A stretch of DNA of 64,000 nt from Natrinema amylolyticum. GTDB taxonomy: Archaea > Halobacteriota > Halobacteria > Halobacteriales > Natrialbaceae. Shown here piece by piece: positions 1 through 64,000 of this stretch; the first letter of the stretch is position 1; the number at the start of each line of letters is the position of its first letter. The notes under the pieces were generated by a model. The model made no database searches, had not been told where the DNA came from, and saw nothing but the letters and a program-made list of their open reading frames with translations. The position numbers were made by a program, and so were the translations under genes. The DNA is taken from the NCBI RefSeq assembly GCF_020515625.1, contig NZ_JAIWPJ010000001.1:1674001-1738000 (forward strand), read 5' to 3'.

Positions 1-1
1 C

Positions 2-406
2 GGGAACCGAACCGTCCGGGGATCGGTCCTCATCACGCACGTCGGTCGGACGAACGAACGCGATGCCCTTCCGCAAGCGGCGGACTATCTCGCCACGTTA
101 GAGGGCGTCGAGACGGCTATCGTGTACGGGATCGTCGACGAGAGTATCCATCTAAGCGCGCGGTCGACGGATACGCGGGTTCATATCGGAAACGTCCTCA
201 GCGAGGCGTTCGCGGACGTGGGGAGCGCCGGCGGGCACCGGGAGATGGCGGGCGGCGAAATCCAACTCGGAATCTTTGCCGATTCTATCGGTGACGACAC
301 GCAACTGGTCATGATCGTCGAACAGATTATCACCGCTCGACTCGTCGCGGGCCTCAACCTTCAGGACGACCGGAACGGTCAAGATAGTCCCTCAGAGGAC
401 GGCTGA
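2..406 (+). CDS. DHH-family phosphoesterase, C-terminal part (gene begins before the window)
   Basis: The open frame enters from the left edge, so only the last 134 residues are seen. The visible part looks like a DHHA1 substrate-binding domain: a stretch SARSTDTRVHIGNVL is followed by the glycine-rich signature GGHREMAGGEIQLG, at the place where DHH/RecJ/NrnA-type phosphoesterases have GGHxxxAG. Such enzymes hydrolyse phosphodiester bonds in short oligonucleotides or cyclic dinucleotides. Many haloarchaeal members carry an N-terminal TrkA-N (Rossmann) domain, but that part is outside the window, so the substrate cannot be judged. The C-terminus is an acidic tail of about 15 residues. Confidence 0.75.
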   Translation, partial: GNRTVRGSVLITHVGRTNERDALPQAADYLATLEGVETAIVYGIVDESIHLSARSTDTRVHIGNVLSEAFADVGSAGGHREMAGGEIQLGIFADSIGDDTQLVMIVEQIITARLVAGLNLQDDRNGQDSPSEDG

Positions 407-618
407 CAGCTATCACTCCGCCGATCGGCAGTGGACGCTCACTCGTCCGCCAGCCGTGCGAACGGTGCGTGATCCGTTTCACTCGCGCTCGAGTGGGAGT
501 CCGAAGCCGAACCGGTATTCGTCCCGCTCCCTGCCGTCGGGAGATATCGTCTCGGCCGGCGGTCACGGTGGGCGATTCGTCACCGACACCGTCTCGAGAT
601 CCGCGAGACGGACCGCGA

Positions 619-1077
619 TCAAACCGACAGGACGGGCTGGCTCGCGTAGGAGAGGACGTACTCGGCGGCCTTCTCGAGGACTTCGGCCTCGGTTTCGGTG
701 ACCGGTTCGCGGGGGAGGACGATGAAATCGGCGTCGATCTCGTCGGCGGTGTCGAGGACGACGTTGCCCGGATGGCGCGTCTTCCGCGTCTGCGAGAAGC
801 CGTCGTCGACGGACGTGACGAGCGGCACGTCGGCGTCGGCGGCGATATCGCTGACGTCGTCGAAGAATCCCTGCGTGTTCTCCGCGACGTCGGTTTCGTC
901 GACCGTCCCGGCGTCTAGTCCCCGAACGACGCCGCGTCCGAGGACGAACAGCGCGTGGACGGTGGCGTCGTAGCGGTCGGCGACGGCGACGGCGTACTCG
1001 ACGGCGGTGGCTGACTCGTCGCTCCCGTCGACCGGTGCGAGAACGGTGTCGACGGTAAACGGCTCGCTGGCGTCCAT
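619..1077 (-). CDS. Universal stress protein (UspA family), probably not ATP-binding
   Basis: A 152-residue single UspA domain. It has the usual beta-1 start (VLAPVDGSDES), the alternating alpha/beta pattern (VEYAVAVADRYDATVHALFV) and a C-terminal PVLSV strand. The ATP-binding loop G-x2-G-x9-G-(S/T) is absent; where it should lie the sequence reads LPREPVTETEAEVLEKA, so this looks like a non-nucleotide-binding member. An in-frame ATG 24 bases upstream (1101) is possible, but a T-rich box at about 1101-1110 fits a leaderless start at 1077. The gene is divergent from a second Usp gene 116 bases away that does keep the ATP loop. The role is stress-related by family only. Confidence 0.85.
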   Translation of the reverse strand: MDASEPFTVDTVLAPVDGSDESATAVEYAVAVADRYDATVHALFVLGRGVVRGLDAGTVDETDVAENTQGFFDDVSDIAADADVPLVTSVDDGFSQTRKTRHPGNVVLDTADEIDADFIVLPREPVTETEAEVLEKAAEYVLSYASQPVLSV

Positions 1078-1160
1078 ACGCGGCAGTGGGTGGCCCGTCA
1101 CAAAAAAGCCACCCCACCGGTTCCGGGACGGGCCGACTGCCGCGGCCCCATCGAACGGAG

Positions 1161-1170
1161 ACGTTTAAGC
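1161..1170 (+). promoter_or_regulatory. TATA-like box for the plus-strand universal stress gene
   Basis: ACGTTTAAGC lies 24-33 bases before the ATG at 1194, the spacing of a haloarchaeal TATA box for a leaderless mRNA. Confidence 0.6.
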
Positions 1171-1193
1171 AACCCCGAGCGTAATCTCCAGCC

Positions 1194-1652
1194 ATGTTCG
1201 ACACGGTCGTGGTCGCCACCGACGGCTCCGACAGCGTGAAACGGGCCGTCGACGTCGCGCTCGATCTCGCCGACCGCTTCGACGCCGAGGTCCACGCGCT
1301 CTCGGTGATCGACGCCAGCGAGGTCGACGCCTCGCCCGAACAGCTCCGGGACGAACTCCGCACTGCCCTCGAGACGACCGCCGACGCCGCGCTCACTACC
1401 GTCGAGGAGCGGGCGGACGGTGACGTAACGACCGCACTCCGCGAGGGGCGGCCCGCCGCCGAGATCTGCGAATACGCTCGCGACGTCGACGCCGACGTGG
1501 TCGCGACCGGAACCCGCGGCCGCCACGGCGAGAACCGCCTCCTGCTCGGCAGCGTCGCCGAGCGCATCGTCCGGACGTCGCCCGTCCCCGTGTTGACGGT
1601 CCGGCAGCTCGAACCGGCGGGCGATGACGACGGGGACGCCACCGCCGTCTGA
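1194..1652 (+). CDS. Universal stress protein (UspA family), ATP-binding type
   Basis: A 152-residue UspA domain. It starts FDTVVVATDGSDS, has the helix ALDLADRFDAEVHALSVID, and carries the nucleotide-binding loop GTRGRHGENRLLLGS followed by VAERIVRTSPVPVLTV. This matches the G-x2-G-x9-G-(S/T) pattern of ATP-binding Usp proteins such as MJ0577. The C-terminus is a short acidic tail. It is probably a cytoplasmic dimer that binds ATP and helps survival under stress; the partner is unknown. It is divergent from the Usp gene at 619-1077, so the pair may share a regulator. A TATA-like box sits at the right distance for a leaderless start. Confidence 0.92.
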   Translation: MFDTVVVATDGSDSVKRAVDVALDLADRFDAEVHALSVIDASEVDASPEQLRDELRTALETTADAALTTVEERADGDVTTALREGRPAAEICEYARDVDADVVATGTRGRHGENRLLLGSVAERIVRTSPVPVLTVRQLEPAGDDDGDATAV

Positions 1653-1723
1653 CCCAACAAGTCCCAATCGAGCGGCCACGTTCCGCCGGTCCCAGAGACA
1701 GCAGCGGACACGCGCTCGGGAAG

Positions 1724-1731
1724 CGTTTTTG
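1724..1731 (+). promoter_or_regulatory. TATA-like box upstream of the leader ORF and thiolase operon
   Basis: GTTTTTGT lies 30-37 bases before the ATG at 1761 and over 110 bases before the thiolase ATG. The thiolase transcript therefore probably has a leader, or begins with the short ORF at 1761. Confidence 0.4.
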
Positions 1732-1760
1732 TCGATAGCCGTTCCACGACAGGCAGTGCC

Positions 1761-1850
1761 ATGGTCTCAATAGGTCCGGGAGTGCGAGCGAACGAGCGGC
1801 CGTCAGCGTCGATCGGCGGAGCCGAACGGACGAGACGGAGGAGCGCATGA
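1761..1850 (+). CDS. Possible 29-residue leader ORF overlapping the thiolase start
   Basis: ATG at 1761 opens a 29-codon frame with no internal stop. It ends in TGA at 1848-1850, inside the ATGA shared with the thiolase start codon. A TATA-like box lies about 30 bases before this ATG, so the short frame would be the first one read on a leaderless transcript. The peptide is Arg- and Ser-rich, unlike acidic haloarchaeal proteins. Any role is more likely translational coupling than a functional peptide. It could equally be chance. Confidence 0.3.
   Translation: MVSIGPGVRANERPSASIGGAERTRRRSA
1837..1843 (+). promoter_or_regulatory. Strong Shine-Dalgarno site of the thiolase-like gene
   Basis: GGAGGAG ends three bases before the ATG at 1847. 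A clear ribosome binding site is unusual in this window, where most first genes look leaderless. It fits a gene translated from inside a longer mRNA. Confidence 0.6.
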
Positions 1851-3007
1851 CTGCTGCCGTCGTCGCCGGCCTCGCGACGCTCCCGAACGGGACCTACGAG
1901 GTGCCGGAACGCGACCTCGCCGGCCGAGTCCTGCTCGAGGCCGTCGAAGACGCCGGCGTCGCCCTCGCGGACGTCGACGGGCTCTACCTGCCGAAGCCGC
2001 GGCCGTGGACGCCCCAGGGGTTCTTCTCGACGCTGCTCGGCAATCAGTTCGGCCTCGAGATCGACGAGGGAACCGAGATCTACACCGGCGGCACGTCGAG
2101 CGGCCGCGCCTTCCACGCCGCGGTGCGCGACGTGCGCGCTGGGACCGTCGAGTGTGCGGTCGTCCTCGCGGTCGAGCGCAACTCCGTTATCGAGACCGAC
2201 GACTACCTCGAGTACGTCCTCTCGATCTTCGATCGGGAGTTCCAGTCGCCCGCGGGGCCGACGATCCCCGGGCTCTACGCGATGAGCATGCAGCGATACC
2301 GACACGAGCACGACGTCGAACGCGAGGACATCGCGAGCGTCGTCGTCAAAAATCGCCGGAACGCAGCCGAGAACCCCGAGGCGCTCTTCGACGAGCCGGT
2401 GACGGTCGAGGCGGTGCTCGACTCTCGGCCCGTCGCCGATCCGCTGCGGCTCTACGAGTGTCCGGCCCCCTGCGACGGCGCGGCGGCGCTCGTGGTGACG
2501 ACGGCCGACGCCGCGAGCGAAACCGAGAGCGAGACCGAGGCGGTTCGCGTTCGCGGCGTCGGGTCTCACGAACCGCCGAGTCACCTGCTGGGCGGTCGCG
2601 ACGAATCGCTGGCCGCGTTTCCGGCGGTGTCGGCCGCCGCCGAGCGCGCGCTCGCGGACGCCGACCGCGACGTCGACGACCTCGACGCGCTCGAGCCGTA
2701 CGCGCCGTTCCCGCACACGGAGGCGATACTGACGGAGGCGCTCGGCCTCTTCGACCGCGGCGACGGGGCGGCGGCCTGCGCCCGCGGCGAGACGGCACCC
2801 GACGGATCGATCCCGGTGAGCCCCTCCGGCGGCTGTCTCGGCCGCGGCCATCCCGCGATGGTGACGCCGCTGTTGAACCATGCCGCGGCCGTCCGGCAGA
2901 GACGCGGTGAGTCGCCCGTCGTCGACGATGTACGGACGGTTCTCACGACCAGCGAGCACGGCCACATCGACGGCGTCACCGCGACCGTTTTCGGAGGTGA
3001 GAACTGA
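1847..3007 (+). CDS. Thiolase-like (SCP-x type) protein lacking the usual nucleophilic Cys
   Basis: A 386-residue thiolase-fold protein of the type encoded next to DUF35 proteins in archaea. Relatives condense or cleave acyl-CoA, or form complexes that channel acetoacetyl-CoA. The N-terminal half has the family pattern (AGRVLLEAVEDAGVALADVDGLY). At the nucleophile loop, where active enzymes have C-(A/S)-(S/T)-G, this protein reads T83-S-S-G within YTGGTSSGRAF. The C-terminal loop GGCLGRGHPA is kept, with its GHP histidine and a Cys. The stop overlaps the next ATG by one base, so the two genes are probably co-translated and form a complex. Without Cys83 it may be a non-catalytic or altered thiolase, so a standard thiolase activity should not be assumed. 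Confidence 0.85.
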   Translation: MTAAVVAGLATLPNGTYEVPERDLAGRVLLEAVEDAGVALADVDGLYLPKPRPWTPQGFFSTLLGNQFGLEIDEGTEIYTGGTSSGRAFHAAVRDVRAGTVECAVVLAVERNSVIETDDYLEYVLSIFDREFQSPAGPTIPGLYAMSMQRYRHEHDVEREDIASVVVKNRRNAAENPEALFDEPVTVEAVLDSRPVADPLRLYECPAPCDGAAALVVTTADAASETESETEAVRVRGVGSHEPPSHLLGGRDESLAAFPAVSAAAERALADADRDVDDLDALEPYAPFPHTEAILTEALGLFDRGDGAAACARGETAPDGSIPVSPSGGCLGRGHPAMVTPLLNHAAAVRQRRGESPVVDDVRTVLTTSEHGHIDGVTATVFGGEN

Positions 3008-3399
3008 TGGACGCCGCGAGCGATCCGTTCTGGGACGCGCTCGAGGACGGCCGATTCTCGCTCCCGTCGTGTCGCGACTGCGGCGAGCCGTTCTTCCCGC
3101 CGGCACCGGTCTGTCCGCGGTGTCACGCGCGGGACGTCGAGTGGATCGAGAGCGACGCCGAGGGGACGCTCTACGCGGTCACTCGCCAGCATCGCACCGC
3201 GCCGGGGATCCCCTCCCCCCTCGTCCTCGGCGTCGTCGAACTGGACGAGGGGCCGCGGCTGTTGGCGCGTGTGCAGGCCGAATACGGCGACCTCGAGATC
3301 GGGACCCGGCTCCGGCTGGAGCCCTGCGAGTACGAGGGACCCGTCGACCGCGGACGGCTGTCCGACCGGCCGTTCTTCGAAGCCCGCCCCGTCGAGTGA
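3007..3399 (+). CDS. Zn-ribbon OB-fold protein (DUF35), thiolase partner
   Basis: A 130-residue DUF35 protein. The N-terminus has a rubredoxin-like zinc ribbon with Cys22, Cys25, Cys36 and Cys39 (CRDC...CPRC). An OB-fold follows (TLYAVTRQHR, LVLGVVELDEGPRLLARV). In archaea DUF35 proteins bridge thiolase and HMG-CoA synthase, or bind acyl-CoA thiolases more generally. The start codon shares one base with the thiolase stop, so the stoichiometry is likely fixed by translational coupling. No HMG-CoA synthase gene lies nearby, so this pair is probably not the mevalonate complex. Its acyl-CoA substrate is unknown. Confidence 0.9.
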   Translation: MDAASDPFWDALEDGRFSLPSCRDCGEPFFPPAPVCPRCHARDVEWIESDAEGTLYAVTRQHRTAPGIPSPLVLGVVELDEGPRLLARVQAEYGDLEIGTRLRLEPCEYEGPVDRGRLSDRPFFEARPVE

Positions 3400-3534
3400 C
3401 GGCGGCGTAGCCGGCACCGGCACGGGAGCGACGGATCGACCGGCGGCGGTCAGCCGACGGATAGGTCGGCGCGACCCGGCCCGACGAGTCTCGAGACCGG
3501 CGATTACTTCCCGACCGGTCACCCAGTACGCACT

Positions 3535-4809
3535 ATGTACGACGAACTCATCCAGAGCGGCGATCTGTCGCTCTCGCGGAAGTCCGTCCTCCCGGGAACC
3601 GGTTTCTTCTTGCCCGACACCCTCGAGGAGGACTTAGAGGAGCAACAGACCGAGGCCGCACTCGAAGGGGCCGAGGTCGCGGTCATCGCAGACCCGGACG
3701 CCGACGGGCTGGCCTGCGTCGCCCTCCTTCGAGAGGCCTACGGCGACGTGCAAAACGTCCCGGAACCCGACGATACCGAGAGCGAAGACGCCGACGAGGA
3801 CCGGCCGGAACCGGTCGCCGACGCGACGGACGACGCCGACGAGCAGAACACCGTTGTCGCGGCCGGCGACGCCGACGAGCCCCTCGAGGAACCCGAGCCG
3901 ACGCCGCACAACGTCGCGCTCATCCCCGCGAGCCCCCACAACGTCGAGGACGCGCTGGCTCGCGTCGCCGAGTTCGGCGACGAGGGAATCGACATCTTCG
4001 TCTGCGACCTCGCGCCGGACCGGTACGAGTACGTCGAGGACGAGCTCGACGCGGCGCTCGAGACCGCCGACCGCGTCGCGTGGTACGACCACCACCAGTG
4101 GGGCGACGACGTCGCGCAAGCAGTCCGGGACGCGGGCGCTGACCTCGTAATCGGCGACTCGGAGGAGGAGTGCAGCGCCGACGTGGTCTATCGCTCGCTC
4201 GAGTACGACTTCGACCCCAAGTTCGAGGAACTCGCAGCGGTCACCCGGGATCACGACCTCTGGCTGCGCGAGGACCCGCGCAGCGACGACCTGGCGGACT
4301 ACGCCTACTGGACCGACCCCGCCGAGTACGTCGAGGTCGTCCGCGAGTACGGCGTCGACCTGCCAGAGTGGGTCACGGACTACATCGCCGAGCGCCGCGT
4401 CGAGAAGGAGGCGCTCATCGATCAGGCGGTCGGCCGCGCGGAACTCCGGGAGATCGGCGGCTACACGGTCGGGATCACCTACGGCCGCTGTTCGCAAAAC
4501 GAAGTCGCCGAAGCGATGCGCGAGCAGGGTGCCGACGCCTCGGTGATCGTCAAACCCGCCGGCTCGGCCTCCATTCGGGGCACCGACGAGTTCGAGCTCT
4601 GCCACGAGGTCGCGGGGAAGGTCAACGGCGGCGGCCACCCCAAGGCCGCGGGCTGCAAACCCGATATCTACGACGACATGCTCGACTACGCGAACCACTG
4701 GACCACTCGCGGTGCCGTGACGAAACGCGTCATTCTCGACGCGTTCCGAGACGTCGTCGACGAAGCGGAGGAGGACGCCGAGAACGACGCGGACGCAGAC
4801 GACGACTGA
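3535..4809 (+). CDS. DHH/DHHA1 phosphoesterase, RecJ-like
   Basis: A 424-residue protein. The DHH catalytic domain starts with the metal motif IADPDADG (D53, D55, D57) and has D185-H186-H187 in WYDHHQWGDD. The DHHA1 domain ends in GGGHPKAAG near residue 365. Haloarchaea encode several RecJ/GINS-associated-like DHH proteins that act on single-stranded DNA or RNA ends, and this belongs to that broad group. An acidic, low-complexity insertion at about 75-125 separates the first motif from the rest and probably loops out. The C-terminal 20 residues are also acidic. ATTACTTCC about 28 bases upstream suggests a leaderless start. Exonuclease versus nanoRNase activity cannot be told from sequence. 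Confidence 0.85.
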   Translation: MYDELIQSGDLSLSRKSVLPGTGFFLPDTLEEDLEEQQTEAALEGAEVAVIADPDADGLACVALLREAYGDVQNVPEPDDTESEDADEDRPEPVADATDDADEQNTVVAAGDADEPLEEPEPTPHNVALIPASPHNVEDALARVAEFGDEGIDIFVCDLAPDRYEYVEDELDAALETADRVAWYDHHQWGDDVAQAVRDAGADLVIGDSEEECSADVVYRSLEYDFDPKFEELAAVTRDHDLWLREDPRSDDLADYAYWTDPAEYVEVVREYGVDLPEWVTDYIAERRVEKEALIDQAVGRAELREIGGYTVGITYGRCSQNEVAEAMREQGADASVIVKPAGSASIRGTDEFELCHEVAGKVNGGGHPKAAGCKPDIYDDMLDYANHWTTRGAVTKRVILDAFRDVVDEAEEDAENDADADDD

Positions 4810-4925
4810 TCTGCTCGAGAATCGATATCGAATCGACCATTGAACCGACCGCTCTCGTTATGCTGTCCTGTTCATCCAACGAACATTTCGGAGTCGTTTT
4901 TCGCGTGAGATGAAAACGGGATCCT

Positions 4926-5396
4926 ATGTCTCAGGACCGCCGCTTTGCCGGAATCGCCGCCGCGATCGGCGTCGTCGCGCTCGTCCACGCGGCGTTCACG
5001 TGGCCGATAGACGCGACGCTCGCGTTCTTCGGTGGCGGGGCGCTCATCGCGTTCGTCGCCGAAGCGGTCGTCATCGAACTCGGCTGGCTGGAACACCATA
5101 TCGGTCCGAAAGTCATCGGCGTCCCGCTGTACGTCCTGTTCGGCTGGACCGGGACGATCTACGTCGCATTTCGCGTCGCACTCCTCGCGACCGACGGCTG
5201 GACGGCGGTCGTCGCAGCCGGCGTCCTCGCGACCACCTACGACGCACTCACCGATCATCGAGGCGTCGCGGACGGCCACTGGACGTACACGGACGACCTT
5301 CCCGGCCCCCGACATCGCGGCGTTCCGTGGTGGAACCTCGTCGGTTGGTTCGTCATCAGTTGCCTCACGGCGGCGCTCGCTGCCGTCTCGCTCTGA
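4926..5396 (+). CDS. Short membrane protein of the carotenoid-hydratase-like family (DUF422/CruF-like)
   Basis: A 156-residue protein with about four hydrophobic helices. The loop near residues 110-140 reads YDALTDHRGVADGHWTY, followed by GVPWWNLVGWF. That D-x-x-G-x-W plus GVPWxNxxGW pattern is the signature of the PF04240 family, which includes the bisanhydrobacterioruberin C50 carotenoid hydratase CruF. The usual family length is about 250-300 residues, so this is a half-length relative that keeps the conserved loop. No other carotenoid genes are nearby. Enzyme activity is uncertain; the family assignment is fairly safe. An AT-rich box about 28 bases upstream supports the start. Confidence 0.65.
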   Translation: MSQDRRFAGIAAAIGVVALVHAAFTWPIDATLAFFGGGALIAFVAEAVVIELGWLEHHIGPKVIGVPLYVLFGWTGTIYVAFRVALLATDGWTAVVAAGVLATTYDALTDHRGVADGHWTYTDDLPGPRHRGVPWWNLVGWFVISCLTAALAAVSL

Positions 5397-5436
5397 CTCG
5401 TCGCTTCCTCCGAGGAGCCACTAAAGCGCTCATCGA

Positions 5437-6132
5437 TCACCCACGCGACGCGAAGTACCGCATTACGAGTTGCAAGACGTGGACGAAGACGCCGGCGACG
5501 GCGATGTAGACGCCGATCGTCTGGAGCGCGACCGACTCGCTGCGCCGGTCGCGAACCTTCCAGATCTCCCAACCCAGCCGGAGCAGGAACCCCAGAAAGA
5601 TGAGGACGAATCCGAGGAGCAACACCGGCGCGTAGAACGTCCCGATTAGAATCGCGACGAGACCCCCGATGAACGCGTAGTTGGCGTAGGAGCCCCAGTG
5701 CTCGAACGTCTTCGAGCGGGCGTAGACGTACGCCGAAATGACGGCGGTCAGCACGGCGACGACGATCGCCGTCACGACGAGGATCGTCAACTGGGATTCG
5801 CGGGGCGCAAACCGAAGCACGCCGGCTCCGAAGATTCCGAAGGCCAGTTGCAAAATCACCATCCCGACGAACGCGATGCCCATGTCGCCGCCCTCGACGC
5901 CTCGTTCGGCGACCAGTTGCCCGCCCATGATCGCCGCACCGTAAGCGATCGCGCCGACGATCGGGAACGAGAACAGGTAGTCGTTGACGGTCGCGAGCGG
6001 CGTCACCACGAGGACGTACATCAACAGCACGTTGATGGCCATCAGGGCGCTCGCGCCGCCGATTACGCGCGCTTCGCGACTCGAGAGACCGAACCCGCGG
6101 CCGGTCTCGTACGGGGTTTCGGTCGAACTCAT
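5437..6132 (-). CDS. Multi-pass membrane protein of unknown function (about 7 TM)
   Basis: A 231-residue hydrophobic protein. Residues 20-40, 50-70, 80-100, 110-130, 140-165, 170-190 and 205-225 are predicted membrane helices. The cytoplasmic N-terminus is MSSTETPYETGRGFGLSSREARVIGG. The helix count and size recall Bax-inhibitor-1/YccA-type proteins, but I see no diagnostic motif, so this is only a resemblance. The start at 6132 gives a typical polar haloarchaeal N-terminus; an upstream in-frame start would add 15 Arg/Cys-rich residues. The gene converges with the carotenoid-type gene on its 3' side. No function is proposed. Confidence 0.75.
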   Translation of the reverse strand: MSSTETPYETGRGFGLSSREARVIGGASALMAINVLLMYVLVVTPLATVNDYLFSFPIVGAIAYGAAIMGGQLVAERGVEGGDMGIAFVGMVILQLAFGIFGAGVLRFAPRESQLTILVVTAIVVAVLTAVISAYVYARSKTFEHWGSYANYAFIGGLVAILIGTFYAPVLLLGFVLIFLGFLLRLGWEIWKVRDRRSESVALQTIGVYIAVAGVFVHVLQLVMRYFASRG

Positions 6133-6246
6133 TCCGCGTTGGTACGCCGGTCGCGAGCAAAAGCGGACGGCTGACACGTGACGGTGTCGGGCGACGGGAC
6201 AGTCACCGACTGCGGACCGTCGGACCGTCGATGGGCGACCGACGAG

Positions 6247-6684
6247 TTACTGTCCGGCCTCGTCGGTCACGTTCCATCGATCCGAGAACGCCGTCCCGCA
6301 CGTACACTGGGCGTAGGAGTGGACGACGGCGCCCTCGGCGTAGATGCCGCCGACCTCCTCGTTCTGTGCTTCGGCGAACGCGAAGACGAACTGGATCGCG
6401 TGGTCCTCGTCCTCTGTCGCATCCGGGCAGTGACCGCCGGTCAGGTCGTCCTCGATCTCCCCTTCGTTGCTCATCGCGGACTTGGCGAACTCCATCGCGC
6501 CGGTGCCCGTCGCCGCCTGAAAGGCGCCCCGACCGCGCTCGCCGTCGACCACGATCAGGGTGCCGTCGTCGACGCGGTCGCCGAACTCCTCGAGTCGGTC
6601 GTCCGAAACGTAGGAATCGGCCAGAAACAGCGCGACGTCCTCTAAGCGCTCGCCCGCCAGAAACTCCTCGCGTGGGTTACTCAT
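6247..6684 (-). CDS. Conserved haloarchaeal protein (resembles DUF5807), possible metal site
   Basis: A 145-residue soluble acidic protein. The N-terminal half is helical (REEFLAGERLEDVALFLADSY). The C-terminal half has GHCPDATEDEDHAIQFVFAFAE and ends near CTCGTAF. The His and Cys residues in these two segments could form a metal site. From memory it looks like a haloarchaea-only family of unknown function (DUF5807), but that name needs a search. The start is ATG at 6684 within MSNPREEF. No operon partner is evident. Confidence 0.7.
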   Translation of the reverse strand: MSNPREEFLAGERLEDVALFLADSYVSDDRLEEFGDRVDDGTLIVVDGERGRGAFQAATGTGAMEFAKSAMSNEGEIEDDLTGGHCPDATEDEDHAIQFVFAFAEAQNEEVGGIYAEGAVVHSYAQCTCGTAFSDRWNVTDEAGQ

Positions 6685-7068
6685 GGCGTCGGATTCGCGC
6701 TCGAGGTGGAAAAAGGGCGGTATTCGCGTCGCACGTGGGGTTCGGCCGCATCCGCGAACTCGATCGCGGCGTCCGCGGCGACTGACCGACTTACTCCGTC
6801 ATCGGACGCGAGAGGGACTCGTCGCCGAACGGCCTCTCGCCGGAAAAGCTCCGTCCCACTCTCGTTTACGGGCGGTTCAGCTATTGAAGTTTGGAGAGTC
6901 ACTCATGAGTTATTAATTTATGCGCACGGGCGACCGTTCGTTTCCCTGCCGTTTAATACGGCTCAGCGTCAGGAACTCAGTAGTCACGTCCCGTCCTCCC
7001 TGTCCGTTGGCGGGACGCAGTCGGCGGTCGAAGACGGGCGATCTCACGACCCCATTTAGTGATCATCA
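6685..7068. other. 384-base intergenic region with an AT-rich promoter-like block
   Basis: No convincing gene lies here. The notable element is the AT-rich block at 6905-6921 (ATGAGTTATTAATTTAT), which stands out from GC-rich surroundings and could carry TATA elements for either direction. Just before the PadR ATG, GTGATC at about 7058-7063 matches part of the anti-SD complement and may be its ribosome binding site. Confidence 0.5.
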
Positions 7069-7575
7069 ATGTCTGAAGAGCCTCCCGAGCCTCCCGACGC
7101 CGAATCCGTGCTCGACGAACTCTCGGCGGCGACTGCGAACAGTCGATCGGAGCCGTCCGATCACTCCCTCGACTCGAGCGAGGACGCAGCGAGAGAGATC
7201 GAACGCAAACTCGACGAACTCATGGAGCAGGTACACGGAGCGTTCCCGGTCGACGACGTCCAGTTCGACGAGGCCATGGTCAGGGAGAACCTGGAAGAAC
7301 TCCTCTTGATGCTCATCGCGCTCCACGGGGAAACTCACGGCAAGGAACTCATTTCGGACCTGAACCACCTCTTTGGAGCCCGGCTCAGTCCGGGTACCGT
7401 CTACCCGAACCTGCACAACTTAGAGGAAGCGGACGTCCTCTCGATGCACGCCCAGGTGCGAACCAAGGAGTACGCCATCGCCGACGAAGAGTACGTGCGT
7501 GCGACCGTCGAGCAGACGATGGTCCAACACCTCGCCTTCGGGCTCTTACTGTACGCCTTTCTCCCGCGTCTCTGA
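7069..7575 (+). CDS. PadR-family transcriptional regulator
   Basis: A 168-residue protein. Residues 1-65 are an acidic, mostly disordered extension (SEEPPEPPDAESVLDELSAAT...). Residues 75-145 are a PadR winged helix: LLLMLIALHGETHGKELISDLNHLFGARLSPGTVYPNLHNLEEADVL. The remainder is a helix likely used for dimerisation, ending hydrophobic (LAFGLLLYAFLPRL). PadR proteins repress genes for stress, efflux or metabolism; here the target is unknown. The N-terminal extension is longer than in classical PadR proteins. The gene faces a convergent unknown gene across a purine-rich region with a palindrome. Confidence 0.85.
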   Translation: MSEEPPEPPDAESVLDELSAATANSRSEPSDHSLDSSEDAAREIERKLDELMEQVHGAFPVDDVQFDEAMVRENLEELLLMLIALHGETHGKELISDLNHLFGARLSPGTVYPNLHNLEEADVLSMHAQVRTKEYAIADEEYVRATVEQTMVQHLAFGLLLYAFLPRL

Positions 7576-7654
7576 ACCGGTCGCGACTGTCTTCGGAGTC
7601 ACTCGAGAGGACGGATTCGACATCGACCCGGACGAAGTACGATAGCGACGCACT

Positions 7655-7706
7655 CGAGAGAGTGAGTGAGAAAGAGAGGGAGAGAGCAGACGCTTCGCGA
7701 AGCGTC
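7655..7706 (-). terminator. Palindrome plus pyrimidine tract, likely terminator on the minus strand
   Basis: A perfect 18-base palindrome GACGCTTCGCGAAGCGTC (7689-7706) sits 40 bases past the stop of the minus-strand gene ending at 7746. In that direction it is followed by a continuous C/T tract (the plus strand is all purine except T at 7655-7686). Archaeal termination favours pyrimidine- and U-rich tracts, so this is a plausible terminator. Confidence 0.45.
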
Positions 7707-7745
7707 GATCGGCTTCGACCCGTCGGCTGCGATTTCGGAACCGGG

Positions 7746-8183
7746 CTACTCGTCCTCGAGGTTCTCCGCGATCTCGCTCAGGCTCTCGTTTGGCGGTTCG
7801 CGGGCGTCGTAGTAGGTCGTCTCGCCGGGTGCGCGAAGCCCGTAGAGGAACTCGGGTTCGACGACGTCGATCAGCACCGAGCCGCCCGCCGGGACGTCCT
7901 GCTCCGCGGTCCACTCGGTGAGGCGATCGGTCCCGTCGCTGGGGTTTCGAGCCAGATTCGGCGTGTCGTACACGCCCGGAATCGACAGGTCATCGCCGGT
8001 CAACGCCCGTTCGACTTGCGCAAACCGTTCCTCGCCGTCGAGGACGATCCGGACAACCTCGTCGGTCGGGAACGCCTCGCGGTCGTCCGCTGGTACCTCG
8101 AGTTTGACGCCCGTCGCCGTCTCCGTACACGCCGATCGGACCGTCTGCACCGAGGGATGGTCGCTCGCAACTCTGTCTGTCAT
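7746..8183 (-). CDS. Conserved haloarchaeal protein of unknown function downstream of eS6
   Basis: A 145-residue acidic soluble protein with segments VRIVLDGEERFAQVERALTGDDLSIPGVYDTPNLAR and VPAGGSVLIDVVEPEFLYGLRAPGETTYYDARE. It looks like a compact beta-rich fold. The start is ATG at 8183 (MTDRVASDH); the frame stays open further upstream but would overlap eS6 with Ser/Thr/Pro-rich residues. It lies 28 bases after the eS6 gene on the same strand, so they may be co-transcribed, and a link with ribosomes or translation is possible but unproven. I cannot attach a function. Confidence 0.7.
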   Translation of the reverse strand: MTDRVASDHPSVQTVRSACTETATGVKLEVPADDREAFPTDEVVRIVLDGEERFAQVERALTGDDLSIPGVYDTPNLARNPSDGTDRLTEWTAEQDVPAGGSVLIDVVEPEFLYGLRAPGETTYYDAREPPNESLSEIAENLEDE

Positions 8184-8211
8184 TGGAAAACGAATGAAAG
8201 GAGGCGGCGGG

Positions 8212-8610
8212 TTACTCGTCGTCGCCGTCGTCGCCGAGCAGTTCGTCGACGTCGGTGCTGCCGCGGTCGACGATCGAGGCGTTGATCTGTGCGACGGCGT
8301 CGGACACTTCGCGGCCGCGGACGGTGATCCGGCGGCGCTCGCCGTCACGGGACGGCTTGTAGCCCGTCTGTTCTTCCTTCATCAGGACTTCCTTCAGGTT
8401 CGGCCCCGCGACCTCGTCGGTGAGCGGACGGCCGGCCTCGTCGGAGCCGCCGGTGATCTCGAGCGTGTAGCCGTCGAGTCCGACCGCGCTCCCGTCGACT
8501 TCCTCGCCGATGGACTTGCCGATAAAGCGATTCGCGTCCTGTTCCTCCGCCTCGAGCTGGTGGGCTAACCCGGATTCCGGGTCGCCGACAACGACAGTGA
8601 AACTTGCCAT
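8212..8610 (-). CDS. rps6e: 30S ribosomal protein eS6
   Basis: A 132-residue protein of the eS6 (S6e) family. It starts [20 protein letters not shown], matching the S6e beginning (FKVVIGDPKTGKSYQ-like). It then has [40 protein letters not shown] and the arginine-rich [15 protein letters not shown]. Archaeal forms are about half the length of the eukaryotic protein, as here. It is part of the small ribosomal subunit. The start at 8610 is set by homology and by a TATA-like box about 27 bases upstream. Confidence 0.96.
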
Positions 8611-8632
8611 GCCCGACGGAAGACGGCCGTCG

Positions 8633-8642
8633 CTCAAAAGAT
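8633..8642 (-). promoter_or_regulatory. TATA-like box for eS6
   Basis: On the minus strand the box reads ATCTTTTGAG, 23-32 bases before the start at 8610. This fits a leaderless mRNA. Confidence 0.55.
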
Positions 8643-8671
8643 CATCGATCGGGACCGAACTTTTGCGCTGC

Positions 8672-8750
8672 GGGCGCGGCATAGCCGCGCCCTCGGCAAA
8701 ATCTCGAGAGAGCGAAGCTCTCTCGGACCTCGCGGGAGCGAAGCTCCCGC
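8672..8750. repeat. Three consecutive short hairpins with 3-base loops
   Basis: Three perfect inverted repeats follow one another: 8672-8692 (9-bp stem, loop ATA), 8705-8725 (9-bp stem, loop GAA) and 8732-8750 (8-bp stem, loop GAA). The last two share the core GAGC-GAA-GCTC. They lie upstream of the eS6 promoter on the minus strand and before the plus-strand gene at 8988. They could be a structured intergenic repeat element or terminators of unseen small RNAs. Confidence 0.7.
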
Positions 8751-8783
8751 TTAGCTTCGATGAAAAGCACTCCTCCTTCCATT

Positions 8784-8845
8784 CCGCTCACTTCGTTCGC
8801 TCCATATCAGTCGTCGGCCCGCTCGCTCACTTCGTTCGCTCGCGG
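8784..8845. repeat. Two copies of a GCTCACTTCGTTCGCTC motif
   Basis: The same 17-base sequence GCTCACTTCGTTCGCTC occurs at 8785-8801 and again at about 8825-8841. In the second copy it extends into GCTCGCTCAC...GCTCGCGG. Such GAACGAAGTGAGC motifs are common intergenic palindromes in haloarchaeal genomes. No function is known to me. Confidence 0.6.
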
Positions 8846-8987
8846 TGATAAACGGTCGAATGCCTGCCCTCCCCCGAGTCCGACGGCTCTCGCGTTGCTC
8901 GAGCCGACCTCCCGGCCGATGAAACCAGATTCGTTCTGCGTCTGTTCCGCTCGAACAGTCAAGTAGATCGAACGCCTACGTCGACCC

Positions 8988-9266
8988 GTGTTCATCGATC
9001 CCGAGCGACTCGAGAGTCGCCTGCGAGCGGAGTTCGGTGGGACGAGTGGTCAGTCGCGGGTCGTCGTTCGGCAGGCCGTCGATCTCGCGGACTCGGGTCG
9101 GTACGAGGACGACGCAGGGGTGACGCTGACGAACGATCTCGTCGTCGCGGAGCTGTCGGACGCCCCTGACGGGGCCCCGGCGGAGCGGTGGAACTGGTGG
9201 ATCGGCTCGCTCGAGATCGCATACGGCGGATACGAGCGGTTCGGGATCCAGCAGTATCGGAAATAG
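8988..9266 (+). CDS. Small conserved haloarchaeal protein of unknown function
   Basis: A 92-residue acidic protein starting at GTG (FIDPERLESRLRAEFGGTSG). A helical N-terminal half (RVVVRQAVDLADSGRYEDD) is followed by a Trp-rich C-terminal half (AERWNWWIGSLEIAYGGYERFGIQQYR). The sequence is well formed for a small folded protein and has normal haloarchaeal codon use. I do not recognise a named family. The GTG start is chosen because no ATG gives a sensible N-terminus. Confidence 0.6.
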   Translation: MFIDPERLESRLRAEFGGTSGQSRVVVRQAVDLADSGRYEDDAGVTLTNDLVVAELSDAPDGAPAERWNWWIGSLEIAYGGYERFGIQQYRK

Positions 9267-9318
9267 TGATCGGACCGAAGGGTAACACCGATTGTCTTCC
9301 GCGACGTACGGCGGTGTA

Positions 9319-9663
9319 ATGAGAGACCTGTCGCGACCGGTCTGGCCGGCGTATCCGCTGTCGGCGCTCGCCGCCGGCCTCGGTCACTGTTATCTCGGAC
9401 AGTGGAAACGCGGCGGTATCTGGTTCGTCTGCTACGGCCTCGCGCTCGCGTTCCTGAGCGCGCGGTCGCTGTCGGGCGCGCTCGATCCGGGCGCGCCCTT
9501 CGTCGTGACGGCCCTGCAGTTCGACGCGGTGAGCTACACCGACGTGGCCGTCCCGCTCGCGATCCTCTTGATCTGCCTGCTCGACGTCTATCTCATCGGG
9601 TTGGCCGAGCGGACCGCCGCCCTGAGTGCGGGACCGGACGATCGGCGCTCGAACAGTTCCTGA
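9319..9663 (+). CDS. Small membrane protein with a TM2-like GLGHCYLGQWKRG motif
   Basis: A 114-residue protein with three hydrophobic segments at about 11-30, 35-55 and 75-98. The first loop reads AAGLGHCYLGQWKRGGIWF, a pattern seen in TM2-type and related small membrane proteins (G-x-G-x-x-Y-x-G). ATG at 9319 is chosen over an in-frame TTG at 9292, which has no supporting signal. The function of this group is unknown. It is likely in the cytoplasmic membrane with a polar C-terminal tail. Confidence 0.65.
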   Translation: MRDLSRPVWPAYPLSALAAGLGHCYLGQWKRGGIWFVCYGLALAFLSARSLSGALDPGAPFVVTALQFDAVSYTDVAVPLAILLICLLDVYLIGLAERTAALSAGPDDRRSNSS

Positions 9664-9756
9664 TCACCGAGCCGGTGACTCGAGAGCACCGATCCGAGCC
9701 GGACGGGACCGTCCCGTCGGCGCGTCGTTTTTGTGCGTGTCGATCGAATGACGGGT

Positions 9757-10188
9757 ATGGGACGACTCGGTTCCGCCCTGCTAAAGGGAGTCGGCGTACT
9801 CGTACTCGCACTCATCGTCCTGAGCGTCATCGCGACGGTCGTCGGTATCGCCCTCTCGGTCGTCGCAGCCGTCGTCTCGATGGTCGTCTCGATCGCCGTC
9901 CTGGGCGCGTTCGTCCTGACCGTCATCGGATTGATGTCCGTCCTCAGCGACGGCTCGGAGACCGATTCGCGGGCGGTCGCGCCGCGGCGGGCCGACGATC
10001 CGCCCGATCCCGAGGACCGCCTCCGCTCGCAGTACGTCGCCGGCGAACTCGACGACGCGGAGTTCGAACGCGAACTCGAGCGGGTGCTCGACCCGGACGA
10101 GCGACGAGGCCGAACGGGGACCGATCGATCGGTCGATCAGAACGCCTCGAGCGACCGAGAGCGACGCCGTGAGTGGGAGCGACGGTAG
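9757..10188 (+). CDS. Membrane protein with C-terminal SHOCT-like domain
   Basis: A 143-residue protein. Residues 5-60 are almost entirely hydrophobic and form two adjacent membrane helices. A linker (SDGSETDSRAVAPRRADDPPDPE) leads to DRLRSQYVAGELDDAEFERELERVLD, a clear SHOCT motif (short C-terminal helical hairpin with GE(L/I)xxxEFE). SHOCT modules are thought to help oligomerisation of membrane or secreted proteins. In-frame starts exist at 9733 (GTG), 9748 and 9757; a T5 box at 9728-9732 fits 9757 best. The function is unknown. Confidence 0.75.
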   Translation: MGRLGSALLKGVGVLVLALIVLSVIATVVGIALSVVAAVVSMVVSIAVLGAFVLTVIGLMSVLSDGSETDSRAVAPRRADDPPDPEDRLRSQYVAGELDDAEFERELERVLDPDERRGRTGTDRSVDQNASSDRERRREWERR

Positions 10189-10272
10189 TCATCCTCGAGA
10201 TGCGCTACCGGACCCACGACGAGAGTCATCGAACCAACGGACGCAAGCCGGCCGAACTCGAAGGGACTCGTA

Positions 10273-11511
10273 ATGGACGTTCAGTTGCTGGGCGGCGGGC
10301 GCGAGATCGGTCGGAGCGCGATCTATATCGACGAGACGCTCTTGCTCGATTTCGGGATGGATTCGGGGAATCCGCCGGCGTTTCCGATCGACGACGTCGA
10401 TCCCGAGGCCGTCGTCGTCAGCCACGGACACCTCGATCACGTCGGATCGGTCCCGTCCCTGCTGTCGGGCGACGCGCGACCGTCGATCCACTGGACCCCG
10501 CCGACGTACGACCTCACCATGGTGCTGGCACGCGACACGCTGAAGCTCCACGGCGGCAGCTACGACTGCCCGTTCACCGAGGCGGAACTCGCTCGCGTCG
10601 CGGAAGTCTCCGAGACCCACGGCTACGAAGAGTCGTTCGAGGCCGCGGGGTACGAGATCACGTTCTTCGATGCCGGCCACGTTCCGGGCAGCGCCCACGT
10701 CCTCGTCGATGACGGGGAGACCAGACTGCTCTACACTGGCGACTTCCACACCGAGGAGCAACGGCTGCTCGACGGTACCACCGCCCGGCCCGACGCCGAC
10801 GTGGTCTGCTGTGAGAGCACCTACTCGGACGTGACGCGACCCCCGCGCGAGGAGATCGTCGACGAGTTCGTCGAGAGCCTCCGGACCACGATCTGGGAGG
10901 GCGGTACCGTCGTCGTCCCCGCCTTCGGCATCGGCCGCACGCAGGAGGTGCTCTGCATCTGTGCGGAACACGACCTCGAGTGCTACGTCGACGGCATGGG
11001 CAAACGCGTCACCGAACTCTTCTTGCGCGACCGGAACAGGGAGTTCCTCCGCGATCCGGACCTGCTGCGCCGAGCGAAGGGAAACGCCCGATTCGTCGAC
11101 GGCCGGAACGGCCAGCGCGAACGCATCGCGGCACAAAATACCGTCATCGTCACCACGAGCGGGATGCTCCACGGCGGCCCCGCGATGACCTACGTCCCCG
11201 CGATCCGGTCCCATCCGACGAACAAGATCGCCATGACCGGCTATCAGGTCGAGGGGACGCCCGGCCGAGACCTGCTCGAGACCGGCAGCGCCGAGATCGA
11301 CGGCCGAATGATGCCGGTCAGCGCGCAGGTCGAACAGTACGATTTCTCCGCGCACGCGGACCGAGACGGGCTGCTCGCGTTCCTCGAGTCCTACGAGGAC
11401 GCGCGGGTGCTCGTCAACCACGGCGACCGCTGTGCGGCGTTCGCCGCCGAGCTGCGGGCGGACGGCTACGACGCGACCGCGCCCGAACTGGGTGCCAGCG
11501 TCGACTGCTGA
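10273..11511 (+). CDS. Metallo-beta-lactamase beta-CASP ribonuclease (aCPSF2/RNase J-like)
   Basis: A 412-residue MBL beta-CASP protein. Motif 2 is SHGHLDHVG (H51, H53, D55, H56). The next metal ligand is H136 in DAGHVPGSAH, followed by TGDF (D157), the VVVPAFGIGRTQEVL start of the beta-CASP domain, and the C-terminal SAHAD and VNHGD His motifs near 361 and 383. All metal ligands are present, so an active two-zinc nuclease is likely. It has no N-terminal KH domains, so it is not aCPSF1 (FttA). The size fits archaeal aCPSF2 or RNase J, which process or degrade RNA. It stands alone in the window. Confidence 0.9.
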   Translation: MDVQLLGGGREIGRSAIYIDETLLLDFGMDSGNPPAFPIDDVDPEAVVVSHGHLDHVGSVPSLLSGDARPSIHWTPPTYDLTMVLARDTLKLHGGSYDCPFTEAELARVAEVSETHGYEESFEAAGYEITFFDAGHVPGSAHVLVDDGETRLLYTGDFHTEEQRLLDGTTARPDADVVCCESTYSDVTRPPREEIVDEFVESLRTTIWEGGTVVVPAFGIGRTQEVLCICAEHDLECYVDGMGKRVTELFLRDRNREFLRDPDLLRRAKGNARFVDGRNGQRERIAAQNTVIVTTSGMLHGGPAMTYVPAIRSHPTNKIAMTGYQVEGTPGRDLLETGSAEIDGRMMPVSAQVEQYDFSAHADRDGLLAFLESYEDARVLVNHGDRCAAFAAELRADGYDATAPELGASVDC

Positions 11512-11611
11512 CCGTCGCACGCCGGAGACGGTGACGCCGGCCGTCGAATCTCGACTCGGTCCTGCACGTTCAACGCGTACGGTTTTCCCTCGCGTCGGCG
11601 TCGTCACGTGC

Positions 11612-12046
11612 GTGACCGACAGCGATTCGAACGCCGGTCCCGACACGGAGACCGATCCGGACGACCTCGCGTTGAGCGACGCCGAACAGGCCGCGCTCCA
11701 CGAACTCCAGTTAGGCATCGAGCACGTCCACCGCGCCTACGGCACTCTCCTCGAGTTTCACCACGAACTCGGCCACGCGATGGATCGGATGGGCGACGCC
11801 GAAGACGAGCTCCGCGAGGCCGGTCACGAGGAGTGGGCGAACGAACTCAGAGACGAGCATCTCCCCGCGGGCGCGATCAGCGATCAGTGGACGTTCGAAC
11901 TCGTCGAGGAGTTCTCCGAGGCGTTCCTCGAGGACGTCGACGCCTTCGAAGACGATGTCAGGGACGAGCTGGCCGACGGCATCGACCACGTGACCGAACG
12001 CCGCCAGAAACAGCAGCTACGGGACCGTTCCCAGCGAGAGGAGTAG
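11612..12046 (+). CDS. Acidic helical haloarchaeal protein of unknown function
   Basis: A 144-residue, strongly acidic, alpha-helical protein. An acidic N-terminal stretch (TDSDSNAGPDTETDPDDLALSD) is followed by helices such as EQAALHELQLGIEHVHRAYGTLLEFHHELGHAMDRM and FELVEEFSEAFLEDVDAFEDDV. The end is basic and polar (TERRQKQQLRDRSQREE). It starts at GTG 11612; GGTTTTCCC about 27 bases upstream fits a leaderless mRNA. The helical pattern could be a four-helix bundle. His residues cluster at HHELGH, but I see no known metal motif. No function is assigned. Confidence 0.65.
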   Translation: MTDSDSNAGPDTETDPDDLALSDAEQAALHELQLGIEHVHRAYGTLLEFHHELGHAMDRMGDAEDELREAGHEEWANELRDEHLPAGAISDQWTFELVEEFSEAFLEDVDAFEDDVRDELADGIDHVTERRQKQQLRDRSQREE

Positions 12047-12068
12047 GCGATCGCTCCGAGGTGAGCGG

Positions 12069-12992
12069 CTACAGGTGGTCGATGATCTCGTCGGCGAACG
12101 TCGACAGCGCCGCCTCCCGGTCGTCGTTCTGCAGCCCGATAATCGCGTGATCGAGCCCGTACGCCTCGAGTCGAGCGAAGTACTCCTGGAACCACTCGAT
12201 CCCGGCGTGGAATCCGAGGTGGAGCGGCTCCGGGTCGGCCGTCGGATCGTCGGCCAGCTCGACGCGGACGGCGATGGCGAACGGCTTCTCGCCCGCGGCC
12301 TCGCGCCAGTCCGCGAGGTAGTCTTCCAGCGTGCGTTCCGGGAGGTGGTAGAACAGCCAGCCGTCACCGTGCTCGGCGATCCAATCGCGGGACTGCCGGG
12401 CGTGGCCGGTCGGCAACAGCGGGAGTGTTTCCGTGGTCGGCTTCGGGACCACGTCGAGGTCGCCCTCGAGGGATCCCCACTGCCCCTCGAGTTCGGGGAA
12501 GTCCTCGCGCCAGACCGTCCGGAGGGCCTCGACGGACTCGCGGAACAGCCGACCACGCTCCTCGCGGTCGACGTCGAAGGCGGGGTACTCCGGGTCGCGG
12601 TCGCCGGAGGCGACGCCGAGGACGAGTCGCCCGTCGGAGAGTCGGTCGACCGTCGCCGCGGATTTCGCGACGTGGAGCGGGTGGCGCAGCGTGAGGACGA
12701 CGCTCGAGGTGCCGAGAGCGATCTCGTCGGTGTGGGCCGCGACGTGCGAGAGCCACGGCCAGGTGTCGAACGTCTGGCCCGAATCGCCGAACTTCGGCCA
12801 GTAGGTCGGGACGTCGCGGGCCCAGAGCCCGTCGAACCCGACCGATTCGGCATGTTTCGCGAGGTGCAGTTCGTCAGCGACGTCCGGCGTCGAACGGTTC
12901 GCTCCCGTGAGCGGAAAGCCGGCACCGAAGGTCAGGCCCTCGCGATCGAACAGGCGACGGTACCCAGCGTTTTCGTGTCCACCGGCAGGCAT
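12069..12992 (-). CDS. Luciferase-like (LLM class) flavin-dependent oxidoreductase
   Basis: A 307-residue TIM-barrel protein of the bacterial-luciferase superfamily. It has early FGAGFPLTG, the segment HLAKHAESVGFDGLWARDVP, then DEIALGTSSVVLTLRHPLHVAKSAATVDRLSDGRLVLGVASGDRDPEYPAF, which is the typical F420/FMN-binding region. It ends with GLDHAIIGLQNDDREAALSTFADEI. It resembles the subgroup of single-subunit luciferase-type oxidoreductases. In haloarchaea the cofactor may be F420 or FMN; sequence alone does not decide. The substrate is unknown. It sits upstream of and antiparallel to nothing obvious; aconitase lies 107 bases away on the same strand. Confidence 0.85.
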   Translation of the reverse strand: MPAGGHENAGYRRLFDREGLTFGAGFPLTGANRSTPDVADELHLAKHAESVGFDGLWARDVPTYWPKFGDSGQTFDTWPWLSHVAAHTDEIALGTSSVVLTLRHPLHVAKSAATVDRLSDGRLVLGVASGDRDPEYPAFDVDREERGRLFRESVEALRTVWREDFPELEGQWGSLEGDLDVVPKPTTETLPLLPTGHARQSRDWIAEHGDGWLFYHLPERTLEDYLADWREAAGEKPFAIAVRVELADDPTADPEPLHLGFHAGIEWFQEYFARLEAYGLDHAIIGLQNDDREAALSTFADEIIDHL

Positions 12993-13062
12993 TCGACTGT
13001 GCTATCGGGCGGAGCCGTATGACGATGGCGTCTCGAGCGAACGTCGTCACTCCTCGGCGGCG

Positions 13063-13087
13063 CGAGAAAGAAGAGAAGAGAGAGAAA
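13063..13087 (-). terminator. Pyrimidine-rich tract after aconitase (minus strand)
   Basis: The plus strand is a near-pure purine run (GAGAAAGAAGAGAAGAGAGAG...), so the minus strand, in the direction of aconitase transcription, is a C/T tract starting about 13 bases past the stop. This fits an archaeal intrinsic termination signal, without a stem-loop. Confidence 0.4.
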
Positions 13088-13099
13088 GTCGTCGAGTCC

Positions 13100-15073
13100 T
13101 CAGTCGTCGGCGGGCGTCGCACCGCTGCCGCCTTCGGCCTGCTCTTTCGTCCAGGCGAGCTTGCCACCGGCCGCGAGGATTGCGCGCTCGCGCTCGGAGG
13201 CGTCCAGCGTCGCCGTGTACTCGTCCTCGCCGTTGATGCGGACGGTGAACTCCTCCTGTCCGCTCGTGACGGCGTCGTAGACGTTGTCGACGATCTCGAC
13301 GTCGTCGCCCTGATCGATGTTCTCGTAGGTCTCCTCGTCGATCGTCAGCGGGACGATCCCGAAGTTGAAGAGGTTCGCACGGTGGATGCGTGCGAAGCTC
13401 TGTGCGAGGACGCCCTCGATACCGAGGTACATCGGACAGAGAGCGGCGTGTTCTCGCGAGGAACCCTGGCCGTAGTTCTCGCCGGCGACGAGGAAGCCGC
13501 CGTCGGCGTCAAGCGCGCGCTGGGCGAAGGTGTCGTCGACGCGCGAGAGCGTGAACTCGCTCAGCTTGGGGACGTTCGACCGGTACATCAGGATGTCCTG
13601 GGTTGCAGGGATGATGTGGTCGGTCGTGATGTTGTCCTCCATCTTCAGGAGCGCTTCGCCCTGAATGTCCGAGTCGAGCTGGTCCTTCAGCGGGACGTCG
13701 CCGATGTTCGGGCCCTTGATGAGCTCGTCGTCGACGGCCTCGTCGGGGGCGATGAGGTCCGTCTTGGAGCCGTCGTACTCGTCGGGGAGCTCGATGCCGG
13801 GCGCTTCGAGGTCGCCGAGTTCCTCGGCGAGGTTGCGCGGGTCGACGATTTCGCCCTTGAGCGATGCGGCGGCAGCGACCTCCGGCGAACAGAGGTAGAC
13901 GTTGTCGTCTTCGATCCCCGAGCGACCCTCGAAGTTGCGGTTGAAGGTTCGCAGGGAGACGGAGTCCGAGGACGGAACGTGACCGATGCCGATACAGGCA
14001 CCGCACGTCGCCTCGGAAAAGTTGACGCCGGCGGCCATCATCTCCGCGACCCAGCCCTCGCGGGCGAGCATCTCGGAGGCCTGCTTGGAGCCGGGCGCGA
14101 CGATCGTCTCGGTCTCCATCGAGGTCTCGCGTCCCTCGAGCATCTTGGCGACGGGGAGGATGTCCTCGTAGCCGCCGTTCGTACAGGAGCCGACGATGAC
14201 CTGCTCGACGGATTCGCCTTCGACTTCGCTGACGGGAACGACCTTGTCCGGCATCGAGGGCTGTGCGATCAGCGGCTCGAGGTCGGAGAGGTCGACGACG
14301 ATCTCGTCGTCGTACTCGGCGTCGTCGTCGGGCTGGAGCTCGACGTACTCGTCGCCGCGGTTGACGCGCTGGAGGTAGTCCTCGGTCTGCTCGTCGGTCG
14401 GGAAGATCGACGTGGTCGCACCGAGCTCGGTGCCCATGTTGGTGATGGTCATCCGCTCGGGTGCGGTCAGGGTCTCGACGCCCGGACCGGTGTATTCGAG
14501 GATCTTGCCGACGCCGCCTTTGACGCTCAGTCGGCGGAGCATCTCCAAGATGACGTCCTTCGCGGTGGCCCACTCGGGGAGCTCGCCCTCGAGGCGGACG
14601 TTGACGACTTCGGGCATCTCGATGTAGTACGGTGCGCCACCCATGGCGACGGTGACGTCGATCCCGCCGGCGCCGATGGCGAGTTCGCCGAGGCCGCCGG
14701 GGGTCGGCGTGTGGCTGTCCGAACCCAGCAGCGTCTTGCCGGGGGCCGCGAAGTTCTCGCGGTGGACGTTGTGACAGATACCGTTACCGGGTCGGGAGAA
14801 GTGAGCGCCGTATGTGCCGGCCGCAGAACGCAGGAAGCGGTGGTCGTCGGTATTCTTAAAGTCGAACTGATATGTCTGGTGGTCGCAGTACTGCGCCGCG
14901 ATTTCGGTCTGGACCTCGTCCAGCCCCATCGCCTCGAACTGGAGCCAAACCATGGTCCCGGTCGTGTCCTGAGTAAGCACCTGATCGATCTCGATCCCGA
15001 TCTCCTCGCCGGTCTCGAGTTCGCCCTCGACGAGGTGGTCGTCGAGAATCTTTTCGGTGAGAGTCTGTCCCAT
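13100..15073 (-). CDS. acn: Aconitate hydratase
   Basis: A 657-residue aconitase that interconverts citrate and isocitrate in the TCA cycle. The three iron-sulfur ligands are visible: Cys297 in VGSCTNGG, and Cys357 and Cys360 in ATCGACIGIGH. The substrate-loop motifs GSDSHTPTPGGLG (about 117-130) and the C-terminal swivel-domain signature GENYGQGSSREHAAL are also present, so the enzyme should be active. Length and motifs match the single-chain, mitochondrial-like aconitase that haloarchaea use. A TATTTATC-like box lies about 30 bases before the ATG. The region upstream is divergent with dut. Confidence 0.96.
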   Translation of the reverse strand: MGQTLTEKILDDHLVEGELETGEEIGIEIDQVLTQDTTGTMVWLQFEAMGLDEVQTEIAAQYCDHQTYQFDFKNTDDHRFLRSAAGTYGAHFSRPGNGICHNVHRENFAAPGKTLLGSDSHTPTPGGLGELAIGAGGIDVTVAMGGAPYYIEMPEVVNVRLEGELPEWATAKDVILEMLRRLSVKGGVGKILEYTGPGVETLTAPERMTITNMGTELGATTSIFPTDEQTEDYLQRVNRGDEYVELQPDDDAEYDDEIVVDLSDLEPLIAQPSMPDKVVPVSEVEGESVEQVIVGSCTNGGYEDILPVAKMLEGRETSMETETIVAPGSKQASEMLAREGWVAEMMAAGVNFSEATCGACIGIGHVPSSDSVSLRTFNRNFEGRSGIEDDNVYLCSPEVAAAASLKGEIVDPRNLAEELGDLEAPGIELPDEYDGSKTDLIAPDEAVDDELIKGPNIGDVPLKDQLDSDIQGEALLKMEDNITTDHIIPATQDILMYRSNVPKLSEFTLSRVDDTFAQRALDADGGFLVAGENYGQGSSREHAALCPMYLGIEGVLAQSFARIHRANLFNFGIVPLTIDEETYENIDQGDDVEIVDNVYDAVTSGQEEFTVRINGEDEYTATLDASERERAILAAGGKLAWTKEQAEGGSGATPADD

Positions 15074-15100
15074 AGCACCTCGAACTCGGCTTTCCGTCCT

Positions 15101-15110
15101 GATAAATCCA
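15101..15110 (-). promoter_or_regulatory. TATA-like box for aconitase
   Basis: The minus strand reads TGGATTTATC, 28-37 bases before the start at 15073. Confidence 0.5.
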
Positions 15111-15316
15111 GCGTGTTTCTGTCAGGGACGACCGCTACAATCCCCGCAAAACGGGTCGGGTTCGAGTAAGTATTGCCGTACAGGTGACCGTTCGTTTGAG
15201 GGGTAATTCCCCTCTTCGCGCGGGACTGAGTAAACGCGTCTGCCCCCCGATCGGGCGTCGAGTGCTGAACCCTAGCGTACCAGACGATACCGAATCAACG
15301 GGCCGTCGCGAACGGA

Positions 15317-15326
15317 TACGCTTTTG
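15317..15326 (+). promoter_or_regulatory. TATA-like box for dut
   Basis: TACGCTTTTG lies 29-38 bases before the ATG at 15355, fitting a leaderless or nearly leaderless mRNA. The 281-base space between the divergent acn and dut genes holds these two boxes and nothing else recognisable. Confidence 0.45.
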
Positions 15327-15354
15327 TCGTCGCCGCGGCGTTGCGGGAACAGAC

Positions 15355-15837
15355 ATGTTCCGTTCCGGTGCCTTCGTCGCCGACTACGTCTCACCGACGA
15401 CCGATACGCAGATCCAGCCAAACGGAGTGGATCTCACCGCCGACGTCGTCTTCGAGCAGCTGGAACCGGGCCGCATCGGCCGGGACAGCAAACAGATCGG
15501 CGACCGCGTCGCCCGTCCGCTTGAGGAGCTCGAGCAGAAAGAGCCCGACACCTACTACCTACCGAAAGGTGCCTACGTCGTCCGCTACGGCGAACGGATC
15601 GAGATCCCGGAGGGTCACGTTGGCTTCGTATATCCGCGCTCGTCGCTCATGCGCAACTCCTGTATGCTCAATACGGCGGTGTGGGACGCGGGCTACGAGG
15701 GGCGGGGCGAGGGGCTGTTACAGGTCCACCACGACATCGAACTCGCGCGCGGTGCCCGGATCGCCCAACTGGTCCTCGCCGAGGCCGACCACGAGGACGT
15801 CTACGACGGGAGCTATCAGGGCGAAAACGTCGAGTGA
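15355..15837 (+). CDS. dut: Probable archaeal dUTPase (dUTP diphosphatase)
   Basis: A 160-residue protein of the dCTP deaminase/dUTPase superfamily, archaeal dUTPase group. It hydrolyses dUTP to dUMP and pyrophosphate, keeping uracil out of DNA and feeding thymidylate synthesis. Key matches are the substrate strand IQPNGVDLTADVVF, the motif GFVYPRSSLMR, and the active-site loop LNTAVWDAGYEGRGEGLLQV, which aligns with the AVHDPGYEGRPEYLMQV loop of methanogen dUTPases. It ends with ARIAQLVLAEADHEDVYDGSYQG. It was considered as a dCTP deaminase, but the loop lacks the deaminase-type ITLEL segment. It is probably a trimer. Confidence 0.85.
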   Translation: MFRSGAFVADYVSPTTDTQIQPNGVDLTADVVFEQLEPGRIGRDSKQIGDRVARPLEELEQKEPDTYYLPKGAYVVRYGERIEIPEGHVGFVYPRSSLMRNSCMLNTAVWDAGYEGRGEGLLQVHHDIELARGARIAQLVLAEADHEDVYDGSYQGENVE

Positions 15838-15924
15838 GAACCGCGTCGAGTTCGTCACCCGGGGACCGGTACCGGTTCGCGTACCGTTTTGCCGTTCGCT
15901 CGTCTACCCTCGAGTGACACATCG

Positions 15925-16479
15925 ATGATGGCGACCACCCACGTGTTCACCGGACTCGCGGTCGTCGCGCCGGTCGCGTACGCCGCTCCCGAGTTCGCGG
16001 CCGCGCTCGCGGTCGGTGCGATCCTCGGCGGGCTCGCCCCCGATTTCGATCTCGTCGTCACCCATCGACGGACGCTGCACTTTCCCGTCGCCGGGCTCGC
16101 GATCGCCGTTCCCGCGGTCGTCGTTGCGGCCGTCTCCCCCTCGACGCTCACGCTCGCACTGGCCGCGCTCGCCGTCACGGCCTGGCTTCACGCCGCGAGC
16201 GATGCGATCGGCGGCGGTCCCGAGATGGACCCGTGGAACGAGCGCACCGAGCGTGCGGTCTACGATCACGTCCGCGGGCGGTGGATCCGTCCTCGGCGAT
16301 GGATCCGCTACGACGGCGCGCCCGAGGACGCCGCTCTCGGAATCGCACTCGCGATTCCGGCACTGCTCGTCTTCGACGGCCGGCTCACCGCCGTCATCGT
16401 CGGTGGAATCGCCGTCTCCCTGGTCTATACGATCTGCCGGCGTCGGCTGGTCGCGTGGACGCCCGACTGGCTCGAGTGA
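15925..16479 (+). CDS. Membrane-bound YdjM-type metal-dependent hydrolase family protein
   Basis: A 184-residue protein of the PF04307 type. His and Asp motifs lie at the membrane face: TTHVFTGLAVV at the N-terminus, then GGLAPDFDLVVTHRRTLHFPVAGL, then WLHAASDAIGG. This H...(D)xD...HR(x)(x)H pattern is the family's putative metal site. Five hydrophobic segments are visible. The family is inner-membrane bound; in bacteria the YdjM member is LexA-regulated, but the substrate is not known. Two adjacent ATG codons begin the gene (15925 and 15928). Confidence 0.8.
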   Translation: MMATTHVFTGLAVVAPVAYAAPEFAAALAVGAILGGLAPDFDLVVTHRRTLHFPVAGLAIAVPAVVVAAVSPSTLTLALAALAVTAWLHAASDAIGGGPEMDPWNERTERAVYDHVRGRWIRPRRWIRYDGAPEDAALGIALAIPALLVFDGRLTAVIVGGIAVSLVYTICRRRLVAWTPDWLE

Positions 16480-16646
16480 CCGAACGGAGAGAAAGAGAGC
16501 GACGCTCGAGCGAACGGGGGACGCGATCCCGATATCGCACGCGACAGCGTATCGTCTCTGGCAGCGTGCCGTACGTGACAGAACGATTGACTCTCTCGCA
16601 GTCGAAAGTCGGAACGCTGATACGCCCCCTGTCCGAGCGACCCCGT

Positions 16647-17111
16647 ATGGTCGACGAGCTCGCCGCCAGAACGGCGCACCTGGTCTTCGCCGCCCTCTGG
16701 GCCGGCAGTGTCTGTTTCGTTGCCGCCGTCATCGTCCCGCTCGCACGCGACGGCGCGTTCAATACGACCCAACCGCTCGAGGTCATCTCGGGGAAACTGA
16801 CATCCGTCTCGCGGGTGAGTTCGCTCGTTCTCCTCCTCTCGGGCGGCCATCTGGCAGGGAACATCTACACGACCGAGACGCTCTTCGGAGAGATCGGCGG
16901 CCGACTGGTACTCCTGATGGTCGCGCTCTGGCTGGTCCTGACCGCGCTCGTCGAAATCGGTGCGAAGCGGTTCGAGACCGGACTCACCGGAAAGAAGATC
17001 CGCGAACCGGCCCGCGATGCGCTGCCGGTGTTTCGGGCGGCGGCCGTCGCCGCGATCGCCTTACTGATCGTCGCGGGGCTGCTCTCGGCCAACGTCGGTC
17101 GTCTGGTTTAG
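16647..17111 (+). CDS. Four-helix membrane protein, CopD-like
   Basis: A 154-residue membrane protein. The helices are near residues 5-28, 50-72, 80-102 and 128-150. The first helix, RTAHLVFAALWAGSVCFVAAVIVPL, has the H-x-x-x-x-x-x-W-x-G pattern of CopD and related (DUF4149-like) proteins, where the His may bind copper or haem. A second His lies in SGGHLAGNIY. Function in metal handling is only a suggestion. The frame is open far upstream, but that stretch is Arg-rich and lies antisense-like against the previous gene, so ATG 16647 is chosen. Confidence 0.65.
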   Translation: MVDELAARTAHLVFAALWAGSVCFVAAVIVPLARDGAFNTTQPLEVISGKLTSVSRVSSLVLLLSGGHLAGNIYTTETLFGEIGGRLVLLMVALWLVLTALVEIGAKRFETGLTGKKIREPARDALPVFRAAAVAAIALLIVAGLLSANVGRLV

Positions 17112-17190
17112 CGACGACGGCGATATCGGACGACGGTTTCAGCACTTCGTTTTCGCCTCTCGACACCTTGGCAACGAACATTCTTGCGAA

Positions 17191-17200
17191 AGATACTTAG
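17191..17200 (+). promoter_or_regulatory. TATA-like box
   Basis: AGATACTTAG lies 25-34 bases before the ATG at 17225. Confidence 0.45.
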
Positions 17201-17224
17201 TCGGTTACTGTAACGTACTCGCTA

Positions 17225-17662
17225 ATGATCAGGGGGAAAGACATGGCCCTGTCGCTCCTCGCAGTGGGGACGGCTGCCGTGGCCGGCTACGTCCTGCGCT
17301 CGGAGCGGTCGGCGGCCCACACATCACGATCGAAGGCAGACCTCGGCGCACGCGTCGTCGGTCCCGAAGACATCCCCGACGAGGCGACCGTCGTCGACGC
17401 GTCAGCGCAACGACTCGGCGAGATTCCCGGCGCGCGGCGAGCGCTCGACCGGGCGGTCCGCAACGGCGCGCGCGAGGAATGGGAACACATCACCCTCGAA
17501 CGCGACGGTGCCTGGTCCGTCGTCGACCGAATTCGGCAGACGCTTCCCTATTACGACGCCGACGACGACAGCGAGTACAACGGCGTCTACGTCCAGTACA
17601 ACGATCGAATCGTCGTGCTCGACGCGATCGGCTGGGCCCGTCTCGAGGAACCGGTCGCGTAG
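17225..17662 (+). CDS. Hypothetical protein with one N-terminal membrane helix
   Basis: A 145-residue protein. Residues 7-24 (MALSLLAVGTAAVAGYVL) form one membrane helix or signal anchor. The rest is soluble, with segments VVDASAQRLGEIPGARRALDRAVRNG and GVYVQYNDRIVVLDAIGWARLE. There is no lipobox Cys and no known domain. The soluble part probably faces the cytoplasm or the outside depending on topology, which cannot be set here. The function is unknown. Confidence 0.65.
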   Translation: MIRGKDMALSLLAVGTAAVAGYVLRSERSAAHTSRSKADLGARVVGPEDIPDEATVVDASAQRLGEIPGARRALDRAVRNGAREEWEHITLERDGAWSVVDRIRQTLPYYDADDDSEYNGVYVQYNDRIVVLDAIGWARLEEPVA

Positions 17663-17740
17663 ACCCCTCTCGATGGCCGCTCGCTCCGTTCTCTTACGCC
17701 ACAACATTAATCACCGTCGGCTACCTCCGTTGGCCCGACT

Positions 17741-20700
17741 GTGACTCGATCCGGGCACCGCGTCGTCTTCGCCGGGGACGACCCGACGTCGCTCGACGGC
17801 CTCGAGACCGCGTTCGACGTGGTCGCTCCGGGAGACCGAGCGGCGGTCATCGACTGCCTCGAATCGACTGCCATCGATTGCGTCGTCGTTGCCGGGACCG
17901 GAACCGATCGCGTCGAGACCGTCGCCGCGGCGGCCGACGCTGCCCCATCGGTGCCGATCGTGTACGCGACGGCGACGCCCGACGGTACCGCCGCGGCCGC
18001 GGCGACGCGTGCGGGGGCGACGGAGTACGTCGTTCGAACGGCCGAAGAGACGCTCATCGAGCGCGTCGCGGCCGTCTCGAGCGCTCTCGGCTCCGCGAGC
18101 GCAGGAGGGAGCTGCGGCGGACGCGACCCGGATCACGAGTGCCCGACCGGAACCGATTCGAGTCCAGACGGGTCGCGCGGTCGGGTGAGCCGGACCGAGC
18201 GCGACGCGATCCTCGACCGGATCCACGCGACCGTGTCGGACGACGGTCCGCTAGACGCGCGCCTCGAGGAACTCCTGTCGATCGGTCGCACCGCGCTCGG
18301 TGTCGAATACGGAACGCTCTCGCGGATCGACGGCGGCCGCTATACGTTCGAATACGTCTCGGGCGTCGACGATCACATCACGAGCGGGGAGACGTTGCCC
18401 CTGTCCGAGGCCTACTGCCAGCGAATCGTCGACTCCGGAGAGCCGCTCGGATTTACCGCCGTCACGGACCAGCGGCCGGAGTTGACCGATCGCGGTGCCT
18501 TTCGGGAGTACGGCATCACCTGTTTCCTGGGCGTCCCGGTCACCGTCGACGGCGACCTGTGGGGGACGCTCTGCTTTTTCGCCCGCTCGGATCGGTCCGC
18601 CGCGTTCTCCGAGTGGGAGCGGACGATCGTCGAGTTGCTGGCGAACTGGATCGGCCACGAACTCGAGGGGCGATCGCGAGCGCGCGAACTCGAGCGCGTG
18701 CGGACCGCTCGCGAGCGAGCCCTCGAGCGACACGACGACGCGGTCCTCACCGTCGACGAGGACTGGCGACTGACGTCGGTACGCGGCCGGACCGAGGAGT
18801 TGCTGTCGCGCGACGAGACGGCCGTCGGAGCCTCACTGTGGGCGGTGCTCCCCGACGCGATCGGCTCGAGGCTCGAGGCGGAGTATCGACGCGCGATGGC
18901 AGAGGGGACGCCGATCACCCTCGAGGAATACGTTCCCTCGCTGGAGCGGTGGCTCCGGCTCCGGCTCTCTCCCGCCGAGACCGAGCTGTCGGTGACCATT
19001 ACCGACGTGACCGAGCGTCGCGAGCGAGAGGTCGAACTGCAACGCTACGAGACGATCGTTGAGACGGTCGACGACGGCGTCCTCGTGATCGATTCCGATC
19101 AGCGGTTCGTCCACGTCAACGACGCCTTCGCCGACCTCGTCGGTGCCAGTCGCGAGCGACTCATCGGCACGCACGCGTCGACTCTCATCGACAAGGCGGG
19201 TCGAGATGCCTGGATCACCGCCGCCATGTCCCTGGCCATGGGCGATTCGACCCGCGAGACGTTCGACGCCGAACTCCAGCGCGTCGACGGCGGAACCGTC
19301 CCGATCGAGGCGAACGTGACGCTGCTGGAGTCGACCGATCCGGACGACGTCGCGTTCGTGTCCGTGGTTCGCGACGTGACCGCCCAGCGACGCCGCGCGG
19401 ACGTCGTCACCGAGTTGCTCGAGACGACGCGCGCCCTGTTCTCCTGTGAATCGCGGGCGGACGTCGCCGAGGTCGTCGTCGACGCCGCCGAGCGCGTCCT
19501 CGGGTTCGAAATCGGTGCCGTCCGGCTCTACGATCCGGAGACGGCGGAACTGGTCTTGACAGCCGCCTCCGACGCCGTCGACGAACTGTTCGACGAGCGA
19601 AAGCGCGTCGGAATCCACGAGAGCGAGATGGGTAAGGCGTTCCGCACCGCCGACCCGATCGTCTTCGAGGACGTCCAGCGCAGTTCGCCGTTCGATTACG
19701 AGTCGATCCGCGGCGCGATGTGTATCCCGATCGGCGACCACGGCCTCCTCAACGTTAGCTCCCCGGTCAGCGGTGCCTTCGACGACCACCACGTCCAGCT
19801 CGCACAGCTGCTGACCGCCAGCGCGGCCGCTGCGCTCGAGCGGGCCGACCGCGGCGAGGAGCTGCTGCGCCACGAACGGGTCCTCGAGACCGTCGAGGGG
19901 ATGGTGTACGCGGTCGACGGCGACGCCCGCCTGACGCTGGTGACCGAACCCCTCGCCGAGCGGCTGGGATACGACCGCGAGGAACTCATCGGCGAGCCCG
20001 TGTCGCACATCTTCGCCGACGAGTCCTACGACCGCGCGGTCGAACACGTCGAGGGGCTGCTCGCGGACCCCCAGCGCGACGGCGACGCGTTCGAGGCCAC
20101 CTACACCACCGCCGACGGCGAACGGTTCCCGGTCGAGATCGAGTGTTCACTGTTACCTCGTGACGAGGACGAAATCGCCGCCGAGACGTTCCGCGGGACC
20201 GTCAGCGTCGTCAGAGACATCACTCAGCGCAAGGAACGCGAGCAGTACCTGCAGGTTCTCAACCGCGTCCTCCGGCACAACCTGCGGAACGATCTCACCG
20301 TCGTCATCGGGTATGCCGAACTTCTCCGCGAACGGCTCGACGATCCGGAGCTCGCGGCCGCCGCGGACACGCTCCTGGAGACCGCGACCGATCTCGCCGA
20401 CACCAGCGAGAAGACCCGCGCTATCCAGCACGCGCTCGACCGAGACGGCGACCTCCAACCGGTCGACGCCGCCGCGGTCGCCGCGGAGACCGTCGCAGAG
20501 ACCGAGACCGGGGACGCGGCCGTCTCCGTCTCGACGGCGGGCAACTGCTGGGCCTGGGCCGATTCCGGACTGGGACTCGTCGTCGAGAATCTCCTCGAGA
20601 ACGCGATTCGACACGGGGGCGCGACACCGACCGTCGAGGTGTCGGTCGCGCGCGACGGCGAGCGAATCGAACTCGCGGTCGACGACGACGGACCCGGCAT

Positions 20701-20902
20701 CCCGCCCGCGGAAACCGCCGTCGTCACCGGCGAGACCGACATCACACAGCTCACCCACAGCAGCGGTCTCGGACTCTGGCTGGTCCGCTGGATGGTCGAC
20801 AGCTACGGCGGCTCCGTCTCGTTCGCGACGTCGGCCCTCGGCGGGAGCCGGATCGAGATCGCCCTCGAGGCCGCACAGTCGCCGTCGGCCGACGCAGAGT
20901 GA
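17741..20902 (+). CDS. Large hybrid-like sensor histidine kinase (Rec-like/GAF/PAS/PAS/GAF/PAS/HisKA-type/HATPase)
   Basis: A 1053-residue soluble kinase with no membrane helix, so it senses cytoplasmic cues. Approximate order: degenerate receiver-like domain 1-120 (HRVVFAGDDPTSLDGL, without the full phospho-acceptor pattern), GAF 170-305, PAS 330-430, PAS 434-550, GAF 558-703, PAS 710-832, phospho-acceptor His845 in RVLRHNLRNDL, and ATPase domain 940-1045 with NLLENAIRHGG (N box), DDDGPGIP (G1) and GLGLWLV (G2). The LRHNLRND box is typical of haloarchaeal kinases. It starts at GTG; CATTAATC about 30 bases upstream supports it. No cognate response regulator is adjacent, as is common in haloarchaea. 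Confidence 0.93.
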   Translation: MTRSGHRVVFAGDDPTSLDGLETAFDVVAPGDRAAVIDCLESTAIDCVVVAGTGTDRVETVAAAADAAPSVPIVYATATPDGTAAAAATRAGATEYVVRTAEETLIERVAAVSSALGSASAGGSCGGRDPDHECPTGTDSSPDGSRGRVSRTERDAILDRIHATVSDDGPLDARLEELLSIGRTALGVEYGTLSRIDGGRYTFEYVSGVDDHITSGETLPLSEAYCQRIVDSGEPLGFTAVTDQRPELTDRGAFREYGITCFLGVPVTVDGDLWGTLCFFARSDRSAAFSEWERTIVELLANWIGHELEGRSRARELERVRTARERALERHDDAVLTVDEDWRLTSVRGRTEELLSRDETAVGASLWAVLPDAIGSRLEAEYRRAMAEGTPITLEEYVPSLERWLRLRLSPAETELSVTITDVTERREREVELQRYETIVETVDDGVLVIDSDQRFVHVNDAFADLVGASRERLIGTHASTLIDKAGRDAWITAAMSLAMGDSTRETFDAELQRVDGGTVPIEANVTLLESTDPDDVAFVSVVRDVTAQRRRADVVTELLETTRALFSCESRADVAEVVVDAAERVLGFEIGAVRLYDPETAELVLTAASDAVDELFDERKRVGIHESEMGKAFRTADPIVFEDVQRSSPFDYESIRGAMCIPIGDHGLLNVSSPVSGAFDDHHVQLAQLLTASAAAALERADRGEELLRHERVLETVEGMVYAVDGDARLTLVTEPLAERLGYDREELIGEPVSHIFADESYDRAVEHVEGLLADPQRDGDAFEATYTTADGERFPVEIECSLLPRDEDEIAAETFRGTVSVVRDITQRKEREQYLQVLNRVLRHNLRNDLTVVIGYAELLRERLDDPELAAAADTLLETATDLADTSEKTRAIQHALDRDGDLQPVDAAAVAAETVAETETGDAAVSVSTAGNCWAWADSGLGLVVENLLENAIRHGGATPTVEVSVARDGERIELAVDDDGPGIPPAETAVVTGETDITQLTHSSGLGLWLVRWMVDSYGGSVSFATSALGGSRIEIALEAAQSPSADAE

Positions 20903-21019
20903 TGGGGCGCGATCGGGCGTCCGGCGACAGACGCGCCGCCTGTCGACGAGGGTGACGGCCGCGGCCGGCTCCGCCGCGGAACCGCAATCACTACCACACC
21001 GGCCGGCCGACCCCTATTC

Positions 21020-21919
21020 ATGCAACTGGGCCTGATCGGACTCGGACGGATGGGACAGATCGTCGTCGATCGCACGCTCGCAGCCGGCCACGACGTGGTC
21101 GCCTTCGACCTGGACGAGGAGGCCGTCGCGACGGCGGCCGACGCCGGTGCCGACCCCGCCGCGTCGATCGACGACCTCGTCGACCGGCTGGGCGCGGACA
21201 AGCGCATCTGGCTGATGGTTCCCGCCGGCGAGGCGGTCGACGTCACCCTCGAGGAACTCGAGAGCCACCTCGAGGGCGACGATATCGTCGTCGACGGCGG
21301 CAACTCCTACTTCGAGGACTCCGTCCGACGCGCCGAGTCCTGCCCCGCGGCGTATCTCGACTGCGGGACCTCCGGCGGCCCTGCGGGTGCCGAGCTCGGC
21401 TTCTCGCTGATGGTCGGCGGTCCCGAGTGGGCCTACGAGGCGTTCGAGCCGATCTTCGACGCCGTCGCGACCGGTCCCGACGGCCACGAGCGGATGGGGC
21501 CCGCCGGCTCGGGCCACTACGTCAAGATGATCCACAACGGCGTCGAGTACGCCCTGATGCAGTCCTACGGCGAAGGGTTCGAGCTGCTCCACGAGGGCCG
21601 GTACGACCTCGACCTCGAGAACGTGGCCTCGGTCTGGAACAACGGCGCGGTGATCCGCTCGTGGCTGCTCGAGCTGTGCGAGGAGGCCTTCCGCGAGGAG
21701 GGGTCCGACCTCGGGACCGTCGCCGACCGCATCGAGGGGGGCTCGACCGGCACGTGGACCGTCCAGGAGGCCCTCGAGCAGGAGGTCCCGCTGCCGCTGA
21801 TCTACACGGCGCTCTCCGAGCGGTTCGGCTCGCGGGCCGACGACGGCCGGTTCTCGCGGCGACTCGCGAACCGGCTCCGGTACGGCTTCGGGCGGCACGA
21901 GGTCCCGCGCCGCGAGTAG
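21020..21919 (+). CDS. gndA: 6-phosphogluconate dehydrogenase (decarboxylating), short archaeal type
   Basis: A 299-residue protein that oxidises and decarboxylates 6-phosphogluconate to ribulose 5-phosphate. The Rossmann start is MQLGLIGLGRMGQIVVDRTL (GxGxxG). The family signature VVDGGNSYFEDSVRRA follows, then the substrate loop DCGTSGGPAGAELGFSLMVGG, and the catalytic Lys near 169 with its neighbours in SGHYVKMIHNGVEYALMQ. The C-terminal helical domain contains GTWTVQEALE. The 300-residue length matches the short Gnd form that haloarchaea such as Haloferax use in the oxidative pentose phosphate pathway. The gene stands alone. Confidence 0.93.
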   Translation: MQLGLIGLGRMGQIVVDRTLAAGHDVVAFDLDEEAVATAADAGADPAASIDDLVDRLGADKRIWLMVPAGEAVDVTLEELESHLEGDDIVVDGGNSYFEDSVRRAESCPAAYLDCGTSGGPAGAELGFSLMVGGPEWAYEAFEPIFDAVATGPDGHERMGPAGSGHYVKMIHNGVEYALMQSYGEGFELLHEGRYDLDLENVASVWNNGAVIRSWLLELCEEAFREEGSDLGTVADRIEGGSTGTWTVQEALEQEVPLPLIYTALSERFGSRADDGRFSRRLANRLRYGFGRHEVPRRE

Positions 21920-22081
21920 TCGTTCGACCGGAATCGACACGGCGCACGTTCGGCTGCGAGCTATTCCGGAACACGTATATGTGACTTCGGAATATTCGGT
22001 GGCAGTCGCTTCCACTCGACCGCCCAGTTCGACGTGTCGGATCGTTCTTTTCTCCGGGAACAGGTGTCTGAAATATTGGGG

Positions 22082-22092
22082 CATACTCTTTA
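22082..22092 (+). promoter_or_regulatory. TATA-like box for the HalOD1 gene
   Basis: CATACTCTTTA lies 24-34 bases before the ATG at 22116. Confidence 0.45.
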
Positions 22093-22115
22093 CTCTCGGC
22101 CCCACAGCAGGAGTC

Positions 22116-22430
22116 ATGAATTCGTTCGAGTCGACGTCAGTGTCCGTCGCGGCCGACGACCAGCTCAGCATGGCTATTATCGATCTCGTCGCGCAGACCA
22201 CCGACACCGATCCGGTCGAGTTGGAGCCGCTGTACCACGCGATCGATCCGGACCTCCTCGACTCCCTGCCGGGCGAGACCGGCTTCACCAGTCTCGAGTT
22301 TTCCTATCACGGCTACACCGTCGTCGTTCGGGAGGGACGCGACGCGATCGAGGTTTCGATCGCGGACGAGAGCGTGACGATCGACGACTCCACCGAGACC
22401 GACCTCGCGGGCACCGGGTCCTCGACGTAA
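22116..22430 (+). CDS. HalOD1 output-domain protein
   Basis: A 104-residue single-domain protein. After a short N-terminus comes SMAIIDLVAQTTDTDPVELEPLYHAIDPDLLDSL, the HalOD1 (halobacterial output domain 1) signature, where D-P-x-E-L-x-P-L-x-x-x-I-D-x-x-x-L is conserved. A beta hairpin follows (LEFSYHGYTVVVREGRDAIEVSI). HalOD1 proteins are thought to be outputs of haloarchaeal signal transduction, but their mechanism is not known. ATG 22116 is used because of the box 30 bases upstream. The Bat-type regulator begins 157 bases downstream, so the two could serve one pathway. Confidence 0.85.
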   Translation: MNSFESTSVSVAADDQLSMAIIDLVAQTTDTDPVELEPLYHAIDPDLLDSLPGETGFTSLEFSYHGYTVVVREGRDAIEVSIADESVTIDDSTETDLAGTGSST

Positions 22431-22556
22431 GTCGCCGAGAGAACTCGCCGGCCCGACGAGAGGAAACGGACGGCGGAGGTAACAGGAGAGTCCACCGTCT
22501 CAGACGAACTGAGAGAGTCCCGAAGAGACACGTCGCCGTCCCAACTGCTGCAAAGA

Positions 22557-22565
22557 GCTTTACAC
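22557..22565 (+). promoter_or_regulatory. TATA-like box for the Bat-type regulator
   Basis: GCTTTACAC lies 22-30 bases before the ATG at 22587. Confidence 0.5.
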
Positions 22566-22586
22566 CGGATTCTCGATGATCGACCT

Positions 22587-23225
22587 ATGCGCGAAGCCAT
22601 CGTTACCCTCAGTGACGCCGAACTCGAGGCGATGGGCTTCAGTGGGCTCGTCTCGCTCCTCCGGGAGGCGGGGATTCGCGACGTGGAGATGCTCGAGGAC
22701 CGCGGTTACACCTGCGTTCCACAGGTCGAAGTCGAAGCCCGGCTCGACGCGGACGCGCTCGCGGACCTGGACTGCGTCGACGACTGGGAGCTCGTCGCCG
22801 AGACGGAAGACGCGTACCGGTATCTCCTCGAACTCACCGCGACGGAGCTGCCCGAGGAAACGGTCGACGATCACGCGGCGTTACTCGGTGCCTGTGAGAC
22901 GACGGTGACCGATCACGGCGCTCTCGTCTCGCTCGTCGGGTCACAGGACGCGATCCGCGAGATGCTCCGTCACTACGAGGCCGCCGGTGTCACCCCGGAT
23001 CTCTGCAAACTCGGCGAGTACGACGGCGAGGCGTCCGCGCTGGACGCGCTGACCGACCGCCAGCGCGAGGTCATCGAGACGGCCTACGAGATGGGGTTCT
23101 ACGAGATCCCGCGCCAGGCGTCGACCGACGACGTCGCCGGCACGCTCGACGTCGACGCCGCGACGGTCTCCGAACACCTCCAGCGAGCGGAGCGGAACCT
23201 GCTGATGCGACAGCTACCGATGTAG
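22587..23225 (+). CDS. Bacterio-opsin-activator-type HTH regulator
   Basis: A 212-residue regulator. Residues 1-150 form the N-terminal sensor-like part of this haloarchaeal family (VTLSDAELEAMGFSGLVSLLREAGIRDVEMLE...). Residues 155-210 are HTH_10: LTDRQREVIETAYEMGFYEIPRQASTDDVAGTLDVDAATVSEHLQRAERNLL, with the recognition helix around ATVSEHLQRAE. HTH_10 proteins such as Bat activate target promoters; the target here is unknown. There is no PAS or GAF domain, so any signal enters through the N-terminal domain. A TATA-like box suggests a leaderless transcript. Confidence 0.9.
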   Translation: MREAIVTLSDAELEAMGFSGLVSLLREAGIRDVEMLEDRGYTCVPQVEVEARLDADALADLDCVDDWELVAETEDAYRYLLELTATELPEETVDDHAALLGACETTVTDHGALVSLVGSQDAIREMLRHYEAAGVTPDLCKLGEYDGEASALDALTDRQREVIETAYEMGFYEIPRQASTDDVAGTLDVDAATVSEHLQRAERNLLMRQLPM

Positions 23226-23384
23226 CGACGGGCGGGCGGTCTTTGACCGGCAGATCGCGTTCGGTCACGTTCTCGGAGCGAAGCGGAACCGACGCCGCTC
23301 GACGGCTCCCAGTACGGGTTCATAAACCCGCCTAGCACGTCCGGATGAATCGATAGGCCGGTCTCGCCCGATACCAGTACCCGT

Positions 23385-23951
23385 ATGGCAGAACCGATGC
23401 CGACCGATCGCGAGCGAGGTACCGACGCACCGATCGACTCCCACCGGCTCCCCGCGAACGCTGACCGTTCCCTGCGCTGGGGGGCGTACCTGTTCGTCCT
23501 GTCCGGAATCGGACTCATCGCGAACGGGCTCGCGATGCTCTACCGAGCGGTCTTCGCGCCCGGATTCGAGTCGGGGGTCGGGACGCTGGGCGGACTCACG
23601 AGGGGGGAGCTCGCGGCGATCAATCACGAGGTCGCCCACTACATCGACCACCTCCACGTCAACGTCGCCGGACTGATGATCGCCGTCGGCGTCGCCGTGA
23701 TCGCCCTCGCCTGGTTCGGGATTCGCCGCGGTCAGCGGTGGGCGTGGGCGACGGCGGTGGCGCTGCCCGCTGTCTTCCTCGCACACAGTCTTCCGGTCCA
23801 CCAGACGGCCGGCTTCACGTTCGACGCGGTGGCGCATCTCGGCCCCGGAATCATGTGGGTGCCGGCACTGCTCGTCGGAACGGTACTGGCCTACCGGGGG
23901 TTGCGATCGGTCGATGGGACGGCGTCCGCGGATCGCGTCCGAAGCGACTGA
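23385..23951 (+). CDS. Four-helix membrane protein with a His-rich loop, unknown
   Basis: A 188-residue protein. A polar N-terminal tail of about 30 residues precedes four membrane segments near 33-55, 93-113, 120-138 and 150-170. The loop between the first two reads INHEVAHYIDHLHVNVAG, with five His residues that could bind a metal or haem. Another His lies in AHSLPVHQTAG. I do not recognise the family. It lies on the left side of the replication origin region and is transcribed towards it. Confidence 0.65.
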   Translation: MAEPMPTDRERGTDAPIDSHRLPANADRSLRWGAYLFVLSGIGLIANGLAMLYRAVFAPGFESGVGTLGGLTRGELAAINHEVAHYIDHLHVNVAGLMIAVGVAVIALAWFGIRRGQRWAWATAVALPAVFLAHSLPVHQTAGFTFDAVAHLGPGIMWVPALLVGTVLAYRGLRSVDGTASADRVRSD

Positions 23952-24043
23952 TCGAGCGACTCCCGTCGCAGACGCTTTTTCGGTCCAAGTCGACGGATCG
24001 CTGACTGATCGCTCCCTCGGAGACGGGGACAGACCGCCAGAGA

Positions 24044-24064
24044 CACACCACTGTTGCAAGTGAA
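24044..24064 (-). repeat. ORB-like box (reverse)
   Basis: On the minus strand: TTCACTTGCA then ACAGTGGTGTG. One of the two outward limits of the upstream origin half. Confidence 0.85.
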
Positions 24065-24076
24065 GCGGGATCGTAC

Positions 24077-24091
24077 GGGGTGGGGGAGGGG
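24077..24091 (+). repeat. G-string next to the reverse ORB
   Basis: GGGGTGGGGGAGGGG, with only two non-G bases, lies 13 bases inside the reverse ORB. Haloarchaeal ORBs are known to carry an inward G-string that helps Orc1 binding. Confidence 0.6.
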
Positions 24092-24183
24092 CCGATCGCC
24101 GTGTCGCAGCGGGGTGTACGTCAGTATTGTACTCACAGGGTCGTTCGCTCCTGGATTAGACACTATCCCGGCTCGATCTCGTG

Positions 24184-24219
24184 CCACTACATGTCACGCC
24201 CGGACCACTATATGTCACG
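24184..24219 (+). repeat. Two 15-base direct repeats, 21 bases apart
   Basis: CCACTACATGTCACG (24184-24198) and CCACTATATGTCACG (24205-24219) differ at one base. The 21-base period is two DNA turns, so both copies face the same side of the helix. They lie inside the likely unwinding region. Confidence 0.7.
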
Positions 24220-24221
24220 GC

Positions 24222-24242
24222 TTTAGCTGAAATAGTGGACTG
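24222..24242 (+). repeat. Degenerate ORB-like box (forward)
   Basis: TTTAGCTGAAATAGTGGACTG matches the forward ORB at 24272 at about 15 of 21 positions, keeping the TGAAA and AGTGG cores. It may be a weak initiator site. Confidence 0.4.
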
Positions 24243-24271
24243 TTCTCGTTCGGTCTCCTCCTAGACTAGTC

Positions 24272-24292
24272 TTCACGTGAAACAGTGGTGTG
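24272..24292 (+). repeat. ORB-like box (forward), upstream of orc1
   Basis: TTCACGTGAA then ACAGTGGTGTG. It is opposed to the box at 24044, and a half-box TTCACTTGAA follows at 24299-24308. Both lie within 85 bases of the orc1 start, so Orc1 binding could also control its own gene. Confidence 0.85.
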
Positions 24293-24324
24293 TGTGAGTT
24301 CACTTGAATCAGATGAAAAGGTGG

Positions 24325-24333
24325 TTTTAAATA
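24325..24333 (+). promoter_or_regulatory. TATA box of orc1/cdc6
   Basis: TTTTAAATA lies 23-31 bases before the ATG at 24356. It is one of the clearest leaderless promoters in the window, 16 bases after an ORB half-box. Confidence 0.75.
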
Positions 24334-24355
24334 TTGTATCTCTCTTGGTACGGAC

Positions 24356-25582
24356 ATGCCTCGGTTCGAGCGGAAGCAGAACATCTTCCAGAACAAGGAC
24401 GCTCTCGGGGAATCGTATCAACCCGAACGGATCGAAGAACGTGACGAAGAGATCGAGGCCTACATGGACGCGCTTCAGCCCATCATCGACGGCTGGGAGC
24501 CGAACAACATCTTTCTCTACGGGAACACGGGCGTCGGAAAGACCGCTGTCACCGAGTACCTCCTCGACGTGCTCCAGGACGACGTCACCGAGTACGACGA
24601 CGTCGACCTCTCGGTGCTCGGTGTCAACTGCAAGACGCTCAACTCGTCGTATCAGGTCGCGATCGAACTGGTCAACACGCTCCGCCCCGCCGGTGCCGAG
24701 ATCAGCACGACCGGCTACCCCCAACAGACCGTCTTCAAGAAGCTCTACGGCGAGCTCGAGGCGCTGGGCGGCACGGTCGTCATCGTCCTCGACGAAATCG
24801 ATTCCATCGGTGACCGCGACGAGTTACTGTACGAACTCCCGCGCGCCCGCTCGAACGGCTATCTCGAGGCGACGAAGGTCGGCCTTATCGGCATCAGTAA
24901 CGACTTCAAGTTCCGCGAACAGCTCGATCCGCGCGTCCAGGACACGCTCTGTGAGCGCGAACTGCAGTTTCCTCCCTACGAGGCGTCCGAACTCACCAAC
25001 ATCCTCGAGTCTCGAGCCGAGGTCGCGATCGCCGAGGACGGCTGCGACGGCGGCGTCCTGAACCTCTGTGCGGCACTCGCCGCGCGCGACAGCGGGAGCG
25101 CCCGACAGGCGCTGGACCTCCTCCGATTGGCCGGCGAAGTCGCGGAGAACAACGACGACGACGCGATTCGGGAGGGGCACGTCGAACGGGCGCGGTCGAA
25201 ACTCGAGCAAGAGCGCGTCGAGGAGGGGATGCGGGAGCTGACGACCCACGGACGCCTCGCCCTCCTGGCGGTCGTCTCGAAGGCCGCCAAGGAGTCGACG
25301 CCCTGCCGGACCCGAGAGCTCTATCAGGAGTACGAGGCGCTCTGTGAGTCCTCGGGCACCGACTCGCTCGCCCAGCGATCGGTCCACAACCACCTCTCCG
25401 ATCTCCGGATGCTCGGCATCCTCTCGGCGAAGGAGAACCGAAGCGGCTCCCGCGGGAACTACTACAGCTACGAACTCGACGTCCCCTTCTCGAGCGCCGT
25501 CGACGCGATGGCCGACGTGCTCTACCTCGACGAGGAGATCGAGACGATCCGCGATATCGCACGGATGAACAGCGTCGCCTGA
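24356..25582 (+). CDS. orc1: Orc1/Cdc6 replication initiator
   Basis: A 408-residue AAA+ initiator that binds ORB sequences and opens the origin. The N-terminus FERKQNIFQNKDALGESYQPERIEERDEEIEAY is typical. Walker A GNTGVGKT is at 56-63 and Walker B VLDEID at about 144-149. Sensor-type ISNDFKFREQLDPRV follows, then the lid region and a C-terminal winged helix (about 300-400) with QRSVHNHLSDLRMLGIL for DNA binding. All ATPase motifs are intact. The gene is bracketed by ORB-like boxes. The neighbours are not those of the main haloarchaeal oriC1 (no DNA polymerase D gene), so this is probably a secondary origin initiator. Confidence 0.95.
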   Translation: MPRFERKQNIFQNKDALGESYQPERIEERDEEIEAYMDALQPIIDGWEPNNIFLYGNTGVGKTAVTEYLLDVLQDDVTEYDDVDLSVLGVNCKTLNSSYQVAIELVNTLRPAGAEISTTGYPQQTVFKKLYGELEALGGTVVIVLDEIDSIGDRDELLYELPRARSNGYLEATKVGLIGISNDFKFREQLDPRVQDTLCERELQFPPYEASELTNILESRAEVAIAEDGCDGGVLNLCAALAARDSGSARQALDLLRLAGEVAENNDDDAIREGHVERARSKLEQERVEEGMRELTTHGRLALLAVVSKAAKESTPCRTRELYQEYEALCESSGTDSLAQRSVHNHLSDLRMLGILSAKENRSGSRGNYYSYELDVPFSSAVDAMADVLYLDEEIETIRDIARMNSVA

Positions 25583-25644
25583 GGCGACCTATCGTCCGAT
25601 ATAGACGTCCATCAGCGTCGGTATCGGCTCCGTCTCGTCCACCC

Positions 25645-25665
25645 CACACCACCGTTTCAAGTGAA
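25645..25665 (-). repeat. ORB-like box (reverse)
   Basis: On the minus strand: TTCACTTGAA then ACGGTGGTGTG. It is one of the two best matches to the local consensus. Confidence 0.88.
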
Positions 25666-25714
25666 CCTCGAGCGACACGACGCCGATCGCGGGGCCGCGA
25701 CGCTGACCGCCCAC

Positions 25715-25735
25715 TTCACTTGTATCGGTGGTGTG
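25715..25735 (+). repeat. ORB-like box (forward)
   Basis: TTCACTTGTA then TCGGTGGTGTG. The first of five forward boxes after orc1. Confidence 0.85.
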
Positions 25736-25800
25736 TCACGGCGTCGCATCTCCGGACGGACGAGTCCGCTCGAGCCACGATCTCGTGGTCGACGATCCAT

Positions 25801-25821
25801 TTCACGCGAAGCGGTGGTGTC
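25801..25821 (+). repeat. ORB-like box (forward)
   Basis: TTCACGCGAA then GCGGTGGTGTC. It keeps both half-sites, with changes in the middle. Confidence 0.8.
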
Positions 25822-25878
25822 CCGGGCGGCCGTTCGCCACCTTCCGCTCGGGGTCCCGGACCGGGACGATTTCGTCCG

Positions 25879-25899
25879 TTCACATGTACCGGTGGTGTC
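25879..25899 (+). repeat. ORB-like box (forward)
   Basis: TTCACATGTA then CCGGTGGTGTC. Confidence 0.8.
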
Positions 25900-25942
25900 T
25901 CTGGGTTACGGCTCGAGCGACTCCGCCGACGGGACCCACGTG

Positions 25943-25963
25943 TTCAGATGTAACCGTGGTGTG
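25943..25963 (+). repeat. ORB-like box (forward)
   Basis: TTCAGATGTA then ACCGTGGTGTG. The 5' half is the most altered of the set. Confidence 0.75.
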
Positions 25964-25975
25964 TCTCCGTCCCGA

Positions 25976-25996
25976 TTCACTTGAACCGGTGGTGTG
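25976..25996 (+). repeat. ORB-like box (forward)
   Basis: TTCACTTGAA then CCGGTGGTGTG. Only 12 bases separate it from the previous box, so two initiators could bind side by side on about the same face. Confidence 0.88.
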
Positions 25997-26090
25997 TCGG
26001 CGGTCGAACCGACCGCGGGAGAGACCGTACCGACTCCGATTATCTCGGCGACCGGATCACCTTGGGAGGACGAGTGCCGGGCCGTCGGCG

Positions 26091-26456
26091 CTACGCGTCC
26101 TCGTCCGGTTCGTAGTCGTCGTAGATGCGGTCCATCCGGGCGGCCATCACGAAGTCGGCCTTGTGGAGGCCGTCGATCTTGTGCGTCCACATCTCGATCG
26201 TCACCTCGCCCCACTCGAGCCGGATGTCCGGATGGTGCCACTCTTCCTCCGCCAACTCGCCCACTTCGTACGTGAACTCGAGGGCATCGCGGAAATCCGC
26301 GAACGCGTAGGTTCCCTCGAGATGGTGGTCGTCGACGACCGTCCACACGTCGTCGCGAATTTCCGCGCGGTAGTCAGCGTACTCGTCGGGCTCGAGGGGT
26401 TCGTCCTCGCTCGTACAGGCCTCACACTCCTGATCGGCGAGCGCTGGTTCGGACAT
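26091..26456 (-). CDS. Pterin-4a-carbinolamine dehydratase-like protein (DCoH/PCD family)
   Basis: A 121-residue protein. After an acidic N-terminus with [14 protein letters not shown], the DCoH fold follows: [65 protein letters not shown]. The family active-site pattern H-H-P plus Y/W-x-x-V-x-(I/V)-x-x-x-T-H is present. These proteins dehydrate 4a-hydroxytetrahydropterin after aromatic amino acid hydroxylation; many archaeal members act on unknown substrates. No hydroxylase gene is nearby. The gene ends facing the ORB cluster, so transcription runs toward the origin. Confidence 0.88.
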
Positions 26457-26485
26457 AGATCTCACTACGACTGCCAACGACGTGA

Positions 26486-26494
26486 AGATTTACA
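26486..26494 (-). promoter_or_regulatory. TATA-like box for the pterin dehydratase gene
   Basis: The minus strand reads TGTAAATCT, 30-38 bases before the start at 26456. Confidence 0.45.
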
Positions 26495-26535
26495 CGGTAC
26501 CCCCTACCCGTATTCTAGTCCAGTCACGACGCTCG

Positions 26536-26544
26536 TTTTATAAT
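26536..26544 (+). promoter_or_regulatory. TATA box for the HNH endonuclease gene
   Basis: TTTTATAAT lies 38-46 bases before the ATG at 26582, giving a short leader of about 10-20 bases. It is a strong TATA match. Confidence 0.6.
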
Positions 26545-26581
26545 GGCGTCCCGACAACGACAGAGACAGTAGAGCTCACTG

Positions 26582-28021
26582 ATGGGAGGGGATAAACGCA
26601 ATATCGCGGTTCGGTTTTTCGGCGGTGCTGGGAACTATACGGACGTTCTCGAGCGACTCTGCACGTACATCATCACCGAAAACCCGACCGAAGCGGCGGT
26701 TTTCGAGTGGATCAAATCGAACACGCGAGCGACGAGCGACGACAGTATCCGCGACCGGCTCGCCTTTCTCGAGGGGATCGGGCTGCTCGAACTCGATTCG
26801 GACCGCGTTCGGCTCACCCGGCAGGGGATGGCGTGGCTCTCGGAGACGGATCCGAGGACCCTCTACGACCTGCTCTCGAGCAACGTCCGGGGGTTCGATA
26901 CGCTACTCGAGGCGCTGCTCGACGGACCGAAGACCGACGCCGAACTGGGCGACTCAATCGGAGCCGCTCATCCCGAGTTCGACTGGAACGACGCCTCCGG
27001 ACCCGCCCAACACAGGGGGTGGTTGCAGAGTCTCGGCTACGTTGTACGATCCGACGGTGTGAACTCGCTGACCGACAGCGGCCGAGAACTGGCGCGGCGA
27101 CGGTCGTCCGACCATCCGACCCTCGAGCGGGGCGCATTCTACGCCCAGACCGACCTTGAGGACGCGTTCGACACCAGTTTCGGCTCGTACATCAAGGGCA
27201 TCAGTCCGCGAACGGACGACGGGGAGCTGGCGTACGTCATCGTGAAGGCTCGCGAGGACGGCCCCTACGGCGACGAGATCGACGGCGAGCGGTTCACTTA
27301 CATCGGAGAAGGGGTCCCGGAGAAGGGCGACCAGCAGTTAACTGGGGCAAACAATGCGCTCCTCGAGCAGGCCGACCGATCGACCGTCCCGGTGTACTTC
27401 TTCTACCAGCCGGCGGACAGCGACGAGCTCCGGTACGAAGGGCTGGTCGACGTCGTCGACGCCGAGTACGTCTCGCGGGACGGGCGGATGGTCTACGAGT
27501 TCACGATGGAACGGCTCGCGCTCGAGCCGGCCGAGTTCGAGGCGCTCTCGGAGTCGGTCTCCGAAGGCGTCGAGGGGGGCGAAGACGACGAACCGGCCCT
27601 GACCGACGACGAAGAGGAGTTCACCGCGGTCCAGCGACGGGTTCGCTCGAGCGCGTTCCCGAAGGAAGTCACGGCCGCCTACGACGGCCGGTGTGCGATC
27701 TGTGGGAAATCGCGCGAATCGCCGAACGGGACGATCGACATCGAGGCGGCCCACATCTATCCGAAGCGAGAAAACGGCCGCGACAACGTCCGGAACGGGC
27801 TCGCCCTCTGTCGGCTCCACCACTGGGCGTTCGATACCGGCTGGCTCACGGTCGCCGACGACTACCGGATTCTGGTCGCCGACCGGCCCGATCTCGAGGG
27901 CTACGAGGAGTTCGCGGCGCTCGAGGGGGACTCGCTGACGTTGCCAGCGGACGAGGACCGACATCCCCACGCCAAATTCCTCGCTGCACACCGGGAACGA
28001 CACGGGTTCGAGTCGCCGTAA
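26582..28021 (+). CDS. Winged-helix / SRA-like / HNH endonuclease, candidate type IV restriction enzyme
   Basis: A 479-residue protein. Residues 20-85 and 95-175 look like two winged-helix modules (LCTYIITENPTEAAVFEWIKSN, RLAFLEGIGLLELDSDRVRLT). Residues 200-325 resemble an SRA/YDG fold, which flips out modified cytosine: SYIKGISPRTDDGELAYVIV, ERFTYIGEGVPEKGDQQLTG, ANNALLEQ, VPVYFFYQ, LRYEGLVDVVDAEYV. Residues 365-430 are an HNH_2 nuclease: zinc Cys371 and Cys374 in CAICGKS, IEAAHIYPK, then NGLALCRLHHWAFDTGWL. SRA plus HNH is the build of modification-dependent (type IV) restriction enzymes such as ScoMcrA. A linker rich in Glu and Asp precedes HNH. The SRA call rests on pattern only. Confidence 0.8.
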   Translation: MGGDKRNIAVRFFGGAGNYTDVLERLCTYIITENPTEAAVFEWIKSNTRATSDDSIRDRLAFLEGIGLLELDSDRVRLTRQGMAWLSETDPRTLYDLLSSNVRGFDTLLEALLDGPKTDAELGDSIGAAHPEFDWNDASGPAQHRGWLQSLGYVVRSDGVNSLTDSGRELARRRSSDHPTLERGAFYAQTDLEDAFDTSFGSYIKGISPRTDDGELAYVIVKAREDGPYGDEIDGERFTYIGEGVPEKGDQQLTGANNALLEQADRSTVPVYFFYQPADSDELRYEGLVDVVDAEYVSRDGRMVYEFTMERLALEPAEFEALSESVSEGVEGGEDDEPALTDDEEEFTAVQRRVRSSAFPKEVTAAYDGRCAICGKSRESPNGTIDIEAAHIYPKRENGRDNVRNGLALCRLHHWAFDTGWLTVADDYRILVADRPDLEGYEEFAALEGDSLTLPADEDRHPHAKFLAAHRERHGFESP

Positions 28022-28060
28022 AGGCCGTTTGAAAGAGCCACTGAGTCGGAGCGGCGAGTC

Positions 28061-28543
28061 TCAATCGCAGATGCAGTCGTGTGTCCGTGTCAGCTCGACG
28101 ACTTCGTCGTGTAATTTCGAAGCAAGCTGATAGACTGTTTCGGCCCGGTATTCCCCTGCAATGCCAGTTCGGTAGTATGACTCTGAGCGATTCTCGAGCC
28201 AGAGTGCCTCCAGACGATCAGCGATGTCTTCCGAAAAGAGGCCTGCCTGGACGGCCAACTCGTACACTTCGGTGTGTCGCTGTGCAGCCACGTCGTACCC
28301 CTTCTCCTGGACGTAGAACTGGATCGATCGTTCGATAGCCACGAACGACGACTCGATGATGACCGTGAAGTGGCCGTTGCGCTCGAGCAGGAATCCCGCT
28401 GCATCAAGGAGACGACACGCTTTCCGAAGTTGGATAACCGAAGACTCGGTGACGTACTCGAGTCCCGTTTCCGGGATTTCGGGCGTCCGCTGGAACGCAT
28501 CTTCGGCGTCTCCGAGTGCATCCTCAAGTTCATTCGACGTCAC
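28061..28543 (-). CDS. HEPN-domain protein, likely toxin of a MNT/HEPN pair
   Basis: A 160-residue all-helical protein with a HEPN-like pattern: YVTESSVIQLRKACRLLDAAGFLLERNGHFTVIIESSFVAIERSIQFYVQEKG, then the motif helix LWLENRSESYYRTGIA. The RNase motif of HEPN toxins is R-x4-6-H; here Arg119 is followed by Tyr123/Tyr124 where His is expected, as in some haloarchaeal members. Its GTG start overlaps the MNT stop by four bases (GTGA), so the two are translationally coupled. In MNT/HEPN systems the MNT protein AMPylates the HEPN Tyr and silences it, so the Tyr here could be the target. The GC content looks lower than in flanking housekeeping genes. Confidence 0.82.
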   Translation of the reverse strand: MTSNELEDALGDAEDAFQRTPEIPETGLEYVTESSVIQLRKACRLLDAAGFLLERNGHFTVIIESSFVAIERSIQFYVQEKGYDVAAQRHTEVYELAVQAGLFSEDIADRLEALWLENRSESYYRTGIAGEYRAETVYQLASKLHDEVVELTRTHDCICD

Positions 28544-29199
28544 TCGCTTTCACCACCGAACACAGCGCGTTTCACCTGTGTGAGCGTTTCGTCGGCGTAC
28601 AGTTCGACCCCTTCCTGAAAGATTGGCCGAAGGTCCGACCCTCGGTTTCGAGCGCTCTCGTCCGACTCGACGAAAACGTCGAACTCGTATCGGTGTCCAT
28701 CGATCGATTCGGCCTCGAGTTCGCGTTTCAGATCCGAAACGGTCCGTCGAACGGATACAAGTTCATCGTCATCGGCGACGAGTACGAAGACGTCGATATC
28801 GCTCATACGGTCGGCCTCACCGCGAGCCACGCTGCCGAAACAGAGGATCCCCGCGATCGAGGGAACCGTTTCAGTGAGACGGTCGACGAACAACCGAAGC
28901 GGTGCTCGGAATTCCGCCTGTGGAATCTCGAAGAGGGGATCGTCGGCGTCCGAGAGGTGTCGCTCGGCGATTCGATACAGCGTTTTGCTGCCGGTATCAC
29001 GCCGGACGACGAGATCCAACTGCTCGAGCAGTGACAGCGCCTTCGAAACGCTCGGCCCGCCGAATCCGGTGAGGTCTTGGAGATCCCGATTCGAGAATTC
29101 GTCGGTCGGATTCTGGGCTGTGATCTCGAGGATGTCGTCCATCGCCTCGTACCTGAAGATCTGTTCCTCAGGAAGCGGAAGGTGCATCTCGACCCGCAT
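28540..29199 (-). CDS. Winged-helix plus minimal nucleotidyltransferase (MNT antitoxin)
   Basis: A 219-residue protein. Residues 18-80 form a winged helix (MDDILEITAQNPTDEFSNRDLQDLTGFGGPSVSKALSLLEQLDLV), a likely DNA-binding part. Residues 110-190 are a nucleotidyltransferase: G122-S123-V-A-R-G plus D134-x-D136 in MSDIDVFVL, and a third Asp near 171 in RYEFDVFV, so the catalytic triad is complete. MNT antitoxins neutralise HEPN partners by adding AMP to a Tyr. The fused winged helix plus the two palindromes upstream suggest it also represses its own operon. The HEPN gene follows with a 4-base overlap. Confidence 0.88.
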   Translation of the reverse strand: MRVEMHLPLPEEQIFRYEAMDDILEITAQNPTDEFSNRDLQDLTGFGGPSVSKALSLLEQLDLVVRRDTGSKTLYRIAERHLSDADDPLFEIPQAEFRAPLRLFVDRLTETVPSIAGILCFGSVARGEADRMSDIDVFVLVADDDELVSVRRTVSDLKRELEAESIDGHRYEFDVFVESDESARNRGSDLRPIFQEGVELYADETLTQVKRAVFGGESE

Positions 29200-29201
29200 T
29201 T

Positions 29202-29237
29202 GTTATACTACCTATAACGCGTTATATCACATATAAC
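29202..29237. promoter_or_regulatory. Two identical-half-site palindromes upstream of MNT/HEPN (operator)
   Basis: GTTATA-N5-TATAAC occurs at 29202-29218 and again at 29221-29237. Both copies have perfect 6-base arms and a 5-base spacer; the starts are 19 bases apart. They begin three bases upstream of the ATG and span the expected promoter region. Two dyads suggest cooperative binding of a dimeric winged-helix repressor, most simply the MNT protein itself. Confidence 0.82.
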
Positions 29238-29315
29238 AGTTCTGCCGAGGGCCACGCTCGGATCCGATGAACGGGTACTAACTCCGGAGAGAGCTACTAG
29301 CCGGCGGTACTATGC

Positions 29316-29759
29316 TTATTCGTCAGGACAATCGCCCCCACTATCCCCGCGCTGGCGCTCGAGTTCGCGCTCGAGCGCCCCCGCATCCGGCCCGAGATAG
29401 GATGTCGTGAACGATCGCGGGCGATCGGTCGGCGACGAACCGCGGTCGGGATCGTCATCCGGACGATAGGGGACCACCGCTTCGGGGCCGACCAGCAACA
29501 GGCCGACCTGACTGGCCTCCGCCCTGATCCCGCGGACGCGTCGCGCAGCCTCGCGACGAGTCTCGTGATTGGTTGTCTCGGGGTCCGTATCCACATCTCG
29601 GATGGCCGCGAGCAGGGTGCGCGTGAGGTAGTCGATCGCCGTGAGACAATCGCGGACGGACTCGTGTTGCGTCCCGCCATCGGCACGGACTCGAGCGTTC
29701 GACATCGATGCCACTGATCGGTCGGGGCCTTCAAGGTCCCGCGAATTGTGGTCGGACAT
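29316..29759 (-). CDS. Hypothetical acidic protein in the accessory block
   Basis: A 147-residue soluble protein. An early helix-rich segment reads HESVRDCLTAIDYLTRTLLAAIRDVD, followed by ETRREAARRVRGIRAEASQVGLLLVGPEAVVPYR and an acidic C-terminal tail (ELERQRGDSGGDCPDE). The central segment could be a short helical bundle. Starts at 29759 (MSDHNSRDL) or later at MSNARVRADGG are possible. I see no known domain. Its place between toxin-antitoxin genes suggests it belongs to the accessory region. Confidence 0.5.
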   Translation of the reverse strand: MSDHNSRDLEGPDRSVASMSNARVRADGGTQHESVRDCLTAIDYLTRTLLAAIRDVDTDPETTNHETRREAARRVRGIRAEASQVGLLLVGPEAVVPYRPDDDPDRGSSPTDRPRSFTTSYLGPDAGALERELERQRGDSGGDCPDE

Positions 29760-29986
29760 GGCTTCCGTAGCACTGATACGGGAGCTGGCGCAGTCCAGTG
29801 CCCATACACTGGACTGCATTTTGCCACGGATCGATCGAATAGACCCGTATATAGTTCCCGTGACAAACAGTATTGTTTTCAGCCGAATTAAAACTAACGA
29901 CAGTACTGTTTGTTTGTCAAATCATATTGTTTCTAGTAACTGTCCAATGAAAATAGTCAAACGGGGAGAGAACGTCGTGGTGGCAG
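29760..29986. promoter_or_regulatory. AT-rich intergenic region with an inverted repeat
   Basis: This 227-base stretch is far more AT-rich than the rest of the window. It contains perfect 10-base arms ACAAACAGTA (29863-29872) and TACTGTTTGT (29904-29913) separated by 31 bases, with extra TGTTTGTC after the right arm. It precedes the small winged-helix gene at 29987 and lies upstream of the divergent gene at 29759. It is likely a shared promoter and operator. Confidence 0.55.
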
Positions 29987-30271
29987 ATGCGACCGAGGTT
30001 AGCCGACTGGATGACGCCGGTCGATAGAGATATCCTCGAGTTGCTCCACAACGACGGGGGGTTGCACGAACTCGTTTTGTCCCCTCGAATCATCGCAGAG
30101 AATATCGATTGGAGTCGTCAAACAGTTCGGGAACACGTGATGACACTTCGTGAGCACGGGCTCGTCGAGTACTACGATGAAACCGGCGGGATCTACCAAC
30201 TCTCTGATCGCGGCCGTTCGTATCTCGAGGGCGAGCTCGACGCCGACGATCTCGAAGCAACCGACGAGTGA
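29987..30271 (+). CDS. Small winged-helix DNA-binding protein
   Basis: A 94-residue protein that is almost all winged helix: MRPRLADWMTPVDRDILELLHNDGG, SPRIIAENIDWSRQTVREHVMTLREHGLVEYYDETGGIYQLSDRGRSYLEGELD. The recognition helix is around SRQTVREHVMTL. The first residues (MRPRxADWMTPxD) are a common start of haloarchaeal wHTH proteins of this kind. It is probably a repressor of a neighbouring gene or of itself. It could bind the inverted repeat just upstream. Confidence 0.8.
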   Translation: MRPRLADWMTPVDRDILELLHNDGGLHELVLSPRIIAENIDWSRQTVREHVMTLREHGLVEYYDETGGIYQLSDRGRSYLEGELDADDLEATDE

Positions 30272-30434
30272 CGGCCACACTGATCCCCACCTGCTTGCTC
30301 TCAGTCTCACTCGAAAACGCGATAGCTGATGTATCAAACCCCCTGGTGGTTAGCTGCATTTGCTTTCGTACGGTGACATCCCCAAGAGCCCGAAACAGAT
30401 CGAAGTAACAGAACTCGCCACGTACCAAACCTCG

Positions 30435-30836
30435 CTACGGTGTCGCGGGTGCCGCATCGCCGTCGTCGTGTGCGAACGGACTGATGATGAGGTCGTCGTA
30501 GGGGAAGACCGGTCGCTTCGATTGGCCGTCCTCGTCGAAGCGGATGATCCCCAACGCCTCGAGCGTCGTCAGTTCCTCGTAGACGTTTTTTACGTCGCGG
30601 CCGACAAGGCGTGCGGTCTCGCGGATGCTGTCGGGTTCGTCGGCGCGGATCACGCGCAAGAGTGTGTACGTGCGCTCGTTGAGCACGTCGCTCAGCTGCT
30701 GTTCGTTCGCAAACGTTACTATCGCCGGCTGGTCGACGGGATCACCGCCCTGAAACGTTCGAATCGCTTCGCGCCCCGCTTCGTAGAGCGACTCTGCATC
30801 CCCGATCGTGACCAGAAGTACGTTGGTATCTGTCAT
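30435..30836 (-). CDS. TumA/HVO_A0114-type DNA-binding antitoxin
   Basis: A 133-residue protein that closely fits the HVO_A0114 putative DNA-binding family: MTDTNVLLVTIGDAESLYEAG, then QPAIVTFANEQQLSDVLNERTYTLLRVIRADEPDSIRETARLVGRDVKNVYEELTTLEALGIIRF. The C-terminal part is a winged helix. The family is the antitoxin partner of TumE (DUF6516) toxins. Its ATG overlaps the stop of the upstream tumE-like gene by four bases (ATGA), the usual coupling. Its partner here is interrupted by a stop codon, so this antitoxin may be a leftover or be needed against other TumE proteins. Confidence 0.82.
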   Translation of the reverse strand: MTDTNVLLVTIGDAESLYEAGREAIRTFQGGDPVDQPAIVTFANEQQLSDVLNERTYTLLRVIRADEPDSIRETARLVGRDVKNVYEELTTLEALGIIRFDEDGQSKRPVFPYDDLIISPFAHDDGDAAPATP

Positions 30837-31186
30837 AACCTCTCACCCTTGTTTTCGGATGGTCCAAACCGTTTCTTCGGAATTTCGTCCCAGAACTGCT
30901 CGTACAGGACCGCCATCCCAGGGAAGTCGATCAGTTGCGGTTCCGGATCCGGCGCGACGTGTCGTTCGTGACCTTTCGTATCCTCGTGGGCGTTGTCGTA
31001 CCGACGGAGCGTGCCGTCCTCAAGGGTCTCCGGCCCGGACGTGAGTCTTCCATAGTGGAGCGTATACCGTCACCCCGACGGATACGCGTCGTCGTCCGTG
31101 CGGCGAATCGACAGCCGGACGAGCGTCCCATCCTCGTACACGTGCGAGCGACTGTACCCGTCGAGATCGTCGGCAACTGGTGCCAT
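30833..31186 (-). pseudogene. TumE/DUF6516 toxin gene with one in-frame TGA
   Basis: From ATG 31186 (MAPVADDLDGYSRSHVYEDG) the frame continues to 30833, interrupted once by TGA at 31070-31072. Both sides of the stop read as one protein: TDDDAYPSG, then stop, then RYTLHYGRLTSGPETLEDGTLRRYDNAHEDTKGHERHVAPDPE. DUF6516 proteins normally have Trp here (YPSGWRYxLHYG), so TGG to TGA is the likely change. The end LYEQFWDEIPKK is also family-like. The 4-base overlap with the antitoxin is kept. It could be a decayed toxin, a sequencing error, or a rare recoded gene. Confidence 0.8.
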
Positions 31187-31197
31187 CCGCTACTGTG

Positions 31198-31213
31198 TTG
31201 GTTCTTCAACCAA
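31198..31213. promoter_or_regulatory. Perfect inverted repeat in the TumE/TumA promoter
   Basis: TTGGTTCTTCAACCAA has 6-base arms with a CTTC centre, 12-27 bases upstream of the tumE-like start. On the minus strand the T-rich run TTACATTTTT (31217-31226) lies just upstream and could be the TATA box. The site is a good candidate operator for TumA autoregulation. Confidence 0.55.
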
Positions 31214-31364
31214 CGGCAAAAATGTAACGGGAATCCCTTCCAGACCTACCCGGGCGGGAGGTCGTGACACGTGATTTCGCACATATTCCCCACAGAATGG
31301 AGTAGTGGATACGTTTAGGATACCCCACCCCCGAATTGGGTCATGGGTCAATCTGGGTCATCAT

Positions 31365-31382
31365 CCGGTGCGAAAGCACCGG
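31365..31382 (-). terminator. GAAA-type hairpin downstream of the nuclease-like gene
   Basis: CCGGTGC-GAAA-GCACCGG is a perfect 7-bp stem with a 4-base loop, about 65 bases past the stop of the minus-strand gene at 31446. Three TGGGTCA copies (31337-31359) follow in that direction. It may be a terminator or a structured 3' end. The remaining bases of 31187-31445 show no gene. Confidence 0.4.
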
Positions 31383-31445
31383 ACTGACTCGTTACTACGA
31401 TTCGATAGTGGCAAGTTCGGTTTTCGAACGGCGAACTCGACCGAA

Positions 31446-32693
31446 TCAAACGGGCTCCCGAAGCGCCCAGACGTCCGCGAGCGGCTCGAGCCGACTCGGC
31501 TCTGCCCCGCGGTCGGTGAGAATACCGGCGTGGTACAGCATCGCCTTCAGTTGGAACACCGTCGGCGAGTGGTAGACAGAGCCGTCCTCGAGCGCCGCGT
31601 GCCGAAGCTCGCCGTCTTCGGTCAGCACGCGACTCCGAACGCCGTCGGTCCCGCGGATGAACAGTTCGACAGTGAACGACGGATGCAACTCGTGTAGATA
31701 CTCCACGACGTCCACGAGCGACGGCTCCGTGATCCCGTCCTCGTGCATGTGCTGGAGCTCCCGGACGAGCAGCTCCGTCGCCTCGTAGTCGAACAGTACG
31801 CGACGAGCAAGCTGCCCCCACGCCGGCGCGAGATCGACGAACCGTTTCCCCGATCGGTACCAGTTCTCGAACTCCTCGAGGGCCGCCTCGACGGTTCCGT
31901 AGCGCGCCGTCGCGAACCGGACGACTTCCTCGCCGAGCGAGGTCAGGGCGACGCCCTCGGCACCGACGCCGTCTTCGATCAATCCCAGAAATGCAGCGCC
32001 CTGTCGGGCGCTATCGACGGCGCTTACGACCTTGTACTCCGACAGTAACGCCTCCGTCTCTCCGACCGCGTAGTGCGCCAGCGGATAGCCGAGGTAGTTC
32101 TTGGGATGGTTCAGGCCGAACGACGCGTCGGCGACCCCCTGTGCACCGGCCTGAAACCGGAGCGCGGTCGCCTCGGTCGTCGTCCGATTGCCGACGACGC
32201 GGGGTACCTCGAGCGCGTCCACGCTCCCGGCGGCATCGACGCCGAGAACGCCGACGTTCAGTTCTCGCGCGAGCGTCCGGTCGGTCTCGGAGACCGCGGC
32301 TACGGGCGCGGCGAGATAGGCCGCGTTCGCCTCGTGGAGCCGATCGTAGGCCTGCAGGATGCCGCGTTGGGTATCGACGCCGCCGCTGGTCTCCCCCTTC
32401 GCCTCGATGGCGATCAGCGGCGGCTCGTCACCGAGGCGCTCGACGGCGAGGAGCTCCGACTCGAGGTCGCGGACCCCGACGAGGTCGGGATACCCGCCGC
32501 CGATCCGAACGTGGTTGAACGGTGCCAGACGGTCCCGGACGGCCGCGTCGACGGGACGGCCGGGCAGCCACTCGTCCACGGAGAACTGGGTGTCGGCCAC
32601 CGCGTACGCGGTCGACTCGTCGTCGGGAAAGAGCCGCCGCTTCGCGTGGGCCAGCACCTGCGGTTCCGAGAGCGACCGGGCCGCGCTACTCAT
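31446..32693 (-). CDS. Unknown protein with PD-(D/E)XK nuclease-like N-terminal domain
   Basis: A 415-residue protein of unrecognised family. The N-terminal part has a nuclease-fold-like set: a catalytic-looking Asp in GGGYPDLVGVRD, then E-x-K in LIAIEAKGETSGG, then a helix Q-A-Y motif (QRGILQAYDRLHEANAAYLAA). This PD...(D/E)xK...Q spacing is typical of restriction-type and repair nucleases, but must be tested by a profile search. The C-terminal part is helical and winged-helix-like (ATELLVRELQHMHEDGITEPSLVDVVEYLHELHPSF). A TATA-like box is at about 32713-32724. It borders the toxin-antitoxin genes, so defence or mobility is a fair guess. Confidence 0.6.
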   Translation of the reverse strand: MSSAARSLSEPQVLAHAKRRLFPDDESTAYAVADTQFSVDEWLPGRPVDAAVRDRLAPFNHVRIGGGYPDLVGVRDLESELLAVERLGDEPPLIAIEAKGETSGGVDTQRGILQAYDRLHEANAAYLAAPVAAVSETDRTLARELNVGVLGVDAAGSVDALEVPRVVGNRTTTEATALRFQAGAQGVADASFGLNHPKNYLGYPLAHYAVGETEALLSEYKVVSAVDSARQGAAFLGLIEDGVGAEGVALTSLGEEVVRFATARYGTVEAALEEFENWYRSGKRFVDLAPAWGQLARRVLFDYEATELLVRELQHMHEDGITEPSLVDVVEYLHELHPSFTVELFIRGTDGVRSRVLTEDGELRHAALEDGSVYHSPTVFQLKAMLYHAGILTDRGAEPSRLEPLADVWALREPV

Positions 32694-32750
32694 GGCTCAG
32701 CATTGGCCACCGGTCTCAATAATGTTCTGGCGACGGGTCGCCGAACCGGC

Positions 32751-32945
32751 TCACTCCTCGCCGACGGCGAACGCGCCCGACTCGAGTTCGCTCGCGATGC
32801 CGGCGAGGACGGCTCCCGTCCCGAGCAGGGCGAGGACGACACCACCGATCCACGGCGCTGACCCGTACTCGACGATCGCGACGAGCCAGCACGCGGCGAC
32901 GAGGACGAGGCCGCCGGCGACGATCAGCTGCACGAACCGCTCCAT
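32751..32945 (-). CDS. Small two-helix membrane protein
   Basis: A 64-residue protein with two membrane helices (RFVQLIVAGGLVLVAACWLVAIVE and GGVVLALLGTGAVLAGIASEL) and an acidic C-terminus. The start is ATG 32945; in-frame sequence further upstream is antisense to the next gene. Small proteins of this shape are common and unnamed in haloarchaea. No function is proposed. Confidence 0.55.
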   Translation of the reverse strand: MERFVQLIVAGGLVLVAACWLVAIVEYGSAPWIGGVVLALLGTGAVLAGIASELESGAFAVGEE

Positions 32946-33074
32946 GGGAACCGCCTTCGCTGTCCCGGCCCAAGTATCCCGCCGCTCGAGGTGCGTCCCA
33001 GAGATGACCCACCGCTTCCCATCACCACCAGCTTCCGAGCCAAGCGTTTGTGTCTCGAGCCCGTTGACACGGAT

Positions 33075-33461
33075 ATGACCGACGCGACACTCGTCTACGA
33101 TGACGACTGCGGCTTCTGTACGTGGTGGGCGGAGTACTTCGACGAGCGGACGGACCTCCGCATCGTCGGCTTCAGCGACCTCACCGACGACCTGCGCGAG
33201 CGGCTTCCCGACGAATACGAGGACTGCTCGCACCTGGTGACCGACGACGGCGTCTACTCCTGTGGGGCCTCGATCGAGGAGGCGTTCGTCCGCACGGACG
33301 TGGCCGAGCCCGCGGGGGAGGCGGTCGAGTTCCTCCGCCAGTTCGAGGACTACGAGCAGTTCCGCGAGCGAACCTACCGGTGGGTCGCCGACAACCGCGA
33401 TCGGTGGGGGAAGTACCTCTCGAAGACGCCGCCGGCGCGCCAGAAATCCGACGACGGCTGA
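33075..33461 (+). CDS. DUF393/DCC-family thiol-disulfide oxidoreductase-like protein
   Basis: A 128-residue protein. It starts TDATLVYDDDCGFCTWWAEYF, carrying the DCC signature D-x-x-C-x-x-C just after a first beta strand, as in the DUF393 family of thioredoxin-like proteins. Later segments GFSDLTDDLRERLPDEYEDCSHLVTDDGVYSCGASIEEAFVR fit the family too. Its redox role is inferred only from the CxxC; substrates are unknown. The family often lies near membrane HTTM proteins, and here a lipase-maturation/HTTM-like gene lies convergently downstream, which supports a link. Confidence 0.8.
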   Translation: MTDATLVYDDDCGFCTWWAEYFDERTDLRIVGFSDLTDDLRERLPDEYEDCSHLVTDDGVYSCGASIEEAFVRTDVAEPAGEAVEFLRQFEDYEQFRERTYRWVADNRDRWGKYLSKTPPARQKSDDG

Positions 33462-33483
33462 CCGAGCCAGCGACCACACGAAC

Positions 33484-33575
33484 ACCGCAAACGATCGGAA
33501 CCGCTCACCGCAAACGATCGGAACCGCTCACCGCAAACGATCGGAACCGCTCACCGCAAACGATCGGACCCGATC
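33484..33575. repeat. Four tandem 23-bp repeats between convergent genes
   Basis: The unit begins ACCGCAAACGATCGGAA and ends CCGCTC. Units are at 33484-33506, 33507-33529, 33530-33552 (identical) and 33553-33575 (two changes). The array runs from 22 bases after the DUF393 stop to the TGA of the membrane-protein gene, which falls on its last bases. Each unit has one CGATCG. There are no spacers, so this is not CRISPR. It could be a slippage product, a protein-binding array or a terminator region. Confidence 0.9.
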
Positions 33576-35034
33576 ACCGCGATCGCGGCCGGCGAACCCG
33601 TAACTCCTCGAGCGAGACCGGGCTCACGTACGTTCCGACGCGCTCGCGAGCCCACCAGCGGCCGCTCTCGGCCCGTTCCTCGGGCGTGGTATAGCGATAG
33701 CGGTACCGAACCGCGCGAACGCGTTCCGGCGGTTCGCCGTCGAAGGGATCCTCGGCGAGCAGGGCGAGCGTGTCCGCGTCGGCCTCGAGGAGCTTCGCCA
33801 GGAATCGGAGGAACCACGGGCTCCGGTGCGGGCTCGGCGACATAGCGGCGAACCACAGCTGCCAATCGAGCCGGAGGTGGTAGGGCGCGACCTGGGGCGG
33901 CCGTCGCTCGAGATCGGTCGGCTTCCCCTTGAATCGGTAGGCCCGCCACTCCGTCTCCGGCGTGATCTTCTCGTCGGTCGTCCCCTCGACGACGACCTCG
34001 TACCGATCCCGGGTTATCGACCCGAACGCGCCGTAGGTGTTGACCAGGTTCAGCGGATCGAACGAGGTGTTCATGAGCTGCCGTTCGGAGAGCATGTTTC
34101 GCACCGGCTGAACGCTCAGAACGATCACGAGCGCGGCCAGGAGGAGCGCCAGCGCCTCGAGATAGAGCGGCGTCGGCGCGGTCGCGGGCGCGGAAATCGG
34201 GAGCGCGGCCGCCAGCGTCCCGTCGCTGAACGTCGGAATCGCGAGCACGATCGTCAGCGCGTTCAGCCAGGCGAAGTTCCCGGTGACCAGTAGCCAGCCC
34301 TGAAAGCCGATCGTCGCCAGTCCGGCCAGCGCCGACAGCGGCTGGGGAGCGAAGTAGCAAAACGGTATCAGTAGCTCGATGACGTGATTTGCAACGGTCT
34401 CCACCCGATGGAACCGGTCCGGAAGGTGATGGGCGAACCAGCTCACCGGATTCGGGATCGGCTGGGTCTCGTAGTGGTAGTCCATGCAGGTCAGGTCCCG
34501 CCAGCAGTCGTCGCCGCGGAGCTTGATCAGCCCGGCACCGAACATGTTGCGAAAGAGCACCCACTGAAGGAGTAGGACAACCACGAACGGCGGTGCGACC
34601 GAGCCCGCCCCGAGAAAGATCGCGAGGAACCCGGTCTCGCAGAGCATCGACTCCCAGCCGTAGCCGTAGAACGTCTGGCCGGCGTTCACGAAGGAGAGGT
34701 ACAGCGCCCACAGCGTCGCCCACAGGAGCATCGAGACCGGCGTCGCGACGCCCGCCGGCAGCCAGTACGGCACCCCCACCAGCGCCAGCGCCGACAGCGC
34801 GACGCCGCTCCAGGCCGCGACCCCGATCGCCCGATCCGTCGGGACGAGATAGAAGAGGCTCGGTCGCTCCCGGAACGAGACGCCCTCGACGTACCGCTCG
34901 AGGGGCAACAGACCGTCCTCGCCGGCCAGCGGCCGGAACTGATTGGCTGCGACGAGAAAGGCGAGCAGGTACAGCAGCGCGAGTCCCCGCTGGAAGACGA
35001 CGCGGACGAGCCAGTAGCCCTCCCCCTGCCACAT
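33574..35034 (-). CDS. Lipase maturation factor / HTTM-like membrane protein
   Basis: A 486-residue multi-pass membrane protein resembling the LMF family and its HTTM relatives. Its features are GYWLVRVVFQRGLALLYLLAFLVAANQFRPLAG, then ERPSLFYLVPTDRAI, the loop AGQTFYGYGWESMLCETGFLAIFLG, the conserved LIKLRGDDCWRDLTCMDYHYETQPIPNPVSWFAHHLP, and the C-terminal domain GAFGSITRDRYEVVVEGT with the WRAYRFKGKP segment. LMF proteins help folding of secreted lipases in animals; bacterial and archaeal roles are not settled. ATG at 35034 is preferred over 35085 because a TTCTTTG box lies about 27 bases upstream. Its last bases lie in the 23-bp repeat array. Confidence 0.8.
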   Translation of the reverse strand: MWQGEGYWLVRVVFQRGLALLYLLAFLVAANQFRPLAGEDGLLPLERYVEGVSFRERPSLFYLVPTDRAIGVAAWSGVALSALALVGVPYWLPAGVATPVSMLLWATLWALYLSFVNAGQTFYGYGWESMLCETGFLAIFLGAGSVAPPFVVVLLLQWVLFRNMFGAGLIKLRGDDCWRDLTCMDYHYETQPIPNPVSWFAHHLPDRFHRVETVANHVIELLIPFCYFAPQPLSALAGLATIGFQGWLLVTGNFAWLNALTIVLAIPTFSDGTLAAALPISAPATAPTPLYLEALALLLAALVIVLSVQPVRNMLSERQLMNTSFDPLNLVNTYGAFGSITRDRYEVVVEGTTDEKITPETEWRAYRFKGKPTDLERRPPQVAPYHLRLDWQLWFAAMSPSPHRSPWFLRFLAKLLEADADTLALLAEDPFDGEPPERVRAVRYRYRYTTPEERAESGRWWARERVGTYVSPVSLEELRVRRPRSR

Positions 35035-35139
35035 ACGCGCCCGTAACTCCGCGAACGGGCAAAGAACTGACGCGTGCACGGACACACCCGCTCGACCGCC
35101 ACACCTGTTCGAGGAACACCGGTCCGTTCGCCGCGCCCG

Positions 35140-36378
35140 TCAGGAGTCGCCGTACCGATATCGCAACACGCTGCCGGCGACCGCGACGACGAGCCCGGCC
35201 GAGGCGAGGAGTCCTAATCCCGGCGCGTACGAGCCGGTATAGTCGTAGAGCGTCCCGACCAGCACCGGGCCGAGGAACCCCCCGATCTCGCCGACGGCGA
35301 AGATGAAGCCGACGGCGGTGCCGGTCAGGCGCGCGCCGATCCCCTCGAGTTCCGGCGGGATCGCCCGGATGAGCGGCGAGAGCCCGCCGAAGCCGAACCC
35401 GGTGACGACGACGCTCCCGAGGAGCAGGAGACCGAGCCCGCTCGAGAGGACGCCGGTGATGCCGAGTCCCGCCACGAGCCCACAGACCGCCAGAGCGGTG
35501 CGGCGGACGCCGAACCGATCGGCGACCGCGGGGACCGTCAGCACGCCGACGACGTTGGCGGCGACGAGGAGACTCGTCGTCCGTCCGGCCCGGTCCGGCG
35601 AGTAGCCCCGAGCCTCGAGCAGCGTCGGGAGCCACCCCTGCATGCCATGGGCGATCAGCAGGTACATCGTCCCGACGACGACCACGAGCTGCAGCTCGCG
35701 GTGGGTGAGGACGAGCGTGAGGTCCCGTCGGATCGCCGCGAGCGAGAGCGACGAATCCGCCTCGTCGGCGTCGTTGGCCGCGCGGTTGCGGGCGTCGATC
35801 CCCAATCGCCGAGCGACGACGAACCACAGCAAGCCGTACGCGATCGCGACGATCCCGCTCCAGAAGAAGAGGGCGCGCCAGCCGCCGAGCAGCGGGCCCA
35901 GAACCGGCCGGCCGACGGCGAAGGCGCTCGCCGTCCCCGCCGACGCGCCGACGAGGTAGATCGAGGACGGAAAGCCGGTCTCGTCGGGCGGGAACAGCAC
36001 CGAGACGAGTTTGGGCAGCCCGAACGTGATCGCCGTCGCGCCAACGCCAATCAGCAGCGTCGCCGCGAGCAGGGAGGGGAAGCCAACCGCGAAGCTGCGA
36101 GCGATCTGGGCGACGCCGTAGATCACCACGCCGGCCGCGAGGCTCCGCCCCGGACCGACGCGGTCGACGACCATCCCGGTGAAGAGCGCGATCGGGATGT
36201 AGGTCAGCGGGACCGCCCCCGCGACCACGCCGGCCTGGGTGCCCGAGAGCCCGAGTTCGTCGATGATCGTCGAGAGATATGCCGGCAGCGAGAACCAGAT
36301 AAACATCAAGCAGGTGTATCCCAGCGTCCCGACGACGACGGCGGCGTACGCGCGGCGGCGGCTCATCCGATCGGTCAT
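35140..36378 (-). CDS. Major facilitator superfamily transporter
   Basis: A 412-residue 12-helix permease. The TM2-TM3 loop carries the MFS signature as TGMVVDRVGPGRSLAAG (G-x-x-x-D-x-x-G-x-x). The first helix has TCLMFIWFSLPAYLSTIIDELGLSGTQAG. A central cytoplasmic loop with basic and acidic stretches (RNRAANDADEADSSLS) divides two six-helix halves; the second half has the matching ADRFGVRRTAL. It resembles CynX/NimT-type transporters for small anions or amino-acid-like compounds. The substrate cannot be named. It shares the strand with the LMF-like gene 105 bases downstream. Confidence 0.88.
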   Translation of the reverse strand: MTDRMSRRRAYAAVVVGTLGYTCLMFIWFSLPAYLSTIIDELGLSGTQAGVVAGAVPLTYIPIALFTGMVVDRVGPGRSLAAGVVIYGVAQIARSFAVGFPSLLAATLLIGVGATAITFGLPKLVSVLFPPDETGFPSSIYLVGASAGTASAFAVGRPVLGPLLGGWRALFFWSGIVAIAYGLLWFVVARRLGIDARNRAANDADEADSSLSLAAIRRDLTLVLTHRELQLVVVVGTMYLLIAHGMQGWLPTLLEARGYSPDRAGRTTSLLVAANVVGVLTVPAVADRFGVRRTALAVCGLVAGLGITGVLSSGLGLLLLGSVVVTGFGFGGLSPLIRAIPPELEGIGARLTGTAVGFIFAVGEIGGFLGPVLVGTLYDYTGSYAPGLGLLASAGLVVAVAGSVLRYRYGDS

Positions 36379-36491
36379 CTGCCCGTGGATGGGTGACGCC
36401 GGTCCGAGTAGTTTGCCGTAGCGGTACGTCTCCCCGGAGCCGGCGCCGCCCCGGCCGCACCGCTTTCCGTCCGCGCGGCGTCCGTCACCCC

Positions 36492-37007
36492 ATGACGCCC
36501 GAAGAGCAGGCCTTCCTCGAGCGAGCCCGCGTCGGCGCGTTAGCGACGGTCGACGCCGAGGGGCGGCCCCACGCGGTTCCGATCTGTTTCGCGCTCCTCG
36601 AGCCGGCGGCGCAGTCGGATCGGCCGACTCCGACAGACGACGCTATCGATGCGACCGAGGGACGGAGCGGCGGCCCCGACGACGGAAGCGTCGGGATCAG
36701 ACTCGTCTCGGCGATCGACGAGAAGCCGAAATCGACCGCCGACCTCCAGCGCGTGCGGAATATTCGGGCGAACCCGCGAGTGACGCTGCTGGTCGACCGC
36801 TACCGCGAGGACTGGTCGCGCCTCGCGTGGGTTCAGGTCCGCGGACGGGCGCGGGTCCTCGAGCCCGACGCGTCGGGCCACGACGACGCGGTGCGCGCGC
36901 TGGAGTCGAAGTACGACCAGTACGCGACTCACGCTCTCGGCGAGCGCCCGGTCCTTTCGATCGAAATCGGACGGACCGTCTCCTGGGGCGCGCTCGAAGA
37001 CGGATGA
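36492..37007 (+). CDS. PPOX-class (probably F420-dependent) oxidoreductase
   Basis: A 171-residue split-barrel flavoprotein. It starts EEQAFLERARVGALATVDAEGRPHAVPICFAL, the standard PPOX/F420 beta barrel opening. A disordered insertion of about 35 residues (QSDRPTPTDDAIDATEGRSGGPDDG) sits in the first loop. Then come RLVSAIDEKPKSTADLQRVRNIRANPRVTLLVDRYREDWSRLAWVQVRGRARVL, and the end RPVLSIEIGRTVSWG, as in the Rv0121c-like F420-binding proteins. Cofactor is inferred as F420 because haloarchaea make it. The substrate is unknown. Confidence 0.82.
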   Translation: MTPEEQAFLERARVGALATVDAEGRPHAVPICFALLEPAAQSDRPTPTDDAIDATEGRSGGPDDGSVGIRLVSAIDEKPKSTADLQRVRNIRANPRVTLLVDRYREDWSRLAWVQVRGRARVLEPDASGHDDAVRALESKYDQYATHALGERPVLSIEIGRTVSWGALEDG

Positions 37008-37059
37008 GAGAGTGCCGATGAAAGAGTGCGGATGAGAGTGTGCGGACGCGATCCGTCGG

Positions 37060-39648
37060 TCAGTCGTCGACGAGGGACCGCTCCGCGTTCCCGACGATGA
37101 GGAGGGTCCCCGCGACGACGGCGACGGTCGTCACTAGCGGGTTCACGATCCCGAGGGCGGCCGCGGGGACGGCGATCGCGTTGTAAACGAATGCGAGTCC
37201 GATGTTCTGCCGGATTCGACCGCGCGCGGCCCGTGCCAGGGCGAACGCCCGTTCGACCGCGGCGAGGTCGTCGTCGACGATCGCGACGTCGGCCGCGTCG
37301 GCGGCGAGTGCCGTCCCGCTACCCAGCGAGATGCCCAGATCGGCCGCGGCGAGCGCGGGCGCGTCGTTCGTCCCGTCGCCGACCATCGCCACGCGGTCGT
37401 CGGCCTTCATCCGTTCGACCGCCGCCGTCTTTCCGTCCGGCGAGACGCCGGCGAAGACGTGATCGACGCCCGGATGCCGGTCGAAGACGTCGGCCGCCGT
37501 CCCGTCGTCGCCGGTCAGGACCACGACGTCGACCCCGTCCTCGTCCAGGGCCGCGATCGTCTCGTCCCACGCCTCGCGGGGCTCGTCGCCGACGATCACG
37601 ACGCCCTCGGCGGTCCCGTCGCGGCCGACGACGACCGGGAGCCGACCAGCCTCTCGCGCCCGATCGATCGTCTCCTCGAGGTCGGGCTCGAGCGCCCACC
37701 CGCGGTCCCGGAAGAGGTCGGGGTGGCCGACCAGCACCGTCCGGTCGTCGACGGTTCCCTCGACGCCGGTCGCGTGGGTGTGGAACTCCCGGACGTCCCG
37801 TTCGCCGGACGCGGTCGAGCCGCCGTCCGCTCGAGCCGTCCCGTCGGCGTCGTCGTCGAGCGCGTCTCCATCGCTTCCGAACGCGTCGGCGATCGCCGCC
37901 GCGGCCGGATGGGCCGCCCGCTGCTCGAGGGCGGCGGCGGCCGCGAGCAGGTCCTCGGGTGCGTCGGCCTCGCGGACGGTCATCTCGCCGGTCGTCAGCG
38001 TCCCGGTCTTGTCGAAGACGACGACGTCGACCGCGCGGAGGCGCTCGAAGACCGTCTCGTCGAAGACCACGATGCCGCGCTCGAGCGCTTCCCCCAGGCT
38101 CGCGGCGACGGAGTACGGCGTCGCGAAGCCGAGCGCCCACGGGCTGGCGACCATGAGCGTCATGAGGGCGGCCAGCGAGGCGGTCAGCCCGCTCGCGCCG
38201 GCGAGGAGGGAGCCCGCGCCGACGACGACCGCGGCGGCGAGGACGATCGGGACGAGGGTCGCGGCGAACTCGTCGGCCCGACGCGTGACGCCGTGGTCCG
38301 CGCTCTGGACGTTCCAGACGACCCGCGTGAGCCGCTCGATGCTGCTGGTCGTCCGCTCGCCGACGTCGACCACCGCCGCGTCGGTGGTGACGACCGAGCC
38401 GCCGACCACGTCGTCCCCCGCCGCCTTCGCGACCGGGAGCGACTCCCCCGTCACGACGGCCTCGTCGACCGTACACTCGCCCTCGGACAGCGTCCCGTCG
38501 ACGGGGATGCGCTCGCCCTCCCGGACGAGCACGCGGTCGCCCGACTCGAGGTCGGCCACGGGGAGCTCCGTCGTCGAGCCGTCTCCGGCGTAGAGCCGGG
38601 CGGTGTCGACCTGCGAGACGGTGAGGTCGGTCAGCCGGTCCGTCGCGCGGCGCTTGACCGTCGCCTCGTAGTAGGTCGCGCCCATCACGACCGAGGCCAC
38701 GACGATCGTCAGGTCGAAGTAGAGGTCGTTGCGGCCGAGCCCGGAGACGAGGATACTGAAGACGTACGCGCTGAGTATCGTGAGGGTCGCGAGCAGGTCA
38801 GTGGTCGGCCGCCGGAGCTTCAGACTGACGTACGCGCCTCGCAGGAGCGGGCCGCCGGTCAGGTAGATGATCGCGCCCGTCAGGAAGAGGAACAGGGGTA
38901 GATACAGCGGCCCGCTGAAGCCGGTAAAGGCCCCTTCGAAGTGCTCGATCGCGCCCCAGTCGGTAAACGACGTCAGAAACATCGGATAGAGGACGGCCAC
39001 GAACGGCAACAGGAGGAACGACCCGAAGACGACGCCGACGACGTATCGCATCTCGAGCATGTCGTCCGACCGGCGCTTCCGGAGGCCGGACATCTCGCGC
39101 GAGCGCTGGGTCCCGCCGGTCTCGTCCTCGGCGGTCGCGTCGTCCCGGAGATAGGCCGTGTAGCCGAGCGTGCTCAGCGCGTCCTCGAGCGTGTCGGTCG
39201 ATATCCGAGCGGGATCGTGATCGACCCGAATCGTCTCCGTGACGTAACTCGCTTCGGCCTCACGAACGCCGTCGCGGCCCTCGGCGACGGACTCGAGGAA
39301 CGCCTCGCAGGTCGCGGAGTGCATGCCGTCGACCCGGAAGAACGTGCGGACGGTCCCGTCCGGTCGTTCGTCGCCGTCCGCGGTCGCGGTCGGCCGCGGA
39401 TCGGCCGGCCGGTCCGCGGGGCGGGGCTCGTCGCTCCCGGGAGGGCCATCGCTCTCCGCGGCGGAGCCGCCGCTGTCGCCCGTCCCGTACTCGGCAGCCA
39501 CGTCCCGACAGCCGGCCGAACAGAACCCGTCTGACGCCGACTCGCCGTCAGGCTCCGGGAGCGGCGTCCCGCACAGCCGACAGCGGTCGTCCCGGCCGCC
39601 CTCCGCGCGTCGATCGCTCACAGTGGTAGCTGCGGGTTCGACGGCCAT
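37060..39648 (-). CDS. Heavy-metal P1B-type ATPase with altered metal motifs
   Basis: An 862-residue P-type ATPase. The N-terminus has a Cys4 finger (Cys23, Cys26, Cys43, Cys47) and then an HMA-like domain in which GMxCxxC reads G108-M-H-S111-A-T-C114, so the first metal Cys is Ser. Eight helices surround the actuator loop (TGES) and the phosphorylation site D546 in DKTGT. The TM6 metal motif, normally CPC, CPH or SPC, is S502-P503-W504 (SPWALGFATP). GDGTNDAPAL and the nucleotide-domain HP motif (AAHPAAAAI) are normal, so ATP chemistry looks intact. The transported metal cannot be assumed to be copper; transport itself may be lost or altered. Confidence 0.9.
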   Translation of the reverse strand: MAVEPAATTVSDRRAEGGRDDRCRLCGTPLPEPDGESASDGFCSAGCRDVAAEYGTGDSGGSAAESDGPPGSDEPRPADRPADPRPTATADGDERPDGTVRTFFRVDGMHSATCEAFLESVAEGRDGVREAEASYVTETIRVDHDPARISTDTLEDALSTLGYTAYLRDDATAEDETGGTQRSREMSGLRKRRSDDMLEMRYVVGVVFGSFLLLPFVAVLYPMFLTSFTDWGAIEHFEGAFTGFSGPLYLPLFLFLTGAIIYLTGGPLLRGAYVSLKLRRPTTDLLATLTILSAYVFSILVSGLGRNDLYFDLTIVVASVVMGATYYEATVKRRATDRLTDLTVSQVDTARLYAGDGSTTELPVADLESGDRVLVREGERIPVDGTLSEGECTVDEAVVTGESLPVAKAAGDDVVGGSVVTTDAAVVDVGERTTSSIERLTRVVWNVQSADHGVTRRADEFAATLVPIVLAAAVVVGAGSLLAGASGLTASLAALMTLMVASPWALGFATPYSVAASLGEALERGIVVFDETVFERLRAVDVVVFDKTGTLTTGEMTVREADAPEDLLAAAAALEQRAAHPAAAAIADAFGSDGDALDDDADGTARADGGSTASGERDVREFHTHATGVEGTVDDRTVLVGHPDLFRDRGWALEPDLEETIDRAREAGRLPVVVGRDGTAEGVVIVGDEPREAWDETIAALDEDGVDVVVLTGDDGTAADVFDRHPGVDHVFAGVSPDGKTAAVERMKADDRVAMVGDGTNDAPALAAADLGISLGSGTALAADAADVAIVDDDLAAVERAFALARAARGRIRQNIGLAFVYNAIAVPAAALGIVNPLVTTVAVVAGTLLIVGNAERSLVDD

Positions 39649-39726
39649 AACAGTGACCGATCGAACCGCTCGCCGAGTCGCCCGTGCCGTCGGCGCGAGT
39701 CGACGGATCCGACGGCTGCGACGGCG

Positions 39727-40857
39727 TCACGTCGTGTCCAGATCGAGCCGCGAGAACGTCCACGAATCGATCGAACTCGACTCGAGCGCGAGTCCGTCCT
39801 CGAGGTCGCGGGCGAGGAGGGTCCGGGACGTCGGCCGAATCAGCGCCGACAGCGGCAGCCGCGTGTCCGGATAGAACCGGAACCGCAGCGGCGAGGGAAC
39901 CGTCTCGCCGAACGCCTCGACGTAGCTCCGGTCCGCGGACGCCTCGAGGGCCGTCGCGAGCAGGCGCTCGAGCGCTGCCGATTCCGCGTCGAGCGCCCGC
40001 GGGAGCGCGTCGACGATCCGCGCGTGATCGCCGACGGTTGAGACGACGAGCGCGGCGACCGGATCGCCGTCCCGCCGGGCGACAGAGGCCCGATACGTGT
40101 GGACGGGATTCTCGAACCGCCACCGGTAGAACGCCGCGCTCCGGTGGGTGTGAATCGCGTCGGGGATCGACCGCCGGTAGACCGCTTCGAGCACCTCCGC
40201 CGGCGGCGTTTCGTAGCGCTCGAGCTCGAGGTCCGAGTCCGAACCGACGAGCAGCCTGTCGCCGGCCCGCTGGGAGGTCGCGATGGCGTCCTCGAGCGTG
40301 TGCGCGACTGCGGCGGCCGTGCCCTCGTCGGCGGACCGCGGGTCGGTTTCGCCGTCCGCCGGCCGGTCATCGGTCCGCTTCTCGAGCGCGGTGACGGGAT
40401 TCTGGGGCCGGTAATAGGCCGGCACCGTTCCGATCTCGCGCCAGCCGTGCGCGAGGTTGCCGGGCTTCGAGTTCTCGTTGGGGAAGTTGAAGAAGAACGA
40501 CGGCGCGCCGTCGGCGTAGCGCTCGACGGCGCGTTCGTTCAGCCGGTCGAAGAGCCCACGTTGGCGGTGGTCCGGATGGACCATCGTATCGCAGGGCTGG
40601 AACGCGGTCCGGACGGTCCCGCCGATGCGCATCTCTTGGGCGAAAAATGACCGGAAGCCGACGGGCTCGCCGTCGGCCGTCGCCACCAGGATCGGAACGT
40701 GATCGACGAACGGGTTCTCGCGGAACTTCCAGCGGAACCACGCCGGGCTTCTGTCGTGTCCGAAAACCGTTTCGTACAGCGACAGGAACGCCTCTCGATC
40801 GTCGGACTCGAACGCGCGGACGGTGTATCGCGTCGCCGTTCGTGTGTGTATACTCAT
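39727..40857 (-). CDS. GNAT-family acetyltransferase, two-domain
   Basis: A 376-residue protein. The N-terminal GNAT domain has TVRAFESDDREAFLSLYETVFG, VPILVATADGEPVGFRSFF, and the acetyl-CoA loop MVHPDHRQRGLFDRL (Q/R-x-x-G-x-G/L). A second half (about 200-376) contains FYRWRFENPVHTYRASVARRDGDPVAALVVS and looks like a degenerate GNAT repeat, as in double-GNAT proteins. The acceptor is unknown. Divergent from the acyl-CoA dehydrogenase gene at 41064. A low-complexity linker (KRTDDRPADGETDPRSADEG) joins the halves. Confidence 0.82.
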   Translation of the reverse strand: MSIHTRTATRYTVRAFESDDREAFLSLYETVFGHDRSPAWFRWKFRENPFVDHVPILVATADGEPVGFRSFFAQEMRIGGTVRTAFQPCDTMVHPDHRQRGLFDRLNERAVERYADGAPSFFFNFPNENSKPGNLAHGWREIGTVPAYYRPQNPVTALEKRTDDRPADGETDPRSADEGTAAAVAHTLEDAIATSQRAGDRLLVGSDSDLELERYETPPAEVLEAVYRRSIPDAIHTHRSAAFYRWRFENPVHTYRASVARRDGDPVAALVVSTVGDHARIVDALPRALDAESAALERLLATALEASADRSYVEAFGETVPSPLRFRFYPDTRLPLSALIRPTSRTLLARDLEDGLALESSSIDSWTFSRLDLDTT

Positions 40858-41030
40858 GATCGAGGTCGTTCACGCCCGTCGGCGGGGCGACGGAGAGAGA
40901 CCCCGCTGTGCGGTCGTGACGGGTAGATATCCGCCCCGGAACGGAAAGCCGGTTGGCCTTGAATACGCCGTCCGACAGGTCGGCGAACCGGTCGCTGAGG
41001 CCGACCGTCCGTCGCTCCGTCAACGCCCGT

Positions 41031-41040
41031 TGTATTGATA
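41031..41040 (+). promoter_or_regulatory. TATA-like box for the acyl-CoA dehydrogenase gene
   Basis: TGTATTGATA lies 24-33 bases before the ATG at 41064. Confidence 0.5.
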
Positions 41041-41063
41041 TTCCCTACCATACTACTGCCGCC

Positions 41064-42199
41064 ATGATCTCGCTCAGTTCCGAACGAGAACTACTCGTCT
41101 CGTCAGTGGCCGACATCGCGGACCGGGAGTTCGCCGACCGAGCGTTCGACTGGAACGGCGAGGCGCCGTGGGAAAACGTCCGACGCCTCGCCGAACAGGG
41201 GTTCCTCGGCGTCAACTTCCCCGAGAAGTACGGCGGCGGCGGGATGACCGAACTCGACGCGATCCTCGTCATGGAGGCCGTGGGCCGCGTCTGTCCGGAT
41301 ACCGCCGAACTCCTCTACAACCAGCAACTCGTCGCACCGCGCGCGATCGAACTGTTCGGGACCGACGCGGCCAAAGAGCGGTATCTCCCTCCGGTGCTCG
41401 CCGGCGAGGACAACGTCGCGATCGGCATCTCGGAGCCGGAGGCCGGCTCTGACGTCGGCGCGATGGGGACGCACATCGAGGAAGACGGCTCCGAACTCGT
41501 ACTGAACGGCGAGAAGACGTGGGTGAGCCACGTCGAGCACTCGAGTGCGGTGCTCGTCTGGACGAAATTCCCCGAGGACTCGGCTCGGTCGTCGTCGAGT
41601 TCGACTGGGACGGCGTCGAGATCCAACAGCACTACGAGAACATGGCGGGTCACCACCAGACACATTTCGTCATGGAGGACGTGACGGTCCCCGAGGAGAA
41701 CGTCGTCACGCGCGGCTCGGACGGGTTCGAGAACCAGCTCCGGGCGCTAAACTGGGAGCGTCTGGGCAGTGCGACGCTCGCGAACGTCATCGCCAGCTGC
41801 GCGCTCGAGAAGGCCCTCGACTACGCCGCACAGCGCGAGCAGTTCGACCAGCCGATCGGGGACTTCCAGGGGATCGAGTGGAAACTCGCCGACGCCGCGA
41901 CGTCCCTCGAGGCGTCGCGAGCGCTCACCCACCGCGCGGCGATGCGGGCTCACGAGCGGGGTCGCGTCCCGGACCGTCGCGACGCGTCGATGGACAAGCT
42001 CCACTCGAGCGAGATGGTCGAGCGCGTCGTCAGCGAGGCCCTCCAGGTCCACGGTGCGAACGGCTACCAGCGGGGACACCCGCTCGAGTACCTCTATCGA
42101 CTGGCCCGCGCCCGGCGGATCGCGGCCGGAACCGACGAGATCCAGAAGAATCAGATCGCCTCGAGCCTGAAGCGAGAGGGGCTCCGAGACCTCGCCTGA
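41064..42199 (+). pseudogene. Acyl-CoA dehydrogenase with a single-base frameshift
   Basis: Two overlapping frames together make one about 378-residue acyl-CoA dehydrogenase. The first frame (to about 41580, 172 codons) has the N-terminal helical domain and GISEPEAGSDVGAM (FAD-binding). The second frame (from about 41582) has GSVVVEFDWDGVEIQQHYENMAGHHQTHFVMEDVTVPEENVV, the C-terminal helical domain REQFDQPIGDFQGIEWKLAD and GANGYQRGHPLEYLYRLARARRIAAGTDEIQKNQIA. The join is at GAGGACTCGGCTCGG; one extra G (GACTCGGGCTCG) restores the frame and reads D-S-G-S. So a 1-base loss at 41579-41587 is most likely. It is either a pseudogene or a sequencing error. Confidence 0.88.
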
Positions 42200-42236
42200 A
42201 GCGGGTCAGAAGCGTCTCGATCGATGTCGAGAGCGC

Positions 42237-43661
42237 TCACCGCCGTTCGACGACGGTTCCCTCCTCACCGACCGCGACCGTCCGGTCGCCGTCGGCGGTC
42301 GTCGAGACGGCGATGAGCGAGTCCGGCGCGCGAACGTCGACCTGATTCCACTCGGCGGCGGGCGTGCGCTCGTAGATTACGCCGTCCGCATCGCAGGCGA
42401 TCGTCTCGCCCTCGCGGCGGGCGATCCCGCAGATCGCCTCCTCGCCGACCCGTTCGGGCGTCCACGTCGATCCGCCGTAGCGGTGGACGACGCCGTCGTC
42501 CGCGCTCACCAGGCAGTCGCCCCGCCCCAGCGTCGCGAGGTTCTCGAGCGTGCCGCCGGCACCCTCGAGGCCGACCCGATCGAACGACTCCCCGCCATCG
42601 GTCGTCTCGAAGACGCTATCGTTCGTATCACAGCAGTAGCCGACCGACGGATCCGCGAGCGCGAGCGCGATCGCGCTCAGACTCGAGCCGCTTCCGGGTT
42701 TGGTCGGCTCGTCCCACGAGACCGCGCCGTCCCGGTAGCGACCGCGGAGGACGGCCCCGGAGCCGTTGATCAACAGGACCGTCTCGTCGCCGCTCTCCCC
42801 GCCGACGGCGACCCCGAGCCAGTTGTCGGTGATGTCCGCAGGGGCCGTGTAATCCGTGTGGAGCCCCGTCTCGGCCTCGATTCGTCCCACCGAACCGCTG
42901 TCGCCCGCGACCCAGACCGCGTCGCCGCCGTCGGTCGCGTCGACGCCGGCGAGTTCGTCGCCCTCGGCGGCCGGCCCGTCCTCGAGAACGATCGACCACG
43001 CGTCGGGTTCGGCCCCGTTGGCGGGCGCTCCCGCGAGAACCAGCCCGTTCTCGCCCACCGCGTAGACCGCGCCGGCCGCGGTCACGCAGACGTCCCGGAG
43101 CGTCGCCTCGGTGGGGACGTCGACGAGCCGCCAGTCGCGGCCGCGCTCGTCCTCGCCCGCTTCGTCGATCTCGTCCGCCTCGTCTGCCGGGCTCTCGGTA
43201 CGGGCACCGGGTTCGGTATCGCGGCCCCGGTCGCTCCGGGAGACGTCACTGCCCGCCGGAGCGGCGTCAGTCTCGGCCCGATCCTCGGTCTCGGCCCGCT
43301 CGAGCGGCGCGTCCGTCGCACCGGTACTCCGTTCGCCGGTCGCGACGGCGCGCTCTCGATCGGCCGCCGCTGCGTCGTCTTCATCCTCGACGGCCGTATC
43401 GCGCTCCCTCTCGGCGGCCGTACCGCCTTCCTCAGTAGCCGCGTCGCCGTCGTCTCGGCCCACCGACGGCCGCCACAGATACAGCGCGATCGGCGGCACG
43501 ACATAGGAGGCCAGCGCGAGGGCGATGAACCCGCGGTGGAAGACCGATAGCGTCCCGAACGCGGTCAGACCGGCCGTCGCGACCGCGTGGATCCACGTCT
43601 TCGTATAGCTGCGAAAGAACGAGACGAAGCCGTCGCGAGAACGCGTCTCCTGAGTCGCCAT
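42237..43661 (-). CDS. Membrane-anchored beta-propeller-like repeat protein
   Basis: A 474-residue protein. Two helices near the N-terminus (FFRSYTKTWIHAVATAGLTAFGTL, GFIALALASYVVPPIALYLW) anchor it. An acidic low-complexity linker of about 130 residues follows, then a C-terminal repeat domain of about 290 residues. Blocks such as AAGAVYAVGENGLVLAG, DAVWVAGDSGSVGRIEAE, SDETVLLINGSGAVLRG, DSVFETTDGGESFDRVGL and DRTVAVGEEGTVVER have the G-x-x-G-x-V-x-x-S-x-D-G-G pattern of BNR/YCF48-like propeller blades. There is no enzyme motif. Probably a surface-facing or cytoplasmic scaffold; function unknown. Confidence 0.7.
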   Translation of the reverse strand: MATQETRSRDGFVSFFRSYTKTWIHAVATAGLTAFGTLSVFHRGFIALALASYVVPPIALYLWRPSVGRDDGDAATEEGGTAAERERDTAVEDEDDAAAADRERAVATGERSTGATDAPLERAETEDRAETDAAPAGSDVSRSDRGRDTEPGARTESPADEADEIDEAGEDERGRDWRLVDVPTEATLRDVCVTAAGAVYAVGENGLVLAGAPANGAEPDAWSIVLEDGPAAEGDELAGVDATDGGDAVWVAGDSGSVGRIEAETGLHTDYTAPADITDNWLGVAVGGESGDETVLLINGSGAVLRGRYRDGAVSWDEPTKPGSGSSLSAIALALADPSVGYCCDTNDSVFETTDGGESFDRVGLEGAGGTLENLATLGRGDCLVSADDGVVHRYGGSTWTPERVGEEAICGIARREGETIACDADGVIYERTPAAEWNQVDVRAPDSLIAVSTTADGDRTVAVGEEGTVVERR

Positions 43662-43746
43662 TGGCGTGGCTAGTCGAGTGCTACCGGACTGGCGAGCAAA
43701 AACGTACTGCAGGCACGTCCGGTCCGGACGAGCGGGAGTAGGTGCG

Positions 43747-44412
43747 TCAGAACCCGTGTCGCTCGTCGATCAGCACGAGCTGGGTGCGGTCGTCGACCCG
43801 TTCGTGCTCGAGGGAGACGAGTTTCCCGACGACGCTCCCCTGTCCGTACACCTCCTCGGCGCGGGCGTCCTCGAGCGGATAGGCGTACTCGCGGACCCGC
43901 TCGACGGCGGTTTCCCAATCGTCGACGATCTTGTTCGTGCTGCCGACCAGCACGAGTGACGCCGCACCGAACGCCCACGCGCCGACGGCGTTGCCGAGCG
44001 CGTTGGCCCCGACGAGTTCGCCGCTCTCGGCGATCGCGTTGACGCTGTCGACGAAGACGTCGGCGGTGACCGCCTCGCGTCGCGCTCGAAACCGCTCCTC
44101 GTCGTCGTCGATCTCCTGAACCCTGTTTCCGAGGTAATCGAACCCGTCTTCGGCCGCGAGGTCGTCGGTGAAGCCGATCTCCTCGAGCGTCGTCGAGTGG
44201 CCGTCCATCACCTCGGCCCCGTCGGGGAGCTGCTCGCGGAGGTGTTCGCGCGCGGCCGCGCCGTCGTCGAAGACGTAGACCTCGATCCCCCGGTCTTCGA
44301 CGTTCGAGACGGTGTCCTCGATCGTCTCTTCGTCCGGCTCCCGATCGAAGCGGGCTTCGTCGATCTCGAGGGCGTCCGCGAAGTCGTCTTTCGTGTAATA
44401 GTCGTCGCTCAT
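43747..44412 (-). CDS. LUD-domain protein (LutC/YkgG-like)
   Basis: A 221-residue protein of the LUD (lactate utilisation) family. It reads DGAAAREHLREQLPDGAEVMDGHSTTLEEIGFTDDLA, then DVFVDSVNAIAESGELVGANALGNAVGAWAFGAASLVLVGSTNKIVDDWETAVERVREYAYPLEDAR, with the family's conserved E-T-G-x-(L/I) region changed to ESGELV. LutC-type proteins join LutA/LutB in lactate oxidation, but no lutA or lutB gene is nearby, so this is a stand-alone member. The start is ATG 44412 (MSDDYYTKDDFAD). Confidence 0.82.
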   Translation of the reverse strand: MSDDYYTKDDFADALEIDEARFDREPDEETIEDTVSNVEDRGIEVYVFDDGAAAREHLREQLPDGAEVMDGHSTTLEEIGFTDDLAAEDGFDYLGNRVQEIDDDEERFRARREAVTADVFVDSVNAIAESGELVGANALGNAVGAWAFGAASLVLVGSTNKIVDDWETAVERVREYAYPLEDARAEEVYGQGSVVGKLVSLEHERVDDRTQLVLIDERHGF

Positions 44413-44578
44413 CGCGGTAGCCGTGCTTTGCCGTCGCACAGGATCAACCTCGGGCAAGCGAATACCGGCCGACGGGGTCGCGGTCGCTATCGATCCGGCC
44501 GGTCCGGGGCCGCTCGAGGCCGCGGCGCGTACGGCGCTCGCGACGGGCCGGCCGGTCCGGCCGGTTCGATCGGTCCGG

Positions 44579-44875
44579 TTACCCGTTGCGAGGACGGGTG
44601 GCGAGCGACACCGTGAGGACGCCGTTGTTGTAGACCGCCTCGCGATCCTCGCCGAAGACGAGATCCGAGGAGAGCGGTGTGACGGTCCGCTCGACGACGT
44701 CATCGCCTCGATCGACGGCGATTCGGAGGCGACGCGAGCCGGCTTCGATCGTCACGTCATCGATACCCGCGGGGGCGACGTCGACGGCGGCTCGGAACCG
44801 GTCGGCCGCCCCCTCGTAGACGAACTGCGTCGGAAAGGGAAACGACGCCGCGTCGGACGACGAACTGGAGGACAT
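44579..44875 (-). CDS. Small Hsp20/alpha-crystallin-like protein
   Basis: A 98-residue protein with the core of an alpha-crystallin domain: FRAAVDVAPAGIDDVTIEAGSRRLRIAVDRGDDVVERTVTPLSSDL, then the conserved end AVYNNGVLTVSLATR, which matches A-x-(Y/F)-x-N-G-V-L-x-(V/I). The N-terminal arm is very short and Ser-rich, and there is no C-terminal I-x-I tail, so large oligomers are less likely than for normal small heat-shock proteins. Its start is ATG 44875. Confidence 0.65.
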   Translation of the reverse strand: MSSSSSSDAASFPFPTQFVYEGAADRFRAAVDVAPAGIDDVTIEAGSRRLRIAVDRGDDVVERTVTPLSSDLVFGEDREAVYNNGVLTVSLATRPRNG

Positions 44876-45096
44876 GAGACGACGTTCCGACGACGGACGG
44901 AAGCCTTCCGGGGTGGACAGATGTCCGTTTGATATGCCTGCACATCGCATCCCGACGGCCGGTCGATCCGGTACCGACTCGTCTCCGATCGGGGACGGTC
45001 TCGAACGACCACCCGTCTCTTGGGAGCCGTCGCGATCGACCGAAGATTCGTCCGATAGTCCCGCACTGATTTCAGAATCCATATATTGAAGCAATA

Positions 45097-45106
45097 GTGA
45101 TATACA
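45097..45106 (+). promoter_or_regulatory. TATA-like box
   Basis: GTGATATACA lies 23-32 bases before the ATG at 45129. Confidence 0.55.
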
Positions 45107-45128
45107 CGGCCGATAGAAATCAACGACT

Positions 45129-45869
45129 ATGGCAGCTAAACTTAGCATCGAACAGGCACTCAGTTACGGATTCGATCGAATCACGACGCGCGGCGGCGCG
45201 ATCCTCCTCGCCGTGTACGTCCTATTCCAACTCGTGACGCAGGTGAGCGTTCAATCGCTCTTCTCGAGTCTCTTGACCGAATTCGTCTCCGCGGAGGAGG
45301 TCGCACGGACGTATCCGCTCGCCGTCGACCTTCCGATCGCCGTCAGCGGCGGACTGACCGCCCTCCTCGTGCTCGTCGGCATCGTGCTCGGCGTCGTGAC
45401 GATACGGGCGTTGTATTCGGACATCGACGACGTTCCGTCGGCCGACCATACTCGCCGACTCGTCCGAACGGTCGGCGTGCTGATCGTCGTCTCGATCGTC
45501 ACCTTCGTCGCGGTACTGATCGGATCCGTCTTCTTCCTCATCCCCGGGATCTTCCTTGCGGTCAGCCTGGTATTCGCCACCATCGTCGTCGCTATCGAGG
45601 ACGCCGGCATCATCGAGTCACTCGAGCGGAGTTGGGAACTCGCGTCCGGGAATCGGATTCAACTGCTCGTCCTCGGCGTGATCATCGGCGTCGTCGGCGG
45701 TCTGACTGGCTTCGTCTTCGGCATCGTCGGCGTGTTCGCTCCCGTCGTCGGCGATCTGGCGACCACGATCACGTCCGGCGTTCTCTCCCTGTTCGGTGCC
45801 GCCGTTCTCGTCGGCGCGTACCGACAACTCGCCGGCGAGCGGGAACCGGTCAGTACGTCCGAGTGGTAA
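45129..45869 (+). CDS. Multi-pass haloarchaeal membrane protein
   Basis: A 246-residue protein with about six helices (18-42, 70-92, 110-135, 145-165, 172-205, 210-235). It has the recurring motif FLIPGIFLAVSLVFATIVVAIEDAGIIESLERSWELASGNR, seen in a large group of prokaryotic membrane proteins related to the membrane part of glycerophosphodiester phosphodiesterases. In haloarchaea such proteins are numerous and unnamed. The last eight codons have a near-copy directly downstream. No function is assigned. Confidence 0.72.
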   Translation: MAAKLSIEQALSYGFDRITTRGGAILLAVYVLFQLVTQVSVQSLFSSLLTEFVSAEEVARTYPLAVDLPIAVSGGLTALLVLVGIVLGVVTIRALYSDIDDVPSADHTRRLVRTVGVLIVVSIVTFVAVLIGSVFFLIPGIFLAVSLVFATIVVAIEDAGIIESLERSWELASGNRIQLLVLGVIIGVVGGLTGFVFGIVGVFAPVVGDLATTITSGVLSLFGAAVLVGAYRQLAGEREPVSTSEW

Positions 45870-45899
45870 AACGAGAGCCGGTCGGTACGTCCGAGTGGT
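45846..45899 (+). repeat. Near-identical 22-base tandem copies at a gene end
   Basis: The 22-base segment CCGGTCAGTACGTCCGAGTG plus GT (45846-45867) recurs with one change at 45878-45899, 32 bases later. The first copy codes for the last residues of the membrane protein (PVSTSEW and stop); the second would code for PVGTSEW in another frame. It is a local duplication of the gene's 3' end. Confidence 0.8.
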
Positions 45900-45971
45900 G
45901 AGGACAGTCCGACCGATACGATCACGGCCAGTGACCGAGCCGGCATCTCCGTCGCACTCCCGCAAAACTCC

Positions 45972-47561
45972 TCAGAGATAGCCGAGATCCGCCAACCGCT
46001 CTTTCGTCCCCTCGCGCATTTCGACCTCGCCCGACGCGCCCGCCTCGGCGAGCGGGTCGAAGCGCTTCTCGAGTCGCCGCCGTAACGCCCGGACCCGCTC
46101 GGGGTTCTCGTCGCTGATATCGGTGTGCTCGAGCGGATCAGTCCGGACGCGGTGGAGCCGCTCGAAGCCGTCGTCGCCGCGAACGTACTTGTGCTCGGTC
46201 GTGCGGACCGCCCGCAGCCGGCGGTCGAATTCGCGGACCCGATCCGGAATCTCGCCGAACCGGGCCTCGAGCCGTTCGATCGAGGGCTGGGGCGCGACGT
46301 ACTCGGCGAAGACGGCGTCGCGGGGGTCGGCGGTCGACTGGGGATGGAGCGAGCGGCTCGACCACTGCTGGCGTAGCTCGGGGTCGTCGATCCCGGCCGT
46401 CTCGAGCAGCGTGGCGGGAAGGTCGAGCAGTTGTACGAGGTCGTGGCGTCGCTCGCCGCCGGTGAAGGGACCGCCGTGACAGACCAGCGGGACGTTGAGC
46501 AGCGTGTCGTAGAGGTTGTACTGGTGGCCGAAAAAGCCGTGTTCGCCGATGTGCTCGCCGTGGTCGCCACAGACGACGAACAGGGTGTCCTCCCACTCGC
46601 CTGCGTCCTCGAGGGCGTCTCGGAGCTGACCGACCTGCTGGTCGACGTAGGCGAGTTCGGCGCGGTAGAGCCCCCGGAGCAGGGCGAACTCGTGATCGGA
46701 GATCTCGTAGTCGTCACAGTCGTAGGCGCGGGGGTCCTGCCTGATCGCGGTCGCCTCCTCGTAGCTGGCTCCCTCCGGGAGGAACCGTTCGGCGTACTCT
46801 CTCGGCGGATCGTACCGGACGTGGGGCTCGATGAAGTTACAGAACAGGAAGAATGGCCGGTCGTCGTCCCGGTCCGCGAGCCAGTCGGCGATCCAGTCCG
46901 TCGACCGATCGGAGCCGTCGTCGCCGGTCGGCTGTAGCAGTTCGCTGTAGAGGATGTTGGCGGCATTGACGAACGGGTTTCCGTCCAAAATCCGGTTCCG
47001 GGTTGCGGTGAGTTTCTCCCGGAGGTCTTCGCCGCGGACGACCGCGCCCATGTCGGCGTCGGACTGGATGTACTGCCACCCCTTGCGGAGGTCCTCGAAG
47101 CCGCGGTCGAAGCCGAACTCCTCGGTGATCCAGGTGTTGTTCGAGACGCCGATCGTCTCGAACCCCGCGTCGGCGAAGGCCTCGGGCACAGTCCGGAGAT
47201 CGTCATCGAGATAGGTGTGGCCGCCGTGCGTGCCGTGTTCGGAGGGATAGGTGCCGGTGAAAAACGACGCGTGAGAGGGGAGCGTCCAGGGCGCGGTCGC
47301 GAACGCGTTCTCGAAGGCGACGCCCTCTTCGGCGAGGCGCGTCAGGGTCGGCGTCGGGTGGGCTCCGACGGAATCGCCGCTCGAGCCGGGTCGATCTCCC
47401 GGAGCCGATTGGATTCCGACGGGGTCGGCCGTCGGTGCGTTTCGATCGACCGGAAACGACTGCATCCCGACGCTCTTCGCCCGAGCCGTATCGAGAACCA
47501 CGAGAACGACGTTCCGCACAGTACAATGTGACTCGTCGTCACGTCCGTTCGAGTCCGACAT
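45972..47561 (-). CDS. Sulfatase/alkaline-phosphatase-superfamily hydrolase with Thr nucleophile
   Basis: A 529-residue sulfatase-fold enzyme. The first metal Asp is in NVVLVVLDTARAK (D24). The nucleophile motif, C/S-x-P-S-R in true sulfatases, reads T93-L-P-S-H in FATAPWTLPSHASFFTG, so the residue converted to formylglycine is Thr; this is as in Thr-based phosphoglycerol transferases and phosphonate hydrolases. CGDHGEHIGEHGFFGH supplies later metal ligands. An insertion of about 35 residues (about 33-68) follows D24. The C-terminal part ends in MREGTKERLADLGYL. So it is a hydrolase or transferase of sulfate/phosphate esters, but not a standard Cys sulfatase. Confidence 0.88.
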   Translation of the reverse strand: MSDSNGRDDESHCTVRNVVLVVLDTARAKSVGMQSFPVDRNAPTADPVGIQSAPGDRPGSSGDSVGAHPTPTLTRLAEEGVAFENAFATAPWTLPSHASFFTGTYPSEHGTHGGHTYLDDDLRTVPEAFADAGFETIGVSNNTWITEEFGFDRGFEDLRKGWQYIQSDADMGAVVRGEDLREKLTATRNRILDGNPFVNAANILYSELLQPTGDDGSDRSTDWIADWLADRDDDRPFFLFCNFIEPHVRYDPPREYAERFLPEGASYEEATAIRQDPRAYDCDDYEISDHEFALLRGLYRAELAYVDQQVGQLRDALEDAGEWEDTLFVVCGDHGEHIGEHGFFGHQYNLYDTLLNVPLVCHGGPFTGGERRHDLVQLLDLPATLLETAGIDDPELRQQWSSRSLHPQSTADPRDAVFAEYVAPQPSIERLEARFGEIPDRVREFDRRLRAVRTTEHKYVRGDDGFERLHRVRTDPLEHTDISDENPERVRALRRRLEKRFDPLAEAGASGEVEMREGTKERLADLGYL

Positions 47562-47862
47562 GGATACGCTACTTCCACGGCAGGCAGGGAAGGTCACCCG
47601 CCTGGAGTATGCAGGGCGACGATATCGATTACTGGCTGATTTCCGGTCGGATACGTCCGAGTACGGTAATATCCGATATCGAACCCAGAGCTACGGTGGC
47701 CCGGCCCCGATGGAATCGGGTAGTCATCTGCCGGTCTCCCTTTCATCCGGCCGGACGGCGTAGGATCCACGAGCGGACGCTGGTGGCCCGACCGATGCGT
47801 GAGCACGGCTCGCGACCGCCGTCGACGGACGGCCACCGGCACCGTCGCTCGGAGATCTTCCG
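47562..47862. other. 301-base intergenic region, nothing recognised
   Basis: This lies between the divergent sulfatase-fold gene and the acidic protein gene. An open frame at 47610-47866 encodes a basic peptide that does not look haloarchaeal, so it is left out. No clear TATA box, hairpin or repeat stands out. Confidence 0.5.
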
Positions 47863-48657
47863 ATGACTGCACATCACGATGACGACGCGACGACGGACGT
47901 CTCGATGGACGACTTCACTGACCTCGAGGATCTCGAGGATCTCGAGGAGCTAGACGAACCGGCCGGCCGACTCGCTTCGGCGGCGTCGGATGCGGCCGCG
48001 AGCGGGACCCTGCCGCTGGTCGGCGGCGGACTCCTGGTAGCGGCCGCGATCCGCTCGCTGGTCGACGACCGGCAGCGGGCGATCCCGCTCGGAATCGCCG
48101 GCAGCGGGCTGGTCGGATTCGGGCTTCAAAAGCGCCGCGAGAGCGGCGAGTCCGGGACGGAGAGCGGCGTTCCGGAGGTCGAGGGCGGCACCGAGGGGAA
48201 GGACACGTCCGACCAGGCCAGTGCCGCCGCCGAGCGCGTCGATTCCGGCCGCGAATCCGAGATCGACTCCGACGGCGAGATTTCGGACGACCGGGGGATC
48301 GATGACGCGGACGAGTCCGGCTCGCAGATCGAGTTCACCGACGAGCCGGACGGCGACAAAGATCAGTCCAGACCGGATCTCGGAGACGAGGAAGCGGAAC
48401 CCAGACGCGAGACCGACACTGACGACGTGGCGGTCGACGTCTCTAACTCGGCGATGGCAGACGAGACCAGCGAGGCGACGGGGCCGGACCCGACGCAGGC
48501 CCAGCCGACCCAGACCGCGGACACGGAACCGGAGGCGAGTCCCGCGGAGGACGCCTCCGAGATGAAGGTCGAGCCGCCGGACGAGGACGAGTCCGAATCG
48601 GAGACGGACGAGGAAGACGCCGCGGCGGACGACGATTCGGCGGCGGACGATCGGTGA
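47863..48657 (+). CDS. Acidic repeat-rich protein with one or two membrane segments
   Basis: A 264-residue protein. Residues 20-30 hold a short acidic repeat (DLEDLEDLEELDE). Two hydrophobic segments (SGTLPLVGGGLLVAAAIRSLV and AIPLGIAGSGLVGFGL) sit at about 46-90. Everything after residue 95 is Glu/Asp/Ser-rich low-complexity sequence with no folded domain. It may be a membrane-anchored acidic tail protein; such proteins are common in haloarchaea. No function is proposed. Confidence 0.6.
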   Translation: MTAHHDDDATTDVSMDDFTDLEDLEDLEELDEPAGRLASAASDAAASGTLPLVGGGLLVAAAIRSLVDDRQRAIPLGIAGSGLVGFGLQKRRESGESGTESGVPEVEGGTEGKDTSDQASAAAERVDSGRESEIDSDGEISDDRGIDDADESGSQIEFTDEPDGDKDQSRPDLGDEEAEPRRETDTDDVAVDVSNSAMADETSEATGPDPTQAQPTQTADTEPEASPAEDASEMKVEPPDEDESESETDEEDAAADDDSAADDR

Positions 48658-48771
48658 ACGCCCCGTTCCGTCGCCGCGATCGTCTCTCCGGCGCGGCTCC
48701 CCAGGCCGTTCTCGAGTGCCGCCCGCGGCCGGTGACGGCTCGGCTCGGAACGGCTGCGAGCGGGGCCGCTC

Positions 48772-49680
48772 TCAGATACCGCTCCCGCGCTCGGAACGGT
48801 AGAGCACGGGGACGGTGACGAACGCGGCGACGACGAGCCCGAGGACGCCGCTTCCAGCGAGCAACAGGACGGGCCAGTAGTAGCCCGAGAGGGCGACGAG
48901 CGACGCGATTCCGGCGACGACGGCGACGGCTCTCGCAGTGAGCGCGCGGCTGCGTCGAATCGGGCCGCGGCCCTCGTCCAGCCCTCGAGCGAGGACGGCG
49001 AACTGCCAACCGGCGAACGCGCCGACCGACGCGCCGAACAGGAGGACGGCGTCGGGGTCGACGGCACTCGTCACGAGCGCGACGGCGGCGAGGGCGACGG
49101 CCAGTCCGAATCCGAGCGTGCCCCGACGGGAGGGATACCGGTCCAGGAACCCCCACGCGAGGAGGAGAAAGACCAGCCCGACGCCGACGCCGGCGACGAC
49201 GTCGACGAGGTAGTGGACGCCGAGGCCGACTCGAGAGAAACAGACCGCGGTCACGATCCCCGCGGCGCCGAGGTATCGCCGCCGGCGCGTGCCGACTGCG
49301 CCGTACTCGGCCAGGCTCAGGTAGACGATCGTCGTCAGCAGGGCGTGGCCGCTGGGAAACCCGTAGCCGGTCGCCGTCGCAGTGGCCTCGTACAGCGGGT
49401 GGATCGTCTCCGGGAGCGCCCCGACCTCCACGAGCACGCGCTCCGGTCGCGGCAGCGCGAAGACGTGTTTCAACGCCGTGATGAGCGAGAGGCCGGCCAG
49501 CAGCAACCCGAAGACGGCGGCGATCTGCTCCCGGTTGTCGGTCTCCAGCCAGTAGAGCGCCCCGACGAGCACGCCGAGAAACCACACATCGCCGAGCTGG
49601 GTCACCAGTCCGAGCACGACGACGGCCCACTCGGGGGCGACCTCACGAAACGCGTCGAACCAGCCGATCCCTCGAGACAT
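48772..49680 (-). CDS. PAP2-family phosphatase
   Basis: A 302-residue membrane phosphatase. The three PAP2 motifs are intact: K71-x6-R78-P79 (KHVFALPRP), P109-S110-G111-H112 (GFPSGHALL) and S149-R150-x5-H156-x3-D160 (SRVGLGVHYLVD). These line the active site that removes phosphate from lipid phosphates or polyprenyl diphosphates on the outer membrane face. Six or more helices follow the motif order. It is probably involved in recycling lipid carriers or phospholipid turnover. Start at 49680 (MSRGIGWFDAF); CTTATATGGC just upstream is a good TATA match. Confidence 0.92.
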   Translation of the reverse strand: MSRGIGWFDAFREVAPEWAVVVLGLVTQLGDVWFLGVLVGALYWLETDNREQIAAVFGLLLAGLSLITALKHVFALPRPERVLVEVGALPETIHPLYEATATATGYGFPSGHALLTTIVYLSLAEYGAVGTRRRRYLGAAGIVTAVCFSRVGLGVHYLVDVVAGVGVGLVFLLLAWGFLDRYPSRRGTLGFGLAVALAAVALVTSAVDPDAVLLFGASVGAFAGWQFAVLARGLDEGRGPIRRSRALTARAVAVVAGIASLVALSGYYWPVLLLAGSGVLGLVVAAFVTVPVLYRSERGSGI

Positions 49681-49701
49681 ACTCACGCTACGTGCGAGGA
49701 G

Positions 49702-49709
49702 CCATATAA
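49702..49709 (-). promoter_or_regulatory. TATA box for the PAP2 gene
   Basis: The minus strand reads TTATATGG, 22-29 bases before the start at 49680. Confidence 0.6.
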
Positions 49710-49868
49710 GCGATTCCGCTCGGGCGGACGGCCGACTCCGGAATCGGCTCCAACCGCGTCGTCGTTCACTCGCCACGGAGAGTCACGCGAACGCGGGAAA
49801 ACCCTCATTTCCGCGTCACCTGTAGGCTACCGAGACGCGCCATCGGTCGGCGTCTCGAGGGACCTGCA

Positions 49869-51554
49869 ATGAGTGAGACATCGGAACCCGAGCGCGAACG
49901 CATCGACCCGGAGTACGATCATCAGCGCGAGGAGGGGGTCGACGAGGGCCGACTCGAGACCCTGCTCTCCGAGTACGCGATCGGACGGGACGATCACGAG
50001 AACGCGCCCGCGTTCGTGATCCGACCGGACGACGTACAGGCGGTGGTGCGCCTGCTGCGCGACGAGGCGGGGTTCGACCACCTCTCGTGTATCACGCCCC
50101 AGCAGTACGAGGACCGCTACGAGTCGATCATCCACATGACGAAGTACGAGCAGCGGACCCACGAGGTGACGCTAATCGTGCCGCTGCCGACGGGGGCACC
50201 CGTTTGCGAGTCCGCCGAACCCGTCTTCCGAACCGCGGACTGGCACGAGCGGGAGGCCTTCGACCTCGTCGGGATCGAGTACGCGGGCCACCCGAATCTC
50301 ACGCGTATTCTCCTCCCCGAATCGTGGCAGGGCCATCCGCTCGCGCTGGACTACGATCAGGACAAACCGCAGGTCGTCAGCTACACCGAACACGCGAACC
50401 CGCTCGCGGAGGACCACCGCGGGGAGGAGTCGGAGACGATGTTTCTCAATATCGGCCCCCACCATCCGGCGACCCACGGCGTCCTCCACCTCGAGACGGT
50501 GCTCGACGGTGAGACGGTGGCCGACGTCGAACCGGACATCGGCTATCTGCACCGCTGCGAGGAGCAGATGTGCCAATCGGGGACCTATCGTCACCAGATC
50601 ATCCCCTACGCGGACCGCTGGGACTATACGGCGAACCTGCCCAACGAGTGGGCGGTCGCCCGTGCGATCGAGGACATCGCCGACATCGAGGTTCCCGAGT
50701 ACGCCCAGATCCTGCGAACGATGTCGACCGAGTTCGGCCGCATGCTCGGTCACTTCCTCGCGGTCTCGACGTTCGCGCTGGACGTCTACGGCGACTTCAC
50801 CGCCATCTTCCAGTACGGCATGCGCGATCGGGAGGTCGTCCAGGACATCCTGGAGGACCTGACCGGCCAGCGGATGATGTTCTACTACTTCCGGCTCGGC
50901 GGCGTCTGCTGGGACCTGCCCGAGCCTCGCGAGGAGTTCATCGAGAAGTGCCGGGACTTCCTCGACGAGCTCCCCGCAAAGGTCGACGAGTACCACGACC
51001 TGCTGACCGGCAACGAGATCTTTCAGCGACGAACGATGGGTACCGGTGTTCTCGAGCCCGAGGTCGCCAAGAGCTACGGCGTTACCGGACCCGTCGCCCG
51101 CGGCTCCGGCATCGATTACGACGTCCGGCGGGACGACCCCTACGGCTACTACGAGAACCTCGAGTGGGACGTCGTCACCGAGGACAGTTGCGACAACCAC
51201 GCGCGCGTGCTCGTCCGCCTCCGCGAGGTCGAGGAGTCCGCGAAGATCATCGAGCAGTGTCTCGACTTACTCGAGGACTGGCCCGAGGACGAGCGGACGG
51301 TCCAGAGCAACGTCCCCCGGACGCTCAAGCCGGACGCGGGGACCGAGACCTACCGCGCCGTCGAGATCGCGAAGGGCGAACTCGGCGTCTACATCCGCGC
51401 GGACGGCTCGAACTCGCCGGCCCGATTCAAGATCCGCAGCCCCTGTTTCCACAACCTCTCGGCGCTGCCCGAGATGGCCGAGGGCGAGTACGTCGCGGAC
51501 CTGATCGCGTCGCTGGGCAGCCTCGACATCGTGCTGGGCAGCGTCGATCGCTGA
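49869..51554 (+). CDS. nuoCD: NuoCD fusion subunit of complex I-like dehydrogenase, isolated copy
   Basis: A 561-residue fusion. Residues 1-170 match NuoC (30 kDa): HLSCITPQQYEDRYESIIHM, HEREAFDLVGIEYAGHPNLTRILLPESWQGHPL. Residues 185-561 match NuoD (49 kDa): NIGPHHPATHGVLHLETVLDGE, then IGYLHRCEEQMCQSGTYRHQIIPYADRWDY, and GTETYRAVEIAKGELGVYIRADGSNSPARFKIRSPCFHNL. It would form part of the quinone-reducing arm. No other nuo gene lies nearby; haloarchaea normally have nuoCD inside a nuo operon, so this is likely a second, separate copy. No TATA box is clear upstream. Confidence 0.9.
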   Translation: MSETSEPERERIDPEYDHQREEGVDEGRLETLLSEYAIGRDDHENAPAFVIRPDDVQAVVRLLRDEAGFDHLSCITPQQYEDRYESIIHMTKYEQRTHEVTLIVPLPTGAPVCESAEPVFRTADWHEREAFDLVGIEYAGHPNLTRILLPESWQGHPLALDYDQDKPQVVSYTEHANPLAEDHRGEESETMFLNIGPHHPATHGVLHLETVLDGETVADVEPDIGYLHRCEEQMCQSGTYRHQIIPYADRWDYTANLPNEWAVARAIEDIADIEVPEYAQILRTMSTEFGRMLGHFLAVSTFALDVYGDFTAIFQYGMRDREVVQDILEDLTGQRMMFYYFRLGGVCWDLPEPREEFIEKCRDFLDELPAKVDEYHDLLTGNEIFQRRTMGTGVLEPEVAKSYGVTGPVARGSGIDYDVRRDDPYGYYENLEWDVVTEDSCDNHARVLVRLREVEESAKIIEQCLDLLEDWPEDERTVQSNVPRTLKPDAGTETYRAVEIAKGELGVYIRADGSNSPARFKIRSPCFHNLSALPEMAEGEYVADLIASLGSLDIVLGSVDR

Positions 51555-51941
51555 ACGGAACCCTGAGCCGGCCGCGAGCGGCGTCGTCTCCGGCTCACTC
51601 GTCGCTCGAGGGCTCGTCGCCGCCCTCCTCGAGGTACTCGAACAGTGGTCGCGAGCGGCGAGGCCGTTATCGACCGTCTCGTCTGCCATGGTCCGTTCTC
51701 GCATCCCGGCACGGGTAGGCGACGGGCCCGCCGATGACGATCCGACGCCGTGCGAACCCGTTTCACGACGATCTTTTATTTACCCGCGTTCGAATCCTTC
51801 CATGCATACCACTCCTATCGCGGCGACCGGATCGAGGGGCGGGAACGAGCGAGCGCTCCGTGGCTCCGCTCGCGATGGCCCGGTTTCCGACCGCCTCGAT
51901 AGCAGTGCCGGACCGTCGTCGCTCGAGCGGACGAGGCATTC
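51555..51941. other. Intergenic region upstream of the MEDS histidine kinase, with promoter
   Basis: 387 bases between nuoCD and the kinase. It holds a T-rich/TATA-like box at 51773-51782 and a 47-codon frame that runs into the kinase start. No other gene is seen. Confidence 0.6.
51773..51782 (+). promoter_or_regulatory. TATA-like box upstream of the kinase leader ORF
   Basis: CTTTTATTTA lies 20-29 bases before the ATG at 51802 and 160 bases before the kinase GTG, so the mRNA probably begins with the short ORF. Confidence 0.55.
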
Positions 51942-51945
51942 GTGA
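51802..51945 (+). CDS. Possible 47-residue leader ORF overlapping the kinase start (GTGA)
   Basis: The ATG at 51802 follows a leaderless-type TATA box. The frame ends with TGA at 51943-51945, overlapping the kinase GTG (51942-51944) by 3 bases in a shared GTGA. The peptide is polar and Arg/Ser-rich and has no known domain. As at the thiolase gene, it may couple translation or be a chance frame. Confidence 0.35.
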   Translation: MHTTPIAATGSRGGNERALRGSARDGPVSDRLDSSAGPSSLERTRHS

Positions 51946-54650
51946 GCGAACCCACGTCCTCGAGTACTGAACCGAACGGGCCGGAGATTCCCGAAATCGG
52001 ATTCGAGACGGTCCGATCGAGCCCGGGACGCCGCGGGTCAGTCGAGCCGGTCGGCGAGCACGACGGCAACGGTCACGTCGCACAGATCTACGAGACTCGC
52101 GAGGAGAAGTTTGCGGCCGCCGTCCCGTTCGTCGGCCGCGGGCTCGAGCGGGGCGACCGCATCATGTACGTCGTCGACGAGAGCACCGAAGCCGAGGTGC
52201 GGGCGGCGCTCCGCGACGCTGGGGTCGACGTCGACGCCGCGCTCGAGTCCGGTGCGTTATCGTTCCACTCCGTTCAGGAGACCTACCTCCGAAACGGATC
52301 GTTCGACGTCGACGAGATGATCGAGTTCTACGGCGACACCATCTCGAGGGCCACCGAGGAGTACGAGGCGCTTCGGATCGTCGCCGAGATGACGTGGCTC
52401 GAGGCCGCCGAGACGTCGATCGAGCAGGTCATGGAGTACGAACAGAAGATCAACGCGCTCTTCGATCGATCGGACTCGTTCGCGGTCTGTCAGTACGACC
52501 GCGGGCTGTTCTCGCCGACCGTCGTCCGAAACGTCGTCCGTACCCACCCCTACCTCATCTACGACGGGGTGACGTGTCACAATCCCTACTACACCCCGCC
52601 CGAGGAGTTCCTCGGCGAGGAGTCGCTCGCCCGCGAGAACGAACGGATGCTCGGAATGCTCCGAGATCGGGCCGCGGCGAACGCCGAACTCCATCAGCGC
52701 GAACGGTTCCTGCGCCGGTGCTACGAGGTCACGTCCGACCCGACGCTCGACTTCGAGTCGAAGCTCGAGCGGCTGCTCGAGCTTGGCCGCGAGCGGTTCG
52801 ACCTCGAAATCGGGGGGCTGGCTACGGTGGATCGCGAGGCCGATCGCGTCGACGTCGAGCACGTCAGCACCGATCACGAGAGCGACGAGCCCCACCTCGA
52901 GTTCCCGCTGTCGGAGACGGTCTGTGCGATGGCCCTCGAGACCGACGGGGAGGTGAGCATCGTCGAGCCCGCGACGGACGGGGACGACGATCGCGGCAGC
53001 CACAGCGGCCGCGGGTTCGAGACCTATCTCGGCACCGCCCTCGAGGTCGACGGCGGCAGCGATCGAGTGTTCTTCTTCATGTCCGAGACGCCGCGCGACG
53101 GGGCGTTCTCGGACTCGGAGCGGACGGCCCTCCACCTGATGGGACAGTGGATCGAGTACGAACTCGATCGGCGACGGCGCGAGCGGGAACTCCGCGAGCG
53201 CACGGAGCAGTTGAGTGCACTCGTCGAGACCACGCCAGAGTGCATCAAGACCGTCGCCGCGGACGGCACGCTGATTCAGATGAACCCGGCCGGACTGGAC
53301 ATGGTGGAAGCCGACGCCGAGTCGGACGTGGTCGGCGAGTGCGTCTACGATCTGATCGCCCCCGAGCACCGCGACCGATTCCGCGAGTTCAACGAGCGGA
53401 TCTGCGAGGGCGAGCGCGAGACCTTCGAGTTCGATATCGTCGGCTTGGACGGGACGCGCCGCCACATGGAATCGCACGCTGCGCCGCTGCCCAGACCCGA
53501 CGGGACGACCGCCCACGTGGCGCTGACGCGAGACGTCACCGAACGAGAGGAGCGCAAGCAGGCGCTTCGAGAGAGCGAGAACCAGCTCCGGGCGCTCATC
53601 GAGGTGCTCCCGGTCGCCGTGTTCGTCGCCGAAGGCGACGGGCGGATCGTCAAGTGGAACGACGCCGCCGAATCGATCTGGGGCGGAGAGGTCGCTGAAT
53701 CCGAATCGGTCGCCGAGTACGACCAGTACGACGGCTGGTGGGCGGACACGGGTGAGCCGGTCGAGCCCGACGAGTGGGCGCTCGCTCGGGCGCTCCGCGG
53801 CGACGAGGTCACTGACCCCGACGTGATCGAAATCGAAGGCTTCGACGGGGAGCGCCGCACCGTCCTGAACCACGGCATGCCCGTCCGGAACGCGGACGGC
53901 GAGGTGAGTCGCGCGGTCGTCACCCTCATCGACATCACCGAACGCAGGGAGTACCAGCGCAAACTTGAGGAGTCCAACGAGCGCTTGGAGCAGTTCGCCT
54001 ACGCCGCCTCCCACGACTTGCAGGAACCGCTCCGGATGGTGACGAGCTACCTCCAGTTGCTCGAGGACCGGTACGACGACGCGCTCGACGACGACGGCGA
54101 GGAGTTCCTCGCGTACGCCGTCGATGGGGCCGATCGAATGCGAGAGATGATCGACGGCCTCCTCGAGTACTCGCGAATCGAGACGCAGGGCGATCCCTTC
54201 GAACCGGTCGAACTGGCGGGCGTTCTCGACGACGTGCTCGAGGACCTGCAGGTACAGATCGACGAGACCGACGCCGAGATAACGGCCGCGAACCTCCCCC
54301 GCGTGACGGGCGACAGGCGCCAGCTCCGTCAGGTCTTCCAGAACCTCCTGCGGAACGCACTGACGTACAACAGGAGTTCGTCTTCCCGCGTTCACGTCGA
54401 CGCGAACCGACGAGGGCGGGAGTGGGAGATCTCGGTCCGCGATAACGGGATCGGCATCGAACCGGACGAGCAGGAGCGGATATTCTCCGTCTTCGATCGG
54501 TTGCACAGCCGCGAGGAGTACGACGGGACGGGGCTCGGGTTAGCGCTCTGTCAGCGCATCGTCGAACGCCACGGCGGGGAGATCCGAGTCGACTCCGAAC
54601 CGGGCGAGGGGTCGACGTTCACGATCACGCTCCCCGCCGAGACGCGCTGA
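51942..54650 (+). CDS. Sensor histidine kinase with MEDS, GAF and PAS domains
   Basis: A 902-residue soluble kinase. Residues 45-200 are a MEDS (DcmR-type) sensory domain (HVAQIYETREEKFAAAVPFVGRGLERGDRIMYVVDES). GAF is at about 265-395, PAS at about 415-535 and 545-670. The HisKA box has His691 in FAYAASHDLQEPLRMV. The ATPase domain has NLLRNALTYN, DNGIGIEPDE and GTGLGLALCQRIVERHGGEI. MEDS domains are linked with C1-compound and hydrocarbon sensing in other archaea, but the ligand here is unknown. It starts at GTG; no response regulator is adjacent. Confidence 0.92.
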   Translation: MSEPTSSSTEPNGPEIPEIGFETVRSSPGRRGSVEPVGEHDGNGHVAQIYETREEKFAAAVPFVGRGLERGDRIMYVVDESTEAEVRAALRDAGVDVDAALESGALSFHSVQETYLRNGSFDVDEMIEFYGDTISRATEEYEALRIVAEMTWLEAAETSIEQVMEYEQKINALFDRSDSFAVCQYDRGLFSPTVVRNVVRTHPYLIYDGVTCHNPYYTPPEEFLGEESLARENERMLGMLRDRAAANAELHQRERFLRRCYEVTSDPTLDFESKLERLLELGRERFDLEIGGLATVDREADRVDVEHVSTDHESDEPHLEFPLSETVCAMALETDGEVSIVEPATDGDDDRGSHSGRGFETYLGTALEVDGGSDRVFFFMSETPRDGAFSDSERTALHLMGQWIEYELDRRRRERELRERTEQLSALVETTPECIKTVAADGTLIQMNPAGLDMVEADAESDVVGECVYDLIAPEHRDRFREFNERICEGERETFEFDIVGLDGTRRHMESHAAPLPRPDGTTAHVALTRDVTEREERKQALRESENQLRALIEVLPVAVFVAEGDGRIVKWNDAAESIWGGEVAESESVAEYDQYDGWWADTGEPVEPDEWALARALRGDEVTDPDVIEIEGFDGERRTVLNHGMPVRNADGEVSRAVVTLIDITERREYQRKLEESNERLEQFAYAASHDLQEPLRMVTSYLQLLEDRYDDALDDDGEEFLAYAVDGADRMREMIDGLLEYSRIETQGDPFEPVELAGVLDDVLEDLQVQIDETDAEITAANLPRVTGDRRQLRQVFQNLLRNALTYNRSSSSRVHVDANRRGREWEISVRDNGIGIEPDEQERIFSVFDRLHSREEYDGTGLGLALCQRIVERHGGEIRVDSEPGEGSTFTITLPAETR

Positions 54651-54735
54651 TCGCGGGCGCGAGTGCCGAGGAGAGACCGTCGCTGTCGCCACCGGCACGA
54701 ACCTATTTGGCGCTGAGCGCGCAATTCACCGGCGT

Positions 54736-55887
54736 ATGGAAAACGGATCTTTCGAGGGATACGGCGGGCGACACGTGCCGGAACCGCTTCGAGAGCCGCT
54801 CGAGCAACTGGCAACGGCTTACGACGACATCGCCGGCACCGACGAGTTCCAGTCGGAACTGCGAGGGCTGCTCGAGGAGTTCGCCGGCCGACCGACGCCG
54901 CTGTACTACGCGCGCAACCTGAGCGAGCGCTACGGGGCCGACATCTACCTCAAGCGGGAAGACCTGCTCCACGGCGGGGCCCACAAGATCAACAACTGTC
55001 TCGGGCAGGCCCTGTTGGCCAAACGGGCCGGTCGCGATCGACTGATCGCCGAGACCGGAGCCGGTCAGCACGGCACCGCGACCGCGATGGTCGGCGCCCT
55101 GCTCGGCCTCGAGACGGAGATCTACATGGGGAAAAAGGACGTCGAGCGCCAGGAGATGAACGTCTTCCGGATGCGCCTGATGGGCGCCGAAGTCAACGAG
55201 GTCACCCGGGGCGATGAGGGCCTCGCAGACGCCGTCGACGCCGCGCTCGAGGACTTCGCGGAGAACGTCGAGAACACGCACTACCTGGTGGGCAGCGTCG
55301 TCGGCCCCGACCCGTTCCCGCGGATGGTCCGGGACTTCCAGAGCGTCATCGGCCGGGAGGCCCGCGAGCAGATTCGAGAGCGAACGGGCGACCTGCCCGA
55401 CGCCGCGGTCGCCTGCGTCGGCGGCGGCTCGAACGCGATCGGCCTCTTCCACGCGTTCCGGGACGATCCCGTCGACTTCTACGGTGCCGAGGGCGGCGGC
55501 GAGGGATCGGACTCGAGCCGCCACGCCGCCCCGCTCGCCGAGGGGACGGACGACGTCATTCACGGGATGAAGACGCGCGTCATCGACGACGACGTCGACG
55601 TCCACTCCGTCTCGGCGGGACTGGACTATCCCGGCGTCGGCCCCGAACACGCCATGTTCCGTGCCGTCGGTCGCTGCGAGTACACGGGCGTCACGGACGA
55701 CGAAGCGCTCGCGGCCTTCCGGGAACTGAGCGAGACCGAGGGGATCATCCCCGCGCTCGAGTCAAGCCACGGGATCGCTCGCGCGATCGAACTCGCGGAA
55801 GCCGGCGAGCACGACACCATCCTCGTGAATCTCTCGGGGCGCGGCGACAAGGACATGGAGACGGCGGCCGCGAAGTTCGACCTCTGA
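54736..55887 (+). CDS. trpB: Tryptophan synthase beta-like protein, without a trpA neighbour
   Basis: A 383-residue TrpB-like protein. The PLP-binding Lys is K84 in GGAHKINNCLGQ; TGAGQHGTATAMVGALLGLETEIYMG is the E109-type region, and VGGGSNAIGLFHAF the phosphate loop. TrpB makes Trp from indole and Ser. The Asn in the canonical LNHTGAHKINN motif is Leu here (LLHGGAHKINN) and the Thr is Gly, so the substrate site may differ. No trpA, trpC or other trp gene is near, so this may be a stand-alone copy using free indole or another substrate. Confidence 0.9.
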   Translation: MENGSFEGYGGRHVPEPLREPLEQLATAYDDIAGTDEFQSELRGLLEEFAGRPTPLYYARNLSERYGADIYLKREDLLHGGAHKINNCLGQALLAKRAGRDRLIAETGAGQHGTATAMVGALLGLETEIYMGKKDVERQEMNVFRMRLMGAEVNEVTRGDEGLADAVDAALEDFAENVENTHYLVGSVVGPDPFPRMVRDFQSVIGREAREQIRERTGDLPDAAVACVGGGSNAIGLFHAFRDDPVDFYGAEGGGEGSDSSRHAAPLAEGTDDVIHGMKTRVIDDDVDVHSVSAGLDYPGVGPEHAMFRAVGRCEYTGVTDDEALAAFRELSETEGIIPALESSHGIARAIELAEAGEHDTILVNLSGRGDKDMETAAAKFDL

Positions 55888-55940
55888 ACGGCAATCCTCG
55901 AGCGCCGAACGGCGACTCGACGGCCGCCGTGACTGCTCGG

Positions 55941-56351
55941 TCAGAGGGTCGCTCGAACGCGATTTCGCAGTCGCGTCGCCTCGTCGGCCTCGAGCCGATC
56001 CCGCGGTAACGACAGCGCCACGTCATCGTCCGCGAAGCGGGGCACGAGGTGGACGTGGGCGTGATCGACGGTCCCGACCAGCGGTCCGCTGGTGTGAAAG
56101 ACGCTGAACCCGCTCGGCTCGAGCGCCGCCTCCAACGCGTTCGAAACGGTGCGGACCGTCTCGAAGACGGCCGTCGATGTCGGTTCGTCGATCGTCAAGA
56201 CGTCCTCCTCGTGGGTCCGCGGAATCACGAGGCTGTGCCCCGTCATGGCCGGGTTCTCGTCGAGAAACGCGACTGTCCGATCGTCCTCGTAGAGGACGTG
56301 TGCCGATCGCTCACCGGCGGCGATCCGGCAAAACTCACAGTCTCCTTCCAT
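55941..56351 (-). CDS. HIT-family nucleotide hydrolase
   Basis: A 136-residue HIT protein. The N-terminal CEFCRIAAGE zinc site is followed by DRTVAFLDENPAMTGHSLVIPRTHEEDVLTI, GFSVFHTSGPLVGTVDHAHVHLVPRF, which holds the HxHxH active site. Such enzymes cleave nucleotide phosphoramidates or Ap4A-like molecules. CATATA at 56375-56380 supports the start at 56351. Substrate not determined. Confidence 0.92.
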   Translation of the reverse strand: MEGDCEFCRIAAGERSAHVLYEDDRTVAFLDENPAMTGHSLVIPRTHEEDVLTIDEPTSTAVFETVRTVSNALEAALEPSGFSVFHTSGPLVGTVDHAHVHLVPRFADDDVALSLPRDRLEADEATRLRNRVRATL

Positions 56352-56374
56352 ATCCGAACAGTCTCACGAACCAA

Positions 56375-56380
56375 CATATA
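56375..56380 (-). promoter_or_regulatory. TATA-like box for the HIT gene
   Basis: The minus strand reads TATATG, 24-29 bases before the start at 56351. Confidence 0.5.
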
Positions 56381-56435
56381 GGGCCTCCGGTCGATGGCGG
56401 ACCATCCGAAGGGAATCGATCACACTGATGGCCGC

Positions 56436-57497
56436 CTACAGCACGCCGTGCTCGTCCCGAAGCGTCCGGTATCGCTCGAGGTACCGGTCGGCCACCGCCG
56501 ACCGGTCGTAGTCCGCGAAGGCCTCGTCGTACGTGCGGTGCTCGAGGTCGCCCGCGTCGAGGATGGCCGCCGCGAGCTCGTCCTCGCTGGTCGTTCGGAA
56601 CCCCCGGTCCCACCCTTCGACGAGTTCGTGGGCGCTCGAGTTCGCGTGGTACTCTACGATGCCGACACAGCCCGCGGCCAGCGCCCATAGCATCTCCGTC
56701 GGGAAGACGCAGTGATCCGCCGTCTGCGCGAAGACGTGAGCCCCGCGGTAGGCTGCGATCCGCTCCTCGAGATCGAGGTCGCCGACGAAGGTCACCCGGT
56801 CCTCGATCCGGAGATCGCTCGCGAGCCCCTCGTAGGCGTCCCGTTCGGGCCCGTCGCCGACGACCGTCGCCCGCCAATCGCGGTCGCGGAGTTCGGCCAG
56901 CCCCAACAGCAGGCTCTCGAGGTTAGCGCCCTCGTCGAGCCGCCGGGCGTAGATCACGTCGACGTCCTCGCTCGGTTCGACGTCTCGAATTCGATCGCAG
57001 TCGATCGGATTCGGAATCGTCTCGATGACGTCGCCGTCGGCCCCGAGTTCCCGGACCCACGTTCCGACGAGTTCCGACGGCGTGACGATCCGGTCCGGGC
57101 GACCCGTCGCGAACCGCGTCCACCGCGTGTCGTCGATGCCGCCGTCGCCGTACCACTCGAGGACGAGCGGTGCACGCGCCATCGTCGCGCCCCACCTGGC
57201 CGCGACGACCTGGCTCGGCGGCCGCGCGCCGACGTGAATCACGTCCGGGCTCGCCGCCGCGAGGACGAACGGTAGTCGCAGGAGAAACGAGGTCCGGGCT
57301 TCCGTTCCGGTCGCGACCGCGTGGTAAGTTATCCCCTCGTATTCGTACGTGGACTCCTCACCGGCCCAGAACCCGGCGCAGTACCAGTGGACGTCGTGCC
57401 CGCGCTCGGCGAGGATCTCGCAGACGGTCCGAAACCGCTGGTTCGTCTCAGTATCGCGGTGGTGAACCGTTTCGAACGAGACGAACGCGATTCGCAT
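56436..57497 (-). CDS. Glycosyltransferase family 4-type protein
   Basis: A 353-residue two-Rossmann (GT-B) glycosyltransferase. It starts MRIAFVSFETVHHRDTETNQRFRTVCEILAERGHDVHWYCAG, has DVIHVGARPPSQVVAARWG and VTPSELVGTWVRELG, and at the donor site ATVVGDGPERDAYEGLA, with the acidic EMLWALAAGC pattern (E-x7-E type region partly changed). The sugar and acceptor are unknown. It may serve cell-surface glycans or S-layer glycosylation. GGATAAAAAT upstream fits a leaderless start. Confidence 0.88.
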   Translation of the reverse strand: MRIAFVSFETVHHRDTETNQRFRTVCEILAERGHDVHWYCAGFWAGEESTYEYEGITYHAVATGTEARTSFLLRLPFVLAAASPDVIHVGARPPSQVVAARWGATMARAPLVLEWYGDGGIDDTRWTRFATGRPDRIVTPSELVGTWVRELGADGDVIETIPNPIDCDRIRDVEPSEDVDVIYARRLDEGANLESLLLGLAELRDRDWRATVVGDGPERDAYEGLASDLRIEDRVTFVGDLDLEERIAAYRGAHVFAQTADHCVFPTEMLWALAAGCVGIVEYHANSSAHELVEGWDRGFRTTSEDELAAAILDAGDLEHRTYDEAFADYDRSAVADRYLERYRTLRDEHGVL

Positions 57498-57522
57498 CTG
57501 CTCACAGCATGCCAGCGAAAGG

Positions 57523-57530
57523 ATAAAAAT
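57523..57530 (-). promoter_or_regulatory. TATA box for the glycosyltransferase gene
   Basis: The minus strand reads ATTTTTAT, 26-33 bases before the start at 57497. Confidence 0.65.
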
Positions 57531-57633
57531 CCACCCTGTTTCCGTCGAATGCGGGCTTGACGGTCACCGATTCGTCGATCGATCGCTCTCCGTTCGCCGC
57601 CGAGACGAAAATCGTCGCCGAACGAGTGGGTCC

Positions 57634-58302
57634 TTAGAAGAAGCCGCCGTCGGTATCGTCTTCCTCGTCCTCGTCGTCGTCCGCGCTCTCGTCGTCCGTC
57701 TCATCACCCTCGGTATCGGAGTCGCTCTCGTCGCCATCGTCGTCGTCATCGCTACCGTCCCCATCACCGTCATCACTACTGTCCTCATCATCGCTACTGT
57801 CATCGTCATCGCTACTGTCATCGTCGCTATCGTCTCCGCTTTCGTCCGCATCGGTCTCGCTGTCCGCGTCGTCATCGTCCTCGTCGGTGGCGTTCCCCTC
57901 CTCGAGTTCGCCGTCCTCGGACTCCTCGCCCTCGGTCGCGTCCGCGTCAGTCTCGTCGCCGCCGTCGCTCTCGTTGCCCTCGGGTTCGGTATCGCCGACG
58001 GTCGCGTTGTCACCGCTCTCGTTGCCGCTCCCGATTGCATCGGTTTCGGACTCGGTAGCCTCGAGATCCGTCCCCTCGTCGCCGTCATCGCTCTCGTTTT
58101 CGGAGCCGCCGGGTGTCGTCGCCTCGTCGTCGCCCTGCGTTCCCAGCGGTTCCGTTTCGCCGTCGGCCGCGGGCTCTTCGGCCGGCTCGGCGACGAACAG
58201 CTCCGGGCCGACGGCCGCGACGGTCAGCCCGAACGCCGCGAGGATGATCGCGGTCGTTACGAGGACGGTCCCGACCGACGACGCGTGTGTCTCTCCTGTC
58301 AT
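57634..58302 (-). CDS. Secreted or anchored highly acidic low-complexity protein
   Basis: A 222-residue protein. One hydrophobic segment at about 10-32 (VGTVLVTTAIILAAFGLTVAAVG) is a signal or anchor. Almost all the rest is Asp, Glu, Ser and Gly, with long runs such as DDSDDDSSDDDD. It ends DDTDGGFF. The Asp-rich tail likely stays disordered and binds water and cations. Its codon use is unusual because GAC/TCC runs dominate. Function unknown; typical of haloarchaeal surface proteins. Confidence 0.65.
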   Translation of the reverse strand: MTGETHASSVGTVLVTTAIILAAFGLTVAAVGPELFVAEPAEEPAADGETEPLGTQGDDEATTPGGSENESDDGDEGTDLEATESETDAIGSGNESGDNATVGDTEPEGNESDGGDETDADATEGEESEDGELEEGNATDEDDDDADSETDADESGDDSDDDSSDDDDSSDDEDSSDDGDGDGSDDDDDGDESDSDTEGDETDDESADDDEDEEDDTDGGFF

Positions 58303-58499
58303 CGACCATCTCCGCCACGCTCGAGGGCTTTGTTAAGCACAGCAATCCACGACCGTCCCGGCACGATGTCGGAATCGTCCGCTGATGAGTCGGGTCACGT
58401 GACTGTCTCCGTTCGAGGCATAACCGGCCCCTACTCGGTCGCTCGCGACCCGTGTACCCGACCGAAACGACTACCCACTCGAGTCCGTACGGCTCTGGC

Positions 58500-60320
58500 A
58501 TGAGCAGCTACGACATCGAGCGCTACCTCAATATCCGCAGCGCCTACGGTGCCTCGTTCGGTCCCGACGGCGAACGGCTCTCCTTCCTGATGAACACGAC
58601 CGGCACGCCACAGATCTGGACGCTCCAGGAACCTCGCGCCTGGCCCGAGCAGCGGACGTTCTACGACGAGCGAGTGACCTTCGCCTCGTGGTCGCCCGAG
58701 CGCCCGGAGCTGATCTTCGGGATGGACGAGGGCGGCAACGAGCGGGCCCAGCTGTTCCGGCTCGACGCCGAGACGGGCGAGATCGAGGCCCTCACCGCGA
58801 TGCCGGACGCCAAACACCGCTGGGGCGGCTGGAGCCACGACGGCGAGCGGTTCGCGTTCACGTCGAACCGCCGCGACGAGTCCGTCTTCGACGTCTACGT
58901 CCAGGGTCGGGACGAGACCGGCGAGGCCGCCGAACTGGTCTACGAGGGCGACGGCTGGCTCTCGCTGTCCGGCTGGAGTCCCGACGACTCCCGACTGCTG
59001 GTCTCGCAGGCCTACTCTAACTTCGATCAGGACCTCTACATCCTCGACCTCGAAAGCGACGAGCGCGAACTCGAGCACCTCACGCCCCACGAGGGCGACG
59101 TGCGGTATCAGAGCGCGAGCTGGGCTCCGGACGGCGAGGGAATCTATCTGGTCACCGACGAGGGCGACGCCGACACCCTCTATCTGGCGTATCTCGACCT
59201 CGAGAGCGGTGATATGGAGACGGTCATCGACGGAAACGGATGGAACGTCGACGGCATCGCGCTGGACGACGAGACGGGGCGATTCGTCTGCTCGCGGAAC
59301 GTGGAGGGCTACACCGAACTGACGGTCGGCGAGTTCGACCCCAATGAGCCCACGGCGTTCGAGACGTTCCCCGAGCCCGATCTACCGGGCGGGATCTCCG
59401 GCGGCGTGAGTTTCGATCCCGACGCGGAGCGGTTCGCCCTCTCGACGAGCGGAGACGCGGTCAACACGAACGTCTTCGTGATCGACGTTGAGAGCGGTGC
59501 GGCCGAACAGTGGACGAGCGCGCCGACCGCGGGCATCCCCCCGGAATCGTTCGACGACTCCGACCTCGTCAGTGTGGAGAGCTTCGATGGACTCGAGGTG
59601 CCCGGCTTCCTGACGCTGCCGGATTCCCCCGAGAACGGCGAAACGCCCGTCATCGTCGACATCCACGGCGGCCCCGAGAGCCAGCGCCGCCCCTCCTTCT
59701 CGAGCGTCAAGCAGTACTTCCTCGACCGGGGCTACGCCTACTTCGAACCGAACGTCCGGGGGTCGTCGGGCTACGGCTCCGAGTACGCGAGCCTCGACGA
59801 CGTCGAGAACCGAATGGACTCCGTCGCCGACATCGAAGCGTGCGTCGAGTGGCTCCAGGATCATCCCGCGATCGATCCCGACCGGATCGCCGCCAAGGGC
59901 GGCTCCTACGGCGGCTTCATGGTTCTTGCCGCGCTGACCGAGTACCCCGACCTCTGGGCGGCCGGCGTCGACACCGTCGGCATCGCCAACTTCGTCACGT
60001 TTCTCGAAAATACGGGCGACTGGCGGCGGGAACTCAGGGAGGCGGAGTACGGGTCGCTCGCCGAGGACCGCGAGTTCTTGGAGGAGATCTCGCCGATCAA
60101 CAACGTCGAGAACATCGAAGCCCCGCTGTTCGTCCTTCACGGCGAAAACGACCCGCGCGTCCCGGTCGGCGAGGCCGAACAGATCGCCGAGAAGGCCGCC
60201 GAACAGGGCGTTCCCGTCCGAAAGCTGCTCTTCGAGGACGAGGGCCACGGCCTCTCGAAACTCGAGAACCGCATCGAGGCCTACGCCGAGATCGCGGATT
60301 TCCTGGACGAACACGTCTGA
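58500..60320 (+). CDS. S9-family serine peptidase (acylaminoacyl-peptidase-like)
   Basis: A 606-residue protein with an N-terminal beta propeller and a C-terminal alpha/beta hydrolase. Propeller blades show repeated xxSPDGxxIxFxS-like segments (SFGPDGERLSFLMN, SWAPDGEGIYLVT). The triad is S469 in GGSYGGFM, D551 in GENDPRVP, and H583 in EGHGLSK, all in the right order. It cleaves short peptides, usually from the N-terminus. Start at 58500 (MSSYDIERYLN). The gene stands alone; no signal peptide, so it is cytoplasmic. Confidence 0.93.
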   Translation: MSSYDIERYLNIRSAYGASFGPDGERLSFLMNTTGTPQIWTLQEPRAWPEQRTFYDERVTFASWSPERPELIFGMDEGGNERAQLFRLDAETGEIEALTAMPDAKHRWGGWSHDGERFAFTSNRRDESVFDVYVQGRDETGEAAELVYEGDGWLSLSGWSPDDSRLLVSQAYSNFDQDLYILDLESDERELEHLTPHEGDVRYQSASWAPDGEGIYLVTDEGDADTLYLAYLDLESGDMETVIDGNGWNVDGIALDDETGRFVCSRNVEGYTELTVGEFDPNEPTAFETFPEPDLPGGISGGVSFDPDAERFALSTSGDAVNTNVFVIDVESGAAEQWTSAPTAGIPPESFDDSDLVSVESFDGLEVPGFLTLPDSPENGETPVIVDIHGGPESQRRPSFSSVKQYFLDRGYAYFEPNVRGSSGYGSEYASLDDVENRMDSVADIEACVEWLQDHPAIDPDRIAAKGGSYGGFMVLAALTEYPDLWAAGVDTVGIANFVTFLENTGDWRRELREAEYGSLAEDREFLEEISPINNVENIEAPLFVLHGENDPRVPVGEAEQIAEKAAEQGVPVRKLLFEDEGHGLSKLENRIEAYAEIADFLDEHV

Positions 60321-60360
60321 ATCGCGTCCCGTGATCGATACACGCCATTAACTACAAAAA

Positions 60361-60368
60361 GTATACAT
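60361..60368 (+). promoter_or_regulatory. TATA box for the ABC operon
   Basis: GTATACAT lies 24-31 bases before the ATG at 60392. Confidence 0.6.
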
Positions 60369-60391
60369 GACGGGGCGATGGAGCATCCGGT

Positions 60392-61333
60392 ATGGCCGCC
60401 ATCGAAACGTCCTCGCTCACCAAGCGGTACGGCGACTCGGTCCTCGCCGTCGACGACCTCGACCTGGTCGTCGAGGAAGGAGAGATATTCGGCTTTCTGG
60501 GGCCTAACGGCGCCGGTAAGTCGACGACGATCAACATGCTGTTGGACTTCGTCCGTCCCTCCGACGGGTCCGCGACGGTGTTGGGCCACGACGCTCAACA
60601 CGAAACCGGAGCGATCCGCGAACGGATCGGCGTCCTCCCGGAGGGCGCGAGCGTCTACGATCGACTCACCGCGCGCGAACACCTCCAGTGGGTCATCGAC
60701 ACGAAAGGCGCCGACGACGACCCCGACGCGATCCTCGAGCGGGTCGGCCTCGCCGGCGACGGCGACCGCTCCGCCGGCGGCTACTCGAAGGGGATGGCCC
60801 AGCGGCTCGGCTTCGGGATGGCGCTGGTCGGCGATCCCGACCTCCTAATTCTCGACGAGCCCTCCTCGGGGCTGGATCCGACAGGCATGCAGGAGATGCG
60901 CGAGATCATCGCCGACGAGGCGGAGCGCGGCACCGCCGTCTTCTTCTCGAGCCACATCCTCGGCGAGGTCGAGGCCGTCTGTGATCGCATCGGTATCATG
61001 AACGAGGGACGCCTGGTCGCGACCGGGACGCCGGACGAACTGCAGGGCGACCTCGATCTCGGCGCGCCGATCTCGCTCGAGGTCGAGACCGTCCCCGAGC
61101 GCCTCGAACTGGAGCAGCTCGCGGGCGTGCGCTCGGTCAGCGTCGACGGCGCGACGATCACGGCGACCTGTGCCGACCCGTCGGTCAAGGTTGACGTCGT
61201 CCGACACGTCGCCGACGTGACGGCCGTTCGCGACATCATCTCCGAAGACATCTCGCTCGAGCAGCTGTTCAACACGTACACGAACGGCGAACGGGCGGAC
61301 GAAGACGCCCCGGCCCCGGAGGTGACGGCATGA
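60392..61333 (+). CDS. ABC transporter ATP-binding protein (ABC-2 type)
   Basis: A 313-residue ATPase. Walker A GPNGAGKST is at about residue 38-46; the signature lies in YSKGMAQRLGFGMALVG (a relaxed LSGGQ); Walker B LLILDEPSSGLDP follows, then the D-loop and the H-loop in VFFSSHILGEVEAVCDRIGIM. A C-terminal regulatory extension follows (residues about 225-313). The ATG of the permease overlaps its TGA by four bases, so the two proteins are made together. Typical of ABC-2 exporters of drugs or polysaccharides. Confidence 0.93.
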   Translation: MAAIETSSLTKRYGDSVLAVDDLDLVVEEGEIFGFLGPNGAGKSTTINMLLDFVRPSDGSATVLGHDAQHETGAIRERIGVLPEGASVYDRLTAREHLQWVIDTKGADDDPDAILERVGLAGDGDRSAGGYSKGMAQRLGFGMALVGDPDLLILDEPSSGLDPTGMQEMREIIADEAERGTAVFFSSHILGEVEAVCDRIGIMNEGRLVATGTPDELQGDLDLGAPISLEVETVPERLELEQLAGVRSVSVDGATITATCADPSVKVDVVRHVADVTAVRDIISEDISLEQLFNTYTNGERADEDAPAPEVTA

Positions 61334-62151
61334 GCACGTTAGACGTCGCGAAGAAGGACTTCCTCGACGTCCGGCGAGCCAAGATGATCTGGGTCGTCGG
61401 TGCGCTGTACGCCGTCTTCATGGCACTCATGTTCTACTTCGGGCAGAACAACGTCCCGAACCCGGACGTGAAGAACGCGCTGTGGAACCTGACCGGCGTC
61501 GGCGCGATGTTCATCCCCCTGATCGCCCTCGTCTCGGCGTACCTCGCGATCGCGGGCGAACGCGAGTCGGGCGGTATCAAGTATCTCCTGTCGATCCCGA
61601 ACAGTCGTCGCGACGTCGTCCTCGGGAAGTATCTGACCCGAACGGCCATCGTCACGATCGCGATCCTCGGCGCGTTCCTCCTCGGTGCCGCCCTCGCGCT
61701 CCTCTGGTACCCCTCGCTCGAGGCCGGGACCTTCGTCGGGATCGCGGCACTGACGGTCCTCTATGCGCTGACGTACGTCGCCGTTGCGGTCGGCATCTCC
61801 GCCGCGACGTCGTCCCGCTCGCGTGCGATGGGCGGCGCGATCGGCTTCTTCTTCGTCACGAACGTGTTGAACCTCTTCGGACCGCTCCGCCTCGCCATCG
61901 TGTACGTGTTCAACGACCTCGCGGGGCTCGATATCGCCGGCAATCAGATCGTGTTCGTCCAGTCGCTGATCAGTCCGACGGCGGCGTACGTCAACTCCAC
62001 CGGACTGGTCTTTCCCGACGGCTTCCGCACCAATCCGGCGGACATCCCGTGGTTCCTCGAGGGCGAGACGATGGTCGTCATCCTCCTCGCCTGGCTCGTC
62101 GTGCCGATCGCACTGGGCATCTGGCAGTTCGAACGGACCGATCTCGGCTGA
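61330..62151 (+). CDS. ABC-2 type transporter permease
   Basis: A 273-residue membrane protein. It has six predicted helices (20-38, 60-78, 105-128, 135-157, 168-195, 235-260) and the ABC-2 pattern, with LVSAYLAIAGERESGGIKYLLSIPNSRRDVVLGKYLTR as the coupling helix. It works with the ATPase encoded immediately before. Substrate unknown. It belongs to a simple two-gene export operon under the TATA box at 60361. Confidence 0.9.
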   Translation: MSTLDVAKKDFLDVRRAKMIWVVGALYAVFMALMFYFGQNNVPNPDVKNALWNLTGVGAMFIPLIALVSAYLAIAGERESGGIKYLLSIPNSRRDVVLGKYLTRTAIVTIAILGAFLLGAALALLWYPSLEAGTFVGIAALTVLYALTYVAVAVGISAATSSRSRAMGGAIGFFFVTNVLNLFGPLRLAIVYVFNDLAGLDIAGNQIVFVQSLISPTAAYVNSTGLVFPDGFRTNPADIPWFLEGETMVVILLAWLVVPIALGIWQFERTDLG

Positions 62152-62247
62152 CGGGTCGCGCTCGTTCGATCATCGCGCTGGAGAACGGTTCGCGGTGGAA
62201 ATCGCGACCGGCCCGCCATCGTTTGGCCGCCCGAAACCGACCGCCGA

Positions 62248-63309
62248 TCAGTCGATCACGCCCGTTTTCGTCGCCACGTCTCGAGCGGCCCGCTCGTTCA
62301 TCCCGTTGCCCAGAATCGTGTAGCGGTCGCGGATCTCGTGGCAGGTGGTCAGCGACTCGATGACGGTCTCGTCGTCGATTCCGAGTTCGGCGGCGGTCGT
62401 CGGCGCGTCGATGCTCGAGAGCGCGTCGCGAATGTCGCGCCAGATGCCCCGATCGCCGCCGTGGAGGTAGGCGGTCATGATCGAGCCGACGCCGACCTGG
62501 TGGCCGTGGAGGGCCGCCTCGGGGGCCAACCGATCGAGCTGATGCGAGAAGAGGTGTTCGGCTCCGCTCGCGGGCCGCGAGGAGCCGGCGATGCTCATCG
62601 CGACGCCGGAGGACATGAGCGCCTTGGTGACGACCCAGGCCGATTCCTCGAGCCCCGGTCGGATGAGGTCGGCGTTGTCCACGAGGATCTCGGCGGTCAT
62701 CTCCGAGAGCGCGGCGGCGTACTCGGAGTATTCGACGTCCTTGAGTCGATTGGCGAGCCGCCAGTCCATCACCGCGGTGTAGTTCGAGATGATGTCGGCG
62801 CAGCCGGCGGTCGTCAGCTCCCAGGGCGCGTCGGCGAGGATGCCGGTGTCGGCGACGACCGCGAGCGGCGGTTCCGCGGCGACGCTATGGCGTGAGTCGC
62901 CGTCCGGAACCGAGCCGCGGTTGCTGACGATCCCGTCGTGGCTCGCCGCGGTCGGAACGGAGAGAAAGCCCATATCGAGGTGGTGACTGGCCAGTTTCGC
63001 GATGTCGATGGCCTTCCCGCCGCCGATCCCGACGAGATAGGAGACCTCCTCGGCCTCGGCGACCTCGATCACCCGCTCGACGGCGTCGAAGGTCGCTTTC
63101 TCGATCGTGACGATCGCGGGGTCGATCCCGGCGGCCTCGAAGTCGGCCGCGATGGGGTCCGCGGCGACCTCGCGGGGCGTCGGACTCGTGACGAACAGCG
63201 GCCGCCCCTGCAAGTGGAGATCGTCGACCACGTCGACGACCTCGCTGCGAACGTCGTGGCCGACGACGACGTTTCGCGGGAGGCGGATCCACGTCGATTT
63301 GTCGAACAT
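62248..63309 (-). CDS. egsA: NAD(P)-dependent glycerol-1-phosphate dehydrogenase
   Basis: A 353-residue archaeal lipid enzyme that reduces dihydroxyacetone phosphate to sn-glycerol 1-phosphate, the backbone of archaeal ether lipids. It starts MFDKSTWIRLPRNVVVGHDV, has the glycine-rich cofactor loop VGIGGGKAIDIAKL, SVPTAASHDGIVSNRGSV and the Zn-binding region PASGAEHLFSHQL plus HGHQVGVG. Start at 63309 matches the usual N-terminus; 63321 would add four residues. It is transcribed away from the ABC operon. An A-rich run is near 63340-63347. Confidence 0.95.
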   Translation of the reverse strand: MFDKSTWIRLPRNVVVGHDVRSEVVDVVDDLHLQGRPLFVTSPTPREVAADPIAADFEAAGIDPAIVTIEKATFDAVERVIEVAEAEEVSYLVGIGGGKAIDIAKLASHHLDMGFLSVPTAASHDGIVSNRGSVPDGDSRHSVAAEPPLAVVADTGILADAPWELTTAGCADIISNYTAVMDWRLANRLKDVEYSEYAAALSEMTAEILVDNADLIRPGLEESAWVVTKALMSSGVAMSIAGSSRPASGAEHLFSHQLDRLAPEAALHGHQVGVGSIMTAYLHGGDRGIWRDIRDALSSIDAPTTAAELGIDDETVIESLTTCHEIRDRYTILGNGMNERAARDVATKTGVID

Positions 63310-63475
63310 AGTCTGACTCACTCACCCGCGGACCATACGTGTTTTTCCTCGAGGAGGTTCCGACGACTGGACCGGCGACGCTGATCTCGACCGCCGGTCG
63401 TTCGACGGGCCGGAACCGGGTTGCGGGTTCAACGGGACGGGATCGGCCTGCGGGTTCGCCGGATCCGAACCCGAC

Positions 63476-64000
63476 TCAGAGCGTGTCCAGAATACTCAGC
63501 ACGCGCTCCTCGCCCTCTCGGTCCGGCCCGTTTTCGTCCCCGTCGCGATCGCTCTCGAGGTGGTCGTCGACCGATCGGGCCATCGCGTCCTCGATCGGCG
63601 TCGACTCCCACCCCAGCGCGGCGAGTTTCGCCGTCGAGAGGACGTGCGGGTACTCTCGGTAGAGCGGGTAGTCGTCGAGGTCGATATCGCTGGCAGCGAG
63701 CTCTCGAGGCCCGGCGTGGACGACGTCGACGTCGGTGTCCAGCGCGTCGGCGATCAGTTCGACCATCTCCTCGAGGGTGACGAGCCGCCGGTCGCCGACG
63801 TTGTAGGCCTCGCCGGCCGCGCCCCGTTCGGCGACGACCCGGAGCGCGCTGGCGACGTCTTCGACGTAGACGCGGTGGCGAAGGTTCGTCCCATCCCCGG
63901 GGACGACGACCCGGTCGAAGCGATGGATGCGGTCGATCCACCAGTCCAGACGTTCGGTGTAGTCGTGGGGGCCGTAGACGATCGGCGGGCGGACGGCCAT
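63476..64000 (-). CDS. NAD-dependent epimerase/dehydratase, C-terminal part (5' end beyond the window)
   Basis: The frame reaches the right edge; only the last 174 residues are seen. It carries the substrate part of an extended SDR: RPPIVYGPHDY (the end of the pattern after the YxxxK helix), RVVVPGDGTNLRHRVYVEDVASALRVVAE, GEAYNVGDRRLVTLEEMVELIADAL, and a C-terminal EYPHVLSTAKLAALGWESTPIEDAM. This is the build of sugar-nucleotide epimerases. The N-terminal cofactor domain lies outside the window. The M at the edge is only an internal residue, not a start. Confidence 0.8.
   Translation of the reverse strand: MAVRPPIVYGPHDYTERLDWWIDRIHRFDRVVVPGDGTNLRHRVYVEDVASALRVVAERGAAGEAYNVGDRRLVTLEEMVELIADALDTDVDVVHAGPRELAASDIDLDDYPLYREYPHVLSTAKLAALGWESTPIEDAMARSVDDHLESDRDGDENGPDREGEERVLSILDTL

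Follow-up and report, generated by a model that had tools for sequence, protein, structure and literature searches.

Does an orc1/cdc6 gene flanked on both sides by ORB-type boxes mark a replication origin and, if so, how might initiation and its restraint be divided between the two flanks? The gene in question lies in a 64-kb stretch of the Natrinema amylolyticum genome (contig C1:1674001-1738000 of a 4.71-Mb assembly of 11 contigs), which we analyzed as a whole and refer to as the window. As proposed by a previous reading made from the sequence alone (the sequence-only reading), the gene is intact; its product scores 460 bits against TIGR02928 and possesses the AAA, Cdc6 lid and Cdc6_C domains, the last of which is a winged-helix domain. 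A phage source for this Orc1 was considered and rejected, as its phage matches are remote (25-27% identity). Eight 21-nt ORB-type boxes surround the gene in the register TTCAC...GTGGTGTG, two upstream and six downstream, and share the form TTCACnTGnAnCnGTGGTGTG. The features of the locus are listed below; ORBs 1 to 8 were located by pattern scan and weight matrix.

24044..24064, minus strand: ORB 1, upstream; the published J7 primer PARS-4-fwd sits here
24151..24350, no strand: AT-richest 200 bp near orc1 (46% GC), presumed unwinding region and orc1 promoter
24272..24292, plus strand: ORB 2, upstream, 84 bp before the orc1 ATG, a placement retained in most relatives
24299..24329, plus strand: composite or stretched ORB TTCACTTGAATCAGATGAAAAGGTGGTTTTA merging into the orc1 TATA box (pattern comparison over loci)
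24325..24333, plus strand: putative TATA-like element of orc1, TTTTAAATA (from the sequence)
24356..25582, plus strand: orc1/cdc6 initiator gene, 408 aa
25583..26090, no strand: downstream intergenic region (64.8% GC), presumed initiator-titrating and oriC2D-like by analogy with PMC3936714
25645..25665, minus strand: ORB 3, downstream
25715..25735, plus strand: ORB 4, downstream
25801..25821, plus strand: ORB 5, downstream, with two mismatches
25879..25899, plus strand: ORB 6, downstream
25943..25963, plus strand: ORB 7, downstream
25976..25996, plus strand: ORB 8, downstream

Pattern scan and weight matrix reproduce both the number of boxes given by the sequence-only reading and its order, in which each side begins with a reverse box and continues with forward boxes (24044 reverse and 24272 forward; 25645 reverse and the rest forward), and an inverted ORB pair with a G-rich end is present in the intergenic region adjoining orc1. 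The eight boxes score 29-40 bits compared with 8.6 bits for the next best site in the 64 kb, a gap that is partly a product of construction, as the weight matrix was made from the boxes themselves. A scan of the entire 4.7-Mb genome for TTCACNTGNANCNGTGGTGTG, allowing up to three mismatches and using the reversed pattern as control, returned eight matches at zero to two mismatches, all of them at this locus, while at three mismatches six sites were found elsewhere, compared with four for the control. Because the closer matches all fall here and the three-mismatch matches stay near control level, we consider the boxes to be real and locus-specific, and the genome-wide search that had been set as a test of the earlier reading found no spread of boxes over the genome. 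Other orc1 genes of the genome with detectable boxes carry different box sequences, in line with the initiator-origin specificity demonstrated in Haloarcula hispanica (PMC3936714).

Across Natrinema, the boxes are conserved while the DNA between them diverges. In eight Natrinema-group relatives (Natrinema species and Haloterrigena sp. H1), upstream box columns are 95% identical to the window, compared with 48% for the other upstream intergenic columns, and downstream box columns are 81% identical, compared with 42% (Mann-Whitney p of ~6e-14 upstream and ~9e-30 downstream, for columns that are not fully independent). Of 36 relatives, picked solely for protein similarity and located on chromosomes as well as plasmids from many genera of haloarchaea, 35 carry boxes on either side of orc1. 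For the upstream pair, the usual positions are near -290 (reverse) and -84 to -89 (forward), and box matches beyond the two flanks are few (nine in the 36 loci). The plasmid pHTUR04 of Haloterrigena turkmenica (L062) carries five additional strong boxes of the same family beyond the usual flanks. The sequence-only reading had regarded a double-sided set as unusual, a view contradicted by these relatives, by at least two further double-sided orc1 loci in the same genome, including one on contig C3 near 577 kb (L007; three boxes upstream and seven downstream, with a motif like GATTTCACTCGACACCTGGG), and by a survey from 2012, in which about ten haloarchaeal orc/cdc6 genes are listed as having boxes on both flanks (PMC3528665).

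The window Orc1 falls in a fully supported 35-row clade comprised of chromosomal Natrinema copies and plasmid copies, the latter from Haloarcula marismortui pNG500, H. turkmenica pHTUR04, Halalkalicoccus jeotgali plasmid 2, Haloplanus and Halorientalis. The pterin dehydratase and SRA-HNH neighbors are retained at the orc1 locus in several Natrinema, and window-type neighbor genes were not found beside the orc1 of those of the 36 relatives that belong to other genera. This distribution fits an orc1-box unit that may move as a cassette between plasmids and chromosomes. The SRA and HNH domain protein (PF02182, PF13391), encoded at window positions 26582-28021 adjoining the origin, is probably a modification-dependent restriction enzyme, and its gene stays beside the orc1 locus in several Natrinema. 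A haloarchaeal orc1 of the window family was also encountered on a contig labeled as a Mollicutes bacterium (L040), which is most likely a mis-binned metagenome contig.

That the locus is a replication origin, as the sequence-only reading proposed, is supported by published work on Natrinema sp. J7. The J7 fragment ARS-4 (2,211,560-2,213,764) spans a predicted oriC7, a cdc6 gene and a predicted oriC8, and the plasmid that carries it, pFJ4, gave 2.1 x 10^3 cfu/ug in transformation and is stable at about one copy per chromosome, with the caveat that it may partly have integrated (PMC5350488). The ARS-4 forward primer, which consists of the first box and its flank, matches N. gari and N. altunense with zero mismatches and the window with one, at 24040; the best site for the reverse primer has three mismatches in N. 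gari, and in the window it has two and lies within the pterin dehydratase gene. By its J7 coordinates, ARS-4 has 344 bp ahead of the ATG and extends 634 bp beyond the stop of a gene of 1227 bp. N. gari, with an Orc1 98% identical to the window protein, has a gene of the same length (1227 bp), the forward-primer site beginning at -343 relative to the ATG and the best reverse-primer site ending 635 bp past the stop. Judged by primers and by coordinates that fit N. gari to ~1 bp, ARS-4 is the ortholog of the window locus and, as pFJ4 replicates, an entire orthologous double-sided fragment replicates. ARS-4 and the window locus have the first box and the downstream gene in common and agree in the lengths of the gene and of the intergenic regions, but ARS-4 comes from another strain, and its boxes were counted as 2 + 2 with Ori-Finder, with the sides not dissected (PMC5350488). 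ARS-1, the second efficient cdc6-bearing J7 fragment (PMC5350488), is by the J7 primers the ortholog of L007. The forward primer of ARS-2 maps with one mismatch to oriC1 on contig C3 near 188 kb, and the ARS-2 plasmid pFJ2 gave zero transformants even though oriC1 is a conserved archaeal origin (PMC5350488).

A search of the genome gave a single gene for the PolD small subunit (PF04042); located at 184 kb on contig C3, it adjoins a different orc1 at 188 kb (L009/L012), which by this linkage is the conserved polD-linked oriC1. The neighborhood of polD and replication genes that characterizes oriC1 is not seen at the window locus. Therefore, given that the polD-linked orc1 sits on contig C3, the window locus is a secondary origin, in agreement with what had been suggested from the window alone. 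oriC1 shares the ORB-orc1 arrangement with the window locus, but its box reads about TCCACTCGAAACGAAGGGGT. The only 16S gene found is on contig C4, so that rRNA-operon linkage of the H. hispanica kind was not shown, and neither GC nor AT skew has an origin-like inflection in the 400 kb around the locus, which makes skew uninformative here.

The upstream flank contains the AT-rich DNA of the kind that haloarchaeal origins unwind: only 0.19% of the 200-bp stretches in the window have a lower GC content than 24151-24350, and the DNA strictly between ORB 1 and ORB 2 is mildly AT-rich (58% GC). Downstream, six ORBs are packed into 352 bp directly 3' of orc1, a dense cluster as in oriC2-cdc6E-oriC2D of H. 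hispanica, and no AT-rich stretch is found, the lowest 200-bp stretch there having 61% GC. Because AT-rich DNA is present upstream and absent downstream, we place initiation on the upstream side and regard the downstream cluster as a sink.

The earlier tally was right about the eight ORBs but overlooked the composite box at 24299-24329. This element, whose pattern TTCACTTGAAtCAGATGnnnnGGTGGTTTTA occurs once in the 64-kb window with both strands scanned, may represent an ORB lengthened by nine bases or, alternatively, a pair of boxes that overlap. Of 37 loci, 28 have it, always 31 bases long, and it starts exactly at -57 in 24 of the 37, at -56 or -60 in three, and in a displaced position in L049, where the match begins within the gene; the loci with the exact -57 placement span relatives of several genera. 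We found no mention of a TATA-fused composite box in the literature examined on haloarchaeal origins. Judging from the fixed placement of this box on the core promoter, Orc1 probably represses its own gene.

We consider it likely that the upstream boxes and AT-rich region form the origin proper of a secondary chromosomal origin, while the GC-rich downstream cluster titrates Orc1. From the sequence features we infer that the window Orc1 would bind its own, genome-unique box family directly. At the inverted ORB 1/ORB 2 pair around the AT-rich stretch, bound Orc1 would open the DNA and load MCM, and the six-box downstream cluster would bind and withhold Orc1 and so hold down initiation, the role that oriC2D plays for oriC2. 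At the composite box on the TATA element, Orc1 would probably lower its own expression. The precedent for titration is H. hispanica oriC2D, a 722-bp region downstream of cdc6E with 11 ORBs that alone has no origin (ARS) activity, can be deleted only when oriC2 is gone, and decreases the copy number of oriC2 plasmids, with two of its boxes having an intermediate effect; it was published as a negative regulator working by Cdc6 titration (PMC3936714). By this analogy, the downstream GC-rich cluster of the window is probably an Orc1-titrating brake and not itself an origin. Several observations weigh against this overall reading of the locus: Cdc6E, the functional analogue, shares only about 40% identity with the window Orc1 and belongs to a different clade, the downstream six include a reverse-forward pair where the H. 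hispanica cluster is all forward, GC skew over 400 kb lacks an origin-like inflection, and replication of pFJ4 may partly reflect integration in J7.

The reverse-forward pair could instead indicate that the downstream cluster has origin function of its own, so that one origin would lie on either side of orc1. Ori-Finder 2 predicts oriC7 and oriC8 on opposite sides of the J7 gene (PMC5350488), and the downstream side, too, opens with an inverted pair, its first box being reverse in 27 of the 35 relatives that have downstream boxes. We nevertheless judge this arrangement improbable, as the downstream region is GC-rich throughout, its inverted boxes ORB 3 and ORB 4 are separated by only about 50 bp, and H. 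hispanica oriC2D has no ARS activity (PMC3936714). Restraint might also be exerted not by titration but by Orc1-mediated pairing of the two clusters, through looping or handcuffing as in plasmid iterons. The orc1-box family does occur on many plasmids, the double-sided spacing spans a gene whose length is constant between the two box clusters across relatives, and H. hispanica oriC2 has plasmid-like incompatibility; the graded effect of box number in H. hispanica is, however, accounted for by titration (PMC3936714), and pairing seems to us an unlikely explanation.

A dormant or relic origin, retained in sequence without firing in normal growth, would agree with the silent GC skew, and dormant origins are documented in haloarchaea (PMC4595724; PMC3528665). 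Against dormancy, the boxes and promoter are under strong selective conservation and the orthologous J7 fragment replicates (PMC5350488), and we give this reading a small share of the probability, if somewhat more than pairing. The window locus is an ordinary, well-conserved secondary origin, for which both a functional precedent and a tested ortholog are known. We also put forward, tentatively and at less than even chances, that the family as a whole is a mobile replicon cassette working in a closed loop, in which one initiator would act on its own genome-unique boxes through an upstream origin, a downstream titration array and a composite box locked to the TATA element that would make initiator synthesis self-limiting. 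If true, such a cassette would correspond, in Archaea, to dnaA autoregulation plus datA, conserved across chromosomes and plasmids of many genera. The conserved promoter-fused box makes initiator autoregulation in haloarchaea directly testable, and Natrinema is a genus in which an orthologous fragment already serves as a vector.

Among known replicons, pNG500, pHTUR04, H. jeotgali plasmid 2 and Haloplanus pJCM16430-01 carry an Orc1 of the same clade (80-84% identity to that of the window) and the same box sequence on both sides of the gene, but are extrachromosomal and have unrelated neighbor genes. The orc1 locus of a Haloarcula genome in our set (G013) has three boxes upstream and exactly 11 downstream, as published for oriC2D, and with this match is very probably H. 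hispanica oriC2-cdc6E-oriC2D; it also has a box at -57. Like the window locus, oriC2-cdc6E-oriC2D is a secondary chromosomal origin with reverse and forward boxes upstream, a further box near -57 and a dense downstream cluster. Unlike the window, its box is one base shorter in the middle and its cluster is comprised of 11 all-forward boxes rather than six with a leading reverse box. The G013 Orc1 is about 40% identical to the window Orc1 and lies in a separate clade; with membership of the Cdc6E family set at a minimum of about 80% identity (criterion of Wu 2012), we rejected the window Orc1 as a Cdc6E ortholog. Given the shared layout and the distant initiator, the window locus is oriC2/oriC2D-like by anatomy and stands outside the Cdc6E family. 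A double-sided plan, studied in detail in a single H. hispanica origin only, is what this widespread family of initiators normally has, on chromosomes as on plasmids.
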